Source: Acidobacteriota bacterium (GTDB taxonomy: Bacteria; Acidobacteriota; Terriglobia; UBA7540). From it: 64,000 nucleotides of DNA. A program made the translations under genes and the position numbers. Under the pieces are notes generated by a model that saw nothing but the letters and a program-made list of their open reading frames with translations, was not told the DNA's origin and did no database searches. The stretch lies in the NCBI GenBank assembly GCA_021838785.1, contig JAKCCV010000011.1:1-64000 (forward strand). The letters run 5' to 3'. Position 1 is the stretch's first letter; each line of letters opens with the position of its first letter. Shown one piece after another: positions 1-64,000 of this stretch.

Positions 1-1805
1 CCGACCTGAAGGTCGCCGCTACGGGTGCCCAGCAAAGCAGTTCGGATTCACAGATGGTGGGCGCGCTCGTCAAGCGCCATAAGAACGCCTTGCTCGCCGC
101 GCTCGCGGCCATCATCGTGGTTGCTGCCGCCGGCGTCTGGTTTTTCGCCTTTCGGCCCAAGCCGCCGATGAGGTTTGAAGTCGGACAAATCGAGCGGCTC
201 ACGAATTTCGGCGACGTCGAATCCGCCGCCATCTCACCTGACGGCCGCTACGTCGCCTACGTGCGGGGCGCGCCGGGCCGCGAGAGCATCTGGCTGCGCC
301 AGACGGCGACCGGCAGCGACGCTCCGATTCTTCCCACGGCGGCGGTCAATTACTCGGGTGTAACCTTCACGCCGGATGGAAACTTCATCTACTACGACTC
401 GCGCACGGTCGCCGCTTCCTCCGGGGTGGTCTATCGCATCCCTTCGCTCGGCGGCAATCCGAAGGAGGTCGCTCGTGACGCTCAAGGCAGGGTTGCCGTT
501 TCCCCAGGCGGAAAGCGAATCGCCTTTGTGCGCAGAAACTTGGCCACCGGCGAAACAACCCTGGTTGTGGCAAACTCGGACGGCACCGGGCAGCACGCCA
601 TCGCTTCCGGCAAGTCGCCAGAGTTTCTCGAGGATCCTCCCGCCTGGTCTCCCGACGGAAGGGTCATAGCGCTTCCGTCTGAGTCGTTCGCCGGAATTTA
701 CTCGAATTCCCTAATCGCCGTGAGCGCCGGCGGCGGCAAACAAAGAGTTGTGGCGCATACGCGCCTTTGGCTGGACTCGCTGACGTGGTTGCCGGACGGC
801 AGAGGGCTAATCGTCGCCGCCGCTAATCAGAGCCAGGTATTCCAGTTGCAACTCTGGCGGGTCTCCTATCCTTCCGGGGCCATGCGCAGGGTAACACACG
901 ACTTGAACGCTTACTCGATGCCGACATTGACGGCGGACGGCAAAACGTTGAGCGTGGTTGAGTCGGAAACAGACTCCAATCTGTGGATTGCGGCCAAGGG
1001 CGACCTTGACCATCCCCGGCAGATTACTTCGATCGCGCAGGGCACGGAGGGCCTCACCATAGTGAACTGGCCGCCCGGCAACCGGATTTTCTACTCTTCG
1101 GCGGATAGCGGCTCGGTCGCTGTCTGGAGCGTGAGCCCGGACGGAACGGGTGCGCAAAACCTGTCAAATCCCCAGGGCGCGAACGACGAACACTTTTCGG
1201 TCTGCCCGACGGGGGATAATATTGTATTCGATTCTGACCGCCAGGGCGGCGTGAATCTGTGGCGAATCCATCGCGACGGCAGCGGCCTCACCCGCCTGAC
1301 GCGTGGCAGCTTTGACCTTGAACCCTCGTGCTCGCCCGATGGCAAGTGGGTGGTCTTCGCATCGCGTGGCCACGGCGGCCCCGAGCTTCGGCGCGTGCCC
1401 ATCCAAGGCGGCGCGGAGCGAAAGATTACGAACCAGCCTTGCTACCGCCCCTCAATCTCGCCCGACGGCCAATGGATCGCCTGCATCGCCCCGGAAGCCG
1501 GCCAGATGAAAATCGCCGTGATTCCGTTCAGTGGCGGACCCGCCGCCAAGATGTTCTCCGTTCCCGCCGGGGCCAGCCCGGAGACCTTGCAGTGGACTCC
1601 CGACAGCCGCGCCATCGGCTACGTCAACACGGTGAGTGGCGTTTCAAACCTATGGACGCAGCCGCTCGCGGGCGGCGCGGCAAAACAGGCAACCCAGTTT
1701 ACTTCCGGTGAAATTTTCAATTTCGCCTGGTCGCCCCAAGGCGACTTGGCGCTCGCCCGCGGCAGCCAGTCGAGCGACGTGGTGCTCATCAAGAACGCTC
1801 AGTGA
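1..1805 (+). CDS. PD40/TolB-like beta-propeller protein, 5' end cut by window edge
   Basis: The reading frame is open to the left edge (first complete codon at base 3), so the ATG at 54 need not be the start. Residues about 11-33 after that ATG form one membrane segment. The rest is a string of PD40 repeats with motifs such as SPDGRYVAYV, SPGGKRIAFV, SPDGKWVVFA and SPDGQWIACI, which fold as a TolB-like propeller. In Acidobacteriota this arrangement (short linker, one membrane helix, extracytoplasmic PD40 propeller) commonly follows a eukaryotic-like Ser/Thr kinase domain, so this may be the C-terminal half of such a kinase; the kinase itself is not in view. A free-standing membrane-anchored propeller is the alternative. 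Confidence 0.8.
   Translation, partial: DLKVAATGAQQSSSDSQMVGALVKRHKNALLAALAAIIVVAAAGVWFFAFRPKPPMRFEVGQIERLTNFGDVESAAISPDGRYVAYVRGAPGRESIWLRQTATGSDAPILPTAAVNYSGVTFTPDGNFIYYDSRTVAASSGVVYRIPSLGGNPKEVARDAQGRVAVSPGGKRIAFVRRNLATGETTLVVANSDGTGQHAIASGKSPEFLEDPPAWSPDGRVIALPSESFAGIYSNSLIAVSAGGGKQRVVAHTRLWLDSLTWLPDGRGLIVAAANQSQVFQLQLWRVSYPSGAMRRVTHDLNAYSMPTLTADGKTLSVVESETDSNLWIAAKGDLDHPRQITSIAQGTEGLTIVNWPPGNRIFYSSADSGSVAVWSVSPDGTGAQNLSNPQGANDEHFSVCPTGDNIVFDSDRQGGVNLWRIHRDGSGLTRLTRGSFDLEPSCSPDGKWVVFASRGHGGPELRRVPIQGGAERKITNQPCYRPSISPDGQWIACIAPEAGQMKIAVIPFSGGPAAKMFSVPAGASPETLQWTPDSRAIGYVNTVSGVSNLWTQPLAGGAAKQATQFTSGEIFNFAWSPQGDLALARGSQSSDVVLIKNAQ
2..15. repeat. Short REP-like palindrome at the window edge
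   Basis: Two six-base arms (CGACCT and AGGTCG) flank the dinucleotide GA. It lies in frame inside the PD40 reading frame. Its CCTGAAGG core resembles the CCTAAAGG core of the palindrome at 47310-47327. It may be part of a larger element cut by the edge. Confidence 0.4.
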
Positions 1806-1845
1806 CCGGCGCTGCCATTGGTGATGCTTACCCTGCACGGTAGCA

Positions 1846-1946
1846 GGTAGCGCAGAGGTTGTGCGTCTCAACCTCTGCGGCTCGCGCCGGCGCTGACGGT
1901 GCAAAGGCCGCAGAGGAGCGCCAAAGGTGCGCACCTCTGCGCTACC
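1846..1946. repeat. REPIN-like double hairpin
   Basis: This element fills the 317-base gap between the PD40 gene and the next gene. The ends are a perfect 14-bp inverted repeat (GGTAGCGCAGAGGT at 1846-1859, its complement at 1933-1946). Inside, 1851-1861 pairs perfectly with 1869-1879 (11 bp, 7-base loop), and 1909-1921 pairs with 1929-1941 with one mismatch. Two facing hairpins are the layout of REPIN elements. No RAYT transposase is visible in the window. I see nothing else in the gap. Confidence 0.6.
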
Positions 1947-2122
1947 CCTCCTGGCTCGCCTCGTTGTAGCGGCCCGGAGGCGAGCTGCGCCATCCCTGAG
2001 CTTGGCGCGCCAGCAACGGGCGACGTTCTCAATCCTTCCGAGCACGAGGGTGGATTTCCCGCGTCCCTGCGTTAAACTAAGAGCGCGCCGGTTCGGCGAA
2101 ATCGAAGCCGGCCGGGGATGCC

Positions 2123-2938
2123 ATGGAGCGCTACGGGCACGGGAGCGGCAAGGTGAGGCGGCACGGTCCAAGGGCAGTCCAGCGGAGCGGGCGGTTATGG
2201 CTGGGCGCGCTAGCGGCCTGCGCGATGCTGTCCTCTTGCAGCCAACCTCGTCCCCACGTGATGGCTTCGAAGCCAACGCCAATCAATCCGGCCACGGTGG
2301 GTGAGATTGACGGCACGATTTATTTCAAGGGCACGCCGCCGCGCCGGCAAGTGATTCACATGAACGAAGACCCGGTGTGCGCGAGCGAGCACCGCGGCCG
2401 GCCCGTTCACGCCGAAGACGGCAAAGTGAACCCCAACGGGACGCTGCCCAACGTTTTTGTTTACCTTCGCGCCGGAGCGGAGAAGTATGTTTTTGCGCCG
2501 CCCTCCCGGCCCGTGCTGCTGGCGCAGAAGGGCTGCATGTACGTGCCGCACGTGCTGGGCATTCAAGTGGGGCAGCCGCTTGAAATCATCTCGGAAGACC
2601 CGACGATGCACAACGTGCATCTGATCGCCAAAAACAATCCGGAATGGAATGTTTCGCAGGCGCCGGGCGCGCCGCCCATCTTCAAGACGTTTTCGCGGCC
2701 CGAAGTGATGATGTCGGCAGAGTGCAATCAGCATCCCTGGATGCGATGCTACATCGGCGCGGTGGCCAACCCTTTTTACGCGGTGACGGGCTCGAGCGGC
2801 GAGTACGCGCTGCGGGGCGTCCCAGCGGGAACTTATACCGTTGAGGCATGGACGGCAACCTTCGGCACCATGGAGAAGTCCGTGACGGTGCGGCCGAAAA
2901 AAACGACGCAGGCGAATTTCACGTTCCAGCCGATGTGA
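2123..2938 (+). CDS. Cupredoxin-like / carboxypeptidase-regulatory-like lipoprotein, cox-cluster associated
   Basis: A secreted protein of 271 residues with an N-terminal hydrophobic stretch and a lipobox ending in LSSC (about residues 31-39), so probably a lipoprotein. The middle holds a conserved GCMYVPHVLGIQVGQPL segment followed by MHNVH and then CNQHPWMRCYI; a His, Cys, His, Met set of this kind is compatible with a cupredoxin-type copper site, though this was not tested. The C-terminal 60 residues (SGEYALRGVPAGTYTVEAW) look like a carboxypeptidase regulatory-like beta-sandwich. It ends 32 bases before coxB and is probably co-transcribed. A role in copper delivery or electron transfer to the oxidase is inferred from position. 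Confidence 0.7.
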   Translation: MERYGHGSGKVRRHGPRAVQRSGRLWLGALAACAMLSSCSQPRPHVMASKPTPINPATVGEIDGTIYFKGTPPRRQVIHMNEDPVCASEHRGRPVHAEDGKVNPNGTLPNVFVYLRAGAEKYVFAPPSRPVLLAQKGCMYVPHVLGIQVGQPLEIISEDPTMHNVHLIAKNNPEWNVSQAPGAPPIFKTFSRPEVMMSAECNQHPWMRCYIGAVANPFYAVTGSSGEYALRGVPAGTYTVEAWTATFGTMEKSVTVRPKKTTQANFTFQPM

Positions 2939-2970
2939 GGCTCAGGCTTGGCGCGGCGGAAAGTGGGGTC

Positions 2971-3762
2971 ATGGGCAAACTTCTTGCGTTCACGATGGTG
3001 GCGGCGACCGTGGCGACCGTCGTGCTGTTCTGGCGGCGGGTGTGGTGGTTTCCGCCGAATATCTCGACCGTCGGGGCGGGGGTGGACGGCGACTTTCGGC
3101 TGACGCTCTGGGTGACGGGCATCCTGTTTGTGGCCGCGCAACTGATTCTGGCGTATTGCATCGGCCGACGACCGAAGGCCGGCCGCGCCCGCTATCTCAC
3201 GGGCAATCTGCGGATGGAAGTGGCGTGGGCGGTCGTGGCGGGCGCGACGTTTATCGGCCTGGCGCTCCACAGCTATCGAACCTGGGCGCGGATGTATTTT
3301 ATCGGCGCGCCGCCCAACGCCGTGAAGATTCAGGTGGAGGCGGAGCAATTTGCTTATTGGTTCCGCTATCCGGGGCCGGACGGCGTGTTTGGCCCCATGC
3401 ACCTTCGGCTGATCAACGACGCCACGGGCAACTACTTTGGGCTCGACCCGGCGCGCGATCCCACCTCGCGCGACGACATTGTCACCGCGACGCTCGGCAT
3501 TCCCGTTGACCGGCCCGTCGAGCTGCTGCTGATGTCGAGAGACGTGATTCATTCCTTTTACGTCCCGGAGCTTCGCATCCAGCAGGACATCGTCCCGGGC
3601 ATGGTGATTCCGATTCACTTTACGGCGACTCGAACCGGCAACTATGAGATTGTCTGCACACAGCTCTGCGGGCTGGGACACTACGCGATGCGGGCGCCGC
3701 TCAAGGTGATGACGGAGGCGAAATTCAAGCAATGGCTGGCGCGCCAGGCGGCCGAGCAATGA
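2971..3762 (+). CDS. coxB: Cytochrome c oxidase subunit II
   Basis: Carries the CuA site of a heme-copper oxidase, accepting electrons from cytochrome c on the periplasmic side. With the start at 2971 the protein has 263 residues: an N-terminal membrane segment (about 4-22), two more hydrophobic segments (about 41-66 and 80-103) and a C-terminal cupredoxin domain. The CuA ligands are visible as His194 (VIHSFYVPE), then CTQLCGLGHYAM with Cys229, Cys233, His237 and Met240. The usual Glu between the two cysteines is Gln here, a variant seen in some bacterial oxidases. There is no cytochrome c domain. An upstream in-frame start at 2848 would overlap the lipoprotein gene and adds unlike sequence, so it was not chosen. 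Confidence 0.92.
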   Translation: MGKLLAFTMVAATVATVVLFWRRVWWFPPNISTVGAGVDGDFRLTLWVTGILFVAAQLILAYCIGRRPKAGRARYLTGNLRMEVAWAVVAGATFIGLALHSYRTWARMYFIGAPPNAVKIQVEAEQFAYWFRYPGPDGVFGPMHLRLINDATGNYFGLDPARDPTSRDDIVTATLGIPVDRPVELLLMSRDVIHSFYVPELRIQQDIVPGMVIPIHFTATRTGNYEIVCTQLCGLGHYAMRAPLKVMTEAKFKQWLARQAAEQ

Positions 3763-3913
3763 GAGGTCCGGAACCGGCCAATGGGTGAAAGAGCCGGCTG
3801 GCGGATGCCCTGCGCTTCGCGAGCACCGTTGAATGGCGGCCCGCCAGGTGACGGCCCGTTGGACAGGCGGCAATCGCACCAGGCTCGCGCCGCAGAGCGT
3901 AAGGTCGAGTGAC

Positions 3914-5707
3914 GTGGCAAAGGCTTCCAGTGAAAGCGTGGCACCGCAAGTCGCCCGGGGCTTTTGGCGGAAGTACGTCTTCAGCACCGACCACCAAATC
4001 ATCGGCAGGCAATACTATTTTTTGGCGCTTTTTGCGGCGCTCGTGGCGATGTTTCTGTCCTGGCTGATGCGCGTCCACTTGGCCTGGCCGAGGCTGGCGA
4101 TTCCGGGCCTGAGCGCGCTTTCCGCCTCGGGCGCGCCAGCCGGGCTGATGACGCCGGAATATTATTTGTCGCTTTTGACAGTGCACGGAACGCTGATGAT
4201 TTTTTTTGTTTTAACCACGGCGCCTCAAGCGGGGTTTGGGAACTGTCTCTTGCCGGCGCAACTGGGCGCGGAGCGCATGGCGTTTCCGCGATTGAACATG
4301 CTTTCCTTCTGGCTCACCTTCACAAGCCTGGGCGTGTTGCTGGCGAGTTTTTTGGTGCGGGGTGGGCCGGCAATTTCCGGCTGGACGGCCTATCCGCCGT
4401 TGAGCGCGCTTGGCAGCATCACGGGTCCGGGCGAGGGCCTGGGGCAGAGCCTGTGGATCATCTCAATTGCCTTGTTTTGCGTGGCCTCGCTTTTGGGGGC
4501 GCTGAACTTTATCACCACCACGCTCGATTTGCGGGCGCCGGGCATGACGCTGATGCGAATGCCTCTCACCGCCTGGGCGTGGTTTGTCACCGCCATCCTG
4601 ATGTTGCTTTCCTTCGCCGTGCTGCTGGCGGCGTGCGTCCTGCTGATGCTGGATCGCGTCGCGGGAACCAGCTTCTTTGTTCCGAGCGGGCTGATCGTGA
4701 GCGGGCAGATGATTCATGGCCACGCGGGCGGCTCACCGCTGTTGTGGGAGCACCTTTTTTGGTTTTTCGGTCACCCGGAGGTTTATATCGCCATTCTGCC
4801 GGCCATGGGGGTGACCTCGCATCTGCTTTCTTGCTTCGCGCGCAAGCCCGTGTTTGGCTATCGCGCCATGGTGTGGGCGACCATCGCCATTGGATTTCTG
4901 GGTTTTCTGGTGTGGGGCCATCACATGTTCGTGAGCGGAATGAATCCGTATTCAGCGTTTGCGTTTGCGGTGCTGACCGTCATCATTGCCGTGCCTTCCG
5001 CCGTCAAGACGTTCAATTGGCTCGGAACGCTTTGGGGCGGCCGGCTGCGACTGACCACCGCCATGCTGTTTGCCCTGGGGTTTGTGTCCATTTTTGTCAG
5101 CGGCGGATTGAGCGGTATTTTTCTCGCCGAGCCGCCGGTGGACGTGCAGCTCCACGCCACCTATTTTGTGGTGGCGCACTTCCACCTGGTCATGGGGATG
5201 GCGGCCATGTTCGGCATCTTCAGCGGAACGTATTTTTGGTTTCCGAAAATGTTCGGCCGCATGATGAATGAAACGCTCGGCAAGATTCACTTCATCCTGA
5301 CGTTCGTGGGAGCGTATTGCGTCTTCATGCCCATGTATTTTCTGGGCATGGCGGGCAACGTGCGCCGCTACGCGCAATTTGTGGATCCCTATCTTCAGCC
5401 CTTGATGCCGTTGCAGCGCTTCATCACGGTGGCGGCGCTCGGGTTGGGCGCGGCGCAGTTTCTTTTTATCTTCAACTTGTTTTGGAGCCTGTTTGGGGGC
5501 AAGAAAGCGGGCGAAAATCCTTGGCAAGCCACCACGCTCGAATGGGCCACGCCGGGCGCGGCTCGCGCGGTTTATCGCGGCCCTTATGAGTACGCGGTGG
5601 CGGGTCAAGAGCAGGATTTCGTGATGCAAAATGCGCCGGACGCGGGCCCGTCGCGGGCGCGAAAGGAAGCTGCCGATGACAACGCAGACCAAATTTCCAA
5701 CGCTTGA
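3914..5707 (+). CDS. coxA: Cytochrome c oxidase subunit I (A-type heme-copper oxidase)
   Basis: Catalytic subunit that reduces oxygen to water and pumps protons. The protein is almost entirely membrane helices (about twelve) and shows the family signatures: VHGTLMIFF in helix II (low-spin heme His), WFFGHPEVYIAILPAMG (CuB His and the cross-linked Tyr), GHHMFVSGM (two CuB His) and HATYFVVAHFHLVMG (heme a3 and heme a His). The HPEVY Glu-Val-Tyr form marks the A type. I chose GTG at 3914 because an AAGG motif lies 9 bases upstream; an ATG at 3833 is in frame but lacks such a site. The last 32 bases overlap coxC, suggesting translational coupling. Confidence 0.93.
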   Translation: MAKASSESVAPQVARGFWRKYVFSTDHQIIGRQYYFLALFAALVAMFLSWLMRVHLAWPRLAIPGLSALSASGAPAGLMTPEYYLSLLTVHGTLMIFFVLTTAPQAGFGNCLLPAQLGAERMAFPRLNMLSFWLTFTSLGVLLASFLVRGGPAISGWTAYPPLSALGSITGPGEGLGQSLWIISIALFCVASLLGALNFITTTLDLRAPGMTLMRMPLTAWAWFVTAILMLLSFAVLLAACVLLMLDRVAGTSFFVPSGLIVSGQMIHGHAGGSPLLWEHLFWFFGHPEVYIAILPAMGVTSHLLSCFARKPVFGYRAMVWATIAIGFLGFLVWGHHMFVSGMNPYSAFAFAVLTVIIAVPSAVKTFNWLGTLWGGRLRLTTAMLFALGFVSIFVSGGLSGIFLAEPPVDVQLHATYFVVAHFHLVMGMAAMFGIFSGTYFWFPKMFGRMMNETLGKIHFILTFVGAYCVFMPMYFLGMAGNVRRYAQFVDPYLQPLMPLQRFITVAALGLGAAQFLFIFNLFWSLFGGKKAGENPWQATTLEWATPGAARAVYRGPYEYAVAGQEQDFVMQNAPDAGPSRARKEAADDNADQISNA

Positions 5708-6320
5708 GGAAAGGGGCTTTGGCGACGGGGGCAACGGGGGAGAAGGCTCCGCCGGTCGCTCCGCCGGTGGCAATGGCACGGCGCTGAGCGTGGGCCCGAC
5801 GGGCATCTGGATCGCCATGGCCTCCATCACGATGTTCTTCGCCGCCTTCACCAGCGCCATGGTGGTGCGGGCGGGGCTCGGCGCGGATTGGACTCGCGTG
5901 GCGCTGCCGCGCATTCTGTATTTGAATACGGCGATGTTGCTGGCCAGCAGCGTGACGCTCGAACTTTCCGGCAGAAGCCTTCGGGCGGCGCGCGAGGGGC
6001 CATTTTTCGGCTGGCTGATGGCGACTGCGGCGCTGGGCGTCGCGTTTTTGGCGGGGCAGCTTGACGCCTGGCGCGAGCTGGCGGCGCGCGGAGTTTATTT
6101 GGCCACCAATCCGGCCTGCTCTTTCTTCTACCTGCTGACGGCCGCGCATGGCGCGCATCTGGCGGGCGGACTTTTGGCGCTGTTTTACTTGGTGGCGCGC
6201 CATCGGCGGATCGCGCGGGGCGCGAGCGGGCAGACCATCCTCAAGGTGACAACCCTCTATTGGCATTTCATGGACATCCTCTGGCTTTACCTGTTTCTGA
6301 TGCTGGCCTTGTGGGTTTGA
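5676..6320 (+). CDS. coxC: Cytochrome c oxidase subunit III
   Basis: A 214-residue membrane protein of about five helices, shorter than seven-helix mitochondrial subunit III but normal for the bacterial short form. Typical elements are HGAHLAGG and YWHFMDILWLYLF near the C-terminus. The ATG at 5676 is preceded by GAAAGGAAG, a good ribosome site lying inside the end of coxA. The N-terminal 35 residues are hydrophilic and Gly-rich. Subunit III stabilises the oxidase and supports proton uptake. No subunit IV gene is recognisable downstream, where the phosphoketolase gene follows after 159 bases. Confidence 0.88.
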   Translation: MTTQTKFPTLEERGFGDGGNGGEGSAGRSAGGNGTALSVGPTGIWIAMASITMFFAAFTSAMVVRAGLGADWTRVALPRILYLNTAMLLASSVTLELSGRSLRAAREGPFFGWLMATAALGVAFLAGQLDAWRELAARGVYLATNPACSFFYLLTAAHGAHLAGGLLALFYLVARHRRIARGASGQTILKVTTLYWHFMDILWLYLFLMLALWV

Positions 6321-6479
6321 ATTCATCGCCTGCGGCCGTTTTCTCCGCCGGCAAGCCGGGCGAGCTACGCGCCAATGCGGCGGACCGGACGGCGACAGAG
6401 GGTGAAGAGGAGTTCCCTCCTCGTGCTGAGGCTCGCCTGTGCTACGCTGGAGGAGGTTTCAGAACGCGCGAGGTGATTG

Positions 6480-8846
6480 ATGGAACCTGCTTTGTCGCAA
6501 ACGGAATTAAACCAAATCCACGCTTACTGGCGCGCCGCCAACTATCTTTCCGTCGGCCAAATCTACTTGATGGATAATCCCTTGCTGCGCGAGCCGCTGA
6601 AAATCGAGCACATCAAGCCGAGACTGCTCGGGCATTGGGGCACGACACCGGGACTGAACTTCATTTACGCTCACTTGAACCGGCTGATTCGGCGGCGCGA
6701 CCTCAACATGATTTTTGTGACCGGGCCGGGCCACGGCGGGCCGGGAGTGGTGGCGAATACCTACCTCGAAGGAACCTATTCGGAACTCTATTCGGAGGTG
6801 TCGCAGGACGCCGAGGGGATGAAGCGGCTGTTCCGCCAGTTTTCGTTTCCAGGCGGCGTGCCCAGCCACACGGCTCCAGAAACCCCCGGGTCTATTCACG
6901 AAGGCGGGGAGCTAGGCTATTCGTTGCTGCACGCTTATGGAGCCGTCTTTGACAACCCGGCCCTCATCGCCTGCTGCGTGGTGGGAGACGGCGAGGCGGA
7001 AACCGGCCCCTGCGCGACGAGCTGGCACTCCAACAAGTTCCTCAATCCGGCGCGCGATGGAGCCGTGCTACCCATCCTGCACTTGAACGGTTACAAAATC
7101 GCCGGCCCAACGGTGTTGGCGCGCATTTCATCGGAAGAGCTTCGTGACCTCTTCGTGGGCTACGGCTATGAGCCGCATTTTGTTGAAGGCCACGAGCCCG
7201 AGCCGATGCATCAGGCGATGGCGGCCACGCTGGAGCGCGTGCTGCAAGAGATTCAATCCATCCAGGCCCAGGCGCGGCAAAACGGCTTCCAACAACGGCC
7301 CCGCTGGCCGATGATTATCCTCCGCACGCTCAAGGGATGGACAGGCCCGAAGGAAGTGGACGGCTTGCCCGTCGAGGGCACGTTCCGCGCCCACCAAGTC
7401 CCGCTCGCGGATCTGGCCGCGAAACCCGACCATCTGAAAATGCTCGAAGCCTGGATGCGAAGTTACCAGCCCGAAGAGCTTTTCGATGGAGCCGGCCGAT
7501 TGCGGCCGGAGCTGGCGGCGCTAGCGCCCCAAGGCCCGCGCCGCATGGGAGCGAATCCACACGCCAACGGCGGCTTGTTGCTGAAAGATCTGCACATGCC
7601 GGACTTCCGCCAATATGGTGTCGCCGTCGAGAAGCCGGGCACCCTCACGGCGGAATCCACGCGCGTGGCCGGAACGTTTTTGCGCGACGTTATGAAGCTC
7701 AACCCGGCGAACTTTCGGCTGATGGGCCCGGATGAAACGTCCTCCAACCGCCTAGAGGCCGTGTTTCAAGTGACGAATCGTGTCTCGACGGCGGAGATCC
7801 TGCCCACCGACGACCACGTGAAGCCGGACGGACGGGTGATGGAAGTCTTGAGCGAGCACATGTGCCAAGGATGGCTGGAAGGCTATCTGCTGACCGGCCG
7901 GCACGGATTTTTCTCCTGCTATGAAGCGTTCATTCACATTGTGGATTCCATGTTCAACCAGCACGCCAAGTGGCTGAAAGTCACCCGCGGGATTCCCTGG
8001 CGGCGGCCCATCGCGTCGCTGAATTACTTGCTGACGTCCCACGTGTGGCGGCAGGATCATAACGGATTCAGCCACCAAGACCCGGGATTCATTGATCACG
8101 TGGTGAACAAGAAGGCCGAGGTCGTTCGAGTCTATCTTCCGCCGGACGCCAACACGCTGCTCTCGGTGGTGGATCACTGCCTGCGCAGTCGGAATTACGT
8201 CAACGTCATCATTGCCGGTAAGCATCCCGAGCTGCAATGGCTGGATATGGAGGCGGCCGTGCGTCACTGCACGCAAGGCGTGGGGATTTGGAGCTGGGCC
8301 AGCAACGACCAAGGCGCCGAGCCAGACGCCGTGATGGCCTGCGCCGGCGACGTGCCGACGCTCGAAACGCTGGCCGCCGTGGACCTGCTGCGCCAACACG
8401 TCCCCGATCTGCGCCTTCGCGTGGTGAATGTGGTGGATCTGATGGCGCTTCAGCCGCAGAGCGAGCATCCGCACGGGCTGCCCGATCGCGCCTATGACGC
8501 TCTGTTCACCCCCAATAAGCCGATCATTTTTGCCTTTCACGGCTATCCGTGGCTCATCCATCGCCTGGTCTATCGGCGCCGCAACCAGCAGCTCCACGTG
8601 CGCGGCTACAAGGAAGAGGGAACCACCACCACGCCTTTCGACATGTGTGTGCGCAACGATTTGGACCGTTTCCACCTGGCCTTGGATGTGCTCGACCGGG
8701 TGCCCAAGTTGGAAAATGTCACCGCTCATTTTCGCCAGTGGCTGCGCGACCGGTTGGTGGATCACCGCTCCTACGTTCAAGCGCACGGCGACGACATGCC
8801 GGAAATTAAAAACTGGCAGTGGCCGTATCCCTCGGGAACGGAGTGA
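6480..8846 (+). CDS. xfp: Xylulose-5-P/fructose-6-P phosphoketolase
   Basis: Cleaves xylulose 5-phosphate (and usually fructose 6-phosphate) with phosphate to acetyl phosphate plus glyceraldehyde 3-phosphate or erythrose 4-phosphate, using thiamine diphosphate. Length (788 residues) matches the family. Recognisable stretches are [35 protein letters not shown], the ThDP motif [10 protein letters not shown], and the C-terminal [20 protein letters not shown] at 6480 has GAGGTG upstream; a TTG one codon earlier is possible. The next gene is acetate kinase, so the pair makes acetate and ATP from acetyl phosphate. Its position between the cox and cta genes is unusual. Confidence 0.93.
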
Positions 8847-8967
8847 GGGATCGGCTCGCCTCGCGCCCTAGCACGTTCCAAGCGAAGTCGGCGAGAGAAG
8901 GTTGCAGGCAAGGAGTGCGGCGGAGCGTCGCAACTCCGGGGGAGCGCGGCATCGCGGTTGAAGCTGC

Positions 8968-10188
8968 ATGAGGATTCTGGTTCTCAACGCCGGGTCGAGC
9001 AGTCAGAAAGCGTGTTTGTATGACGTCAGCGCTCCGCTGCCGGAGGACGCGCAGCCGGCGCTCTGGGAGGCGCGGATTGAATGGGGCCAAGCCGGCGGCG
9101 GGCGGCTGCGAATCCAAACGGCCGGACAACCCGCTGAACAGGTTGAGATCGCGGTAGGCTCGCATGAAGCGGCGCTTGCCCACTTGTTGAGCACGCTGAA
9201 CAATCATCCGGGATTGGGGCGGCAGGACGGTCCCGTGGTGGAAGCGGCGGCCCACCGGGTGGTCCACGGCGGGGCTCGCTACACCGAGCCGGTCCTGATC
9301 ACGCCGGAAGTCAAAAGCGCGATTGCCCAAGCGGGCGTCTTCGCGCCCCTCCATAATCGAGCGGAAATTCAAGGCATGGAAGCGGTGGCAGAACGCTTTG
9401 GGAGGATTCCGCAGGTCGCCGTGTTCGACACCGCGTTCCACCGCAGCCTGCCGGAAGAAGAAGTGGTTTACCCGGGACCGTATGAGTGGCTCGAAAAGGG
9501 GCTGCGGCGGTACGGATTCCACGGCATCAACCACGAGTACTGTGCCGCGCGGGCGGCGCGACTGCTCGATCGGGAGCCCACTTCCTTGCGGCTCGTCACC
9601 TGCCATTTGGGGAGTGGCTGCTCGCTCACGGCGGTCGGCGGCGGGCGAAGCCTCGCCACCACCATGGGCTTTACCCCGCTCGAAGGGCTGATGATGAGCA
9701 CGCGGGCCGGCTCGCTCGACCCCGGCCTGCTCCTCTATCTAATGCGGGAGCTGCGTTACACCCCCGAGCAGCTTGAGGACATCCTCAATCGCGGCTCGGG
9801 CTTGCTGGGGGTTTCCGGAATCTCGGCGGACATGCGGGAAGTGCTGGCAGCGCGCGCCCAGGGCGAGCCACGCGCGGATCTGGCCTTCCGGCTGTTCGTC
9901 CAGCGGCTGACGTTCCACGTCGGCGCGCTCCTGCCCAGCCTCGGCAGGCTGGATGCTTTGGTGTTTACCGGCGGCATTGGAGAAAACTCGCCGGAAGTGC
10001 GCGCGGCCGCGTGCAAGCGCCTGGCTTTTCTCGGCGTTGAACTCGACCCGAAACGAAACTCCGAAGCCCACGCCGACGGGGATCTGGCCGCGCCGCCCTC
10101 CAAGGTCCGCGTGCTGTTGATTCGCGCGCAGGAAGATTGGGTCATCGCCCGGACGGGCTGCAAGTTGCTCACGGAAGTGGTAAAATAA
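8968..10188 (+). CDS. ackA: Acetate kinase
   Basis: Transfers the phosphate of acetyl phosphate to ADP, or the reverse. The 406-residue length fits the ASKHA-fold family. Signatures: LNAGSSSQK at the N-terminus, AHRVVHGG, FDTAFHRSLP, YGFHGINHEY, CHLGSGCSL, GFTPLEGLMMSTRAGSLDP and FTGGIGENSPEVR. All main substrate-binding motifs are intact. It lies 121 bases after xfp and is probably in the same operon, giving a complete sugar phosphate to acetate route with substrate-level ATP formation. No phosphotransacetylase gene is nearby. Confidence 0.94.
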   Translation: MRILVLNAGSSSQKACLYDVSAPLPEDAQPALWEARIEWGQAGGGRLRIQTAGQPAEQVEIAVGSHEAALAHLLSTLNNHPGLGRQDGPVVEAAAHRVVHGGARYTEPVLITPEVKSAIAQAGVFAPLHNRAEIQGMEAVAERFGRIPQVAVFDTAFHRSLPEEEVVYPGPYEWLEKGLRRYGFHGINHEYCAARAARLLDREPTSLRLVTCHLGSGCSLTAVGGGRSLATTMGFTPLEGLMMSTRAGSLDPGLLLYLMRELRYTPEQLEDILNRGSGLLGVSGISADMREVLAARAQGEPRADLAFRLFVQRLTFHVGALLPSLGRLDALVFTGGIGENSPEVRAAACKRLAFLGVELDPKRNSEAHADGDLAAPPSKVRVLLIRAQEDWVIARTGCKLLTEVVK

Positions 10189-10219
10189 AAGACTTCGCTT
10201 TGCTGGGGAGCGCCCACAA

Positions 10220-10447
10220 GTGTTGTCGAGTGGTCTGGTCTTAGCTCAATGCGTGCTCTGTTACACCTCCGCGGCGGCCGCGAAGGGGAGCGGCATTCAT
10301 GCCTTGCGCAGCGGCATTCTGCTCCTGGGCACGCCGGCGGTTTTTCTGTTTGTGGGGATTCTGGTTCTGGCGGCGCGGCGAAGAAACCGATTTTACGGCG
10401 TCCCCGAAGCCGCGCCAGCGAAAGCCCCGCTGAGAGAGACGACGTAA
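10220..10447 (+). CDS. Small membrane protein with CxxC, cox-cluster associated
   Basis: A 75-residue protein starting at GTG 10220. Its N-terminus holds a CVLCYTSAAAA segment with a CxxC pair, followed by one strong membrane segment (about residues 30-49) and a charged tail. It sits 31 bases after ackA and 21 bases before ctaA. From memory, similar small proteins occur next to oxidase genes in Acidobacteriota, but I cannot confirm this here. A role in metal or thiol chemistry during oxidase assembly would be inference from the cysteine pair and location. Confidence 0.65.
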   Translation: MLSSGLVLAQCVLCYTSAAAAKGSGIHALRSGILLLGTPAVFLFVGILVLAARRRNRFYGVPEAAPAKAPLRETT

Positions 10448-10468
10448 AGCGCGGGGTGGAACGGTCTG

Positions 10469-11395
10469 ATGACTCGTCGCAGGGTCAATCCGTGGTTGCA
10501 CCGCTACGCCATTTTTGTGGCCTTCGCCACCTTCTTCCTGATTATCGCCGGCGCGCTGGTCACTTCCAACGACGCGGGCCTTTCGGTGCCGAGCTGGCCG
10601 ACCTTCTTCGGAAGCTTCCGCATGCCGCGCATGGTGGGCGGGGTGTTCTACGAAGCCGGCCATCGCCTGGTGGCGGGCGTGGTGGTGATTCTGACGCTCA
10701 TCCTGGCAGGCTGGATTTGGAAAAGCGAGGAGCGCCGCTGGGTGCGTCGCCTGGCCGGCTTGTCGGTTTTGGCCATTCTGATTCAGGCGGTGCTGGGGGG
10801 CATCACCGTGCTGATGTATTTGCCGGTGGCCGTTTCCGTCGCCCACGCGTGCATGGCACAAGTCTTCTTTTGCCTCATGGTGAGTTTGGCCGTCTTCACC
10901 GGCCCCGAGTGGCGGTGGGATGACGCGAAGTTGGAAGACCACGAGTCGCCGAGCCTCCGCTGGCTGACGGTCGCCAACACGGTGACGATTTTTATTCTCA
11001 TTTTGCTGGGCGCCATTTTCCGTCATCATGGCTTTGGCGTGATTCCACACATCGTGGTGGCGCTGCTGGTCACGGCGGCCACGCTGTGGATCTTCGTCCG
11101 CGTTCAAAATCATTTTGACGAGTGTCAGCCGTTGGTTCGGGCAGCGCGGCTGCTGGTGGCTTTACTCGCCCTGCAACTGCTCTTGGGCGTCGGTTCTTAC
11201 ATTGAAGTCCTCACGCATCAGAATGCCCCACAACCGGAAGCCCCGGTGGTGGATATCACCACCGCTCACGTGGCCGTGGGAGGGCTGGTGCTGGTGACAA
11301 GCCTTTGGCTGACCTATCGAGTTTATCGTTATGTCCGAACGGCAAGCCCGGAACGCTCGGCGGAAGCGGCCGAGCAAAGAAAGGCCACAGCATGA
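10469..11395 (+). CDS. ctaA: Heme A synthase (COX15/CtaA family)
   Basis: Oxidises heme O to heme A for the oxidase. The 308-residue protein has about eight membrane segments and the family motifs TSNDAGLSVPSWP near the N-terminus, YEAGHRLVAG and later ITTAHVAVGG, which contain the conserved heme-binding histidines. It shares a four-base ATGA overlap with ctaB, so the two are translationally coupled. Its presence with coxA indicates an aa3- or ca-type enzyme using heme A. Confidence 0.9.
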   Translation: MTRRRVNPWLHRYAIFVAFATFFLIIAGALVTSNDAGLSVPSWPTFFGSFRMPRMVGGVFYEAGHRLVAGVVVILTLILAGWIWKSEERRWVRRLAGLSVLAILIQAVLGGITVLMYLPVAVSVAHACMAQVFFCLMVSLAVFTGPEWRWDDAKLEDHESPSLRWLTVANTVTIFILILLGAIFRHHGFGVIPHIVVALLVTAATLWIFVRVQNHFDECQPLVRAARLLVALLALQLLLGVGSYIEVLTHQNAPQPEAPVVDITTAHVAVGGLVLVTSLWLTYRVYRYVRTASPERSAEAAEQRKATA

Positions 11396-12336
11396 CAGAA
11401 CCTCGGACCCGCGTTTCGGCTCCCGACGCCGCCGATTTGCTCCCACTTGCGCCGCGGCCCGAGCGCGCCCGTTGGCTCGTCTGGCTGGCTGATTATTGGA
11501 CGTTGACCAAGCCCGAAGTGAATTTGCTGGTGCTCGTCAGCACCCTGACCGGCTTTGATTTGGCCTGGCACGGAGCGATGCGGTGGGGGCTGTTGCTCGA
11601 CACCTTGCTCGGAACGCTCCTGGTGGCGAGCGGAACGGGAACGCTCAATCAATATCTCGAGCGCCGCTCCGATGCCCGGATGCGCCGCACCGCCCAACGG
11701 CCCTTGCCCGCCGGCCGGATGAATTCATCCGCCGCGCTGATATACGGCCTGGCGCTCGCGGCGGCGGGCGGCGCGCTGCTCTGGATTCAAGTGAACGCCC
11801 TGGCCAGCGTGCTGGCGCTCCTCACCTTGGCAAGTTATCTCCTTTTATACACGCCCCTCAAGCGCAAAACCCCGTGGTGCACGTGGGTGGGAGCTTTGCC
11901 CGGCGCCATGCCGCCCGTCATCGGATGGGCGGCCGCGCGCGGCTCGCTCGGCGGGGAAGCGGCCATCCTTTACGCGATTTTGTTTGTTTGGCAGTTTCCG
12001 CATCTGCTGGGCATTGCCTGGATGTACCGCGAAGATTACTCGCGCGCCGGACTGCGGATGTTGCCGGCCCATGACGCGGAGGGCCGACGCACGGCGCGCC
12101 AGATTATGGGTTTTCTGCTGGCGCTCGTCCCGCTGAGCCTCATCCCGGCGCTCACCGGCGAGGTGGGGCGGCTTTACGCGGTGGGCGCGCTGGCGCTGGG
12201 ACTCTATTTTCTGGCTTATGGGGCGCGCTGGGCCCGCGCTCGGAGCAATCGCCTGGCTCGGCAACTGGTGCTCGCTTCGATTGCCTACTTGCCGCTCCTG
12301 TGGGTCCTCATGATGCTGGAGAAAGCCAGGCCCTAG
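11392..12336 (+). CDS. ctaB: Protoheme IX farnesyltransferase (heme O synthase)
   Basis: Attaches a farnesyl chain to heme B, giving heme O, the substrate of CtaA. UbiA-family membrane protein of 314 residues with about nine helices. The first prenyl-diphosphate motif reads NQYLERRSDARMRRT followed by RPLPAGR, the second lies in YREDYSRAG. In the first motif the usual leading Asp is Glu, which is common in this branch. Start 11392 overlaps the ctaA stop by four bases; an in-frame start at 11305 would sit inside ctaA and was not used. Confidence 0.9.
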   Translation: MTEPRTRVSAPDAADLLPLAPRPERARWLVWLADYWTLTKPEVNLLVLVSTLTGFDLAWHGAMRWGLLLDTLLGTLLVASGTGTLNQYLERRSDARMRRTAQRPLPAGRMNSSAALIYGLALAAAGGALLWIQVNALASVLALLTLASYLLLYTPLKRKTPWCTWVGALPGAMPPVIGWAAARGSLGGEAAILYAILFVWQFPHLLGIAWMYREDYSRAGLRMLPAHDAEGRRTARQIMGFLLALVPLSLIPALTGEVGRLYAVGALALGLYFLAYGARWARARSNRLARQLVLASIAYLPLLWVLMMLEKARP

Positions 12337-12372
12337 CGCGACGCCCGAGGCGAAGCCGGCCCAAGCCGACCC

Positions 12373-12798
12373 ATGACCGCTCACCTGCCTGCCCTCGAGG
12401 CCGCGTTCAACTCCCTGACCGTCGCGCTGCTGCTCGCGGGCTACTATTTTATTCGCCGCAAGAACGTCCGCGCCCATCGAGCCTGCATGCTTTCGGCGGT
12501 TGCCAGTTCCGTGCTTTTTCTTGCGTGCTACCTCACCTACCATTTCTTGCGCGGGGTGGTGCGCTTCCCCGGGCACGGGTGGGCGCGCGGCGCCTATCTG
12601 GCGCTTTTGGGCTCGCACACGATTTTGGCGGCTGCCATTGTGCCGCTGGTCCTGGTGACGCTTTACCGAGCGTGGCGGAAACGCTTTGATTCGCATCGCC
12701 GCATTGCCCGTTGGACGCTGCCGATTTGGCTTTATGTTTCGATGACGGGGGTTGTGGTTTACTGGGTGTTGTATCATGCCTATGGGGCGAAGCCGTAA
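12373..12798 (+). CDS. DUF420 membrane protein
   Basis: A 141-residue protein with four membrane segments. The pattern RRKNVRAHRACMLSA, then LTYHFLRG, GSHTILA and a final YVSMTGVVVYWVLYH matches the DUF420 (YozB-type) family, which is regularly found in cytochrome oxidase gene clusters and contains conserved histidines. Function is not established; a role in oxidase assembly is suspected from gene neighbourhoods. It follows ctaB by 36 bases. Confidence 0.78.
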   Translation: MTAHLPALEAAFNSLTVALLLAGYYFIRRKNVRAHRACMLSAVASSVLFLACYLTYHFLRGVVRFPGHGWARGAYLALLGSHTILAAAIVPLVLVTLYRAWRKRFDSHRRIARWTLPIWLYVSMTGVVVYWVLYHAYGAKP

Positions 12799-12929
12799 AG
12801 AGCGAGCAACCTCGGCATCGCGCCCTTCGACGGCGAAGGGGAGCGACCCTTGGGCAGGCAGGCGGCATCTTTCTCGAAGCGGATCACGACAAGGCGAATC
12901 GGACATTTTGGAATCGAGGTGAGCGCTGA

Positions 12930-13400
12930 ATGGAAATGAAAGTGATGCCTTCCGTGGTTTCCCTCCAAATTGCGCCCACCGCCAAGGCGGCGATGGTGGT
13001 CGTGACCGAGGTTCGAGCCGTGCCGGGCCGCGGCTTGGAAGGCGACCGATATTTCCATCAAATAGGGACCTATTCCAAAACCCCGGGCAAAGGCCGGGAA
13101 GTGACGCTGATTGAAATCGAGGCGATTGAAGCTTTGGCGAGGGATTATGACCTTCACCTCGACCCCAAGGACAGCCGCCGCAACATCGTGACGCGCGGCG
13201 TGGCGCTCAATCATCTGGTGGGGCGCGATTTTCGCGTGGGAGCCGTGTGGATGCGGGGCATTCGCCTCTGTGAGCCGTGCAATCATCTGAATCGGCTTTT
13301 AGGAAAGCGCGTTTCACCCGCCCTGCTGCATCGCGGCGGCTTGCGGGCGGATCTTCTGACGGAAGGCCTCATCTCGGTGGGCGACGCCCTCGAAAGCTGA
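12930..13400 (+). CDS. MOSC domain protein
   Basis: Single MOSC domain, 156 residues. Seen motifs: RGLEGDRYF near residue 31, RRNIVTRGV near residue 88, and RLCEPCNHL with the Cys that serves as the sulfur or molybdenum-ligand residue in the family. MOSC proteins handle sulfur for, or bind, the molybdenum cofactor. Stand-alone members often have unknown substrates. GAGGTGAG lies about 8 bases before the ATG. The preceding 131 bases hold nothing I recognise. Confidence 0.85.
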   Translation: MEMKVMPSVVSLQIAPTAKAAMVVVTEVRAVPGRGLEGDRYFHQIGTYSKTPGKGREVTLIEIEAIEALARDYDLHLDPKDSRRNIVTRGVALNHLVGRDFRVGAVWMRGIRLCEPCNHLNRLLGKRVSPALLHRGGLRADLLTEGLISVGDALES

Positions 13401-13498
13401 CTCCGGAGCGACCGCAAGTCGGTGATCCACCGCCCCGGCGCCGCGGCCAGGCCCACAAGATGACGGCTGAAAGCCGCCAGACCGGGAGGACGACAACC

Positions 13499-13939
13499 AT
13501 GAACACGCTGTGGGGATGGTCCCTCGTTTTTCATATTCTCGGCATTGTCCTATGGATGGGCGGCTTGCTCGTCTCGACGCATTTGCTCGCAGCGCTGGCC
13601 AGCGCGAAGTCGGATGAGGCGCGCCAAACCTTGGGGCGCCTGCTCGGTAAGGTCTTCAACGGCGTGGCTCATCCGGGAGCCATCATCACCATTCTGGCGG
13701 GCACGATGCTTTTCTCCGCCAATGCGCAGTACTACGTGCAGGAGACCTGGATGCAGATCAAGCTGGCGCTGGTCGCCGTCTTGGTTGGACTGGATGTCGC
13801 CACTTACCTGATGTTTCGGGCCGTGCGAGCCGGACGCCGCCAGTTGGGACGCGGCAAATTGATGGCCTTGCACAGCGTGACGGCGTTGGTTTTTTTCGCG
13901 GTGCTCATTATGATTATTATTCGGCCTTTCGGGCCGTAA
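13499..13939 (+). CDS. CopD/HemJ-like four-helix membrane protein
   Basis: A 146-residue membrane protein. The pattern of FHILGIVLWMGGLL in helix 1, HPGAIITILAG in helix 2, QIKLALVAVLVG in helix 3 and LHSVTALVFFAVLIMII in helix 4 resembles the CopD/HemJ (protoporphyrinogen oxidase) superfamily. Which member it is cannot be settled by eye. GGGAGGA lies 7 bases before the ATG at 13499, so a longer frame reaching back to 13277 was not used. Its place beside heme and oxidase genes is consistent with a heme-related role (inference). Confidence 0.7.
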   Translation: MNTLWGWSLVFHILGIVLWMGGLLVSTHLLAALASAKSDEARQTLGRLLGKVFNGVAHPGAIITILAGTMLFSANAQYYVQETWMQIKLALVAVLVGLDVATYLMFRAVRAGRRQLGRGKLMALHSVTALVFFAVLIMIIIRPFGP

Positions 13940-13963
13940 TCCCCATCCCACGCAGGAGGTTCC

Positions 13964-14185
13964 ATGGAAGCGACGAAAATCACGGTGTCGAAAAACGGCC
14001 CGCTTCGCATTGAAGGTGATTTTGTCATTCTCGACGCCGAGGGCGCGACCTTCGATCTGGCCGGCCGCAAGTCCATTGCGTTGTGCCGCTGCGGACACTC
14101 GGAGAATAAACCGTTTTGCGACGGCAGTCATAAGCGCGTCGGGTTCCAATCGGAAGTCAAGGCGCGCGCCCTGCCGCCCGCTTAA
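13964..14185 (+). CDS. CDGSH-type iron-sulfur protein
   Basis: A 73-residue protein with the motif CRCGHSENKPFCDGSHK at its centre, matching the CxC...C..H ligand set of CDGSH (mitoNEET-type) 2Fe-2S proteins. No signal or membrane segment is present, so it should be cytoplasmic. A strong AGGAGG site precedes the ATG. Closes the respiratory block. Confidence 0.9.
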   Translation: MEATKITVSKNGPLRIEGDFVILDAEGATFDLAGRKSIALCRCGHSENKPFCDGSHKRVGFQSEVKARALPPA

Positions 14186-14225
14186 TGAAAGTTGGCGCTA
14201 GAGAGCATTGCATTTCGCGTTGGTG

Positions 14226-14359
14226 GCGAGTGTCCTGAGTCGTAAGAAGGATGAATAATTCCGGGCCGTCAGGCCGGCCGCAAGTCCTTGGCGATCTTTG
14301 CGCCTTGGCGTGAAACAGGCTTTGAGTTGTTCATCGAACTTCTGACTCAGGATACTCGC
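14226..14359. repeat. 134-bp element with long imperfect inverted ends
   Basis: Lies in the 458-base gap after the CDGSH gene. The ends GCGAGTGTCCTGAGTC (14226-) and GACTCAGGATACTCGC (-14359) are inverted copies with one mismatch, and pairing continues inward through AGAAG/CTTCT and GATGAA/TTCATC with small offsets, about 35 bases per arm. The centre is non-coding. It may be a MITE-like element or a structured RNA. An open frame at 14288-14647 crosses it but shows no protein-like features. I see nothing else in this gap. Confidence 0.55.
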
Positions 14360-14643
14360 GGGCGCATCGGCCGGCGACGCGACGCTGTGTGGTCTTTGAA
14401 GCGGGCCGTTCAAGGGCAGGGCTGGACTTCCGGCACTGCGCGCGCATCCTACCACCAACGGCCCGCGGGTCGCCTCGAATCACCGCCTCGCGCGGGTGAG
14501 TTGACAGCGCTGGCCGACTCTCTTAGCATGGCGAGTTGGCATTGGCTGCCGGTCATGGGGACGCGCTCCCCATCTCTCCCGCGAAGCAAGGTCCTTTCTC
14601 GGGCGGGCGATGAAACCCCCGGAATCCGGTCAAGGCGGTTACG

Positions 14644-15093
14644 GTGAGAATTTCGATTCGTTTCAATCAAGATGTCGCCATTATGAGCCTCAACGGCAAA
14701 TTCATGGCGGGCAGCGACGGACCGTTCCTCCGGCAGAAAGTGAAGGAGCTGCTGGAGGCCGGCACTCGGAAATTGATTTTGGACTTCGCCGGCGTTCCCT
14801 ACATTGACTCGACCGGCCTGGGTTTTTTGGCGGGCAGCCGGGCCACCGCCGAAACGGCGGGCGCCAAGCTGGTGCTTGCGGGCGTCAATCGCCACGTGCG
14901 CAAGGTGCTCGATGAACTCAAGCTTTCTCCGCTCTTCGACATGGTGGCGAATGAGTCCGAGGGTCTGGCGCGCCTCCGGGGGCGGGTAGTCGCTCCGCCG
15001 GGCGCGGAAAAGCCGCGCGCGGGCGCGAAAGCCGCCAAGTCTAAACGAGACCCCACCCCGCCGGATCCAACCGGCCCAGACTCGGCGACGTGA
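14644..15093 (+). CDS. STAS-domain anti-sigma-factor antagonist
   Basis: Residues 1-105 form a STAS domain with the typical start (DVAIMSLNGKF), the ILDFAGVPYIDSTGLGFL segment carrying the Ser/Thr that partner kinases phosphorylate, and a final helix. The last 40 residues are basic and Pro/Ala-rich and probably disordered. Starts at GTG 14644. Such proteins usually switch partners with an anti-sigma kinase; no kinase of that type is adjacent. Confidence 0.85.
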   Translation: MRISIRFNQDVAIMSLNGKFMAGSDGPFLRQKVKELLEAGTRKLILDFAGVPYIDSTGLGFLAGSRATAETAGAKLVLAGVNRHVRKVLDELKLSPLFDMVANESEGLARLRGRVVAPPGAEKPRAGAKAAKSKRDPTPPDPTGPDSAT

Positions 15094-15161
15094 ACACCGG
15101 ATGAAACCGCTCCACGAGCGCTGAGTGTCACGGGGGCGCCAACGCTCCCCGCAATTTGCCT

Positions 15162-16430
15162 ATGGCAGGTCATCCCATCGGCGCGCAAGCCGCAGCGAGA
15201 ATTCGCCCATTTTGCAAGCTTTCCCGCTTGGCGGGCGGACGCGCGTGGCCGCTCGTGGCCGGCTTGCTGCTGATTTCGGTCTCGCGCGGCATGGCCCAGA
15301 CCAGCACCCGCCTGCTGGTGGCTTCCGGCGAAACTGTGCCCGACCACCCCGGCTTTGTTTTCGGGCCCTTCTCCGGCCTGGTGATGAACGCTCGCCAGCA
15401 GATTGCGTTTCTGACCACGCTTGAGAGCGCCCGACTGCAAACGCCCGCCATTGTCCGTTCAGTGGGCGTGACGTTCTCCGTGGTGGCCTTCCGAGGATTG
15501 GTGGCGCCGGCCGCCGACACGGTGTTCGAGTCTTTCGGCGCTCCCAGCATGAACGACAACGGAACGATTGCATTTTCCGCCGCGCTCGGCGCCGCGCCCT
15601 CGAGCGGCATTTTTAGCGTGACGCAAGGCAAGCCGGTTGCCGTGGCGCTCGCCGGACAATCCGCGCCGGGGGCCGTCGCGCCGTTTCAGGCTTTCTCCTC
15701 GCCGGTGATCGGCTCTTCCGGCGCGATTTTGTTTGGCGCGCTCACGGGGTCCGGCTCCGGCTCGCCCAGCGCGAGTGGCCTTTATCTTTGGACGCCGCAG
15801 GGCCTTCAGAGCGTGCCGCTCCCGGCCGGCTTCGCCTTGGGGCCGGGGGAAATGCTCCAGCCGATTTTTCAGAGCGAGGATGAATCCGTTTGGATTCCGA
15901 ACGACGTCTCCGTCGCAGCCGCCGACGATCAATTGTTTCGCGCCCTCGCCATCCGCAGCTTTCAAAGCCTGACCCCGCCGCCCAACCCTGCCAGCACGGC
16001 CCTCGCGCTCGCGCCCCTGCCCCAGGAAAAGCCAGTTCCCATGCTGCTGGTCATTCTCCACGGAACCCAACCGCAGACGATGGCCCTCGAAGGCGACCCA
16101 ACCCAGCCCGTGATGGCTCGTCTGGGCGCCGGGGCGCCGCCCGTTCTACCGCTCGTCGGCGTGGAAAGCGCCGTGGCCGGAGCCTTGGAGGGTCGCGTGG
16201 TGATCGCCTCGGCCGCAGCCTCCAACCCCGGCGACCTTGCGTTTTATTGTTACTGCAACGGAGCGGTTGAGGGCTTGACCACCTCGGCGGACTTGGCTCC
16301 AGTGGCCATTCAACCCGGCGGGCGCGGCATCCATTTCCTCACCAGCGACGGCAGCCACACCCTCGCCTTCACGGCTCCGCTCGCGGGTCAGGCCAACACC
16401 AACGCCATTTTCGTCACTTCGCTGCCGTAA
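15162..16430 (+). CDS. Secreted repeat protein of unknown function
   Basis: A signal sequence (WPLVAGLLLISVSRGMAQ) is followed by about 380 residues rich in Ala, Gly and Pro. Repeated units of the type MNARQQIAFLTTL, MNDNGTIAFSAAL and IGSSGAILFGAL, each followed by a short hydrophobic strand, suggest a beta-propeller-like array as in surface proteins with recurring 'NDxGxIAF' motifs. No catalytic motif was seen. ATG 15162 is used rather than TTG two codons earlier. A hairpin terminator follows at 16458. Confidence 0.6.
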   Translation: MAGHPIGAQAAARIRPFCKLSRLAGGRAWPLVAGLLLISVSRGMAQTSTRLLVASGETVPDHPGFVFGPFSGLVMNARQQIAFLTTLESARLQTPAIVRSVGVTFSVVAFRGLVAPAADTVFESFGAPSMNDNGTIAFSAALGAAPSSGIFSVTQGKPVAVALAGQSAPGAVAPFQAFSSPVIGSSGAILFGALTGSGSGSPSASGLYLWTPQGLQSVPLPAGFALGPGEMLQPIFQSEDESVWIPNDVSVAAADDQLFRALAIRSFQSLTPPPNPASTALALAPLPQEKPVPMLLVILHGTQPQTMALEGDPTQPVMARLGAGAPPVLPLVGVESAVAGALEGRVVIASAAASNPGDLAFYCYCNGAVEGLTTSADLAPVAIQPGGRGIHFLTSDGSHTLAFTAPLAGQANTNAIFVTSLP

Positions 16431-16457
16431 GCCTCCAGACGCGACGGAATCTTTGCG

Positions 16458-16476
16458 CCCCGAGGTTCGGGGTTTT
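16458..16476 (+). terminator. Rho-independent terminator
   Basis: Arms CCCCGA (16458-16463) and TCGGGG (16467-16472) with a GGT loop, followed directly by TTTT. It lies 28 bases after the stop of the secreted protein, between two convergent genes. Confidence 0.7.
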
Positions 16477-16478
16477 AT

Positions 16479-17834
16479 CTACACCTCGAGCTTCCACGGC
16501 GCGCGGTAATTGCGGACCACAAATTTTTCCGCCTGAGCGCCGCCCGAGAGCAATCGCTGATTTTCGACATCCCAAACGATGCGTTCCTGGCTGCGGTAGG
16601 CGACGTTCCCCAGCAGGCAGGCGCACGTCGAGCGTTCGCCAATGGCGATGTCGCTAATGGGCCGCTTCCGCGACTTGACGCAATCGAGAAAATTCCGCAC
16701 GTGGTCGAAGTGCGAGCGGTTGACGGACGGCATCTTCATGGCCGCCGTGCGCTCCACCCTGCGGCCCGTGCCGCCCTCAATGCGAGTTTCGGGAATCACT
16801 TCAAACCCGCTGCGGTCTATAAAAAGCGTTGCGTCGGTTCCATGAAACTCCATGCCGTAGCTTTTGCCGTACATCGAGTTGGCGTTGTCCCAGCGATTCT
16901 CATAAACACAAACAAAATCAGGATTCTTGTACTCGTAGGTCACTTGCAGCGTGTCGGGGGTTTGGGCGTTGTCCTGGATATAATACTTACCGCCCTGTCC
17001 GGTGATGACGCTCGGCCCGTCCACTTTCATCGCCCACTGCACGATGTCAATCAAGTGAACGCCCCAATCCGTCATAAAGCCGCCCGCGTAATCCCAAAAA
17101 TATCGGAACGTGGACCAGCGCGGCGGAAGGTGCGGGTCGGGCCCAAAGCGGTTCCAGTTGAACGGCACCTTGGGCGCCGGCCCCAGCCACATGTCCCAAT
17201 CAAGATCCGCTGGCGGGTCCGAATCCGCCGGGTTGCCGATGCCTTGCGGATATTCGTTGGCGTAATTCCACGTGCGCACAAAACTCACTTTGCCGATGAA
17301 GCCGTCTTGAATCAATTGCACCGCTTTTTGAAAATGAATCCCCGAGCGCTGTTGCGTTCCCACCTGCACCACGCGGTTGTATTTCCGCGCCGCTTCGACC
17401 ATCAGGATGCCTTCATCAATCGTGTGGCTGATGGGTTTTTCGACGTAAACGTCCTTGCCGGCTTTGCAGGCTTCCACCATCAGCAGCGGATGCCAGTGGT
17501 CGGGCGTGCCGATGATGATGACGTCAATGTCTTTGCGGTCGAGCACCTGGCGAAAGTCGGTGTAGCTCTGAGCCTTACCGCCCGCGGCCTTCATCGCTTT
17601 CTGGAGATTCGGCTGATAAACGTCGCAAACGGCCACGACTTCTCCATCCGGCTGCTGGGCGAAAGCTTCAAAATCGTAACTCCCCTGCCGGCCCGTTCCG
17701 ATGGCTCCGGCACGAACTCGGTCGCTCGGCGGGGCTTTTTTGGCCGTCGCCGCCCGCGCTAAGCCCAAACCCGCCGCCACCGTGCCCGCCGCCGTCTTCG
17801 TCAGAAAATCTCTTCGATTGATTTCCTCGCTCAT
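16479..17834 (-). CDS. Gfo/Idh/MocA family oxidoreductase with Tat signal
   Basis: NAD(P)-dependent sugar dehydrogenase family, 450 residues. The N-terminus has a twin-arginine signal (NRRDFLTKTAAGTVAAGLGL), so the folded enzyme is probably exported. The Rossmann motif GAIGTGRQG lies near residue 45, the EKP signature in DVYVEKPISHT near 150, and GGFMTDWGVHLIDIVQWAM in the C-terminal domain. Substrate cannot be told. Start at 17834 keeps the Tat motif near the N-terminus. Acidobacteriota and Planctomycetes carry many such exported paralogues. Confidence 0.88.
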   Translation of the reverse strand: MSEEINRRDFLTKTAAGTVAAGLGLARAATAKKAPPSDRVRAGAIGTGRQGSYDFEAFAQQPDGEVVAVCDVYQPNLQKAMKAAGGKAQSYTDFRQVLDRKDIDVIIIGTPDHWHPLLMVEACKAGKDVYVEKPISHTIDEGILMVEAARKYNRVVQVGTQQRSGIHFQKAVQLIQDGFIGKVSFVRTWNYANEYPQGIGNPADSDPPADLDWDMWLGPAPKVPFNWNRFGPDPHLPPRWSTFRYFWDYAGGFMTDWGVHLIDIVQWAMKVDGPSVITGQGGKYYIQDNAQTPDTLQVTYEYKNPDFVCVYENRWDNANSMYGKSYGMEFHGTDATLFIDRSGFEVIPETRIEGGTGRRVERTAAMKMPSVNRSHFDHVRNFLDCVKSRKRPISDIAIGERSTCACLLGNVAYRSQERIVWDVENQRLLSGGAQAEKFVVRNYRAPWKLEV

Positions 17835-17851
17835 AATGCCATGCACCCCTT

Positions 17852-18097
17852 TCACTTGAATTTCTTTCCCCCACGTTCTATCACGTTCGCCCGCCAATGG
17901 AAAGCGCGTGCGCCACGTTTGGCGAGGCCAGCCAGAATCCGCACAGCATGGGTCGTCTTTCCAATTCCCGGCTCCCCTCCGATCAGGTAAAATCCCCCCT
18001 TCGTAAGGTTGCTCCGCAGAGCTTCTTGAGGCAAGGGCAGGCCAGGAACTTCGAGCGTTTCTCGACCGCCCCGATGCACTTCACCGATCTTTGGCAT
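17852..18097 (-). pseudogene. Truncated RadA/KaiC-like ATPase fragment
   Basis: An 81-residue frame that begins well (ATG at 18097 with GGGAGGGAG upstream) and reaches a Walker A motif, FYLIGGEPGIGKTT, of the RadA type, then runs into about 20 unrelated residues and a stop. The Walker B, the KNRFG region and the C-terminal Lon-like domain of RadA are all missing. It looks like the 5' end of a RecA-superfamily ATPase gene cut off by a rearrangement. It points away from the R-M genes and starts 10 bases from the direct repeat at 18107. Confidence 0.6.
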
Positions 18098-18106
18098 GGT
18101 CTCCCT

Positions 18107-18166
18107 CCCAGCCTCTGGGAAGGCGATTTGAAATCACAGATTGTGACCTCAAAACCCGGTATTCCG
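18107..18166. repeat. 60-bp direct repeat, copy 1, upstream of mod
   Basis: Identical to 20853-20912 except for one base (18113). It contains an imperfect palindrome at 18127-18153: left arm TTTGAAATCACA, spacer GAT, right arm TGTGACCTCAAA, pairing at 10 of 12 positions. Copy 2 overlaps the start of the ORF6N gene, so copy 1 may be a displaced 5' end of that gene or a shared regulatory segment. Confidence 0.85.
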
Positions 18167-18320
18167 CTTCGCCGGTTGAAGAATGGGGACGTCCGCGTTG
18201 GTGTTGCCGTGGTAGCAGCACCGTTCAGGCCATCACGCAATCCCCCATGTCGCCGGACACATCACGCCCCTTGCAATTTCCGGCTTCCCGGTTAAGATGG
18301 CATCCATCCGAGTTGCAACC

Positions 18321-20336
18321 ATGACGGAACTCATTTGGGACGGCAAATACAAAGACGGCAAAAAGCAGGGGCCGGTGCGCATCGCCCTGCCGTTCCAGAC
18401 CATCGAAACGGTGAACGAGAGCGCCCAGGACCGCCAGCGCACGCTCGAGATGTTCGCGCAGGGCCGCCCCACCGAGTGGCGCAACCGGCTTATCTGGGGC
18501 GATAAGAAATACGTTCTGCCATCTCTTCTGCCGGAGTTCGCTGGGAAAGTAAACCTCATCTACATTGACCCACCGTTTTTCACCGGGACGGACCAACAGA
18601 TTGTCATCCGCATTCCCGATGGCGAGTTTATCGAGAAGGAGCCGTCCGTGGTTGAGGAAGCCGCGTACCGAAATGTTTGGAGACGCGGTTCAGACTCATT
18701 CTGTCAGTGGACCTATGAGACTCTCTGGATGCTTCACGAGCTTCTTGACCCGAGGGGCTGGATATTTATCCGCCACGACCAGTATTGGAGCCATTACGTG
18801 AAGGTCATCGCGGACGAGGTGTTCGGGAAGGAAAATTTCCACAACGAAATCGTCGTGAACCGCATACACAAGAACGTAACCCAGCAAGGACAAATCTCGG
18901 TCCCCATTGCCACCGACTCTCTGTTCTTGTGCTCAAAGACGCCCGACGCTGAGTTTGTGAACATCAAGAGGAGGCTCGAGCAAGTTCGCGAGGGGTTCTG
19001 GAGGCACATGGACGACTCCTCGGGCGTGAGGCACCCACCCGAGAGGGTGGTCTTCGGGAAGGTATTTCATCCTCCCCCTGGAAAGCACTTCAAATTTAGT
19101 CAGGCCAGAGTCGACAGGATGGCCGCGGAGGGCAAAATACGGCTCAGCGAGAAGACCGGGCGGCCGGAATACTGGGTCGAGCCAGCGCAAGAAACCATCC
19201 TGGATTCCGATTGGACTGATATTCCGGGATACTCCTTTACAACGGGGTATCCCACAGAAAACTCCGAGGCACTCTTAGAAAGGGCCATCAGGGCCTGCTC
19301 TCGTCCCGACGAACTGGTGCTGGACTGCTTCGTCGGCAGCGGGACGACGGCGGCGGTAGCTGAGAAACTCAATCGCCGCTGGATTGCGTGCGATCTTGGC
19401 CGTTTCGCCATTCACACCACGCGCAAGCGGCTTCTGGGCATTCCGGGGGTCAAACCGTTCGTGGTCCAGAACCTCGGCAAATACGAGCGCCAGGCGTGGC
19501 AGGCGGCGGAATTTGGAGTGCGGGAGCTTGCTCCCGCTTTGGAAGGCGGCGGCAACCCACCCCCCTCCCAACACGAAAGCGGCGGCAAGGCGACGCACGC
19601 CGCGCCCAGGGCAGAGCAGAGCGCCGGCAAGCCGCCGCACTCCAGAGAGCTTTCCTACCGCAAATTCATTCTCGACCTTTATCACGCGACGCCGGTGTCC
19701 GGCTACGCCTGGCTGCACGGAACGAAAGCCGGGCGCATGGTTCACGTGGGCGCGGTGGACGCGCCCGTGACGCTGGCGGACGTGAAGGCGATTGCCAAAG
19801 AAGTCTGGAAAGCGGCGGGCGCGGGCAAGGACTCGCCACAAAAAGCCGGCGTGGACGTTCTCGGCTGGGAATTTGCCTTTGAGCTGAACGAGACGGCGAA
19901 GCAAACAGCCGCCGAATCGCGCGTGGACGTGACGTTCAAGAAGATTCCGCACGAGGCGCTCGACAAGAAGGCCGTGGAGCAGGGCGACGTCAAATTCTTC
20001 GAATTGGGCGCCCTGGCCGTGGACGTGAAGGTCAAAAACCGCGAGGTCAAGCTGACGCTTGAAGACTTCGTGATCCCGATTGACGACATCCCGGAAGAAG
20101 TTCGCAAGGCCATCAAGCATTGGAGCCAGTTGGTGGACTATTGGGCCGTGGATTGGGACTACAAGGGCGATACCTTCCACAATCAGTGGCAAAGCTATCG
20201 CACGCGCAAAGACCCGAAAATTTCGCTGAGCACGAGCTACAACTTTCCCGACGCGGGCAAGTACACCATTGTGGTGAAGGTGATTGATATTTTGGGGAAC
20301 GACACGACGAAGACGCTTCAGGTAGCCGTCAAATAG
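18321..20336 (+). CDS. mod: Type III restriction-modification methyltransferase (Mod)
   Basis: Beta-class N6-adenine DNA methyltransferase. Motif IV is IYIDPPFFTG near residue 80, and the AdoMet motif follows much later as LDCFVGSGTTAAVAEKL near residue 335, the order of Mod subunits. Between them lies the target-recognition region. The C-terminal 240 residues include a PKD-like end (YNFPDAGKYTIVVKVIDILGNDTT). An insert at about residues 399-441 is encoded by a palindromic repeat (19515-19643). Start 18321 fits the usual MTELIWDGKY beginning; an ATG at 18297 is also in frame. Pairs with Res at 21446. Confidence 0.88.
   Translation: MTELIWDGKYKDGKKQGPVRIALPFQTIETVNESAQDRQRTLEMFAQGRPTEWRNRLIWGDKKYVLPSLLPEFAGKVNLIYIDPPFFTGTDQQIVIRIPDGEFIEKEPSVVEEAAYRNVWRRGSDSFCQWTYETLWMLHELLDPRGWIFIRHDQYWSHYVKVIADEVFGKENFHNEIVVNRIHKNVTQQGQISVPIATDSLFLCSKTPDAEFVNIKRRLEQVREGFWRHMDDSSGVRHPPERVVFGKVFHPPPGKHFKFSQARVDRMAAEGKIRLSEKTGRPEYWVEPAQETILDSDWTDIPGYSFTTGYPTENSEALLERAIRACSRPDELVLDCFVGSGTTAAVAEKLNRRWIACDLGRFAIHTTRKRLLGIPGVKPFVVQNLGKYERQAWQAAEFGVRELAPALEGGGNPPPSQHESGGKATHAAPRAEQSAGKPPHSRELSYRKFILDLYHATPVSGYAWLHGTKAGRMVHVGAVDAPVTLADVKAIAKEVWKAAGAGKDSPQKAGVDVLGWEFAFELNETAKQTAAESRVDVTFKKIPHEALDKKAVEQGDVKFFELGALAVDVKVKNREVKLTLEDFVIPIDDIPEEVRKAIKHWSQLVDYWAVDWDYKGDTFHNQWQSYRTRKDPKISLSTSYNFPDAGKYTIVVKVIDILGNDTTKTLQVAVK
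19515..19643. repeat. Palindromic REP-like element inside mod
   Basis: A 129-base segment, exactly 43 codons, bounded by GGAGTGCGG and its complement CCGCACTCC. Just inside the left end is a perfect hairpin with arms GCGGGAGC and GCTCCCGC around TT; a decayed copy of a GCGGCGGCAAG type hairpin lies near 19580-19600 and an intact half at the right end. It encodes a Pro/Gly/Ala/His-rich stretch unlike the flanking protein, so it looks like an in-frame insertion. Confidence 0.65.
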
Positions 20337-20347
20337 CACAGGCAGAA

Positions 20348-20821
20348 ATGACCACAGCGTGGAGCTACGTAATTCCGGGTGCTACAGGGCTGATCGGCGT
20401 TGTAATCGGCGCGTTGCTGACCGCCCACTGGCAACACGGGCAGTGGGTTCGGGATAACAAGGCACGCGAGTACAGGGAGGTCTTGGACGAACTAAATGCC
20501 TTCCGCTGGCGATACCTTAATTACTACGCCAGGCACGTCGCCATCCAAGGGGTGACGGGTGGCCTCGACGACGTAAAGGAGGAGAAAGCGCTGCACGAAT
20601 CCTACGCTCGTTTGGACAGTCTATTGGCCGATCGGATCTTCACGCTGAATGCGATTGCAAAGAGCGGCGTGAGAGAGGATTTAGCGAATTTTTTTCAGTC
20701 CACGTTCGGCGCGGATCGGCCGACTGTTACAAAGGCGACGCAGGCGATCGCTAACATTCATCAGAGGCTCGTTCAAACAGCCACGTCGGACCTCCGGTTG
20801 AAGAAGGGCCCTGGAGAGTGA
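20348..20821 (+). CDS. Small membrane-anchored protein in the R-M island
   Basis: A 157-residue protein with one N-terminal membrane segment (about residues 8-27, [20 protein letters not shown]) and a helical, charged cytoplasmic part. No known domain is apparent. It lies 11 bases after mod and 22 before the ORF6N frame, so it is probably part of the same transcript. Its base composition is lower in GC and its codon use less biased than the neighbouring genes. A role in the defence island is possible but rests on position only. Confidence 0.6.
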
Positions 20822-20843
20822 GCAAAAAGAGGGTCGTCGCACA

Positions 20844-21413
20844 TTGCGACCACCCAGCTTCTGGGAAGGCGATTTGAAATCACAGATTGTGACCTCAAAA
20901 CCCGGTATTCCGTCTGAGCGGATCGAACGGAAAATCTTCCTGATTCGCGGGCTAAAGGTGATGCTGGATACGGACTTGGCTGAACTCTACCAAGTCCAGA
21001 CGTTTCGGCTGAATGAGCAGGTTGCGAGAAATCGAAACCGCTTCCCGCCAGACTTCATGTTCCAGCTCACGCGGGAAGAAGCCAAATCTTTGACATCGCA
21101 TTTTGCGAGGTCAAAGCGGGGCAGAGGCGGCCGGCGCACACTGCCTTATGCTTTCACCGAACAGGGCGTGGCGATGCTTTCCAGCGTGCTGCGGAGCGAA
21201 CGCGCCGTCCTGGTGAACATCGCCATCATGCGGGCCTTCGTCAAGCTCAGAGAAATGCTGGCTTCGCACCGCGACTTGGCCCGCCGCCTAGACGAAATGG
21301 AAAGGAAATATGACTCCCAATTCAAGGCCGTGTTCGAGGCGATTCGGGAACTAATGGAGCCGCCGGAGAAGCCTCAGCCAAAGATCGGATTCCGCGCTGG
21401 GAAAACAAAGTGA
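20844..21413 (+). CDS. ORF6N-domain DNA-binding protein
   Basis: Residues about 28-120 form an ORF6N domain: [20 protein letters not shown], then [36 protein letters not shown], followed by a helical C-terminus with a coiled-coil tendency ([20 protein letters not shown]). ORF6N is a phage-derived DNA-binding domain often found beside restriction and toxin genes. The start is uncertain: TTG 20844 is the earliest, and no ATG precedes the domain. The first 20 codons coincide with the 60-bp repeat also found upstream of mod. A regulatory role for the R-M genes is a hypothesis. Confidence 0.75.
20853..20912. repeat. 60-bp direct repeat, copy 2, at the ORF6N start
   Basis: One mismatch to 18107-18166. 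The palindrome lies at 20873-20899. In this copy the sequence is read as codons of the ORF6N protein ([11 protein letters not shown]). Confidence 0.85.
21089..21115. repeat. Third copy of the 27-bp palindrome, inside ORF6N gene
   Basis: Left arm TTTGACATCGCA, spacer TTT, right arm TGCGAGGTCAAA, pairing at 11 of 12 positions. Arm and spacer lengths equal those of the palindromes at 18127 and 20873, and the shared pattern is TTTGA..TC.CA with its mirror. It encodes LTSHFARSK, similar to LKSQIVTSK at the other site. Confidence 0.7.
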
Positions 21414-21445
21414 CTGAGATGTCTCCCCACTTCCTCTGAGGGCTT

Positions 21446-24040
21446 ATGGCACGCCGCAAAACAAAGGCCGCTGATCCAACCCAAACGGAATTACTGGACA
21501 TCACTGCCAAGCTGCGTACCGGACCGTGCGTGCCGGCGCTGCGTGAAGCCGTGAAAGCGTGGAAGGCTGGAGGGTACAAGGGTATCACGGAAACAACTCG
21601 CACCCTGCTGAACTACTGGTTTGAAGCCGACCACAGACTGCCCACCGGACTGTCCTTCAAATACCATCCATTCCAGCGCAAGGCGATTGAAACCCTGATT
21701 TTCGTCTGGGAATTCGAGCGAGTGCGGACCCGCAAGGCGCTGCTCGAACGATACGCCCAGAACTTGCGGGACGTGCGCCTGCCGCCCCTGGACGATTTCG
21801 CGCGGTACGCGATCAAGATGGCCACCGGCAGCGGCAAAACCAAAGTGATGGCGATGGCGATTGTTTGGCAATACCTGAACGCCGCCCGCGAGCCGGATGA
21901 AGTCGCCAAAGATTACGCCAAGACTTTTTTGATTCTCGCGCCGAACGTCATCGTGCTGGAGCGGCTTAAGACCGACTTCGCCGGCGGGCGCATCTTTCGC
22001 GCCGACCCAATGATTCCGAAAGAACTTGAAATTTTCTGGGAGTTCGATTGCGTGGTGCGCGGCGAGGGCGAAAAAGCCCATTCCGACGGCACGCTCTTTC
22101 TGACGAACATCCAGCAATTTTACGAGCGCCCGGACCGCTCCGAGGATGATGAGCCGGAACCCCTGGTAGCCGTGCTCGGCCCGAAGCCTCCAACCAAGAA
22201 ATTGGAGTTGACGGATTTTGGCGACCGCATCGCGCTGCGCGCCGGAAGGCTCCTGGTTGTTAACGACGAAGCCCACCACACCCACGGAGAGGACAACGAG
22301 TGGAATAAGGTGATTCGGAATCTTCATGCCAAGACGCCGCTCGCCGCGCAGCTCGATTTCTCCGCCACGCCGCGATTTCAAAAGGGCCAGATTTTCCCTT
22401 GGACAATTTTCGACTACCCATTGAAGCAAGCCATTGTTGACGGCGTGGTCAAGCGCCCGGTCAAGGGCATCGCCAAGGTCACGGAAGCAGGGTCCGATTA
22501 CGCGAGCGTCCGCTATCGGCCGTATCTGACGGCTGCGGTCGAGCGCTGGCGGGAATACCGCGTGCAACTGTCTCCCCTCAAAAAGAAGCCCGTCCTCTTC
22601 ATCATGATGAACACCACCGACGATGCCGAGGACGTGGCCGATTGGCTGCGAACCACCTATCCAAAGGAATTCGGCGGCGACAAGACGCAGGTCATCCACA
22701 CGGACAAGTCAGGCGAAGTCAGCAAGAAAGAACTCGATGCAGCTCGCAAGGCGGTGCGTGAGGTGGACGACCCCGGCAGTCCAATCAACGCCATTGTGAG
22801 CGTTCTGATGCTGCGCGAAGGCTGGGATGTGCAAAACGTCACCGTGGTCGTCGGGCTGCGCCCCTACACTGCCAAGGCCAATATCCTGCCCGAGCAAACC
22901 ATCGGACGTGGACTCCGGCTGATGTTCCGCGATGTGCCTGCCAGCTTCACCGAACGCGTGGATATCATCGGCAACGGCGCCTTCCTCAATTTCGTTGACG
23001 ATCTCGAAAAGCTCGAAGACCTGAAGCTCGACACGTTCGAGCTGGGAAAAGACAAGCTGCGCATCGTCACCATTATGCCCATGGACGACCGGAAGGAATT
23101 CGATCTCGGCCTTCCCGCGCTGTCGCCGGTGCTGGTCCGCAAGAAGAGCCTGGCGGAAGAGATTGCCGCGCTCGACGTGATGGCCCTTCAAACCATTGTC
23201 CTGCCCATGAGCAAAGACGATCCGGTCTCCAAAACGTTCCGATACGAAGGTCAGGACATCATCACGCTGGAGAAAATCGTGGAGCGTGATTACACCATGC
23301 CCGATCCGCAAACGGCGCAGGAGGTGATCGCTTATTACTCGCGGAGAATCGCCGAGGCGGTGAAGTTGCCATCGCAGTTTGCCGCGCTCGCACCGAAAGT
23401 CAAAGAGTTCTTCGAGATGAAGGCCTTTGGCCACCCCGTGGATCTGGGCGACCAGAAAACGGTAAAGGCCATGAACACCGGCGTGGCCCGTTATGTGACG
23501 GTGGATGTCTTTAAGAAGGCGCTCGGCGGATTGGCGATTGCGGAACAATCGCCGACCCTTCTTGAGCCGGCGCGCTTGCTTTCGACGTGCCAGCCGTTTC
23601 CCTGGTCTCGGCCCGTTTGGGAAGGGCGTAGGTGCGTCTTCAACCTTGTACCATGCGACAACGACTTCGAGCGCGAGTTTGCCAAGTTTCTTGACAACGC
23701 CCCGGACGTGCGGGCGTTCGCAAAGCTTCCGCAGGCCTTCGGCTTTGCCATCGAATACACGGACGGGGCCATGAACCTGAAGTCATATTACCCCGATTTC
23801 GTCGCCACCGACGACGCAGGAACCTTTTGGCTCCTCGAAACTAAGGGGCAGGAAACAGTGGATGTCCCGCGCAAGGACGCCGCCGCTACCCGCTGGTGCG
23901 AAAACGCCACCAGGCTTGCCGGGACAAACTGGAGATACCTTAAGGTCAAACAAAAGGAATTTGAAGCCCTCCGGCCTGCGGCGTTCGCGGAGTTGGTCGC
24001 CCTCGCCGGCGGCGACCTTGAGGTCGGCACGCGGCTCTAG
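21446..24040 (+). CDS. res: Type III restriction enzyme, helicase-nuclease subunit (Res)
   Basis: DNA-cleaving partner of Mod, 864 residues. Superfamily 2 helicase motifs in order: Walker A KMATGSGKTKVM (about residue 129), motif II VVNDEAHHTHG (about 270), motif III LDFSATPRF (about 305) and motif VI QTIGRGLRLM (about 483). The C-terminal nuclease has YYPDFVATDD and, after 10 residues, LLETKGQE, the PD-(D/E)xK core. All motifs are intact, so the system looks functional. Starts 32 bases after the ORF6N gene. Confidence 0.92.
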   Translation: MARRKTKAADPTQTELLDITAKLRTGPCVPALREAVKAWKAGGYKGITETTRTLLNYWFEADHRLPTGLSFKYHPFQRKAIETLIFVWEFERVRTRKALLERYAQNLRDVRLPPLDDFARYAIKMATGSGKTKVMAMAIVWQYLNAAREPDEVAKDYAKTFLILAPNVIVLERLKTDFAGGRIFRADPMIPKELEIFWEFDCVVRGEGEKAHSDGTLFLTNIQQFYERPDRSEDDEPEPLVAVLGPKPPTKKLELTDFGDRIALRAGRLLVVNDEAHHTHGEDNEWNKVIRNLHAKTPLAAQLDFSATPRFQKGQIFPWTIFDYPLKQAIVDGVVKRPVKGIAKVTEAGSDYASVRYRPYLTAAVERWREYRVQLSPLKKKPVLFIMMNTTDDAEDVADWLRTTYPKEFGGDKTQVIHTDKSGEVSKKELDAARKAVREVDDPGSPINAIVSVLMLREGWDVQNVTVVVGLRPYTAKANILPEQTIGRGLRLMFRDVPASFTERVDIIGNGAFLNFVDDLEKLEDLKLDTFELGKDKLRIVTIMPMDDRKEFDLGLPALSPVLVRKKSLAEEIAALDVMALQTIVLPMSKDDPVSKTFRYEGQDIITLEKIVERDYTMPDPQTAQEVIAYYSRRIAEAVKLPSQFAALAPKVKEFFEMKAFGHPVDLGDQKTVKAMNTGVARYVTVDVFKKALGGLAIAEQSPTLLEPARLLSTCQPFPWSRPVWEGRRCVFNLVPCDNDFEREFAKFLDNAPDVRAFAKLPQAFGFAIEYTDGAMNLKSYYPDFVATDDAGTFWLLETKGQETVDVPRKDAAATRWCENATRLAGTNWRYLKVKQKEFEALRPAAFAELVALAGGDLEVGTRL

Positions 24041-24193
24041 CCCACCGGTTTTCGGCCCTCCCGATAGGTGACCTCGAAGTCGTCTTCGCTTAGGGTCAGT
24101 TTGACCACAACCTCAAGGGTCTGCGGCGACTCTTACTCTCTAACGGACAAAAACTTGACACTTCCACTCCGCCACTCTTGGGGATGGGTTTGG

Positions 24194-24202
24194 TGATATA
24201 CT
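24194..24202 (+). promoter_or_regulatory. Possible extended -10 promoter for the peroxiredoxin gene
   Basis: TG, one base, then TATACT, 54 bases before the ATG at 24256. No good -35 box at the usual spacing, but extended -10 promoters do not need one. Confidence 0.35.
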
Positions 24203-24255
24203 CGGTCAAGATGTTTGCGGGGTTTCGTCGTGGAACGAAGACAAGGAGGTTTGGC

Positions 24256-24795
24256 ATGAACTCCAGGCGAAAGAGGCTGTGGGTGGGACTCATCTTTGCC
24301 GGGATGATGCTTCCGGCATGGGCACTGGCCACGCCCCTCAAGGTGGGCGACCGGGCGCCCGACTTTACGCTGCCCGACCAGAATGGCAGACCGGTACACC
24401 TGGCCAATTACCTTGGCAAGAAGAATGTCGTTTTGGCCTTCTATGTTTTAGCTTTCACGGCTGGCTGAACGCAAGAACTCAAGGCGTATCAGGCTGATAT
24501 CGCCAAATTTGAAAATTCAGGAACGCAGGTTTTTGGAATCAGCGTGGATAGCTCGCCGGCCAACCGTGTCTTCGCCAAGCAGCTTGGGTTGACCTTTCCC
24601 TTGCTGAGTGATTTTCAGCGCAAGGTTTCCAGAGAGTACGGAGTGCTCAATCCGAACGGTTACGCGAATCGCACCACGTTCGTGATTAACAAAAAGGGAA
24701 TCATCACGCACATTGACGTGGGCAGTGAGGCGCTGAGTCCGAGCGGGGCGGTAGATGCGTGCAGCTTGATGGCCCATCAACCGGCCAAAAACTGA
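24256..24795 (+). CDS. Exported peroxiredoxin (AhpC/TSA family) with in-frame TGA: probable selenoprotein
   Basis: A perfect AAGGAGG site precedes ATG 24256. The frame is a peroxiredoxin interrupted only by TGA at 24466-24468 (residue 71): before it [16 protein letters not shown] and [13 protein letters not shown], after it [39 protein letters not shown] and [15 protein letters not shown]. The TGA stands exactly where the family has the peroxidatic Cys, so it most likely encodes selenocysteine. A strong bacterial SECIS-type hairpin follows at 24483-24504. Residues 1-25 are a signal peptide, so the enzyme acts outside the cytoplasm on peroxides. A possible resolving Cys is Cys169. A normal gene caller splits it into two frames. 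A nonsense-mutated pseudogene is the alternative but less likely. Confidence 0.88.
24483..24504 (+). promoter_or_regulatory. Bacterial SECIS-like hairpin
   Basis: Left arm GGCGTATCA (24483-24491), loop GGC, right arm TGATATCGCC (24495-24504). Nine base pairs form with a single bulged U (24500). The loop begins 24 bases after the TGA and starts with GG, matching the known bacterial SECIS rules (loop 16-37 bases from UGA, G in the first two loop positions). Confidence 0.8.
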
Positions 24796-25041
24796 GCATT
24801 GCGGTCTCAACTGGCGGCCATTCACTCGTGGCGAGGCTGCGCCCGACCGTGGATGGCCGGATTCCATTGGAGTTGTGCGCAGCAAGGATTGCTCGGCGAA
24901 CGAAAAGCGGCTTTGGCGTTTTCGTCCGCGCCCTTCCGGCTAACATCACGGGATGTGCATTTACCAGGATGGTCTGGCGCGATTTGAGCAAGTTGGCGCG
25001 CCGGCTGCGGCCGTGAGCCTGCCGCCCACTGCCAGCGGCAA

Positions 25042-27798
25042 CTACTTTGACTGAGCCGCAAGTTGCTGGAGAATCTGCCCTAGCTTTTGGATTTCCTGCC
25101 CGTAACCGGCCCAATCACCTTCACGCTCCATCGTGAGCGCGCGCTGATAATGCTGGTTGGCCCGCTGAATGAGGGAAAGCGACTGGGCGCTCAAGGCCGC
25201 GGAGTTCGGGGCGACATGCGCCGCGCGAGATCCCGGCTGACCGGCCGCGGTGGCGGCCACGGGGGCGCCGGTCGAGACCGTGCCGCCAAAAATTTCCGCC
25301 AAGGCGTCATTGAGCGTATCCTGCATGACGACGCGGTTCGAATAGGAAACAATCACCCGCTCCAATTGCGGCAAGCCGCCGCCCGCTTCCGCCGCCAAGT
25401 AAAGCGGCTCCACGTAAAGCAGCGAATTGTTCACGGGAATCACCAGGAGCGTCCCGCGAATCACCCGCGAGCCGGATTGATTCCACAGGGTCAATTGCTG
25501 GGAAATGCTCGGTTGTTGGTCAATTCTCGATTCGATTTGCTGGGGGCCGAAAACCAGCTTTTGCTTGGGAAATGTGAACACGACCACCTGCCCGTAATTC
25601 GGCGCGTCGCACCGCGCCGCCATCCAGGCAATCATGTTTTGCTTGCGCGCCGGCGTGAAGGGAACCATCAGGATAAATTCTTCCGTCTTGCTGATGCCGG
25701 GCAATTTCATGATGGTGTAATAAGGCGGCATGCGCGTGGCGGGACCGCGCGCATTCGAGCGAGCCACTCGCCATAAATCTTCCCGGTTGTAAAAGACCCG
25801 CGGATCGGTCATGTGGAAGACGGCGTACTTGGAGGCTTGAATCTCGAAATAGCCCTCGGGGTAGCGGATGTGCGCGCGCAAATCCGCTGGCATTTCAGTC
25901 AAAGGACGAAAAACACCCGGAAAAATCCGCGACCAAGCCTGAATCAAGGGGTCGTTGGGGTCGGCCACATAGAAAATCACCCGACCGTCGTAGGCGTTGA
26001 TAGTAGCCTTGACCGAATTGCGAATGTAATTGCCGACCCCCGGCGTGGGATCAGAGTAAGGATAGCGGGAAGACGTGGTGTAGCCATCCACGATCCAGTA
26101 CAACTTGCCGGCTTTGGAGATCACCATGTAAGGGTCGGAGTCGAAACTGAGAAAGGGGGTGAGGCGCTGAGCGCGTTCCAGAATTTGCCGGTACATCATC
26201 AGGCGGCTGCTGTTGCGGATATCGGTGGAGAACAGGATATTCTTCTGGCCGAAGCGCAAAGCGAAGAGCAGCCGCCGCCAGAAATTCTCCACGGGGATGC
26301 CGCCCGTTCCCGCGTAAGTGCAGTAAACGTCATGGTTGCCGGAGGGATAATCAAACTCCTGCTGGCGCGTCTTCACAAAGCAATAGCTGCGAGTCAATTC
26401 GCCGTAATAGATGGCAGGCTGGGTAATTTTGATCGCGGTCGTGGATTCCGGCGGAATGTTTTTGATGAAGAAGACGGGCAGGCCGTCCGAGGTGTATTCA
26501 TTGACGGGGCTCAAGCAAAGGCCGTAGCCGTGGGTATAAATTAAGTGCTTATTCACCCAACTCTGTCCCGGCAGGTTGGTGGCGGAGAGTTCGCGCGGAG
26601 AAAGCGAGACTTGCCGGTAAACGCCGTGGATCCAGTAGCGGTCGTTATCCACTGCCGCAAAGTCATAATAGGTGCGAATTTCCTGCAACTGCGCGAAGGT
26701 GGTCAATAGCGGCTTGTGGTCCCACAGGCGGACGTTTCGCATCGTGGCAACATTTTGCTCAATATCCTTCGCCGTCAAATCATTCGAGGCCGGGAATTTG
26801 TATTCCTTAAAGTGGTCGAGGCCGTAGGCCTGGCGCGTGAACTGGATGGAGTAACGGATATAACGTTCTTCTTTGTTCAACTCGTCGGGGGTCACAATGA
26901 AGTGCTGCACCACACTCGGATAGATGTTGATGCCGACAAAGGCGACCACCACCAAAACTCCCAGACTCCAGAGGGCCGGTGCGAGCCGGCCGATCGCGCC
27001 TCCCACCAAAAAGCCCAGGGCGGTGATCAGGCACAGCGCCATCAAGATTCTCAGAACCGGCAGCGTGGCGTGGACGTCGGCATAACCGGCGCCATAGAGC
27101 ACGCCGCGCGAGGAAAACAGCAGGCTGTACATCGCCAATCGCGCCCGGTACGCCATGAGCACAAAGAACAGTCCGGCCAAAACCATCAAATGAGCGCGAA
27201 CCGGCGCCGCCATGGCCGGGCCGCGGGGCGTGACCCAGACACCTCCTTCCAGCGCATAGAGAAACGTCGTGCTCAGCAGGCAGAGAATCACAATGACCAG
27301 CGCCAAGTGATAGAGGAACCAACGATAACCCAACTGAAACAGGTAAAAGCCGAGGGGAATATGAAAGATAGGGTCCACGGTGCCGATGGGAAACGAGTGT
27401 TGGTTGAGCAAATATTCGCGCCAGTGCAGCGAAGCCCACTGGCCAACCACGTATCCCACCAGCAGAATCGCCAGCCAGATCAAACCACGAAACAGGGCCG
27501 CAAAACGCTCCACGGCGGGAAACTCCAACGTGTCGTGGTAAAGGCGAAATCCGTAGCGAGCGGCGATGCTGCGGGCGATCAGCAAATTGGCGCCCACGAG
27601 AATAATCACGCCCATGCCGCCAATCCCGCTGAGCGCAATTTCGGCCTCGAGGATGGTTTTGTAAATCAACCGATAGCCCATCTGCCCAAACCAAATCCAA
27701 TCCACGAGCATCCGGACACCGCTTGAAAACAGCGGGGCGATGATGAGAAGAAAAAGGATGAGGGCAAAGATGATCCGTTGAAGGCGCTCTTGTTTCAA
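25042..27798 (-). CDS. UPF0182 family large membrane protein
   Basis: A 918-residue protein with seven hydrophobic segments in the first 320 residues and a large extracytoplasmic C-terminal region. Recognisable family stretches are LFSSGVRMLVDWIWFGQMGY, RYIRYSIQFTRQAYGL, YTHGYGLCLSPVNEYTSDGLP, and NSLLYVEPLYLAAE. The last 60 residues are helical, as in other members (short TPR-like tail). Function of the family is unknown. Start is TTG at 27798 with GGGGAGAG upstream. Confidence 0.88.
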   Translation of the reverse strand: MKQERLQRIIFALILFLLIIAPLFSSGVRMLVDWIWFGQMGYRLIYKTILEAEIALSGIGGMGVIILVGANLLIARSIAARYGFRLYHDTLEFPAVERFAALFRGLIWLAILLVGYVVGQWASLHWREYLLNQHSFPIGTVDPIFHIPLGFYLFQLGYRWFLYHLALVIVILCLLSTTFLYALEGGVWVTPRGPAMAAPVRAHLMVLAGLFFVLMAYRARLAMYSLLFSSRGVLYGAGYADVHATLPVLRILMALCLITALGFLVGGAIGRLAPALWSLGVLVVVAFVGINIYPSVVQHFIVTPDELNKEERYIRYSIQFTRQAYGLDHFKEYKFPASNDLTAKDIEQNVATMRNVRLWDHKPLLTTFAQLQEIRTYYDFAAVDNDRYWIHGVYRQVSLSPRELSATNLPGQSWVNKHLIYTHGYGLCLSPVNEYTSDGLPVFFIKNIPPESTTAIKITQPAIYYGELTRSYCFVKTRQQEFDYPSGNHDVYCTYAGTGGIPVENFWRRLLFALRFGQKNILFSTDIRNSSRLMMYRQILERAQRLTPFLSFDSDPYMVISKAGKLYWIVDGYTTSSRYPYSDPTPGVGNYIRNSVKATINAYDGRVIFYVADPNDPLIQAWSRIFPGVFRPLTEMPADLRAHIRYPEGYFEIQASKYAVFHMTDPRVFYNREDLWRVARSNARGPATRMPPYYTIMKLPGISKTEEFILMVPFTPARKQNMIAWMAARCDAPNYGQVVVFTFPKQKLVFGPQQIESRIDQQPSISQQLTLWNQSGSRVIRGTLLVIPVNNSLLYVEPLYLAAEAGGGLPQLERVIVSYSNRVVMQDTLNDALAEIFGGTVSTGAPVAATAAGQPGSRAAHVAPNSAALSAQSLSLIQRANQHYQRALTMEREGDWAGYGQEIQKLGQILQQLAAQSK

Positions 27799-27941
27799 AA
27801 GGACTCTCCCCTGTAATCATTGCATAGGCTAACGGGGCTGTCAAAATATGCTCGAGGAAACTGTCACGGCGCCGCGGAGGAAGAGGCCCGTCTCACCGCG
27901 CCCTCGCCGTCGAGACCAACGATTCCATCCCGCCCGCGCAC

Positions 27942-28331
27942 TCAGTTGGAATGAGCGGGCTTCGGCTTGGTGAGCTGGACGGAGATGAGCACGCCCTCGT
28001 TCGGGTGATGAGGAACATCGTAGAAGATCGCTTGCGCCTTCATGCCAACCATCTCTTTGCATGGGTTGAGGGTGCCCTTCGGCTTGAAGTTGGTGGCCGT
28101 GAAGTCCACCCGAAAGTAGTTGTCGGTAGAAAGCTGTAGGAGCTGATGCGGCGTTTGCAGGGCCATGTGAAGGCTTCGGCCCCGACACGTGACACGCTTA
28201 ATGATGCCATCCGAAAGATCTCGCGGCCCGTGACGGGGAGGCGCCGCACGGGCTGCCGTCATGGAGCCTGCCACCCCAAACCAAAGGGCCACCGCCACGC
28301 CGAAGATTTGTCTTGGCCGCACGGAAGGCAT
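27942..28331 (-). CDS. Secreted protein of unknown function
   Basis: A 129-residue protein with a signal peptide (IFGVAVALWFGVAGSMTAARA). The mature part contains a conserved-looking TCRGRSLHMALQ, an NYFRVDFTATNF strand and Cys in NPCKEM, compatible with a small beta-barrel. I do not recognise a family. Start 28331 has GAGG upstream; a longer frame to 28418 lacks one. Confidence 0.65.
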   Translation of the reverse strand: MPSVRPRQIFGVAVALWFGVAGSMTAARAAPPRHGPRDLSDGIIKRVTCRGRSLHMALQTPHQLLQLSTDNYFRVDFTATNFKPKGTLNPCKEMVGMKAQAIFYDVPHHPNEGVLISVQLTKPKPAHSN

Positions 28332-28638
28332 TATAGCCTCAAAGCCTCGACCGATCCAATCGCGCGCAACGGAACGGTGAACCCTTATGTCAGGCGGTGC
28401 CCCGCGCCCGTCCGTCATCCATCCTTGCCATAGGCCAATCTATTCCGGCATAGTCAAACCCACAGACCTCTTGCCATTCCTTTCGCTGCGACTTAGCTTG
28501 TCGGCCTATTCACTGCCCCGTTATAATCACAGCCGCGCCGCGCGAGATTTGAGAGATCAGAACGGCGCGGCAAGGCTGGTGGATGGCGCTTAGGGCCAGT
28601 CGCGCGACGCGAGCTTGCTCCGATCGGAGCTTCTGACC

Positions 28639-28947
28639 ATGGGAAAGTCGGCCACGCCAGGCGGCAAATCGCCGATGAAAGTAGCGAGGAAGTTTATCGT
28701 TTCCGGGCGAGTCCAAGGAGTGGGTTTTCGTTATTTCGCCCAGCGGGTGGCCGGTCAGCTTGGCCTCGTCGGTTATGTCAAAAATAACTGGGATGGCACC
28801 GTGGAAGCTTACGCCATCGGCGAGCCCCCCGCTCTCGATGAGTTTGAACGCCGGCTTGCCCAAGGCCCGCCCAGCGCGCGCGTGACTAACCTTTCAGTTA
28901 CCGATGAGCCGGTCATTAAGCGTTATGCCCGGTTTCAGATTGATTGA
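28639..28947 (+). CDS. acyP: Acylphosphatase
   Basis: Hydrolyses carboxyl-phosphate bonds such as acetyl phosphate. The 102-residue protein carries the active-site loop GRVQGVGFRYF with the catalytic Arg, and YVKNNWDGTVEAYA with the catalytic Asn. GGAG lies 9 bases before the ATG at 28639; an internal ATG at 28675 is possible. It is followed by apt after 14 bases. Confidence 0.92.
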   Translation: MGKSATPGGKSPMKVARKFIVSGRVQGVGFRYFAQRVAGQLGLVGYVKNNWDGTVEAYAIGEPPALDEFERRLAQGPPSARVTNLSVTDEPVIKRYARFQID

Positions 28948-28961
28948 GCGAAGGAGGATGA

Positions 28962-29477
28962 ATGGAAGACCTGAAGCGATGGATTCGTGAAGTGCCCGAT
29001 TTTCCCAAAAAGGGAATTCTATTTTACGATATCACCACGCTGCTCAAAGAACCTGCGGGGTTGCACTGGGCGGTGGACCTTTTAGCCAACCATTACGTGG
29101 GCCAATTGATTCACCGCGTGGTGGGCATTGAAGCCCGCGGATTCATCTTTGCGCCGATGGTCGCCTATCGCCTTAATGCCGGCTTTGTTCCGGTTCGCAA
29201 GCCCAACAAGCTGCCGGCGGAAAAGGCGCGGGCTGAGTACACGCTCGAATATGGGAGGGACACGCTTGAAATGCATAAGGACGCCATCGAGCCGGGTCAA
29301 AACGTTCTCGTCATTGACGACCTTCTGGCCACCGGGGGCACCGCGGCGGCTGTCGCCAGCATGGTGGAGTCACTCGGCGGCAAAGTCGCCGGCTTGGGTT
29401 TCCTCATCGAACTGGTGTTTCTGAACGGGCGCCAAAAGCTCGCGCCGTACGATCTCCACTCGGTTCTGCAATATTAG
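28962..29477 (+). CDS. apt: Adenine phosphoribosyltransferase
   Basis: Salvages adenine to AMP using PRPP. The 171-residue protein has the start typical of Apt ([20 protein letters not shown]), [18 protein letters not shown] and the PRPP loop [15 protein letters not shown] ribosome site (GAAGGAGG) precedes the ATG. Confidence 0.95.
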
Positions 29478-29532
29478 CGCGATGCCGAAAAGAGCTTCCT
29501 CCGCCCTTCCTGGCATAGCGAAGGATCAACGG

Positions 29533-30186
29533 CTAGCTGGGTGAAGGCTGAACCGCGTCTAAAATCGAGTCCAGGAACATTTCCTCGGGCAAAGCCCCTT
29601 CGATAAATCTCTCACCGTTGACCACGGTTCGCGGCACCGCATAGACCTGGTATTCGGTCGCAAGCTCGGGAAACTCCGTCGCCTCGATGCAATCGGCGGT
29701 CACTTGCTCGCTCTCGAAGGCAAATTGATGAGCCAGGCGCACGGCCTTGGGGCAATGCGGTCAGGTGGGGGTGACCAGCACTTCGAGATGGATCGGGACG
29801 CTCAGGGCGCGCAGTTTTTCCTTGCTGGCCTCGCTAAGCTCCGACGTTCCACGTGAAACATCTAAAATGGCGTCGAGAAGCGCGGAAAACTCATAGCCTG
29901 CGGGAATGCCATAAAACCGAATGCCATAATCTTTTCCATTGCGGACGATGGTGGCCGGGACCTTATCCGCCGCGTAGTCGGCGACTTTTTCCTTGTCGAG
30001 CAGGAAGTCATAGACCTCGAGCGTCAGCTTGTCGGAAAGCGCGGTTAAGTCCTGGAGAAGTTCCCGCGTTTCGCGCCCGTACTCGACGTTGAGTTCCTGC
30101 GTAAAGTGTATCAGGCGTACCGGGGTCGGCATGTTTTCGAGGCGCTTGCAAATCTCCGCCGCGTCTTGTTCACGGATCAAGCTCAT
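29533..30186 (-). CDS. Glutaredoxin-like protein disulfide oxidoreductase with UxxC: probable selenoprotein
   Basis: Two-domain thioredoxin-fold protein of 217 residues, read through a TGA at 29763-29761 (residue 142). The first half (RLENMPTPVRLIHFTQEL...VPATIVRNG, GIRFYGIPAGYEFSALLD) matches the N-terminal domain of the PDO family. Before the TGA is LEVLVTPT, after it PHCPKAVRLAHQFA, so the active site reads T-U-P-H-C-P, with the stop codon at the first Cys of the normal CxxC. After it the second domain continues intact (TADCIEATEFPELA, YAVPRTVVNG, GALPEEMFL). Sec142 and Cys145 would form a selenenylsulfide. A weaker SECIS-type hairpin follows. The N-terminal domain has no CxxC. Gene callers split the gene at the TGA. 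Confidence 0.88.
29733..29750 (-). promoter_or_regulatory. Candidate SECIS-like hairpin
   Basis: On the minus strand, CCAAGGC pairs with GCCTGG (six pairs, one bulged A) around the loop CGTGC. The loop starts 18 bases after the TGA and has G at its second position, within bacterial SECIS limits. Weaker than the hairpin in the peroxiredoxin gene. Confidence 0.5.
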
Positions 30187-30415
30187 CGTTTCACCTCACC
30201 GAGCGGCTACCTGCTCTGTCCGCCGCCCGCCTCTCTCCCGCATTTGAGCGTTTTCGACAACACCTCTTTGGATGCTGACGGTCCCCTCAAGGTTCCGAAA
30301 AGAACGATTTTCCGTCGCGCTCACGCAACGAGGGAAACAACTTGGTGAACCCTTTCCGGCCGATTTTGCGTATGGGTTATTGGAGCCGAAACGCGCGGCG
30401 ATTTGAGCGCCCAAC

Positions 30416-30934
30416 GTGAACGACGGACATGGACCCAACTCGACCCACCTCTTTGAAAGCACGGTTCGCCAGCATCAGGCGATGGTCTTCAGCCTCGCCT
30501 ATCATTTTTTACAAGACGCCGCGGCAGCCGAGGACGTGGCCCAGGAGGTTTTCGTTCAACTTTATCGAAATTTTCGTTCGATTCAATCGCCGGGGCACCT
30601 CCGCTTCTGGTTGCGGAAAGTCACCGTCCATCGCTCTCTCGACGAACTTCGTCGGCGGCCGCCCCAACCCATCAGCTTGGAGGAAGTTGCGGAAGCGAGC
30701 ACGGACCCCGCGCCGGGCGATCCGTGGCTCTCGGCAAGGCTGCGACGGCTTGTGGCCGCGCTTCCGCCCAAGCCGCGCATGGTGGTCATTCTTCGCTTTC
30801 AGGAGGATCTTGAGCTGCGTGAAATCGCCGACACCCTCGAAATGCCGCTCAATACGGTGAAGAGTTGCCTGCGCCGCGCGCTCGCCGTGCTCCAGGCCAA
30901 GCTGGCCCGTTCGGTGGGAGACGTTAAGGTATGA
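30416..30934 (+). CDS. ECF RNA polymerase sigma factor
   Basis: A 172-residue sigma-70 family protein with region 2 (FSLAYHFLQDAAAAEDVAQEVFVQLYRNF) and region 4 (LPPKPRMVVILRFQEDLELREIADTLEMPLNTVKSCLRRAL) and no region 3, as in ECF factors. Starts at GTG 30416. It overlaps the next gene by four bases, which codes a small membrane protein likely to be its anti-sigma factor. Confidence 0.9.
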   Translation: MNDGHGPNSTHLFESTVRQHQAMVFSLAYHFLQDAAAAEDVAQEVFVQLYRNFRSIQSPGHLRFWLRKVTVHRSLDELRRRPPQPISLEEVAEASTDPAPGDPWLSARLRRLVAALPPKPRMVVILRFQEDLELREIADTLEMPLNTVKSCLRRALAVLQAKLARSVGDVKV

Positions 30935-31302
30935 GAGCCTTCGAAGATGAACTTCGCTCGGCTTTGCGTCGGCGCGAGCCGCCCGCCGGATTTGGGAACC
31001 GTATCCTCTCGCGCGTGGAAGCGGAGGAGCGGAAGGCTGTCTTAAGGCCGAGGCTTTTCAGGAATCCGGCCGTGCGCTGGCTGGCGGCAGCCGCGATGGC
31101 CTGCGTGTTGCTGATTGGCGTCGCTCTTGAGCGTCGCGCGATGGAACGGCGGCTGCAAGCCCATCGAGCCGCCCAGGAAGCGATTCTGGCTTTGCGCATC
31201 ACTCGTTATGAATTGAACCACGCCCTTGATCGCGCCATGCGCCGGGGCGGTCGTGATCCTCGACAAGAGGGACAAATCTTCTCTCCAAAGGAGCAGCCAT
31301 GA
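30931..31302 (+). CDS. Putative membrane anti-sigma factor
   Basis: A 123-residue protein with a cytoplasmic N-terminus (FEDELRSALRRREPPAGFGNRIL), one membrane segment (about residues 50-65) and a charged, helical outer part. No zinc-binding His-x3-Cys-x2-Cys motif is present. It overlaps both the sigma gene and the next gene by ATGA, so all three are translationally coupled. The assignment rests on position and topology. Confidence 0.65.
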   Translation: MRAFEDELRSALRRREPPAGFGNRILSRVEAEERKAVLRPRLFRNPAVRWLAAAAMACVLLIGVALERRAMERRLQAHRAAQEAILALRITRYELNHALDRAMRRGGRDPRQEGQIFSPKEQP

Positions 31303-31892
31303 ACACCGTCAATGCGAACCGATTCGTCACGCCCGTCATCATGGCCATCGCGCTCAGCATGGGCGCGGTGGTTGCGGCCGCGCCCTCGGCCTTGGGGCAA
31401 TCCGCCAAGCTCGACCTGAGCGCGCTCAACAAACTTGCCCGCAAAGCCTCCAATGTGACCAATGTCAGCCTGGGACCCGATGCCGTCGCGCTCGCGGCCG
31501 GCCATGTGTCGGGCAAGCAGCAGAAACTGCTCCAGCGGCTGAAGGGCATTTATGTGCGGGATTACGAATTCTCCAAGCCGGGCGAATACAGCCGGCGCGA
31601 CGTGGAAGGCATTCTCAGGCAACTTCACCAGGCCGGCTGGAAAGCCCTCGTCAACGTTGAAGAAAAGAAGACGGGAGAAGTCACCGACATCTACATTATG
31701 CGCGAGGGAGGCGAGACAGTTGGCATGGCCATCCTCGACGTGGAACCGAAAGAGCTTACGGTGGTCAACCTTGTGGGCCCGATGAATTTGGCCGAGCTGG
31801 GCGGCCTGGGAGGGAACTTTCATATTCCGCCCCTCGCGCTCCAACATCGCGGCGCTTCGTCCGTGAAAAAGCCTGCTGCCAAACCAGAATGA
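31299..31892 (+). CDS. DUF4252 secreted protein
   Basis: A 197-residue protein with a signal peptide (about residues 1-34) and a DUF4252-type body: LNKLARKAS, KGIYVRDYEF, ILRQLHQAGWKALVNVEEKKTGEVTDIYI, MAILDVEPKELTVVNLVGP. The family is secreted, of unknown role and often beside ECF sigma operons in Acidobacteriota and Bacteroidota. Coupled to the anti-sigma gene by a four-base overlap, so it may be the output or a sensor of this sigma system. Confidence 0.8.
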   Translation: MNTVNANRFVTPVIMAIALSMGAVVAAAPSALGQSAKLDLSALNKLARKASNVTNVSLGPDAVALAAGHVSGKQQKLLQRLKGIYVRDYEFSKPGEYSRRDVEGILRQLHQAGWKALVNVEEKKTGEVTDIYIMREGGETVGMAILDVEPKELTVVNLVGPMNLAELGGLGGNFHIPPLALQHRGASSVKKPAAKPE

Positions 31893-31929
31893 AGGGTTGC
31901 GCGGTCAACGCCCGCCAGCCTGCCACGAG

Positions 31930-33552
31930 TTACTGAGCCGGAAAGCGCGAAGCGTCTTCAAAGATTTTGAGGGCAATTTGATCCAGCACCGCAATCGCCG
32001 CTTCGTGCCGGAGCGGATCGGCGTCGGCCATGATGGAAAAAGCAATGAGCTTTCCGTCCGGCAGGTTCATGTAGCCGGAAAGCGAATCCACATGTTCAAT
32101 GCTTCCGGTTTTGGCGTGGATTTGCCCTTGGGCCGGCGTGCCCACAAACCGGTCGGCCAGCGTGCCGTCCACGCCGGCCACCGGCAAGGCATTCCAAAAG
32201 GTTCGGAAATGCGGCGCGCGGGACATCCACGCCAGCAGCTTGACGATCGCGTCCGGCGCCACTAAATCCTGGCGCGAAAGTCCCGAACCATCCGCCACGC
32301 GCATTTCATCCGGATCAATGCCGACATGGCGGGCAAGCGCCGACACCACCTTCAGACCCGCCTGGCGACTTCCCACGCCCTCCAGCTCGCGTCCCAGCGT
32401 GAGCAGCAGCATTTCCGCATGGAGGTTTTGACTGACCTTGGCCGTCAACTGAATATCATCCGCCAGCGGCAGCGAGCGATGCTCCGCCAGCACCACGCGG
32501 GCCTCGGGCGGCTGGGCCGTCCCATGGAGGGCCTCGGCGGGCGTCAAGCGGCGAACTTCAACGTGCCCTTCCACCTTAATTCCCTTCGCCTCCAAATCGC
32601 GCCGCAGCAATACGGCAACCAGGCGAGGCGGGTTCTGAATGGCCACGGTTTCCACCTGTTCAGGCGAGCCAGCCGGAATTTGACCCAACACGTGGAGCGT
32701 CATCGAGCCGGGCCCGCGCGCAATTTGAATGTTGCTCGAGCTTCCGCGAGCCGCCGTTTGGAGGTGGTTTTTGATGCGGTAATAATGGGGGACTGGATCG
32801 AGCCACACCGCTGCCCTCTCGCCGGCTTCGGGCGCCGGCTGAATATGCAACAGCAGCTCATTGTCATTGAAGGCGAGCGCGGTGACAGGCGCGCCATAGC
32901 CCCACACCAGATCGCCGACCGCCCAGTCGGCAGGATAAGGCGCATCCACAAAGTAGCGATCATCGGCAATCAGGTCGCCGGTGACTTGGCGGACGCCGTG
33001 GGCCGCGATTTGATTCGCCAAATCCTCGATGGCCTGGAGCGACGCGGCGGTGTTGCGCGGCGTGTTCGGGCCCGCGTAAGGCAACACGCGGCTGCTGGCA
33101 AAGTTGGCGTCGCCGCGCCCCACAATGAACAGGTTGCCGACGCGCCCGTCGGCATCCGGCGCTTGCGAAGCCTCTACCGTAGTCAAAAAAGTAAAATCCG
33201 GCCCCAGCCTTTCAAGCGCCGTGGCCAGAGTGAACAGCTTGAGATTTGACGCGGGTTGGAAAAGATGGCGCGCATTCAGCGAGCAGAGCCGCCGGCCGCT
33301 CGGCAGCTCAACCGCCTCCACGCCCCAAAAGCCAAGCCGCGCGGGGGAGCGACCCAGGATGGCTTCAATGCTCCGGTCAAGCCGGTTGCGCCCATGAAGC
33401 TCCGCCGCCGTGGGCCGGGCCGGCAGTGCCGCGCACGCCAACAAGATGATGGCGCCGACCACCGCCTTGCCCCGGCGCAACCGTGCGGCTCCGGCGACAG
33501 TGGGAAGCTTGGCAGCGTGGCCTCGGCGACTCGGACCGTTTCGCTTCAGCAT
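31930..33552 (-). CDS. dacB: D-alanyl-D-alanine carboxypeptidase / endopeptidase (PBP4, family S13)
   Basis: Trims peptidoglycan cross-bridges in the periplasm. 540 residues with an N-terminal signal or anchor ([15 protein letters not shown]). Active-site motifs: SxxK in QPASNLKLF (about residue 83), [11 protein letters not shown] in place of SxN, and [10 protein letters not shown] (KTG). The start overlaps the hemB stop by seven bases, so it probably follows hemB in one transcript. Confidence 0.9.
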
Positions 33553-34520
33553 CCGAATTTCCGGGCCACTTCTTTGGCGAAATACGTCAGGATGATATCG
33601 GCGCCGGCACGGCGGATTGAGGTCAGACTTTCCATAATCACCCGTTCGCGATCCACCCAGCCCGCCCGTGCTGCCGCTTCAATCAGTGAAAATTCACCAC
33701 TGACTTGATAGGCGGCGATGGGTACATCGAAGGTTCGCCGCGCCAGCGCAAGGATGTCGAGATAAGGCAGCGCCGGCTTGACCATGATGATATCCGCGCC
33801 TTCCTCGATATCGAGGGCAATCTCCCGCAGAGCCTCGCGTTGGTTGGCGGGATCCATTTGATAGCTTTTGCGGTCGCCGAACTTCGGAGCGGAATCGGCG
33901 GCTTCACGAAAGGGTCCATAAAATGCCGAAGCGTATTTGGCGGAATAGGCCAAGATCGGCGTCTGATGAAACCCTCGAAGGTCGAGTTCTTGCCGGATAC
34001 GGCCGACGCGCCCATCCATCATGTCGGAGGGAGCGACGATGTCCGCGCCGGCCTCCACTTGCGTGACGGCAGTCTTCGCCAACAGCTCCAGCGTGGAATC
34101 GTTGTCCACTTCGCCGTCTTTGACCAGGCCGCAGTGGCCGTGGCTGGTGTATTCGTCCAGGCACAGATCGCAAATGACGATGAGCTCGGGCAGCGCCTTC
34201 TTCACGGCGCGCACGGCCCGCTGCACGATGCCGTCCGGGTCATAAGCCCCGCAACCCAATTCGTCTTTTTTCTCCGGAATGCCAAATAGGATTACCGCCG
34301 GGACGCCGGCGTCGTAGGCGCTTTTGCACTCCTCCACCAAGAGATCCACCGACCATCGAAAATTTCCTGGCATGGAGCGAATTTCTTCCTTCACACCCGA
34401 GCCGGGGCAAACGAACAGCGGATAGACCAACGAGCGCGCCGATAAACGAGTCTCCGCCACCAACTGGCGGAGCGCTTCGGTGCGGCGCAATCTTCGCGGA
34501 CGATGAATCGGAAACGGCAT
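33546..34520 (-). CDS. hemB: Porphobilinogen synthase (delta-aminolevulinate dehydratase)
   Basis: Condenses two aminolevulinates to porphobilinogen in heme synthesis. 324 residues. The metal site is [11 protein letters not shown]: Cys120 and Cys130 are present but the middle zinc Cys is Asp122, a known mixed variant. Schiff-base lysines are in [14 protein letters not shown] and [20 protein letters not shown] precedes the ATG. Confidence 0.95.
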
Positions 34521-34573
34521 AATCTTCTCCCTTTCTTACCGTGGCTCCGGCGCCGGCCTCGCTCGATGGTTCC

Positions 34574-36940
34574 TCAAAAGAGCCTTTCGCGCGACCTGAA
34601 ATTTCCGAACGTGGCAATGTTGGCAAACGATATGGCCGCGCGAAATTCATTTTCGCGCCGCAGCGGACCTAAATCAAACCGGCGATATTCAACGGCGATG
34701 CTGAAGCAGCCGAAGTTATAGCTGGCTTGGCTGACCACCTGCTCCGCGATATGCTGCGCGAAGTTGTAATCCAGGCCGAGGGCGCCCGTCAAACCTTTGT
34801 GGTTCACGCTGCCGTAAGTGGCCAAAGCGCGCAACATGTTGAACGACGGCAGCTCGGAAAGCGGCGTCGAAATCGTCCGCGTGACCAACGAGGGCAAAGA
34901 AGCCGTGTGGTTGATGAAAAAATCCGTCAATTGCAGACCCCACAGCTTGCGGTGAATTCCCGACGTAATGCCGGCATTCAACACTCCCCCGCCGCTCGGA
35001 TCGAAGTCGGCGCGTAGCTCCGTGTCGTAATTTGAAAAGGGCGCGACCTTGAGCACCGAGACTAAAGGCGAAAGGTGACGTCCATTCGGCAGGCCGAAGG
35101 CAAAACCGGTCAAGGAAAGCGTCGGCTGAATGGCCTCGACGGTTCCCGGTGGCAGCGCGCCGCCGAAGGTGGGGTCAAAATAATAGACCTGGTCCAACCG
35201 CCAGGAGATTAAGTCTCGAGCTTGGGGAGTGCTTGAGCCGTCGGAAGTATCCTTGCGCACTAAAAGGGTATTGGTCAGCGAATACTCAATCTCGTTGGTT
35301 TCCGTCAGCACGTCTAAACTATCAAAGCGGACGATGTCGGGGATATCCTGGGGGTCGGAGGCCCGCACCAGCCGGTAGCGGATGTCCGGCTCGATGACGT
35401 GCTTGAACCGATAGCCAAAATGAGGCTTGGAGAAGACTTTCTCGAACGACGGCGGGCGGAAGTCCAAGGAAATTTCCCCCAGCAGCCGCGTGAGAGGGGC
35501 TTGATTGGGCTTGAGGCTGGTGCCGTAATGCGTGACCCGCGCGCTGATTTTGGGCGTAAAGTGAAAACCCGCGAAGGATTTCAGCCGCAACGTCAACTGA
35601 GGGAAGAAATCGAGCCGGTCAGAGAAATCGGGCGTGCGGAAGCCCGGTTCGTCCCGCGAAACACCGTCGGCCGAACTCGAAAACGAAAAGTAAAAGGGTG
35701 AATGTTTGATCTGCTGGTCAATGCCGGAAAAGGAGAAGGAGGGCCACCGATTGATCACCACCGAGTTCTTGGGCGTTTGGGCGCTCAAAAAATTCTGATA
35801 GCGCGAGGCGTCGAAGTTGAGGCTATACGCGCCGAAATTTTTAGTAGCAAATATCTGCTGATGCGCCTCCGAACTGACCGCCTCGGCAAAAGTCGGCGAA
35901 AAGGCCAGGCGAAAGGCCAGGGAGTTGACGTAATCAATATCGGCAACACCGCGGAAGCCGTCCCACAAGTTTTGATCCGCACCCGTAGCCTGCACGCTGT
36001 TGCCGGGGGCGCGGTTCTGCCGCAGCGGCCCGATGCCGTGGTCGTTCACGCCAAAATAATTGATGTTGAGAAAGCTGTCCGTGCTCGGTCGAGCGCGAAA
36101 GCGCGCCAGGCGCGCCAAACCCCGCAAGCTGTAATTCTCCAAGCCGAGGGTCAGATCGGCGCTTGGATTGATGACCCAAAAGAAAGAATCTCCCAAAATC
36201 ACGCCCTTCTGCGAGGAATCGCCGACGGTCGGCAAAGTAAATCCGCTGCGCCGCGGAGTCCGCTGGATAGAGGTGATCATCACCGGCAAATAGAGCACCG
36301 GCACACGCAAAAAGTGGATCATCGCACCGTGCGTGACCACCTTGTTACCTACCTCGACGTGCGCTTGGCGCGAGGTGATGGTCCAACCCTTGCACGGATG
36401 GCGACACGTAGTCACCTTACCGTGGTCGAGCAAGTAATTCGATTCGTTCAGCCGCTCCACGCTCCGGGCGTGGAGGTAAAAGGGGCTGGCGGTCTGGAGG
36501 ACGCCCGGACGCGGGCGCATTCGTGGGTGGACGTAGCCCGTGGCGTGGAAGAACCAGCCCCGCCCCGTCACCACGTTGTAGCGAGCTTGCTCGGCGGTCA
36601 AGTGCGCCTCGGGAGAGATGAACGTCACATGGCCGCTGGCCGTGACCTCGCCCGTCGCCGAATGGTAGGTGGCTCGATCTGCCGTCACTTCCATTCCGCG
36701 GTAACTCACCCGGACGTGCCCTCGCAAGTTGTAAGTCCCTTTTTGGATGGTCTCGGAATCGGCGCTGATTTCGAGCTGCGGAAGTTGCTTGGCGCCGGGG
36801 GCGGGCGAGACTTTCCGGCTTGCTGCCGCCAGCGAGGCGGCGAGCAACAGCCCCGCCAGCGGGAACCCTCGCCGCAGCCGACCCATCGAACGTTGGAGGT
36901 GAAGACGCGCGCCGCCCATGGAAGATTGTTGACCGGCCAT
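34574..36940 (-). CDS. lptD: LPS assembly outer membrane protein
   Basis: Places lipopolysaccharide in the outer membrane. After a signal peptide (FPLAGLLLAASLAAA) comes an OstA/LptA-like beta-jellyroll (ISADSETIQKGTYNLRGHVRVSY, ADRATYHSATGEV), then a large C-terminal barrel with alternating strands and the conserved VPVLYLPV and RRSGFTLPTVGDSSQKG segments. About 788 residues. Start 36940 places the signal peptide near the N-terminus; the longest frame (37081) overlaps the divergent gene. Its presence shows a diderm with LPS. Confidence 0.85.
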   Translation of the reverse strand: MAGQQSSMGGARLHLQRSMGRLRRGFPLAGLLLAASLAAASRKVSPAPGAKQLPQLEISADSETIQKGTYNLRGHVRVSYRGMEVTADRATYHSATGEVTASGHVTFISPEAHLTAEQARYNVVTGRGWFFHATGYVHPRMRPRPGVLQTASPFYLHARSVERLNESNYLLDHGKVTTCRHPCKGWTITSRQAHVEVGNKVVTHGAMIHFLRVPVLYLPVMITSIQRTPRRSGFTLPTVGDSSQKGVILGDSFFWVINPSADLTLGLENYSLRGLARLARFRARPSTDSFLNINYFGVNDHGIGPLRQNRAPGNSVQATGADQNLWDGFRGVADIDYVNSLAFRLAFSPTFAEAVSSEAHQQIFATKNFGAYSLNFDASRYQNFLSAQTPKNSVVINRWPSFSFSGIDQQIKHSPFYFSFSSSADGVSRDEPGFRTPDFSDRLDFFPQLTLRLKSFAGFHFTPKISARVTHYGTSLKPNQAPLTRLLGEISLDFRPPSFEKVFSKPHFGYRFKHVIEPDIRYRLVRASDPQDIPDIVRFDSLDVLTETNEIEYSLTNTLLVRKDTSDGSSTPQARDLISWRLDQVYYFDPTFGGALPPGTVEAIQPTLSLTGFAFGLPNGRHLSPLVSVLKVAPFSNYDTELRADFDPSGGGVLNAGITSGIHRKLWGLQLTDFFINHTASLPSLVTRTISTPLSELPSFNMLRALATYGSVNHKGLTGALGLDYNFAQHIAEQVVSQASYNFGCFSIAVEYRRFDLGPLRRENEFRAAISFANIATFGNFRSRERLF

Positions 36941-37028
36941 TTTACTCGAAACTGCTTTGGCCTGCGGCCGGAATCTGATAAGATGACGTGCGGCTTGTGG
37001 GCCGTTGCAAGGAGGGCAAAACTCCCCC

Positions 37029-38060
37029 GTGACATGCCCGAAATGCGGCTTCGTCAGCTTTGCTGGACTTCCGCAGTGCAAGAAGTGCGGCTATCGCTTC
37101 ACGCCGACGGCACCTTCACCCTCGCTCTCCGCGCGCCACGAGGCGCCGTCTCGACGGCCCGCTCCCTCCGCAACGCCCGCCGATGAGCCCGCGGCCTTGC
37201 CGCCTCACCCCCCCCCAGTCAAGGACTGGCAAGCCGAAGTATCCGCGCGCCTCCATGGCTATCGGCGCCGCCAGGCTCGGTTGCAGGGAGGAGTTGAGCC
37301 CAACCCGAACCTCGATTTCGACTTCGAGGCGCAAGATGCGCCGCCAGACCCGCCAAATGCCAAAATCCTGGATTTCCCGAGTCCGGGTTTCTCCGCTCCG
37401 CCTTTGCCGCCGATTGACTTGGAGGAAGATGAAGCTCCGAGCGATGACTTCTCGGCCGAACCTGATCGCTTGGATTCATGGGGAGGGTCCGCGCCGGTTG
37501 AGCAGAGCCCTCCGCCCGAAACAGCCCCCGAACCCCGCCCGCTCGAAATCATTCTGGAGACTCCTGCCTCAGCCAGCGAAGGACCTTCGACCGGAGAGAT
37601 CAAGGGGCCGCTGGCGGTGGCTCCTCTCAGCAAACGCTTTGTCGCGGCTATTCTCGACGCGGTTGTGCTCGCCGCCGCCAGCGGGCTGTTTGCCCTCATT
37701 TTTTGGCGCGCCGGCGGTCGTCTCGCCAAGACACCCCTTGATATCGCCGTCGTAGGATTTATCGCGGCATTTTTCATCTTTGTCTATTTTGCAGCTTTCA
37801 CCATCTTTACAGCGGCAACCCCCGGCCTCGCCGCCATGGGGTTGGAAGTTCGATCAAACCAAGGCGGAGCGCCTACCCTCCGCGATTCCTTTTGGCGAGG
37901 TGTCGGCTACCTCGTCTCTCTTGCTCCGCTGATGCTTGGCTTCCTATGGGCGCTCGTGGATACCGAAAGTTTGACCTGGCACGACCGCATGTCGGAGACC
38001 TTTATCGCCCATGCCGAGCCAAATCGGGAAGAGATTTTCGTTCCCTCCGCGGACCTCTAA
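37029..38060 (+). CDS. RDD-family membrane protein with N-terminal zinc ribbon
   Basis: 343 residues in three parts: a zinc ribbon (CPKCGFVSFAGLPQCKKCG) at the very N-terminus, a long Pro/Ala/Glu-rich linker (about residues 30-195), and an RDD domain with three or four membrane segments (LSKRFVAAILDAVVLAAA, TPGLAAMGLEVRS, DTESLTWHDRMSET). GTG 37029 has AGGAGGG about 12 bases upstream; TTG 37005 is the longer option. RDD proteins are of mostly unknown transport function. Divergent from lptD. Confidence 0.75.
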   Translation: MTCPKCGFVSFAGLPQCKKCGYRFTPTAPSPSLSARHEAPSRRPAPSATPADEPAALPPHPPPVKDWQAEVSARLHGYRRRQARLQGGVEPNPNLDFDFEAQDAPPDPPNAKILDFPSPGFSAPPLPPIDLEEDEAPSDDFSAEPDRLDSWGGSAPVEQSPPPETAPEPRPLEIILETPASASEGPSTGEIKGPLAVAPLSKRFVAAILDAVVLAAASGLFALIFWRAGGRLAKTPLDIAVVGFIAAFFIFVYFAAFTIFTAATPGLAAMGLEVRSNQGGAPTLRDSFWRGVGYLVSLAPLMLGFLWALVDTESLTWHDRMSETFIAHAEPNREEIFVPSADL

Positions 38061-38121
38061 AAACCAGCCCGCCACCCATCCTCCATCGGACGCGCGCCCA
38101 CGGCGAAGAAAGTCCAGCATC

Positions 38122-40638
38122 TTAATGTGTCTCGTCAGCCAGGGCGAGGGCCACCGTGAGGAATTGTTGGCGGGCCTGCGGCGAAAGCCTGGGAGGATTG
38201 ACCGGTTGAGATTGGCTTTGCGAGGCGGCGGCTAAGACCTGCTCGATACGCTCTACGTTCAGCGCGCCTCTCGGACCATTTTCCATGAACGCCTGGAGGA
38301 TTTCCTTAGCCTTCTGAATTTGGCCGGTCTCATAGTAAAGGACGCCCAAGGCCGAATAAGTGGCTGGCCACTGCGGAAGCAAGCCCACAGCCCTTCTCAA
38401 ATATTGTTCCGCACGCTGCGGGTGCCCGTCGGCGGCCGCCAGCACGCCGATTCCCCAAAAAAGCGTCCCGGAATTCGGCGTGTAATGAAGACCCTGGGCA
38501 AGGACTTGCTGTGCCGCATCCATCTCTCCCGACCTCATATAAGCCAGCGCCAACGAGAGGTAATTTTGATCGTCGTCGGGATCCTCAGCGATAACTTCTC
38601 GATAGGCACGGACGGCTTCGGAGGTTCTACCGAGGTGCGACTCAATGTCCCCTAAGAGCGAAAGGTAGCCGGGGTCGTTTTGTCCGGCAGGCGAAACGTG
38701 TTGGGCCGCTGCGAGAGCGTCGGCGTCATCGTGGGCGCGGAAGTACGCGTCGGCCAGGTCATACCAGGTGTCATTGGAATTTGGATTGGCTTTCAGAGCG
38801 GTTTGAAAGTGGGCGATGGCTTGCGGATAGAGGCCGTAACGTGCCAGCAGAACTCCCACCCCAACGGCCGTGCGGAAGTCGCCGTGGCTCACTCGGTCAA
38901 GCTGCGCGATAGTTTGTTCAGCCGCTTGCGGCTCGTGGAGCTTCAAATAGGTTTCCGCGAGCAAGTAGAGGTCGCGCGGTCGGCCGGGATGCAACTTCAC
39001 CTCTTCCTGCAATTGCGGCAAATCCAGTTGAGATCGCCGACGCACCGGGAGGCCGGCGCGCTGATCCAGATAATCGAACAGATGCTGGTAAGGATAGGGT
39101 CCCGGAGTCGGGTCACGCGACAGGGTCTCAAAAACTTTCATATCCTGTTCGGCCGCGGCCATCTGGTGAAGGTCGCGTTCGGCCGTCGCCAGTTTGTAGT
39201 AAACCGGCGCCGGACGAGGATCCAAATGAGCGCAGCGGCGTAGCTGTGGGATAGCCTCCGCGACTTTTCCTTCCTCCATTTCCACACTGGAAAGCTCCAG
39301 GAGAGCGTCCACGTAATTCGGGTCGCGCGCAAGCGCCTTTTTGAGCCACTGTTCCGCCTGATGGTAGTGCCCCTCCCGGCTGGCGATATAGCCCATGTTA
39401 TAAAGGCACGCGGCGTTGCGCGGGTCGGCTTGGAGTCCTTTTTCAAGATAGGACTGTGCTTTTTGAAATTGGCCCAGGTGCCGATAGCAGAGCGCCATGA
39501 AGGCGTAAGAGCTGGCCGTTGGGCTGAGATGGATGAGGGTCCGAAACTGCTGAATGGCCTTTTGAACCTGCCCGGAAATGAAATAGCATTCGCCGAGCGC
39601 CGCATGGAGGTCGGGGCGATCCGGCGCCACCTTCAGGCCGCTTTGAAGCAGCGGAATGGCGTCCTCGTAATAGGCCATCTTCATGCTGAGCCGCGCCATC
39701 AGGAAAATCACATCCGTGTTGCGCGGCGCGAGCTTGTGCGCTCTCACCAGCAATTCCAGCGCCTTCACGTCTTGTCGCTGATGGGCCTCGGCTCGCGCCA
39801 GCAGGTAGAGGGTTGCGGCGGACTGCGGTCGAAGCTTCAGAGCCTGGCCTAAGACCATCTCCGCCTTGTTCGTTTGGCCGTTGTCCAAGTAGGCTTGGCC
39901 CAGGTTATAAAGAATCTCGAAGGTGCCGGGCTGGAGCGCGTCGGCGATTTCAAGTTCTCGGACGCCGGCGGCGACTTGGTGGTTCGCCGCTAAAAGAACC
40001 CCGAGCGTAAAATGAACCCGAACGTCATTCTTTGCGAGCCGTGAAAGCTGGCGCGCCTCCGCCAAACCTTGCGCGCTTTCCCCAGCCTCGAAGTAGGCCT
40101 GCGCCAAGTTGAAGCGTGAGCTGACGTCCGGTGGCCGGACGGCCTGAAAGCAAGGAATGGCTTCTTGGGGCCGATGCTCCGCCAGCAGCACCACGCCCAG
40201 ATTGTAGTTGGCGCTTCGGCTGGAAGGGTTCACGCGCAGCGCGGCGCGAAACTCCGCTTCGGCCCGCCGCATTTTTTTCTGGGCAAGGTAGCTATTGCCC
40301 AGATTGGTGAGGATTTCAGCCGAGCGCGGTGCCGCTTGAAGCGCCTTCTGAAATGCGGCCGTCGCCAGCGCGTATTGTTTCTCCTGGCTGTAAATCAGTC
40401 CCAGGAGGTTATTGCCGCGCGGGCTTGAGGGATCGAGCTTCAGCCCGGCGCTTGCCTCCTCGTAAGCTTGATGGAGCGCGCCCTCCTCCAACAGCTTCTC
40501 CGCCCGGTTAAAAAGCAGCCCCGCGCTCGCCGAAGGTGCTGCCGCAGCTTTCCCAACCGAAGGGCGTGTTTGAGCGGCCGCCGTCGCCCCTATGAAGACC
40601 ACACCGACCACCGCAAGCAGCGAAAGACCCACCTTCAT
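38122..40638 (-). CDS. Large TPR-repeat protein
   Basis: 838 residues, with a signal peptide (LSLLAVVGVVFIGATAAAQT) and tetratricopeptide repeats over nearly the whole length, for example SAEILTNLGNSYLAQKKMRR, NAACLYNMGYIASREGHYHQ and WPATYSALGVLYYETGQIQK. Roughly 15-20 repeats. Such proteins are scaffolds; the partner is not evident. No catalytic domain was seen. Confidence 0.88.
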   Translation of the reverse strand: MKVGLSLLAVVGVVFIGATAAAQTRPSVGKAAAAPSASAGLLFNRAEKLLEEGALHQAYEEASAGLKLDPSSPRGNNLLGLIYSQEKQYALATAAFQKALQAAPRSAEILTNLGNSYLAQKKMRRAEAEFRAALRVNPSSRSANYNLGVVLLAEHRPQEAIPCFQAVRPPDVSSRFNLAQAYFEAGESAQGLAEARQLSRLAKNDVRVHFTLGVLLAANHQVAAGVRELEIADALQPGTFEILYNLGQAYLDNGQTNKAEMVLGQALKLRPQSAATLYLLARAEAHQRQDVKALELLVRAHKLAPRNTDVIFLMARLSMKMAYYEDAIPLLQSGLKVAPDRPDLHAALGECYFISGQVQKAIQQFRTLIHLSPTASSYAFMALCYRHLGQFQKAQSYLEKGLQADPRNAACLYNMGYIASREGHYHQAEQWLKKALARDPNYVDALLELSSVEMEEGKVAEAIPQLRRCAHLDPRPAPVYYKLATAERDLHQMAAAEQDMKVFETLSRDPTPGPYPYQHLFDYLDQRAGLPVRRRSQLDLPQLQEEVKLHPGRPRDLYLLAETYLKLHEPQAAEQTIAQLDRVSHGDFRTAVGVGVLLARYGLYPQAIAHFQTALKANPNSNDTWYDLADAYFRAHDDADALAAAQHVSPAGQNDPGYLSLLGDIESHLGRTSEAVRAYREVIAEDPDDDQNYLSLALAYMRSGEMDAAQQVLAQGLHYTPNSGTLFWGIGVLAAADGHPQRAEQYLRRAVGLLPQWPATYSALGVLYYETGQIQKAKEILQAFMENGPRGALNVERIEQVLAAASQSQSQPVNPPRLSPQARQQFLTVALALADETH

Positions 40639-40780
40639 ACCCGCTAGTTTACCTCACAATCCTGCTCGCAGCGCTTTCTCAACGCGCCCCTAAATCCGTG
40701 AACCGGGGCGCGAAGGATTTTAGCCTGCGCGGCCGTGATTTGACTTCCAAGCGCCGCTCGTCTAGGCTGAGATTAAACCG

Positions 40781-41956
40781 ATGCGTCGAATCTATTTTGA
40801 CAACAACGCTACGACCGCCGTTGCCCCGGAAGTGGTCGAGGCCATGCGGCCCTACTGGACCGAGCATTTTGGCAACGCTTCCTCTATTCACTGGTTTGGC
40901 CAGCAGGCGCGGGCCGCCGTCGAAACCGCGCGCGAGCAAGTGGCGCGCCTGTTAAACGCCCGGCCCAACGAGATGGCGTTCACAAGCGGCGGTACAGAGT
41001 CCGACAACGCGGCGATCTTCGGCGTGGTTGAGGCCTCGCGCCGCGACACCAAGCATGTGGTGACGACCGCCATCGAGCACCACGCCGTCCTCCACACCTG
41101 CCAGGCCCTGGAAAAGCGCGGCGTGCGCGTCACCTACGTCCGCGTCGGAAGTTCCGGAGTGGTGGACCCGGCCGACATTGAGCGCGCGCTCCGGCCCGAT
41201 ACCGTCCTCGTCACCGTGATGCACGCCAACAACGAGCTCGGCACCGTCCATCCGCTCGAAGAGATTGCCCGCATCACGCGCGCCCGGGGCGTGGTATTTC
41301 ACACCGACGCCGTGCAGTCGGTGGGCAAAATTCCCGTGGATGTGGATAGACTGGGCGTGGATTTGTTGTCGCTTTCCGCGCACAAGCTCCACGGGCCGAA
41401 GGGCGTAGGCGCGCTCTACGTTCGCAAAGGAACGCTTCTAAAGCCGCTCATGTACGGCGGCCACCATGAGCGCGACCGGCGACCCGGCACCGAAAACGTC
41501 GCCGGGATTGTCGGTCTCGGCAAAGCCGCCGAAATCGCCCAAGCGCGTATGGCGGAAGAAGGCGAGCGTGTGGCCGCATTGCGCGACCGCCTGGAAGCGG
41601 GCGTTCTCCGCAGCGTGCCGCTTTCGAGCGTGACGGGCGACCGCGCTCATCGCGTGCCCACCACCACCAACATCAGCTTCGATTACGTCGAGGGCGAAGC
41701 TTTTGTGATCGCTCTTGACCTGCGCGGCATCGCGTGCTCCACCGGCGCCGCCTGCTCTTCCGGTGCGGTGGAACCCTCGCACGTTTTGACCGCGGTCGGT
41801 CGCACGCCCGCTCAGGCCCGCTCCAGCGTTCGCTTCAGTCTGAGCCGCTTCAACACGGCGGAAGAGGTGGATTACGCCCTCGAAATCATTCCCGTGGTGG
41901 CCGAGCAGTTGCGGTCGGTCTCGCCGCATTACAAAGCGGCAGGGACTAGGAGTTAG
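40781..41956 (+). CDS. Cysteine desulfurase (NifS/IscS-type)
   Basis: PLP enzyme that takes sulfur from cysteine (and can release selenium from selenocysteine). 391 residues. Signatures: YFDNNATT at the N-terminus, FTSGGTESDNAA, AIEHHAVLHTC, HANNELGTV, the PLP lysine Lys202 in SLSAHKLHGPKG, and catalytic Cys325 in CSTGAACSSGAVEPSHV. It is 349 bases from mnmA, which takes its sulfur from such an enzyme. Whether it serves iron-sulfur clusters, tRNA or selenium cannot be told from sequence. Confidence 0.93.
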   Translation: MRRIYFDNNATTAVAPEVVEAMRPYWTEHFGNASSIHWFGQQARAAVETAREQVARLLNARPNEMAFTSGGTESDNAAIFGVVEASRRDTKHVVTTAIEHHAVLHTCQALEKRGVRVTYVRVGSSGVVDPADIERALRPDTVLVTVMHANNELGTVHPLEEIARITRARGVVFHTDAVQSVGKIPVDVDRLGVDLLSLSAHKLHGPKGVGALYVRKGTLLKPLMYGGHHERDRRPGTENVAGIVGLGKAAEIAQARMAEEGERVAALRDRLEAGVLRSVPLSSVTGDRAHRVPTTTNISFDYVEGEAFVIALDLRGIACSTGAACSSGAVEPSHVLTAVGRTPAQARSSVRFSLSRFNTAEEVDYALEIIPVVAEQLRSVSPHYKAAGTRS

Positions 41957-42022
41957 GGATTAGGGATTATGGATCCGGCGTGAGTGGCAGCCAGAACCGA
42001 ACACGAGGAGGAGCACGCGCAG

Positions 42023-42283
42023 ATGAGCAACAACAACTTCCTTGACGACTTGCTTATTCGCTTAGCGGACGTGTACGGAAGCAGCAAGGCCAAGAATGAC
42101 TGCGTTCTCATTCAGTTTACTGGGCCACAGGCAGACAGCGAACGCACGGCCGTTACACACCTCCAAGCGGAGGGCTCAATTGAGGGACCGATTACCGACG
42201 TCGCCGCCAGCGTCAACTTCACGGATCGCGGGTACGCTAAATACGAGGCCAGGATAAACGCGCTTCGCAAGCTCCGACGCTAG
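42023..42283 (+). CDS. Small protein of unknown function
   Basis: 86 residues, with AGGAGGAG about 10 bases before the ATG. Hydrophilic, with one Cys and no signal or membrane segment. Contains a strand-like DCVLIQFTGPQ and a C-terminal helix ending in basic residues. It lies between the cysteine desulfurase and mnmA, but base composition and codon use are less GC-biased than both, so it may be a later arrival. I do not recognise a family. Short TTAGGGA repeats precede it at about 41951-41968. Confidence 0.55.
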   Translation: MSNNNFLDDLLIRLADVYGSSKAKNDCVLIQFTGPQADSERTAVTHLQAEGSIEGPITDVAASVNFTDRGYAKYEARINALRKLRR

Positions 42284-42304
42284 CCCGCTCTTGCCAGGGG
42301 GAAG

Positions 42305-43447
42305 ATGACCATTGCCGTGGCCATGAGCGGGGGCGTGGATAGTTCCACCGCCGCCGCGCTACTGGCTGAAAATCATTCGAAGGACGGCGCGCCGCGCGTG
42401 GTGGGCCTGACGATGCAGCTCTGGAATCAGCGGCGACTGCCGTCGCTCCCGGGCGGCATGACCGACGCCTCCGGCGCTCGCGCCGCGGGCCGCTGCTGCT
42501 CGCTCGATGACGTCTATGATGCGCGCCGCGTGGCCGCGTTTCTCGGGCTGCCGTACTACGTTGTCAACCTGGAAGAGCAGTTTGAGCAAACCGTCGTTCG
42601 GCCGTTCATTGAGAGTTACCGCCGCGGCGAGACCCCGGTGCCGTGCAGTCTTTGCAACACGGAGATCAAATTCTCGCGCTTTCTTGAGACCGCCCGTCAA
42701 ATCGGCGCCGACCGCATCGCCACCGGCCATTATGCCCGCGTGCGCTCGGACCCGGCCACCGGCCGGTATCAACTCCTGCGAGCCCGCGACCGGGCGCGCG
42801 ACCAATCCTACTTCCTGTTTGGCCTCACCCAGGAGCAGTTGGCGCAAACGTTGTTTCCTCTCGGCGAATTCACCAAGCCGGAGGTGCGGGCCATAGCTCG
42901 CCAGAAAAATCTCCCCGTCGCCGACAAGCCCGATAGCCAGGAAATCTGTTTTGTTCCTTCCGGCGATTATCGCCGCTTCATCGAAGCGTATTGGAACGAG
43001 CAGGGTGAAACCTCACTGCCCTCCGAGGGCGAAATTGTCTCCGAGGACGGCCGCATTCTGGCGCGGCACGCCGGCTTGCACCACTACACGATAGGCCAGC
43101 GCAAGGGCCTGCGGGTGGCCGTCGGCAAGCCGCTTTACGTCACCGCGCTTGATCCCGCCCGTCGGCGCGTGATGGTGGGCGATAGCGCGGCCTTGCTGCG
43201 TCGCCGCTTCATCGTCCGCGATGTCAACTGGATTGCCGCTGTGCACGAGGGTGACCGCGTGCAGGCTGAAGTCAAGATTCGACACCAGCACCCGCCGGCG
43301 CCGGCCTCGGTCGAGGCGCTAGGGTCCAACCAAGCAGCCGTGGAGTTCGCCCACCCCCAGCGGGCCATCACCCCGGGGCAAGCCGCCGTTTTCTACCAAG
43401 GCGACGTCGTCGTGGGCGGCGGTTGGATCGCTTCCGTCCTCGACTAG
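42305..43447 (+). CDS. mnmA: tRNA 2-thiouridine(34) synthase
   Basis: Adds sulfur to wobble uridine of Glu, Gln and Lys tRNAs. 380 residues with the PP-loop SGGVDSS (residues 9-15), the catalytic Cys in PVPCSLCNTEIKF, TGHYAR, ARDQSYFLF and the second Cys in SQEICFVPSGDY. The stretch from 352 to 420 on the DNA level gives an extra loop compared with short family members. AGGGGGAAG precedes the ATG. Confidence 0.94.
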   Translation: MTIAVAMSGGVDSSTAAALLAENHSKDGAPRVVGLTMQLWNQRRLPSLPGGMTDASGARAAGRCCSLDDVYDARRVAAFLGLPYYVVNLEEQFEQTVVRPFIESYRRGETPVPCSLCNTEIKFSRFLETARQIGADRIATGHYARVRSDPATGRYQLLRARDRARDQSYFLFGLTQEQLAQTLFPLGEFTKPEVRAIARQKNLPVADKPDSQEICFVPSGDYRRFIEAYWNEQGETSLPSEGEIVSEDGRILARHAGLHHYTIGQRKGLRVAVGKPLYVTALDPARRRVMVGDSAALLRRRFIVRDVNWIAAVHEGDRVQAEVKIRHQHPPAPASVEALGSNQAAVEFAHPQRAITPGQAAVFYQGDVVVGGGWIASVLD

Positions 43448-43728
43448 TCCCACCGCCATGCGCTCACGCCACGGAAACCTATCGCGCCGCGATATTTAAT
43501 TTTGCGAGCCACGATGTTTCGACAGCCGTGCGCCGCCCCGCTCGTGGTGGGAAAGTTCGGCCCGGACGCATCGTCGTAAAAATCGTCCACGAAACGGGCC
43601 GCAGCAACACCCTCGCCCATGGCTTGGCTATGCTCCACGGAGAGGCCAACCTTCCCCTGGCCCTCCCGCGGGCTTGACATGAGGCGCATATTTGGCGGGC
43701 TTTCTCCCGGGTGCCATTGTAAAATGGC

Positions 43729-43757
43729 TTGACAGACGCGCGATTATTGCGTAGAGT
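43729..43757 (+). promoter_or_regulatory. Sigma-70-type promoter for the HU gene
   Basis: TTGACA (43729-43734), 17-base spacer, TAGAGT (43752-43757), 52 bases before the HU start. The rest of the 362-base gap after mnmA holds nothing I can support; a frame at 43423-43677 has no protein-like character. Confidence 0.7.
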
Positions 43758-43809
43758 GTCGGCCTTCAGAGGGGCTACGGATTCCCAAAATTAGAAGAGA
43801 GGAGCAGCA

Positions 43810-44109
43810 ATGGCGAAAGTGATGACGAAGGCGCAAGTGGTGGGGCATCTGGCCGAGAAGTTGGGACTTCAGAAAAAGGCAGTTGCCGGGGCGCTCGAGG
43901 AATTGGTCAGTTTGGCGGTCAAGGAGTGTAAAAGCAGCGGGCAGTTCGTCGTCCCGGGGCTAGGGAAGGCCGTCAAGGCTCATCGCAAGGAACGCATGGG
44001 CCGCAACCCCCAGACCGGTGAGCCGATTAAAATCCCTGCCAAGACCGTGGTCAAGTTTCGGCTTGCCAAGGCGTTCAAGGACGCCGTGGTCCCGCCAAAA
44101 AAGAAGTAG
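43810..44109 (+). CDS. HU/IHF-family DNA-binding protein
   Basis: Nucleoid protein of 99 residues. Typical helices (MTKAQVVGHLAEKLGLQKKAVAGALEELVSLAV), then the beta-arm region GLGKAVKAHRKERMGRNPQTGEPIKI and VVKFRLAKAFKDAV, ending in a Lys-rich tail. The second and third regions match the RxGRNPxTGE signature. AGAGGAGCAGC precedes the ATG and a good promoter lies upstream. Confidence 0.93.
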   Translation: MAKVMTKAQVVGHLAEKLGLQKKAVAGALEELVSLAVKECKSSGQFVVPGLGKAVKAHRKERMGRNPQTGEPIKIPAKTVVKFRLAKAFKDAVVPPKKK

Positions 44110-44592
44110 CAAGCTTTCCGACGCGGGCCTCGGCGGGCAATTCGGTTGGCTGGACGGAAGGCGTCATCAGAGCTGCGGGCTCCGTCGTTCAGCAACGCGA
44201 CCGGGCGTGGGCGGAGTGTCCTTGTGGCCAAAGCGCATGGTGTCAGGCCGGCCGCGAAACCCCACATCCGTCTTGACCCCGGAGACCGTCGTTCACGGCG
44301 AGGACCCATGACCTTGACCCCAGCGCTTGCAGGGGTGAAGTTCCGGCAAGAGTGGCTGCAGGCGCAAGCGCGATTCGTACGACAACCGGGTTAGGGTCAG
44401 TATCAATCTGCGAGGACCCCAGGTCAATGCCATTAGGCCATCGGTGACGAGGAACACGCGCGAGAGGGCGAACTCAAAGGGCCAACGCTGATGGACGACG
44501 ATGTCGCAGAGGCCCGCTGCGCGACCGCCAGGAAGGTTTCTAATCCGTGGCGGCGATGAGCAAGCCAAAAATCTGCGAGGGACGAACCGGCT
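44110..44592. other. Intergenic stretch without a supported gene
   Basis: 483 bases between HU and the convergent M48 protease gene. Frames of up to 97 codons on both strands have no ribosome site, family motif or protein-like composition. I see no clear terminator or repeat. Confidence 0.5.
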
Positions 44593-46209
44593 TTAGGGTT
44601 GCGGAGGCGTGACGGATTCCCCGGACGCGGGCCGCCTTTTTACAAGAATCTCGGCGCAAGCCTCGGGATTCACGTTGCCACGCATTTCAAGCGTGGGACG
44701 GCTTTTCTCTTCTTCTTGAATTTCGGCGCGAGTCTTGTGCAATTCTCTCGCAAGTTGCCCTTTGATTTGCTCGAAGCGCTGGGTGTCGGCGATGTACTTT
44801 CTGTTGGGATCGATCGCCGTGAGGATGGTGTCTTCCTTTAATGCGCCGAGCGTCCTCTCGCCGAAGGCCGGATGCGTGGCAAAGAACGATGTGCGACTGG
44901 CATAGCCGGACTTCGAAGCCATGGCGTCGAAGAATGTAATGATTCCTTCAGGGTCATAGCCAGCCTTCCAGGCATATTGCATGCCAAGCTGATCTGCTTC
45001 CATTTCCGAATCACGGCTCACCCCCAGCGCGTCCAGGGTGAAAACCAAGCCCAGCCCGTTGAAGATGGATTGCAACAGCAAGCCCTTCAATTGGTACGCC
45101 AGATAGCTGCCGGCCTGGAAAAGGCCGGGAGCAAAAAGCGTCAAGGCGATGAGCGTGGCCCACTGAAGAATCCCGTAGGTCGTCCCTTTTTTCATCAGGC
45201 GAGCAGAATGCCGGGCCGTGCCGTGGCCGATTTCGTGCGCCATCACGCCGGCGAGTTCCGATTCATTGCGGGCTGCCATGATGAGTCCGGCGTAAACCAG
45301 GAGAAACCCTCCCGGCAAGGCCATGGCGTTGGTAACCTGCTCGGGTTGTCCGTCCTGGCCAAGCACCGGACGCCCGTCCTTGCGCACCTCCTGCTGCACC
45401 ACGTACACGTGCAGCGGAACCTGGAGGTCGCTATTGCGCGCGATTCTTTCGGCTACCTGATTGACGAACTGTTGAACAGCAGGATCTTTGATTTCCTTCG
45501 GCATCCGGCCCGAGCGCCGGGCATCCTCGAGTTCCCGCTGGCCGAGCGCAACGTCTTTTTGCTGGTCGGCGAAAGGCTTTTGACTCCCCCGGTTGCCAAT
45601 ATCGAGCACGTTGCCGAATTGCCGCTGGCTCGAGGTGCCGGCCGCTATTTGAGCTGCGATTTGCTGATGCTCGCCTCTCCAATGGCCCAGAAGGCTGAGA
45701 TGAGACATTTGGACATCGCGCGAAATCTGTTCCTGCAGGAAAGCGAGCGCCTGGTCCGTAATTCGCGTCTTGGTCTCCAAGATCTCACACTGAATCTGTT
45801 GACGCTGCGCCACGACCTTCGGGTCCGAGAGCGTGGTCGGTAGCTTGGACAGCGCCTTCTCCTTGGCCTGAATTTCTTGCTGTGCGGCCTTGGCCTGCTG
45901 GCTGTAGGATTGTTCGCGCGCCTTGCTTTGGTTTTTGAGCGCCTGAATCTGCGACTGGATCTGACTCAAGTTGTAATTGAACTTGAGAGCCAATGTCGCC
46001 ACTTCAAGCGTGGGCATTTTCGCCACCTCCTCCAAAGGCGGAGGGGAAGTGAATTCAGCGGTGGCTCGCTGCTCCTCCATGACCACTTGCGGCTCGGTTT
46101 GCGAAGGGCTTGCAACGACTTGTGGCCCGGCCGAGACCGTCGCGGTTGTCTGAAGAACCAGCAAAACGACCAGCAGGAGAGACAACCATTTTCTTGTGAG
46201 TTGGTCCAT
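44593..46209 (-). CDS. M48-family zinc metalloprotease
   Basis: 538 residues with a signal peptide (LSLLLVVLLVLQTTATVSAG), a Gln-rich coiled-coil (about residues 75-190), and an M48 peptidase domain with the zinc motif VMAHEIGHGTARHSA and the third ligand Glu in SRDSEMEADQLGMQY. Between them is NAMALPGGFLLVYAGLI, typical of the BepA/LoiP type of periplasmic protease. The coiled-coil N-terminus is not usual for BepA. GAGG lies 7 bases before ATG 46209; an earlier GTG-type start at 46254 was not used. Confidence 0.88.
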   Translation of the reverse strand: MDQLTRKWLSLLLVVLLVLQTTATVSAGPQVVASPSQTEPQVVMEEQRATAEFTSPPPLEEVAKMPTLEVATLALKFNYNLSQIQSQIQALKNQSKAREQSYSQQAKAAQQEIQAKEKALSKLPTTLSDPKVVAQRQQIQCEILETKTRITDQALAFLQEQISRDVQMSHLSLLGHWRGEHQQIAAQIAAGTSSQRQFGNVLDIGNRGSQKPFADQQKDVALGQRELEDARRSGRMPKEIKDPAVQQFVNQVAERIARNSDLQVPLHVYVVQQEVRKDGRPVLGQDGQPEQVTNAMALPGGFLLVYAGLIMAARNESELAGVMAHEIGHGTARHSARLMKKGTTYGILQWATLIALTLFAPGLFQAGSYLAYQLKGLLLQSIFNGLGLVFTLDALGVSRDSEMEADQLGMQYAWKAGYDPEGIITFFDAMASKSGYASRTSFFATHPAFGERTLGALKEDTILTAIDPNRKYIADTQRFEQIKGQLARELHKTRAEIQEEEKSRPTLEMRGNVNPEACAEILVKRRPASGESVTPPQP

Positions 46210-46489
46210 TGCGAGCCTCGCTTTTCGACCGCGACGTTGACACCGCCCGGCCACCTTTCCCTAGCAGCGTCCCGCCAAGGGAATGGTCCGTCAGCGGCCC
46301 TGTGTGCGCGCTCATCTTGGCGTAAATGAGCCGCCTCGGAAGTGACGTTCGTCACTGTTCGCATTGCCTGTGGTTACGACGCGGGAATGCGGTTGGCATG
46401 GGAGTATCTCTGCAAACGCGCGTGTTGGAGCGGAGACGCAAATTTGACGAGTTGCCAAATTTTCGGAGCTGCCGGTAGCCGGGCGGCAG

Positions 46490-46975
46490 CTATGCGGCGG
46501 CTCGTCTTCGGGCGCGGCGGACTTGCCGCGAAGGAGCAGCACGCTCACGGCGGACCGCTGGGCGCGGCGTTCGCGGCTCGGCGGGAGCAAAATAGCTATC
46601 TTGCGCTTGTACCATAAGGCCGGGATGCCTTAGCAACTCGACCTGCAGCCTGTGAAAGCTGCCATTGGCGCGGTAGGAGGAGACGTAAAAAGTGAGAACG
46701 TAATGGGAGCGGGGCAAAGGAACAGCCATTGGAAAGGCGTATTCGGGGTCGTAGGTGTTGGGAACAAAATTGCCGCCGGTCCCCGCCGCGAGGTCCATCA
46801 GAGCATCAGCCGCTACGGACGCGCGGTCCACCACCATTTGATACCTTGCGGCCTCCAAGGCAACCCGATGTGCCTGAGCGCGAGAAAGACCGGTCGTCGC
46901 GAAGGACTGTTGGCTGAGCTGGGGACTGACGTCAATCGTACTGATGGTAATGTTGAGCCGGGCAGCCCGGCGCGC
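46490..46975 (-). pseudogene. C-terminal remnant of a VWA-domain protein
   Basis: The frame is open from 46975 (after a TAG) to 46490. It reads LNITISTIDV, then SFATTGLSRAQAHRVAL, LMDLAAGTGGNF, SHYVLTFY and NGSFHRLQVEL, ending near DSYFAP. These match the C-terminal part of the VWFA-related proteins common in Acidobacteriota, where LAxxTGG and SYVLGF...DGSFHxLxV occur, but the von Willebrand domain proper with its MIDAS motif is missing upstream, where the large BNR gene ends. No start with a ribosome site is seen. Confidence 0.6.
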
Positions 46976-47056
46976 CTAACGTTGGTTTTCGGTTACATCA
47001 GCGCGGCGCGCTCCCTTTGCCACGTCGGGGAGCGGTGAGCCTTGCCCGGCGCTCCG

Positions 47057-50000
47057 CTACTGCACGGTCAGCGTGAGGGTGGTGGAGTGCGTGAGATTCC
47101 CCGACGTGCCCGTCACCGTCAAGGTATAAGTCCCGGCCGGGGTGCCGGGCGAGGGCGGTGGCCCGCTCGAGCCGCCACCACCTCCGCCGCAGGAGAGCGA
47201 AAACGCCAGCGCCGCCAGCAACAGCGCGAAGGGAGCGAGCAACGCCCAGCGGAAGAGCGGAGCTTTGCGGTCCGGAGGGGTGCGTCGCCCTTTAGGGCAA
47301 CACAGGAATGGCGGCCTAAAGGCCGCCGCGACGGCGAGGCCGAGCAGAGCGATCCAGAGCGCGAGGAGGCCGAAATTTGAGATTGGAAATTTCAGATTGG
47401 AGACGAGTGGCGGAAGGTCGAAGCGAGGCGATTGGAGCTTCGAGCCCGGCCCACGCGGCGGGGCAAACGTGGGCGCGGCGGTCGTCACGGTGACGGTCGC
47501 GTTCTGCGCGCTTGAGCCGTTGAGCGTGAGCGAGGTTGGATTGACGCTGCACGTCGAGAGAGAGGGCGCGCCCGAGCAACTCAACGTGACCGTCTGATTG
47601 AATCCGCCGAGCGGCGAAACGACCAAAGTGTAACTCGCCTGCCCGCCGGGCGAAACCGTGGCCGAAGACGAAGAACCCGACGCCAACCCCGCCGAAAAAT
47701 CTTCTCCCGTGCCCTCGAGCGGCACATTCTGCACGCTGCCGGAAGCGTTGTTATTGTTGTCGGTAAAGATGAGCGTCGCCGCGCGCGAGCCGCTGGCCGC
47801 GGGCGTAAACGTCACGGCCACCGTGCAGTTCGAACCGGCGGCCACGGCCGTGGAAGTCGAGCATGTCGTGCCGCTCGTGGCGATAGCAAAGTCGCCGGCA
47901 TTGGGACCCGAAACACCGATGGCGGAAATCGTCAAGCTGGCGTTGCCAGTGTTCGAGAGCGTGATGGTTTGGGCCGAACTTGTGGTATTGACGATCTGGC
48001 CGCCAAAGCCCACGCTCGCGGGCGAGACGCTCGCCGTCGGCCCCACGCCCGTGCCCGTGAGCGCCACCGTTTGCGGGGTGCCGGCGGCATTGTCGGCAAC
48101 GCTCAGGCTGGCCGCGCGAGCGAGCGGCGCGGTGGGAGCAAACGTCACGCTAATCGTGCAACTGGCGCTTGGCTGCACCGTGCCCACGCAGTTATCGCTC
48201 TCCTTGAAATCGCCCGCGTTCATCCCCGTCACGGTTACGCTTGAAACCGTGAGAGGGTCCTGGCCTATGTCCGTCAAGGTGACGGTCTGCGGCGGGCTGC
48301 TGGTTGTGCCGACGTTCTGATTCGGGAAGCTGAGGCTGGAGGGCGAGAGCGAAGCGATCGGATCAATCCCCTGCCCGCTCAGATAAACAAGCTGCGGGCT
48401 GGCGGGGGCGTTGTCAGCCACTTGAAGATTGGCGGTGAACGAGCCGCGCGCGGGCGGCGCAAAGGTGAGGCTAATCGTGCAGCTCGCTCCGGCGGCGAGC
48501 GTGGCGGGGCAGGCGTTGGTTTCGGCAAAATCGGCGGCGTTCGCGCCGGTGATGGAAATGCCGCTCAGGGTCATCGAGGAGGTTCCGCCGTTCGTCAGCG
48601 TCACGGTTTGCGCGGCGCTCGTGGTGTTGATAAGCTGCTGGCCAAAATCCACGTCCGGGGTCGAGAAATCGGCCACGGGAAGATTGCCCGGCACAAACAG
48701 GTCCCAGGCGCTGCGGCCGTGCGTTCCGGCGCGAAGAATCCGCGAAGCTTCATTCAGCTTGAGCGACAGCACGGCCACGTTCGGCAGGCCGGCATTGATG
48801 GGCGTCCAGGTGTCGCCCGGCCCGGCGTTCGAGGTCGTCAACACGCCAATGTCGGTGGCCACGTAAAGCGTGCCCGCGATGTCCGGGTCCACCACAATAT
48901 CGTTCACCGGAATGTTGGGCAGATTGCCGCTGATGTCCGTCCAGCTTGCGCCGCCATCCGTGGTTTCAAAAACGTGGCCGACGTTGTCCGTAAAGCCCGA
49001 AAAGCCGGAGTAGGTAACGTAAGCCGTGGTGGGCGTTTTGGGGTCAACGGCGATCTGCGTCACCCAGCGGTCGGGCAAGGGGCTGGCCGCGATTGGCGTC
49101 CAGGTGGACCCGATCCCCGCGGTCGCGTTGGTCGTGACCCAGACCTGGCCGTTGCTTGTTCCCGCATAGACGGTGTTTGAGTCGCTGGGCGCGACAGCGA
49201 TTGTGGTCGCGAAGTCCGTGGTCGAGCCGCCGGTCAGGTCCGGAGATATCACGTTCCAGGTGTTCCCGCCGTCCATGCTCTGATAAATCTGGTAAGTGCC
49301 GAAGTAGAGGGTTTGCGAGGTAGAAGGGTCAAGAACGAACGGCGGCACGAAATCCGCGCGGTCGTTGGGGTTTATTTGGGTATCGATTTGAGCGAGCGGG
49401 CCGCTTGGGAAATCGAATCGCCAAACGTGCTGAGTCCAGATGCAGGACCAGTAGAGTATGCTCGGCTCGGCCTCCCCGACCAAATTTGTCCAGCCGCCGT
49501 CACCGCACCGGGGAATACTCGTCCACTCTTGCTGCCCGTTGTATGCTTGCGTCCCGTTATCCTGCGTCCCGCCCACGGCGTCGCTCGCATCGTAGGGCAG
49601 GATTGACATCCCGGGATAAAACTGCGTGAGGGCGAGCGTGGCGTTGAGGTCGGTCCAGGTTGCGGGGGTGGAGGTGGAAAAATCGGTGGAACTCCAAACG
49701 CCGCCGTCCGAGCCAACGTACATTTTGCTGCCATCGGCGGCAAAGGCAATGGCGTGCATGTCGGGGTGAACGGCCTGAACGCCGCTGGTCGTGGGCGGCG
49801 GGTCAAGGTCCGACCAGGTTGAGCCACCGTCGCTCGATTCCCAAATCGGGGCGGTCCCCGGCGGCGCGCCCTCGAAGGACCCGGCGACGAACACATTCTC
49901 GTTGACCGGATCAACCGCAACCACGTTATCGTAATCGCACTGCCCAGCGGGCGCGGCGGCAGGGTCGCAATAGCTGGAGGGAAACGTTGGGTTGTTGTTG

Positions 50001-51259
50001 GCGGTCGGAGTCCAAATTGGTATCCAATCAGTTCCGCCATCCACGGTCTTGAAGAATCCGACAAGGGAGCCGTCCGACGCCGCGACACCCGCGTAAAGCG
50101 TCGTCGTGTTTTTCGGATCAATGGCCAGCGCGTACCGGCCGGTGCTGAGCGTGCTTGTGGTGACGGGCAAGAGGTTCGTCCCCGTTCCGTTGTCGGCGCT
50201 CCAGGTGAGTCCGCCGTTGGCGGACTCGTAAACGCCCGCGCTGTAGAACGCCGCATAAGCCACGCTGCCGTTCGTCGGGTCAAAGAAAACCTGCGTGGCG
50301 GGAAGCCCGCCCTCAACCAGCGTCCAACTTGAGCCGCCGTTGATAGAGAGATACACGCCGGAAGCGGGATTGGGGGTCGGCGGGCCGTTGAAATTCGCGG
50401 CGGCCAAGATGTCCTGGCTGTTGGTCGGGCTAACGGCCATTGAGCCGATATAAGCGCCCCCTTGCGATTGGTCGGAGCCAAACGGCCCAACGAATGGGCT
50501 GGCAATCTGTGTCCAAGTTGATCCACCGTCGGTGGACTTCAAAACGCCGGCGCCGAAATAGGCATCGGCGTTGAAATTCTCCTCGCCGGTGCCGACGTAG
50601 ATGGTTCCGCAGCCGGTTGAGGTGCAGGTAGTCGGGTCCACTGCGATGGAGCCCACGGCGAGCGACGGTTGATTGTCGGTGAGCGGCGTCCACGTGGCGC
50701 CGCCGTCGGTCGTCCCCCACACGCCGCCTTCCGCCGCGCCGAGATAAACAATGTCAGGATTGGCCGGGTCAACGGCCAGCGCCGTGACGCGGCCCGAAAC
50801 GGGGTTGTAAGGTAGGTTAAGGAGGCTGTTGCTCGTTGGCTGGGGGCCGATGAGCGTCCATTGGGTTGCGGAAAGCGAAGTGGATGAGGATTGCGCTGCG
50901 GTAGAGGTTTGATTTTCCACGGGCGGGACGCCCGTGCCACCCGTTGAGGCCGAAGGGAACGCCTTACTGTTGCTTTCTTTAATCCGCCGACCGAGTTGCT
51001 GCTCCATACGGCGAAGCTGCCGGAGAGCCTTGAGGCGCGCGCCGGGCGGAATGTGCTTTAGCGGATAAGCGCGCTGCCCGTAGAACCACTCCTCGCGGGC
51101 GCGAAGGAGGGCCGGAGTCTCTGTCGGTGCCGCCGCGCCCGGAACCGCCGGGAAAGCCCGCGCCGCGGCGCGGGAAGCATGCTGCGCGCGCATCAGATGC
51201 GGCGCCGCCAAGCACGTGGCGAAAAGAGCCAACACGGCGATGCGGCAAAAGCGGCTCAT
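47057..51259 (-). CDS. Secreted BNR-repeat protein with choice-of-anchor D domains
   Basis: 1400 residues with a signal peptide. Residues about 130-880 hold many BNR/VPS10-type propeller repeats (TTDGGATWTPL, KSTDGGSTWTQI, FKTVDGGTDWIPI, ETTDGGASWTDI), then three tandem ASH/choice-of-anchor D domains (VDFGQQLINTTSAAQTVTL, SFPNQNVGTTSSPPQTVTL, GFGGQIVNTTSSAQTITL). A membrane segment near 1290-1340 and a Cys-Gly-rich run with a last beta-domain end the protein. Likely on the cell surface or secreted. Two segments are encoded by palindromic repeats (50918, 47287). Catalytic sialidase residues were not identified. Confidence 0.85.
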   Translation of the reverse strand: MSRFCRIAVLALFATCLAAPHLMRAQHASRAAARAFPAVPGAAAPTETPALLRAREEWFYGQRAYPLKHIPPGARLKALRQLRRMEQQLGRRIKESNSKAFPSASTGGTGVPPVENQTSTAAQSSSTSLSATQWTLIGPQPTSNSLLNLPYNPVSGRVTALAVDPANPDIVYLGAAEGGVWGTTDGGATWTPLTDNQPSLAVGSIAVDPTTCTSTGCGTIYVGTGEENFNADAYFGAGVLKSTDGGSTWTQIASPFVGPFGSDQSQGGAYIGSMAVSPTNSQDILAAANFNGPPTPNPASGVYLSINGGSSWTLVEGGLPATQVFFDPTNGSVAYAAFYSAGVYESANGGLTWSADNGTGTNLLPVTTSTLSTGRYALAIDPKNTTTLYAGVAASDGSLVGFFKTVDGGTDWIPIWTPTANNNPTFPSSYCDPAAAPAGQCDYDNVVAVDPVNENVFVAGSFEGAPPGTAPIWESSDGGSTWSDLDPPPTTSGVQAVHPDMHAIAFAADGSKMYVGSDGGVWSSTDFSTSTPATWTDLNATLALTQFYPGMSILPYDASDAVGGTQDNGTQAYNGQQEWTSIPRCGDGGWTNLVGEAEPSILYWSCIWTQHVWRFDFPSGPLAQIDTQINPNDRADFVPPFVLDPSTSQTLYFGTYQIYQSMDGGNTWNVISPDLTGGSTTDFATTIAVAPSDSNTVYAGTSNGQVWVTTNATAGIGSTWTPIAASPLPDRWVTQIAVDPKTPTTAYVTYSGFSGFTDNVGHVFETTDGGASWTDISGNLPNIPVNDIVVDPDIAGTLYVATDIGVLTTSNAGPGDTWTPINAGLPNVAVLSLKLNEASRILRAGTHGRSAWDLFVPGNLPVADFSTPDVDFGQQLINTTSAAQTVTLTNGGTSSMTLSGISITGANAADFAETNACPATLAAGASCTISLTFAPPARGSFTANLQVADNAPASPQLVYLSGQGIDPIASLSPSSLSFPNQNVGTTSSPPQTVTLTDIGQDPLTVSSVTVTGMNAGDFKESDNCVGTVQPSASCTISVTFAPTAPLARAASLSVADNAAGTPQTVALTGTGVGPTASVSPASVGFGGQIVNTTSSAQTITLSNTGNASLTISAIGVSGPNAGDFAIATSGTTCSTSTAVAAGSNCTVAVTFTPAASGSRAATLIFTDNNNNASGSVQNVPLEGTGEDFSAGLASGSSSSATVSPGGQASYTLVVSPLGGFNQTVTLSCSGAPSLSTCSVNPTSLTLNGSSAQNATVTVTTAAPTFAPPRGPGSKLQSPRFDLPPLVSNLKFPISNFGLLALWIALLGLAVAAAFRPPFLCCPKGRRTPPDRKAPLFRWALLAPFALLLAALAFSLSCGGGGGGSSGPPPSPGTPAGTYTLTVTGTSGNLTHSTTLTLTVQ
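47287..47327. repeat. REP-like double palindrome inside the BNR gene
   Basis: Two hairpins: GCCCT/AGGGC around TT (47287-47298) and GGCGGCCT/AGGCCGCC around AA (47310-47327, perfect 8 bp). It is in frame and encodes the segment between the C-terminal membrane stretches. Confidence 0.55.
50918..50936. repeat. REP-like palindrome inside the BNR gene
   Basis: Perfect 8-bp arms CACGGGCG and CGCCCGTG around GGA, read in frame as GTGVPPVEN in the linker before the propeller. Looks like an in-frame insertion of a short palindrome. Confidence 0.5.
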
Positions 51260-51597
51260 GGCCTACCACCCAGCCCCTGGTAGCACGGCTTCCTCTGTGA
51301 CGGGACTGAGATTACCCGGTGGTCACAATGCCGACTTTCTTACATCCGGCAGCGACCAGAAGTCAACATAAATTTTTCTCATGCTGGCGCGACCATCGCC
51401 TTCGACGCGACGTCAGAAATGAGCATGGCCCTCCCGCACCCGGCCACGACGGGCAGCTCACCACGCGCCCTTGGGGCTGCCTTCCTGCCTGCTGATTCAG
51501 CCGGTAGGTCCGCACGGGTGGCGTGGTTGCCTTGACCGCGCAGCGGGCAATCCTCTAAACTCAGAGGGCGTGGTCGTGTCTCCGCATGGCGAATTTG
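51260..51597. other. Intergenic stretch before the tRNA
   Basis: 338 bases upstream of the minus-strand BNR gene and the plus-strand tRNA. No gene is supported. It should contain the promoters of both, but I cannot mark them with confidence. Confidence 0.5.
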
Positions 51598-51672
51598 GGC
51601 GGGGTAGCTCAGTGGTAGAGCGAGGGTCTCATAATCCCTAGGTCGGGAGTTCGATCCTCCCCCCCGCTACCA
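51598..51672 (+). tRNA. tRNA with CAU anticodon (elongator Met or Ile2)
   Basis: The cloverleaf is clear: acceptor GGCGGGG pairs with CCCCGCT (one G-U pair), D-arm GCTC...GAGC, anticodon loop CTCATAA with anticodon CAT, T-arm GGGAG TTCGATC CTCCC, discriminator A and encoded CCA. The bottom pair of the anticodon stem is a T-T mismatch. It lacks the initiator features (unpaired first base, GGG/CCC anticodon stem). Elongator Met and lysidine-modified Ile2 cannot be told apart by eye. Confidence 0.92.
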
Positions 51673-51837
51673 AGGGTGCCTCGAGGTCGCCGGCGGAGAG
51701 CCCCGCATCGTCTTCCAGGAAGGGAATTCGGAAAACCCAAGGCTGTGGTCCTCGGGAAATCCCTGTTGCCGGAATCGGGCCATGCCGTCCATCCTTGCAG
51801 CTCTCGTCGCGTCATCCATCAGCTTGGAACCCAGGGC

Positions 51838-54489
51838 TCAAGGCTGAAGGCGAAGGGTCTTGATCTGATACGGGTTTAGCCGCAAGGTCTGCTCCTCGTT
51901 CGGGCCTAGGTTCTGTTCCATCAGATTCGTCTCTCGGAAGCCTTGCCGCTTGCCGAGGAAAAAGACGGGCGTCGTCGCCGGCTTCCCTTCCGTCTCATAC
52001 ACGCGCAGGATGATGGAATTATCCGCCTCCGCTTTTTTGAGCGCGCTGACCACAATGTCGGGAGATTGGAGCCGGAGAAACGATTGCTCGGGAGGAAGCG
52101 ATTTGGGCGAAACATTGTCCACCACTTCCACCGGCAAAAGCGGGTTCGTGAAATTCTTTCCCAACTCGTAAGAATGTTGAATTCTCCAATCGCCCGCCCC
52201 TGAACTCAACGAGTAACGAAACACGTAAGTTCCGGGCGGCGGATAATGGATGGAGGTTGCTTTCCCGTTGCGCACAATTTTCACCGAGGTGTACCGCTGC
52301 CCGCGAATCATGTCGGCGCGGAGCGTCCGCTGGCCCAATTCAAAAATCGGATGGTCCGCCGCCACCGTCACACCCCAAGCCGCGTTGCCGGCGAAGATCC
52401 AGCCGTGAACCTCGCGGTATCTTTCCCAGAGCGATTTCTGAATCTCGTCGCCCGTGCTCGGCTCGGAACCCGGCAGAATGTTGGTCGCACGGTTGGCCCC
52501 GAACGCCACGCCGTAATGAATCTCGGGATGCGCCTGGTCGAGCGGAATGAGCTGCTGCACGTTGAACAGCCGGTCGCGCTTCCATTGAATGCGCGTTTCG
52601 ATATCCAATCGTTTCAGTTCCCGATAGAGCGTGAGCCGCTGGAGAATGGGAATGTCAGCAATCTGCTCATGGATGGTTAGGACAGTGCGCACCGGGTTGT
52701 TTTCCGTCAGGCGCACCCGGTTGACGCTCGCGTAAATCGTCCGGCCGGTCAAAAGTTCGGGCGAAACGTTATTTCCGCCCCGCTCTTCTTCCGCCGCGAT
52801 TTCCATGCCTTGAGTCACATTGCGGTTGAGATCTTTATCGAACACGGTCACTTCACCGGTCGCTCGGTCCACCGTCACGCGATAGAAGCGATTCTCCATC
52901 ACATCCGTGCCGAGCGGCCGTCGCGGATCTTTTCGATCCTTCGCTTGATCCAGGGTCACCTTGCAGGCGGCAGGAAACGTGACGGGCGCGCCCGCCGGCT
53001 CCAAATAGTACGTCTTGTAACCGAGCGAAGGAACGCCGCGCGCCACAAAGATCAGCTCGAGCGCCCGTGAAATGTTTTCACTGTATTGAAGAATTTGGAA
53101 TGGAACCGCGTGGCCCGCGCTATCCACGAGTCGGATCCCTTGCTTGTAATCGCTAATGTGCCCGGGCACCACGTTGCCAAACAGCGTCAAATGCGTTTTG
53201 ACCAGGTCGTCGCGCGTCCAGCCGGTGGGATTAAAGACGACAATGGGAACGCTCCTTGGGATGGGAATTTGAACGCGCTCGGCGATGTTGCGCAGCATGT
53301 GACGGAGGATTTCTCCGCCGCGCAGAACCGCAAGTTCCGAGCGTTCTTTCTTCTCTTCGTCGCCGATGCTGCCCCCCTGTCCATCATGGTTGTGGTCCAT
53401 GGAGGTGATGAGCTGCTTCCAAAGATCATCCAGCGTCGCCTGCGGGTAAGGGGCGTAGCCGAGAGCGTCATTGATGGCCGCGAACTCTTCCGCATCGAGC
53501 AGCGTCGTGGTTGCCGGAACGGCCCACTGCCAGAGTTGCACGATGGACGTTTCAACCATCGGCCAGCCAGAGGGAATTTCGCCTTGGAGCACGGGCAAGC
53601 CGGCGGTCGCGCGGACGCGCGCAAAGAAGGTTTGCGGCGTCGCCAAGATAAAATGATCGCTTGGCAGCGCTTGATTGAGCGCCCGAAGGTTCGCAATGAG
53701 CTTCGCCGTCGGCGCCCACAAATCGCAGCCTGAACTCATAAAGATCGGTCCCGGCGCGGTCGCATGAACTCGCTCGATCTGCTGCGCAAGGCTCTGCCGC
53801 TTGGTTTCACTGAGAATATCCGGGAAATCGAGCTGCGCGCCCCAACAGTAGCCGTAAAGGTCATTCCACACCAGCGTCTTGGAGCCGTCCCGCGCTTCCC
53901 AATAGAACAAGGATTTGTCGCGTGGCCCCATGCGCGTCATAATCATGAAAGGAATGCCGGCCTCGCGCAGCAGTTGCGGAAACTGCGGCGTAAAGCCGGG
54001 AATATCGCTCAGCGCGTCCACCCGCGGACGGACGCCGAACTCCTTCTCGGCGTAAAGGGTTCCGTAGAGCAGATTGCGCGCCAACACCTCGCCGGGCGGA
54101 AATTCCTGAAAAATACCCGCCCACTCCGGCGCGATCTCGATGCGCCCTTGTTGGACCAATTGCTCGAACTCGGCCAGCTCCGCCGTGCCGCGATGGCTCT
54201 CCACAAAGTTGTTAACGAAGTTGTTCGATTCGAGGAAAAAACGGAAGCTCGGATGCTGCTCGGCAATCGCTATCGCCTTGGCGATAACCCGATTGCCGCG
54301 CGCCAGGCACTCATCGCCCGTTCCCGCCCAGAACCGATCCAGATGGGAAAACGGAATCACATAAACGTCCAGCTTGCCCGAGGCGCCCGGCGCAGGGCGT
54401 GGCGCGCCGCGCAAAAGCAAAACGGCACCCAAGCTGAGCGCGGCCCACCCCACCAGGATTCTGAACTGGCCAATGTTTTTATTGAGCAT
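51838..54489 (-). CDS. Glycoside hydrolase family 38 (alpha-mannosidase type), exported
   Basis: 883 residues with an N-terminal membrane or signal segment (ILVGWAALSLGAVLLL). The GH38 catalytic domain begins with VIPFSHLDRFWAGTGDE (metal-binding His and Asp) and has LSDIPGFTPQFPQLLREAGI, MTRMGPRDKSLFYWEARDGS, then a DHNHDGQGG segment and the GH38C beta-sandwiches (GTDVMENRFYRVTVDRATGEV, RLTLYRELKRLDIETRI). The catalytic nucleophile Asp could not be located with certainty. GGAGG precedes the ATG. Probably degrades mannosides outside the cytoplasm. Confidence 0.82.
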   Translation of the reverse strand: MLNKNIGQFRILVGWAALSLGAVLLLRGAPRPAPGASGKLDVYVIPFSHLDRFWAGTGDECLARGNRVIAKAIAIAEQHPSFRFFLESNNFVNNFVESHRGTAELAEFEQLVQQGRIEIAPEWAGIFQEFPPGEVLARNLLYGTLYAEKEFGVRPRVDALSDIPGFTPQFPQLLREAGIPFMIMTRMGPRDKSLFYWEARDGSKTLVWNDLYGYCWGAQLDFPDILSETKRQSLAQQIERVHATAPGPIFMSSGCDLWAPTAKLIANLRALNQALPSDHFILATPQTFFARVRATAGLPVLQGEIPSGWPMVETSIVQLWQWAVPATTTLLDAEEFAAINDALGYAPYPQATLDDLWKQLITSMDHNHDGQGGSIGDEEKKERSELAVLRGGEILRHMLRNIAERVQIPIPRSVPIVVFNPTGWTRDDLVKTHLTLFGNVVPGHISDYKQGIRLVDSAGHAVPFQILQYSENISRALELIFVARGVPSLGYKTYYLEPAGAPVTFPAACKVTLDQAKDRKDPRRPLGTDVMENRFYRVTVDRATGEVTVFDKDLNRNVTQGMEIAAEEERGGNNVSPELLTGRTIYASVNRVRLTENNPVRTVLTIHEQIADIPILQRLTLYRELKRLDIETRIQWKRDRLFNVQQLIPLDQAHPEIHYGVAFGANRATNILPGSEPSTGDEIQKSLWERYREVHGWIFAGNAAWGVTVAADHPIFELGQRTLRADMIRGQRYTSVKIVRNGKATSIHYPPPGTYVFRYSLSSGAGDWRIQHSYELGKNFTNPLLPVEVVDNVSPKSLPPEQSFLRLQSPDIVVSALKKAEADNSIILRVYETEGKPATTPVFFLGKRQGFRETNLMEQNLGPNEEQTLRLNPYQIKTLRLQP

Positions 54490-54610
54490 CAGAACCTCCG
54501 ACGATGATTTCTCTCCATTCGGTCAGCCCTTGCCGCTCTGCCGCCGCGCAGTATCCCGCCCCGCTGCACGTCTTGCAGGGGTCAACTCAGGTCACGGTCA
54601 TCAGGCCATG

Positions 54611-55720
54611 TTATGACGCCAGGACCTCATCATAAACCCGCAAAGTGGCGCGCGCGGTTCGCTCCCAGGTAAATTGGGCGGCTCGCTCCAGCGAAGCCGC
54701 GATTAGTCTCTGTCGAACGGCCGGGTCCTCAACCGCCTGGCGAACCTTGGCCGCCATGTCCGCTGGGTCGAGGGCCTCAGCGTAGAGCGCCGCCGCCCCT
54801 CCCACCTCGGGAAGCGCGGAGGTGTTGGCCGCCACGACGGGCACGCCGTAGCTCATGGCTTCAAGAATGGGGAGGCCAAATCCTTCCTCCAGGGAGGGAA
54901 ACAGCAGCACGTCGGCGCACTGATACAATGCCTGCAAGCGGCGCGCCGCAACGTGACCCAGCAGTTCCACGCGCGAGCGGAGCCCTTGCTGACGGATGTA
55001 GTCATAGATGGCCTCCGCGCCGTAGCCGTCCCCTCCGGCAAAGACCATCCGATAGGTTCGCGGAAGCTGCTCGAGCGCGCGCAGGGCATTCAACACGTTC
55101 TTGCGCGCCTGCAAAACACCGACGTGCAACACGAGAAAACCCTCCTGAACCGCCAATCGCGCGCGTTCCGCCGCAATCTCTCCAGGTGGCAAGCGCGCCG
55201 CGGGGCTGGCCACGCCGTAAGGGATCACCAGGATTTTTGCCGGCTCCGCGCCAGCATGCTCAACTAATTGACCGCGAGTGTACTCCGAGGGGACAAGGAT
55301 GCGCGCCGCGCGCCGCGCGGACTCGATGAGCAATCGTCCAAACTTCCGCCGAAACTCGGCGGTTGAGTAGGTAAGGCCGGTTAGCGGAAATACGTCGTGA
55401 ATGCTCACCACCTCTTGCCGGAAGCGAAAGGCTGGAGGACGTTGCGCCAGGCTATGAAACAGCTCGGCTCTCCAAGGAAGCCAAAACGTCAACCCTTGCT
55501 GGTAGCCCGACACGCTGAAGCGTCGGTTGCGGGGGTGCCCTCGCGGCAAAGCCGGAACGAGCGCCTTCCGTTGACTCCACCGGGAGAGGCGGTAGCACAA
55601 GAGAAATTCGTGTTGGGATTCAAGCACGGCAAGCGCGGCAATGAGAGAGCGGGAGTAGGTGGCGACGCCCGAAGGCATTGGGTCAAGCGCATAGGTAGCA
55701 TCGAGCGCAATGGTGGCCAT
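54611..55720 (-). CDS. Glycosyltransferase family 4 (GT-B fold)
   Basis: 369 residues. N-terminal acceptor domain begins ATIALDATYALDPMPSGVATY, the C-terminal donor domain has HVGVLQARKN, the EX7E-like signature in PSLEEGFGLPILEAMSYGVPVVA, and SALPEVGGAAALY. These mark a GT4 enzyme transferring sugars from nucleotide or phosphate donors, often in surface polysaccharide synthesis. Start 55720 is the beginning of the homologous part; a longer frame to 55879 adds unlike sequence. The 234 bases upstream hold nothing I recognise. Confidence 0.88.
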   Translation of the reverse strand: MATIALDATYALDPMPSGVATYSRSLIAALAVLESQHEFLLCYRLSRWSQRKALVPALPRGHPRNRRFSVSGYQQGLTFWLPWRAELFHSLAQRPPAFRFRQEVVSIHDVFPLTGLTYSTAEFRRKFGRLLIESARRAARILVPSEYTRGQLVEHAGAEPAKILVIPYGVASPAARLPPGEIAAERARLAVQEGFLVLHVGVLQARKNVLNALRALEQLPRTYRMVFAGGDGYGAEAIYDYIRQQGLRSRVELLGHVAARRLQALYQCADVLLFPSLEEGFGLPILEAMSYGVPVVAANTSALPEVGGAAALYAEALDPADMAAKVRQAVEDPAVRQRLIAASLERAAQFTWERTARATLRVYDEVLAS

Positions 55721-55954
55721 GAGCGAACCACTTCGGATTCTAGCAAAAGTTGCGCTCCAAGCGGCGCTTGCCCCCACTTGAAATCCCGTGTGAGAAGGCC
55801 AACGTAGAACCACATGGTAAATTGCCCCGCACCGTCGAGGCCATGAGCTCGAAGGATTGAGGCAGACCGGTGCGCGCACGATGTCAGGAGGTCATTGAGA
55901 GCACTGGCTTGATGCCGCCTTGGACGCGGCGTTCGCCGGCGTCGTCAGCTTAGC

Positions 55955-57310
55955 TTAGCGGTGAGCCGCCGAACGGCCTGGGTTTTCGAGCCGGTATTCT
56001 TTGACCTTGCGATAGAGGGTGGTCTTACCGATACCCAAAAGTTTCGCCGCCCGCAGGCAGTTGCCCTCGGCAGCATCCAGGGCTTCGAGGATAGCGCGTT
56101 TTTCGACCTGTTCCAGCGTTGGAACTGCCGTTGGTTCCCTTGCCCACAGGCCATATTGCAGACTGGAAGGCAAATCGTGAAGCTGGATTTCGCGGCCTGA
56201 GCCCAAGGTGACAGCCCGTTGAATACAATTCTCTAGTTCGCGCACGTTCCCCGGCCAGTCATAACCCATGAGGCAGGTGAGCGCCTCGCGGGAGATATCT
56301 TCGATGGGGCTACCTTCTCCGGTGAAGCGCCGCAGAAAGTGATATGCGAGCGCGGGAATGTCTTCCTTCCGTTCCCGCAGTGGTGGCAACTTAATGGAAA
56401 CTACGTTCAAGCGAAAGAAAAGGTCTTTGCGAAAGGTTCCCTGAGTGATGGCACCCTCCAGATGCCGGTTGGTGCCAGCCATCACGCGGGCCTGCAAGGG
56501 AAGCCTCTGGTTGCTTCCGACAGGTCGGACTTCTCTTTCCTGCAAAACGCGGAGCAGCTTGGCCTGCAATTCAAGGGGGAGCTCGCCGATTTCATCCAGG
56601 AAGACCGTGCCTTTGCCTGCGGCCAGCAATAAACCGGTGCGATTCTGATGCGCGCCGGTGAAGGCGCCGCGCACGTGGCCAAAAAGTTCACTTTCGATGA
56701 GATGAGCGGAGAGCGCGCCGCAATCCACCGGAACGAAGGGTTCTTGGCTGGCGGGTCCTAGCGCGTGAATGGCCCGAGCCACCAGCTCTTTGCCTGTCCC
56801 GCTTTCTCCAAGGATCAGAACTGGGTGACGGGCCGAAGCAACCTTGACGATCAGATCGTAAACTCGCTGCATTTTGGCCGAGGAGCCGACCAGCCCCTCT
56901 AACTCAAGACGAGCCTGGAGGCGCTTGCGCAGCAGCGCGTTCTCCTGATTCAGCATTTTTCTTTCGAGGGCGCGTTGGAGGGTCGAACTCAGCTCCTCGG
57001 CGCTGAAGGGCTTTTGGATGCGCTCCAAAATGTTGCCGGGAAGCGCTCCTCCCATCTCGCGGGTTGAATTGCCGCGGCCGACTAAGATGATGTCCAACGG
57101 ACGGGCGGTCTTGTGAAAGACGGCCGAGCCATCGAGTCCGGAAAAGGATTCATCTACCCAAAGGACGTCGGCGTCACCCCGCGCGAGAGCCTGCTGCAAG
57201 CGAGCGATGGAATCCACCACGGTGGCCTGGTGTCCCAGATGCCTCAGCACCTGCTGGCAGAGACTTGCCGAAGTCAGATCGCGGTCAGCAATTAAGATTC
57301 GATAGGCCAT
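55955..57310 (-). CDS. Sigma-54-dependent response regulator (NtrC type)
   Basis: 451 residues. Receiver domain (YRILIADRD, WVDESFSG with the likely phosphorylated Asp, IQKPFS with the conserved Lys), then an AAA+ domain with Walker A GESGTGKELVAR, the sigma-54 contact loop GAFTGA, Walker B TVFLDEIGELPL and the sensor RRNVRELEN-type DWPGNVRELEN, then a Fis-type helix-turn-helix (NCLRAAKLLGIGKTTLYRKV). Its receiver is diverged. It has no adjacent kinase on its own strand and faces away from the two-component pair at 57620. Confidence 0.9.
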   Translation of the reverse strand: MAYRILIADRDLTSASLCQQVLRHLGHQATVVDSIARLQQALARGDADVLWVDESFSGLDGSAVFHKTARPLDIILVGRGNSTREMGGALPGNILERIQKPFSAEELSSTLQRALERKMLNQENALLRKRLQARLELEGLVGSSAKMQRVYDLIVKVASARHPVLILGESGTGKELVARAIHALGPASQEPFVPVDCGALSAHLIESELFGHVRGAFTGAHQNRTGLLLAAGKGTVFLDEIGELPLELQAKLLRVLQEREVRPVGSNQRLPLQARVMAGTNRHLEGAITQGTFRKDLFFRLNVVSIKLPPLRERKEDIPALAYHFLRRFTGEGSPIEDISREALTCLMGYDWPGNVRELENCIQRAVTLGSGREIQLHDLPSSLQYGLWAREPTAVPTLEQVEKRAILEALDAAEGNCLRAAKLLGIGKTTLYRKVKEYRLENPGRSAAHR

Positions 57311-57351
57311 AGTCCGCGCACCACGATGCTGCAAGCCATGGCGGCTTAGTT

Positions 57352-57379
57352 ACTATAACGCTTAAATAACCCAAGTCAA
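57352..57379 (-). promoter_or_regulatory. Sigma-70-type promoter for the minus-strand regulator
   Basis: On the minus strand TTGACT (57379-57374), 16-base spacer, TATAGT (57357-57352), 42 bases before ATG 57310. On the plus strand a TATAAT at 57500-57505 may serve the divergent operon but lacks a clear -35. The rest of the 309-base gap holds nothing further. Confidence 0.55.
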
Positions 57380-57619
57380 CTCCGGATAGCCGGGGGCAAA
57401 GCGTGTGCCGAAACTATCAGCCTTCAGGGAGCTTCTGTGTCAAACTGAAGAGCGTTGGCGGCACGAAGGTGCAAGGTCGCCAGCCTGCGGCGAGTCGCGT
57501 ATAATTGACGACTGAGGCCACATCGGTAGCCCAAGAAAAGCAGCGGCGAGGTGGGCATGCGGAGGCGCGGCACAAAGCGCGCGGCGTGGCCGGGCTAAAA
57601 CCCAGAGGGGAGCCAGCGA

Positions 57620-58993
57620 GTGGAGAAGGGTGAACGCATTTTGGTCGTGGATGACGAGCCTCACGAGTGCGAGGCGCTGGCAGAACTCATCGCCGCTTGG
57701 GGCTACGACAGCCGGTCGGCAGCGACGGCGGAGGAGGCCTTGGCTTTGGTGGCTGCGTTTAACCCGGTCGTGGTTATTTCCGACCTGCGGCTGCCGGGGC
57801 TGAGCGGCATGGACCTGCTGAAGCGGGTTCGAGAGTCCGATCCCGAGGTGGGTTTCATCATGCTGACGGGACAAGCCAGCATTGAAGAAGCCGTAGAAGC
57901 GACCAAGCTCGGAGCCTTCAACTTTTTGGAAAAGCCCATCCATCCCAAACGTCTCCAGGTGGAGCTGCGCAACTGCTTGCAAAGGCACGATAGCCTTCGC
58001 CAACTTGAAGTGGCCCACCGTCGCTTGCGGGAAGCAGGAATCCTGGGAAGTTTGGTTGGGCGATCGAAGGCTATGCAGGAAATCATGGCCATTCTGAGCC
58101 AGGTGGCGCCTTCTCGAGCCTCCGTCTTCATTACCGGTGAGAGCGGAACGGGGAAGGAGCTGGCGGCGCGGACCTTGCATGACCTGAGTCCGCGGCGCTC
58201 CCGGCCCTTCGTGGCGGTCAACTGCGCCGCCATTCCCGAAACCCTGATGGAAAGCGAGATTTTCGGCCACGAAAAAGGTGCGTTCACCGGCGCCGTGGAG
58301 CGGCGGATTGGGTGCTTTGAGTTGGCGGACGGCGGGACGCTGTTGCTCGATGAGATCGGAGAAATGCCTTTGCAGACGCAAGCCAAGCTTCTACGCGTGC
58401 TGGAGGATTCCAAGCTACGGCGGTTAGGCAGCAAATCGGAAATCACGGTGGACGTGCGGGTGGTCGCCGCCACCAACAAGGTTGCCGAGGACGCCGTCGC
58501 CAAAGGCCATTTGCGCCAGGACCTGTACTATCGCTTGAATGTGGTCCGGATTACCATGCCACCCCTCCGAGAGCATTTGGAGGACCTCGAAGATTTGATT
58601 CAGGCGCTTGTGAATGACTTAAACCGGAAGCATCAGCGGAACGTCCGAGGCGTGGATGAAAGCGTGCTCGAGGTATTCCGCCGCCACTCCTGGCCCGGCA
58701 ATGTGCGGGAGCTCCGTAACACGCTGGAGCGGATGGTCGTTCTGTCCAAGGGTGGTGATGTGCTTGGGCAAAGCGACTTGCCGCCCGATTTCGGGCGGTC
58801 TCAGCCGGTGAGCGGCGCTGACGAGCTTCGGCTCCGCCCCGGCATGACGGTGGAGGAAGCCGAGCGAAAACTGATTTTTGAGACCCTAGCTTTCACCTCT
58901 CACAACAAGACGCGGGCGGCCGAGATGCTCGGCATCAGCCTTAAAACCCTCCACAACAAATTGAAGGATTATGAGGCTCAGCCTCAAAGCTAA
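57620..58993 (+). CDS. Sigma-54-dependent response regulator
   Basis: 457 residues, start GTG 57620 with GAGGGGAG upstream. Receiver domain with VVDDEPHECE, phosphorylation Asp in VVISDLRLPG and Lys in FLEKPIHP. AAA+ domain with GESGTGKELAAR, GAFTGA and LLLDEIGEMPL. C-terminal Fis-type helix-turn-helix (NKTRAAEMLGISLKTLHNKL). The stop overlaps the kinase gene by 23 bases, so the two are a cognate pair. Targets are sigma-54 promoters, none of which I could mark in the window. Confidence 0.93.
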   Translation: MEKGERILVVDDEPHECEALAELIAAWGYDSRSAATAEEALALVAAFNPVVVISDLRLPGLSGMDLLKRVRESDPEVGFIMLTGQASIEEAVEATKLGAFNFLEKPIHPKRLQVELRNCLQRHDSLRQLEVAHRRLREAGILGSLVGRSKAMQEIMAILSQVAPSRASVFITGESGTGKELAARTLHDLSPRRSRPFVAVNCAAIPETLMESEIFGHEKGAFTGAVERRIGCFELADGGTLLLDEIGEMPLQTQAKLLRVLEDSKLRRLGSKSEITVDVRVVAATNKVAEDAVAKGHLRQDLYYRLNVVRITMPPLREHLEDLEDLIQALVNDLNRKHQRNVRGVDESVLEVFRRHSWPGNVRELRNTLERMVVLSKGGDVLGQSDLPPDFGRSQPVSGADELRLRPGMTVEEAERKLIFETLAFTSHNKTRAAEMLGISLKTLHNKLKDYEAQPQS

Positions 58994-60815
58994 ACTAACG
59001 GCCGCCATCTCCCTGCTGGTTTTGCTGGTGGTTCTGGCCATTTCTGTGGTCTATCTCTCCCGCCTCACGCATCAGGCATTAGCGGAGGTTGGACGCAAGG
59101 GAGAGGATCTGGCGCACGAGGTTTACGAACAAGCCCGCAGCGTGCTGGCCCACAGCGAGCTTCCTCCCGGCACCAATCCGCTCGACTCCAAGGCCATTCT
59201 GGCGTTTGTGCAATCACGGCTCTCCCAGGATCGCGGCCTCAACACGCTTCTCAACTCCGCCGTTGGCTATTCCGCGACCATCTATAATGTGGTCATCACG
59301 GATGCCGGTGGAACGGTGCTCGTGGATAACAATCCCGCTGAGATTGGGGAGCGCTATCAGCCTCCGCCGGCCTTCCGGGACCTGCTGAACGCCGGCATCG
59401 TGCGGCAAATCGAGGTGATCTATGGGCGCCCGCGCGTTTATGAGGTAACGTTGCCGGTGGCCCTAGGCACCGAGCCGTTAACAGTGCGCGTGGGTGTCTC
59501 CACCATCTTTCTGCGTCAGGAGCTCACGCCGGAGCTTCGGAGGGGTCTCGGTCTGGCTGCGCTGGCCATTCTTTTGGCGACGCTGACCGCGAGCCTGCTC
59601 TCCTATCAGCTATTGCGGCCCCTTGAAACCATTACTCGCAGCGTCGCCCAGATGGCGCAGGGAGAAAGCGCGGAGCCCTTGCCGCTCCACCGCCGCGATG
59701 AATGGGGCGTCCTATCTTCGCGGTTGAATATGTTGGGCGAGCAAATCCGCGGTGAAAAAGGCGCCTATCAAAAGCTGAAGGATAACCTCAACCAATTGCT
59801 CTCCAATTTGAATGAGGGTTTGATGCTGTTTGACAAGGACGATTGCCTGGTTTTAGTCACCCCGACAGCGGCGCGGTTTTTAGGCACGCCGCTGGAGCGG
59901 CTAATGCAGCGTCGTGTGGAGGAGGTCTTTTCAGCAGAACGGCCGCTCGACCGGGCTGTTCGAGAGGCATTTCGGGCGGGCCAACCGTCGCTCTGGCCCT
60001 CGCTTCCCGTCGAAGGCTCGGAGGGAATCCGGAAGGCGGCGGTGAGCGTTCAATTCGCGGCGAGGGACGGTGAGCGGGTGGGAACCTTGGTCACGCTGCG
60101 CGATGCCTCGCGTCAGGCTGAGTTGGTCCATCAAGTTGACAACACGGCGAAACTGGCCGCCCTGAGCCGCATCATGTCCGGCGTGGCTCACGAAGTCAAA
60201 AATCCCTTAAATGCCATGAGCCTTCAAATCGAGGTCCTTAAGACGAAGCTGACCGGCCAAGGCGCTGCCGTGGACGCGCACCTCAGTGTTCTCTCGCAGG
60301 AAATTCAGCGGTTGAATCGAGTCGTAAAGACTTTCCTCGATTTCACTCATCCCATCGAGTTGCACCGGTCTCCCACGGACATCGTTCGGCTGGTCCGCGA
60401 CGTGTTGGCCTTGGCCGAGCCTCACGCCAACAAAAACCACGTCCGTATGATGGTTGAAGCCAACGGCTCATTGCCCTTCGTTTTCGCCGACGCGGACTTG
60501 CTTAAACAGGCTTTGTTGAATTTGGTCATCAACGCCTGCCAGGCCATGCCTTCGGGCGGCGAACTGAAGGTCCGGCCTCGATGCGCCGGCGACCGGATAG
60601 AAGTGGAAGTGGCCGACCAAGGCGTGGGTATTCCTCCAGAGGTTCAACAGCACATCTTTGAGTTGTTCTATACCACCAAGCCGGGAGGAACGGGCATCGG
60701 CCTGGCCATGACCTACCGCATCGTTCAACTTCACAACGGGGCGATTGACTTTACCAGCGAGCCGAACCGCGGCACGACGTTCCGGATTTCTCTCCCCCTT
60801 CAACCGACCTCCTAG
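58971..60815 (+). CDS. Membrane sensor histidine kinase
   Basis: 614 residues. Two membrane segments (about 10-30 and 190-212) flank a periplasmic sensor domain. Then HAMP (LLRPLETITRSVAQMAQGE), a PAS-like domain (LNEGLMLFDKDDCLVLVTP), HisKA with the phosphorylated His in MSGVAHEVKNPLNAMSLQI, and HATPase_c (NLVINACQAMPSGG, DQGVGIPPEV, GGTGIGLAM). Cognate to the preceding regulator, with coupled translation. Confidence 0.93.
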   Translation: MRLSLKAKLTAAISLLVLLVVLAISVVYLSRLTHQALAEVGRKGEDLAHEVYEQARSVLAHSELPPGTNPLDSKAILAFVQSRLSQDRGLNTLLNSAVGYSATIYNVVITDAGGTVLVDNNPAEIGERYQPPPAFRDLLNAGIVRQIEVIYGRPRVYEVTLPVALGTEPLTVRVGVSTIFLRQELTPELRRGLGLAALAILLATLTASLLSYQLLRPLETITRSVAQMAQGESAEPLPLHRRDEWGVLSSRLNMLGEQIRGEKGAYQKLKDNLNQLLSNLNEGLMLFDKDDCLVLVTPTAARFLGTPLERLMQRRVEEVFSAERPLDRAVREAFRAGQPSLWPSLPVEGSEGIRKAAVSVQFAARDGERVGTLVTLRDASRQAELVHQVDNTAKLAALSRIMSGVAHEVKNPLNAMSLQIEVLKTKLTGQGAAVDAHLSVLSQEIQRLNRVVKTFLDFTHPIELHRSPTDIVRLVRDVLALAEPHANKNHVRMMVEANGSLPFVFADADLLKQALLNLVINACQAMPSGGELKVRPRCAGDRIEVEVADQGVGIPPEVQQHIFELFYTTKPGGTGIGLAMTYRIVQLHNGAIDFTSEPNRGTTFRISLPLQPTS

Positions 60816-60945
60816 GCCACTACCCAAACACAGGGTGGGGGAGTAAGATGAGGCAGACGGGTTATCGGTCGGAGGACAAACTCACACAGGACCGACCCCG
60901 TGGGAGAGACCGCCGAACGGGGCATTTCAACCGGCAGGAGGAGCC

Positions 60946-61311
60946 ATGCCATTCAAAAAGATCGCGAAGTTCTTCGGGGAACCCGCGCCGCACATCTCGC
61001 GCGAGGAGGCGATGAGCGTCTTCAAGCGCGACCACTTCAAGTGCCAGTATTGCGGCCTGGATGGGCTGCACAACTTCTCAAACTGGCTGATTCTGACCAT
61101 TGACCACGTGCATCCTCACGCCAAGGGTGGAAGCCGCCACATGGAAAACTTGGTCACGTGTTGTCAGCCCTGCAATATTCTCAAAGGCCATCGCGTTTTC
61201 TCCTCGCGCGAAGCCGCCAAGAAGTTCGTGCTGGAGAAGCGCGAGGAATGGCATCGCGTCTTTCAGGAGCAAGTCAAATCGCACGGCAGCAGCCGCGCCT
61301 CGACCGCGTGA
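60946..61311 (+). CDS. HNH endonuclease
   Basis: 121 residues. Zinc knuckle CQYCG and CCQPC, with the HNH core TIDHVHPHAKGG...NLVTCC. Stand-alone HNH proteins of this size range from homing-type to housekeeping nucleases; substrate unknown. GGAGGAG precedes the ATG. Confidence 0.88.
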   Translation: MPFKKIAKFFGEPAPHISREEAMSVFKRDHFKCQYCGLDGLHNFSNWLILTIDHVHPHAKGGSRHMENLVTCCQPCNILKGHRVFSSREAAKKFVLEKREEWHRVFQEQVKSHGSSRASTA

Positions 61312-61443
61312 ATCGGTGGCGACGGCGCGGACAAGCTCAAGCAGGAAGGAAGGCGCGCCTGAGTTTCCACATTGAGCAAGGGGGCGGAAAACTGCGCCGT
61401 CCGCCCTGCAGCAGATTGAATCGTTTGTTTGAGGAAGAAAAGG

Positions 61444-62550
61444 GTGCCTGTGGGGCGGCTTCCTATTCCTTTCCATGCGGGTCGTGAAGGGCCAACCAGC
61501 GTTCTGCGGGGCGCGTCTTCTTCGCTCTCGGAAGCGTTCATCCGGGCCTGGCACGATACGCTCGATCTGCTGGTTCGGCCGTTCCATACAAGGCGTTGGG
61601 TTAAATTAAGCGCGGTTTGCCTGGTTCTGGGCGGCGGCGCGCCCACGGCGGCCTTCAACTGGATGGTCGGTGTTTTACCCGGGCACTTCCAACTCCGTTC
61701 CTGGGCCTTGAAGGCCAAGGCCTACGGCGCAGAACACTCCTGGCTGCTGATTCCCTCTTTGATCCTTCTGCTTTCAAGCGGCCTCGGCTTGCTGTATCTT
61801 CGCGCCCAAGGGCGGTTCATCCTCGTGGACGCCGTGGCGCGAAAGGACATTCGGATTCGGAGAGCTTGGATGTGGAACCGTGGCGTGACCCATTCTTACT
61901 TCCGATTTCTGCTTGGCTTGCTGTTGGTAGTGGGAAGCGTGTTAGGAGCCATGGCTATCGCCGCCTTACCTTACTTGGAAGCGGGTGGCTCCAAGCCCTC
62001 CTGGGCATTTTCGTTGACCGTCGCGTTGCTTCTGGGCTGCGTCATCTTGGTGGGGACGCTATCCGCATTGGCCATTACCCTAACGGATGATTTTGCCGTG
62101 CCCATGATGTACGTCGAGCGAATCTCCGTGGTCGCCGCGTGGTCTGAACTGATCCGGTTGATACGAAAAGAGCCGGCAACCTTTGGGCTGTACCTCATGG
62201 TTCGGGTGGGGCTGGCCATCCTTATTGGGACGGCCGTGCTGGTGTTGCTATTTCCGGCCCTGCTGGCCATCTTTTCTGGCGGCGTGCTGCTGGCAAGCGT
62301 CGTCATGCTTTCGCTGCGCGTGGCGGGGGCGGTCTGGACGTGGAACGCTGCCACGCTGACCTTAGCGCTCGTCGCAGCGACGATCCTCAGCAGCGTGCTG
62401 CTGGTGGCGCTGAGCGTTGCGGGGATGCCAGGCCAGGTCTTTCTCCAGAACTTCGCGATTCGGTTCATTGCCCCACGTTTTCCGTCTCTCGCTTATTTCC
62501 TCGAAGCTCAAGCGCCTGTTGGGTTCAATTCATCGTTGGGAGCGGCATGA
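61444..62550 (+). CDS. Multi-pass membrane protein of unknown function
   Basis: About 368 residues with six membrane segments in three pairs, the layout of DUF4013/GlpQ-membrane-domain-like proteins (AFIRAWHDTLDLLVRPF at the start, RGVTHSYFRFLLGLLLV, FAVPMMYVERISVVAAW). Start is uncertain: GTG 61444 has GAGGAAG upstream; TTG 61429 is the longer choice. No function is assigned. Confidence 0.65.
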   Translation: MPVGRLPIPFHAGREGPTSVLRGASSSLSEAFIRAWHDTLDLLVRPFHTRRWVKLSAVCLVLGGGAPTAAFNWMVGVLPGHFQLRSWALKAKAYGAEHSWLLIPSLILLLSSGLGLLYLRAQGRFILVDAVARKDIRIRRAWMWNRGVTHSYFRFLLGLLLVVGSVLGAMAIAALPYLEAGGSKPSWAFSLTVALLLGCVILVGTLSALAITLTDDFAVPMMYVERISVVAAWSELIRLIRKEPATFGLYLMVRVGLAILIGTAVLVLLFPALLAIFSGGVLLASVVMLSLRVAGAVWTWNAATLTLALVAATILSSVLLVALSVAGMPGQVFLQNFAIRFIAPRFPSLAYFLEAQAPVGFNSSLGAA

Positions 62551-62667
62551 CGTCATGCCGCCCTCACGAGGCGGCGGAGGTGCCGGCGGAACTCAACCTC
62601 GATAATCGGCTAGAGCGACCTCGGCTGCGCGTTGAGCCTGCCAGGGTGTTAAAATGAGTAGGCTTGA

Positions 62668-63195
62668 ATGCTTAAAAGATTAGGGACGGTATGGAGTTTG
62701 GCGTTGCTGTTTGGGGGTTGCCCCAAGCGGCAGACCACACCGCGCATTGTTTACATTCCAACACCGCCCGCTGCGACAAAGCCGACGACGACTGCCGTGC
62801 TCGTCATTCAGGAACCTGAACCGCCCGCGCCGGTGTCTCCGTCGCCTGCGCCGGGTGCCACGATAACCCGCCGCCAAAGCCCAGCGCGCAGGAAGCCGCC
62901 CGCGCCTGCCATGCATCTTGAACCCATTCCCGTTCCCGCACTGGCGCCGCGAGAGAACTCGTCTCAACAAGTGGCGCTGCGAGATGCTATTCTTCGCTCC
63001 CAACGACAAGTGCAACAAGCTATTGACCGATTACACCGGGCGGGCCTGCCGGAGAATGAGCTGAGCACACTCGGTGGCGCTCAGGTTTTCCTGGCCCAAT
63101 CCGTTCGCGCGCTTCAGGAGAACGACCTGCAAAGAGCCCTCAACCTAGTGCGGAAGGCGAAACTGCTGGTCCAGGCGCTTCAAGGATCGCCATGA
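62668..63195 (+). CDS. Proline-rich probable lipoprotein
   Basis: 175 residues with a lipobox-like start (LALLFGGC, Cys18), a Pro/Thr/Ala-rich linker (about 20-95) and a helical C-terminus (VQQAIDRLHRAGL...AQVFLAQSVRALQENDLQRALNLVRKA). Layout of an envelope-spanning or peptidoglycan-reaching lipoprotein. I do not recognise a family. Confidence 0.6.
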   Translation: MLKRLGTVWSLALLFGGCPKRQTTPRIVYIPTPPAATKPTTTAVLVIQEPEPPAPVSPSPAPGATITRRQSPARRKPPAPAMHLEPIPVPALAPRENSSQQVALRDAILRSQRQVQQAIDRLHRAGLPENELSTLGGAQVFLAQSVRALQENDLQRALNLVRKAKLLVQALQGSP

Positions 63196-63313
63196 ATTAC
63201 GCGGAGGGATCCATCCGTCACGCGGTGGCCTGAGAACGCAGTTTGGAAGGCGAGTCGGGGTTCAGCGTATCCGCCCATGATCGTCATTTGAACTTCAATT
63301 AAGGAAACGAGCC

Positions 63314-63574
63314 ATGCCCCTCTATTTCTCTGCCCACACCACCGCTTGTCTCACAAAGCAATCGCTTCGGGAGGTCATGCTCGGCCTGCTGGCAGCGCAG
63401 GAAGTCAAGGTCCGGAGCGTCGTCGCAAGCCAGATCGCGGGGCGCATGCTCATCGAAGTTGAGGCGGCCAACCAACCTTCTCTCGAGAATTTTCTCAGAG
63501 ACCATAATCTCAATTGGGAATGGATTATGCGCATTGACCTCGAGGGCCGCGATCAAAGCATCATCGAATACTGA
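63314..63574 (+). CDS. Small protein of unknown function
   Basis: 86 residues, no signal. AAGGAAACGAG precedes the ATG. Alternating strands and helices (EVKVRSVVASQIAGRMLIEVEAA) suggest a ferredoxin-like alpha/beta fold. No family recognised. Confidence 0.6.
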   Translation: MPLYFSAHTTACLTKQSLREVMLGLLAAQEVKVRSVVASQIAGRMLIEVEAANQPSLENFLRDHNLNWEWIMRIDLEGRDQSIIEY

Positions 63575-63655
63575 CCACACCATAGGCTGATTCGCTCGTG
63601 ATGACGTTCGACGACGCGCGCGAACGAAAACATCCCCGACCCGAATGGCCCGGGA

Positions 63656-64000
63656 TTACATCCACCGCTCCTGATGCTCGTAGAAATCGGGAATGCGATG
63701 GGGATACTTCTGCTTGAAGGCGCAATAACGAGCCAGCGTGGCACGATAACGCCGGTCAGAGGTTGGAAGCTTTCGATGCGGCATGTGGATAAGCGCCTTT
63801 TCGACCTGCCACACATTGCGCTCGGAGAGCCTCCAATCACAACGAACCAGATCCCTGAGATCCGCCACCCCATAGCCGGTAATGCGTCCCTTGCCGTCCA
63901 CGTAGGGATCCACATAGCTATAGACCAAATTTCGCAGAGTCCGGAACACGGGTTTGCGACCGTGGAGGCCGAAGTCGCGCGACCTTGCCACCGACCCCCA
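63656..64000 (-). CDS. Protein of unknown function, open to the window edge
   Basis: The frame runs to the right edge; GTG 63991 is the last possible start inside the window but the true start may lie outside. The visible 111 residues are basic and Tyr-rich (LRNLVYSYVDPYVDGKGRITGYG, ATLARYCAFKQKYPHRIPDFYEH), without signal or membrane segment. I do not recognise a family. Confidence 0.5.
   Translation of the reverse strand, partial: WGSVARSRDFGLHGRKPVFRTLRNLVYSYVDPYVDGKGRITGYGVADLRDLVRCDWRLSERNVWQVEKALIHMPHRKLPTSDRRYRATLARYCAFKQKYPHRIPDFYEHQERWM

Follow-up and report, generated by a model that had tools for sequence, protein, structure and literature searches.

A probable selenocysteine-containing protein disulfide oxidoreductase with a single active site in an Acidobacteriota lineage

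Reviews published in 2022 and 2026 include the UxxC proteins of family TIGR02187 among the selenoprotein families, and a 2006 count has them as 'homolog of AhpF, amino-terminal domain'; they also go by the name Grx-like domain protein, with examples from Carboxydothermus hydrogenoformans and Symbiobacterium thermophilum (PMC1794560, PMC13188914, PMC9312934). Three selenoprotein families were credited to Acidobacteria in 2006, and three known selenoproteins are on record for one Acidobacteriota test genome (PMC12013277). The fold is shared with two better known groups of proteins. Archaeal protein disulfide oxidoreductases (PDOs), such as those of P. furiosus (1A8L) and P. horikoshii (1J08), consist of two fused thioredoxin folds and carry two cysteine CxxC sites (CQYC and CPYC). 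The double thioredoxin fold is also found in the N-terminal domain of AhpF (1ZYN, 1HYU, 5H29), which has a single active CxxC, located in the second fold, and passes electrons from a flavin reductase to a peroxiredoxin.

Here, we describe a PDO gene (pdo) of an Acidobacteriota bacterium, found in a 64,000-nucleotide stretch of DNA (the window) and interrupted by one in-frame TGA. Its product resembles the published UxxC members of TIGR02187 in its family model, in a UxxC motif with selenocysteine (Sec) first, in having one Sec per protein and in bacterial decoding. The published members come from phyla other than the Acidobacteriota, to which this one belongs. In its lineage, the N-terminal CxxC is absent. 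Relative to archaeal PDO, with which it shares full-length homology and 42% identity by structural alignment, the first site is lost and the second reads UPHC. AhpF is fused to a reductase domain; the pdo product, in contrast, is free-standing, has a predicted Sec and scores as a PDO. The gene is a well-supported addition to the known UxxC selenoprotein family, and the single-site form is the only part that we did not find described: the open-licence literature yielded no description of this variant, which may still be reported elsewhere. With pdo, a redox enzyme of the Acidobacteriota joins the proteins whose genes are broken in two at a Sec codon by standard ORF calling.

Reading frame, family and fold

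Mechanical ORF calling, which allows no readthrough, divides pdo into an ORF of 141 amino acids (29761-30186) and a second of 69 amino acids with a GTG start (29533-29742). When TGA is translated as Sec (U), a single unbroken frame of 217 amino acids results, with U142 lying within VTPTUPHCPKA. When the entire window was searched, without guidance, for ORFs that are bridged by a TGA and show coding-like codon usage on either side of it, this site came out first of eight. The features of the locus are collected in Table 1.

Table 1. Coordinates of the pdo gene, its signals and the neighbouring peroxiredoxin gene in the window
Feature	Position	Strand	Details
pdo, gene for Sec-containing protein disulfide oxidoreductase (TIGR02187)	29533..30186	-	217 aa; ATG start 30186, TAG stop 29533-29535
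In-frame TGA, predicted selenocysteine 142 in active-site UxxC of TPTUPHCP	29761..29763	-	Translation; Cys/TGA in all homologues covering the site
Likely ribosome-binding site GAGGTG, 5' of pdo ATG	30192..30197	-	Read from sequence
Probable SECIS core, codons +5 to +9 past TGA, AAGGCCGTGCGCCTG in this genome	29734..29748	-	Synonymous-codon conservation
Alternative pairing for candidate SECIS	29738-29759	-	Competing hairpin
Degenerate N-terminal active site, residues 34-37, VEYG (CQYC in archaeal PDO)	30076..30087	-	Alignment to 1J08/1A8L; 91-homologue tree
Second selenoprotein gene, TxxU peroxiredoxin (AFTAGUTQEL), separate from pdo	24256..24795	+	TGA 24466-24468; probable signal peptide

The full-length product scores 263.6 bits against the NCBIfam equivalog model TIGR02187 (PDO_seleno_TRX, cut-off 185), residues 6-210 aligning to positions 2-208 of the 209 in the model, and falls far under the cut-offs of the AhpF models. 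Pfam assigns Thioredoxin_3 to residues 133-209 and DUF7088 to residues 16-84. The nearest solved structures are the PDOs of P. horikoshii (phmmer 5.9e-51) and P. furiosus (1.7e-49). An AlphaFold2 model built from 43 window and locus sequences (pLDDT 94.3, pTM 0.91) superposes on 1A8L with a Z of 33.0 and an rmsd of 1.2 over 213 residues as two fused thioredoxin folds, and the AhpF N-terminal domains come next (Z 23 to 29). The active site UPHC occupies residues 142-145, and its Cys/Sec, Pro and Cys columns are invariant among 43 aligned homologues. An initial reading of the sequence alone (hereafter, the sequence-only reading) had proposed a two-domain thioredoxin-fold protein split by a TGA. 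That proposal stands, with two refinements: the motif is TPT-U-PHCP, and the active site is kept in one fold only. The same reading anticipated C-P-x-C in the Cys-containing homologues, and CPxC is indeed found at the site. Among plasmid records, the only matches were to AhpF-like proteins and distant PDOs, at less than 60% identity.

Decoding of the in-frame TGA

The organism was predicted to decode Sec, a prediction that a genome devoid of the machinery would have contradicted. The machinery is complete: a tRNA-Sec with a UCA anticodon (74.9 bits) and selA, selB and selD (569.6, 352.4 and 374.4 bits) are all present, each over its cut-off, and selD is itself interrupted by one in-frame TGA (VKAAGUAAKL). 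Lower-scoring tRNA-Sec matches in the genome were not counted; the runner-up is a tRNA-Ser. Among the relatives, the presence of tRNA-Sec goes together with that of the TGA. That is, it was detected in 19 of the 20 genomes that have a TGA copy of pdo (the exception, G020, is 80% complete), and the four genomes in which tRNA-Sec was undetected (G015, G028, G033 and G036) gave no PDO match and no TGA among the peroxiredoxin matches listed.

Copies of pdo were sought in 41 genomes, namely this one and 40 relatives. The TGA is found in 20 of them (this genome and 19 others), and one relative (G024) has TGC at the site. Farther homologues mostly have Cys there, with TGA in some. One scan of named genomes left 80 loci; those that extend over the site have either Cys or TGA there, and none has TAA or TAG. 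Homologues ending at this TGA would have pointed to a genuine stop; instead, in all 19 TGA-bearing rows checked, the frame stays open for 72-85 codons past the TGA before the next stop. Moreover, comparison with the nearest relative (L021) over the part 3' of the TGA gives a pN of 0.056 and a pS of 0.567 per site, and this low level of nonsynonymous change means that the frame there is still under purifying selection at the protein level.

Because the genome has the Sec machinery, TGA and Cys are exchanged in a conserved manner, selection persists past the TGA and codons +5 to +9 are constrained (see below), we hold with high confidence that pdo is a real selenoprotein and not a pseudogene. 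The two fragments returned by standard ORF calling would also be produced if a nonsense mutation or a sequencing error had split an ordinary Cys-type PDO gene. The sequence-only reading had judged a chance mutation very unlikely, and the comparison bears it out: the same TGA recurs in 20 of the 41 genomes, Cys codons are the sole alternatives to it, neither of the other stop codons ever takes its place, the sequence past it is under purifying selection and the genome decodes Sec. Together, these observations make the pseudogene explanation vanishingly improbable.

Two other ways of reading the TGA deserve slightly more weight, and both are still very improbable. The codon could be a true stop, leaving a shortened protein or two proteins, the second initiated at the GTG at 29742, which lies in frame 18 nt past the TGA. 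This start, however, would lose both U142 and C145, although C145 is invariant, and on the structural model it would sever the second thioredoxin fold from its first strand (132-138); in addition, TAA and TAG are absent from the site in all homologues that cover it. Alternatively, a variant code or general readthrough could put some other amino acid, and no selenium, at the TGA, since the codon by itself does not reveal which residue is inserted. This is countered by the use of TGA as an ordinary stop at the end of 8 of 27 long ORFs in the window (the training set), by its exchange with Cys codons only, by the full set of Sec genes and by the match between TGA copies and tRNA-Sec among the relatives.

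A candidate RNA signal past the TGA

The bacterial SECIS element is a stem-loop immediately 3' of the UGA (PMC9312934). Among the 20 TGA-bearing clade sequences, synonymous-codon conservation at codons +5 to +9 is the highest of 139 five-codon windows, 5.5 sd over the mean, and most of these sequences read CAG GCC GTG CGC CTG there. The block spans 13-27 nt past the TGA, which is about where a bacterial SECIS is expected. The Cys copy of G024 retains this conserved block of codons, as would be expected if Sec was lost there recently.

Over a 21-nt stretch in this region, the predicted folds are more stable in the TGA homologues than in those with Cys (mean -7.4 versus -5.2 kcal/mol, p 8e-5). 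The excess is smaller, and only modest, when shuffles that preserve the protein serve as the reference (mean z -0.83 for TGA and -0.27 for Cys copies, p 0.0017), and it is not significant for the sequences outside the clade alone (p 0.10). Two hairpin models can be drawn. Model A (AGGC-CGUGC-GCCU in the window) accounts for the conserved codons, whereas model B, with a longer stem starting 1 nt past the TGA, is the lowest-energy fold. The two fit the family equally, being paired in 93-94% of cells. The short hairpin that best matches the constraint is not the lowest-energy fold: with all 45 nt free to fold, its pairing probability is about 0.002. A ribosome positioned at the UGA would presumably cover most of the 5' arm of model B, leaving model A free. 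Since the in-family hairpin counts contain no compensatory change or covariation for either model, we claim no specific SECIS structure. A search of the window with Rfam returned one tRNA only and thus no library SECIS match.

Loss of the N-terminal site, proposed mechanism and candidate partners

The history of the two active sites was followed in an alignment and tree of 91 homologues, in which one sequence (L093) is uncovered at the N-terminal CxxC and was not counted as a loss. The 22 sequences from the family and order of this genome form one clade (support 100/98). The N-terminal CxxC is absent from all 22, which have N-[VL]-x-[YF]-[GA] instead, and is kept in all other homologues covered there; this distribution is most simply explained by a single loss at the base of the clade. 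Inside the clade, three Cys copies are nested among the Sec copies, a pattern that fits two or three changes from Sec to Cys. Outside the clade, in Chloroflexota and others, there are Sec copies with both sites, which uncouples the use of Sec from the loss of the N-terminal site. We lean, if only slightly, towards a scenario in which an order-level Acidobacteriota lineage turned a two-site PDO into a free-standing, single-site Sec reductase that is functionally convergent with the AhpF N-terminal domain, Sec being kept through the loss and exchanged for Cys only later. In this clade, a double-thioredoxin enzyme that has lost one of its active sites uses Sec in the remaining one, with Cys as an occasional replacement. 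Its closely related Sec and Cys versions, which have the same single site, form a natural set for asking what Sec buys a disulfide reductase.

In the mechanism that we propose, SelB carrying Sec-tRNA(Sec) would recognize an RNA hairpin just past the UGA and so place Sec at position 142. The product would be cytoplasmic, with its active site (U142-P-H-C145) in the second thioredoxin fold. The selenolate would attack the disulfide of a substrate, either a peroxiredoxin or another oxidized thiol protein, Cys145 would resolve the mixed selenenylsulfide and NADPH-thioredoxin reductase would recharge the enzyme. One thioredoxin reductase over the cut-off is encoded in the genome. With an N-terminal fold that lacks CxxC, the enzyme is predicted to have reductase activity and little or no isomerase activity. 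On balance, we consider a disulfide reductase mechanism with thioredoxin reductase as the donor reasonably probable.

The peroxiredoxin gene in the window bears on the choice of substrate. The sequence-only reading had counted two Sec genes here, and the second is genuine: most relatives examined, even ones from other families of the class, keep its TGA and the hairpin that follows (GGCGUAUCAGGCUGAUAUCGCC) almost unchanged, and the peroxiredoxins of G008 and G015 have Cys. Tandem Sec peroxiredoxin genes, both with TGA, occur in many relatives (L129-L150). Both window genes encode Sec redox proteins, and in Sulfolobus peroxiredoxins are reduced by PDO (PMC7465337); on these grounds, the peroxiredoxin 5 kb away could be the dedicated partner of a real Sec PDO, the two forming one detoxification unit. 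We find this doubtful. As judged by eye, the peroxiredoxin of this genome and of most relatives has a signal-peptide-like N-terminus and PDO has none, so the two proteins probably reside in different compartments, which makes a partnership less likely. Furthermore, L022 and L024, clade relatives with full flanks, have no related peroxiredoxin within 6 kb of pdo, and the closeness of the two genes is not shared by the relatives that have enough flank. Returning to a cytoplasmic Sec reductase, candidate substrates are two Sec peroxiredoxins with no obvious signal peptide encoded elsewhere in the genome (G000, C38:135439 and C9:226755).

No conserved operon ties pdo to a reductase or a substrate; the conserved neighbours are the convergent apt and acylphosphatase genes (28615-29477, forward strand), which lie tail to tail with pdo in most clade relatives and have no evident functional link to it. 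Further Sec candidates in the same genome include at least an AhpC/TSA-like protein (GHWUPFC), a TxxU peroxiredoxin (DFTPVU), a BCP-like protein (TPGU) and SelD (VKAAGU) (G000, L157-L160). On the 5' side of pdo and on the opposite strand (30416-31892, forward), a sigma-factor gene, a gene for a Pfam-less protein and a gene for a DUF4252 protein make up a cassette, in which the Pfam-less protein may be the partner of the sigma factor. The sigma-factor/DUF4252 cassette is also found near pdo in L026, although farther off.
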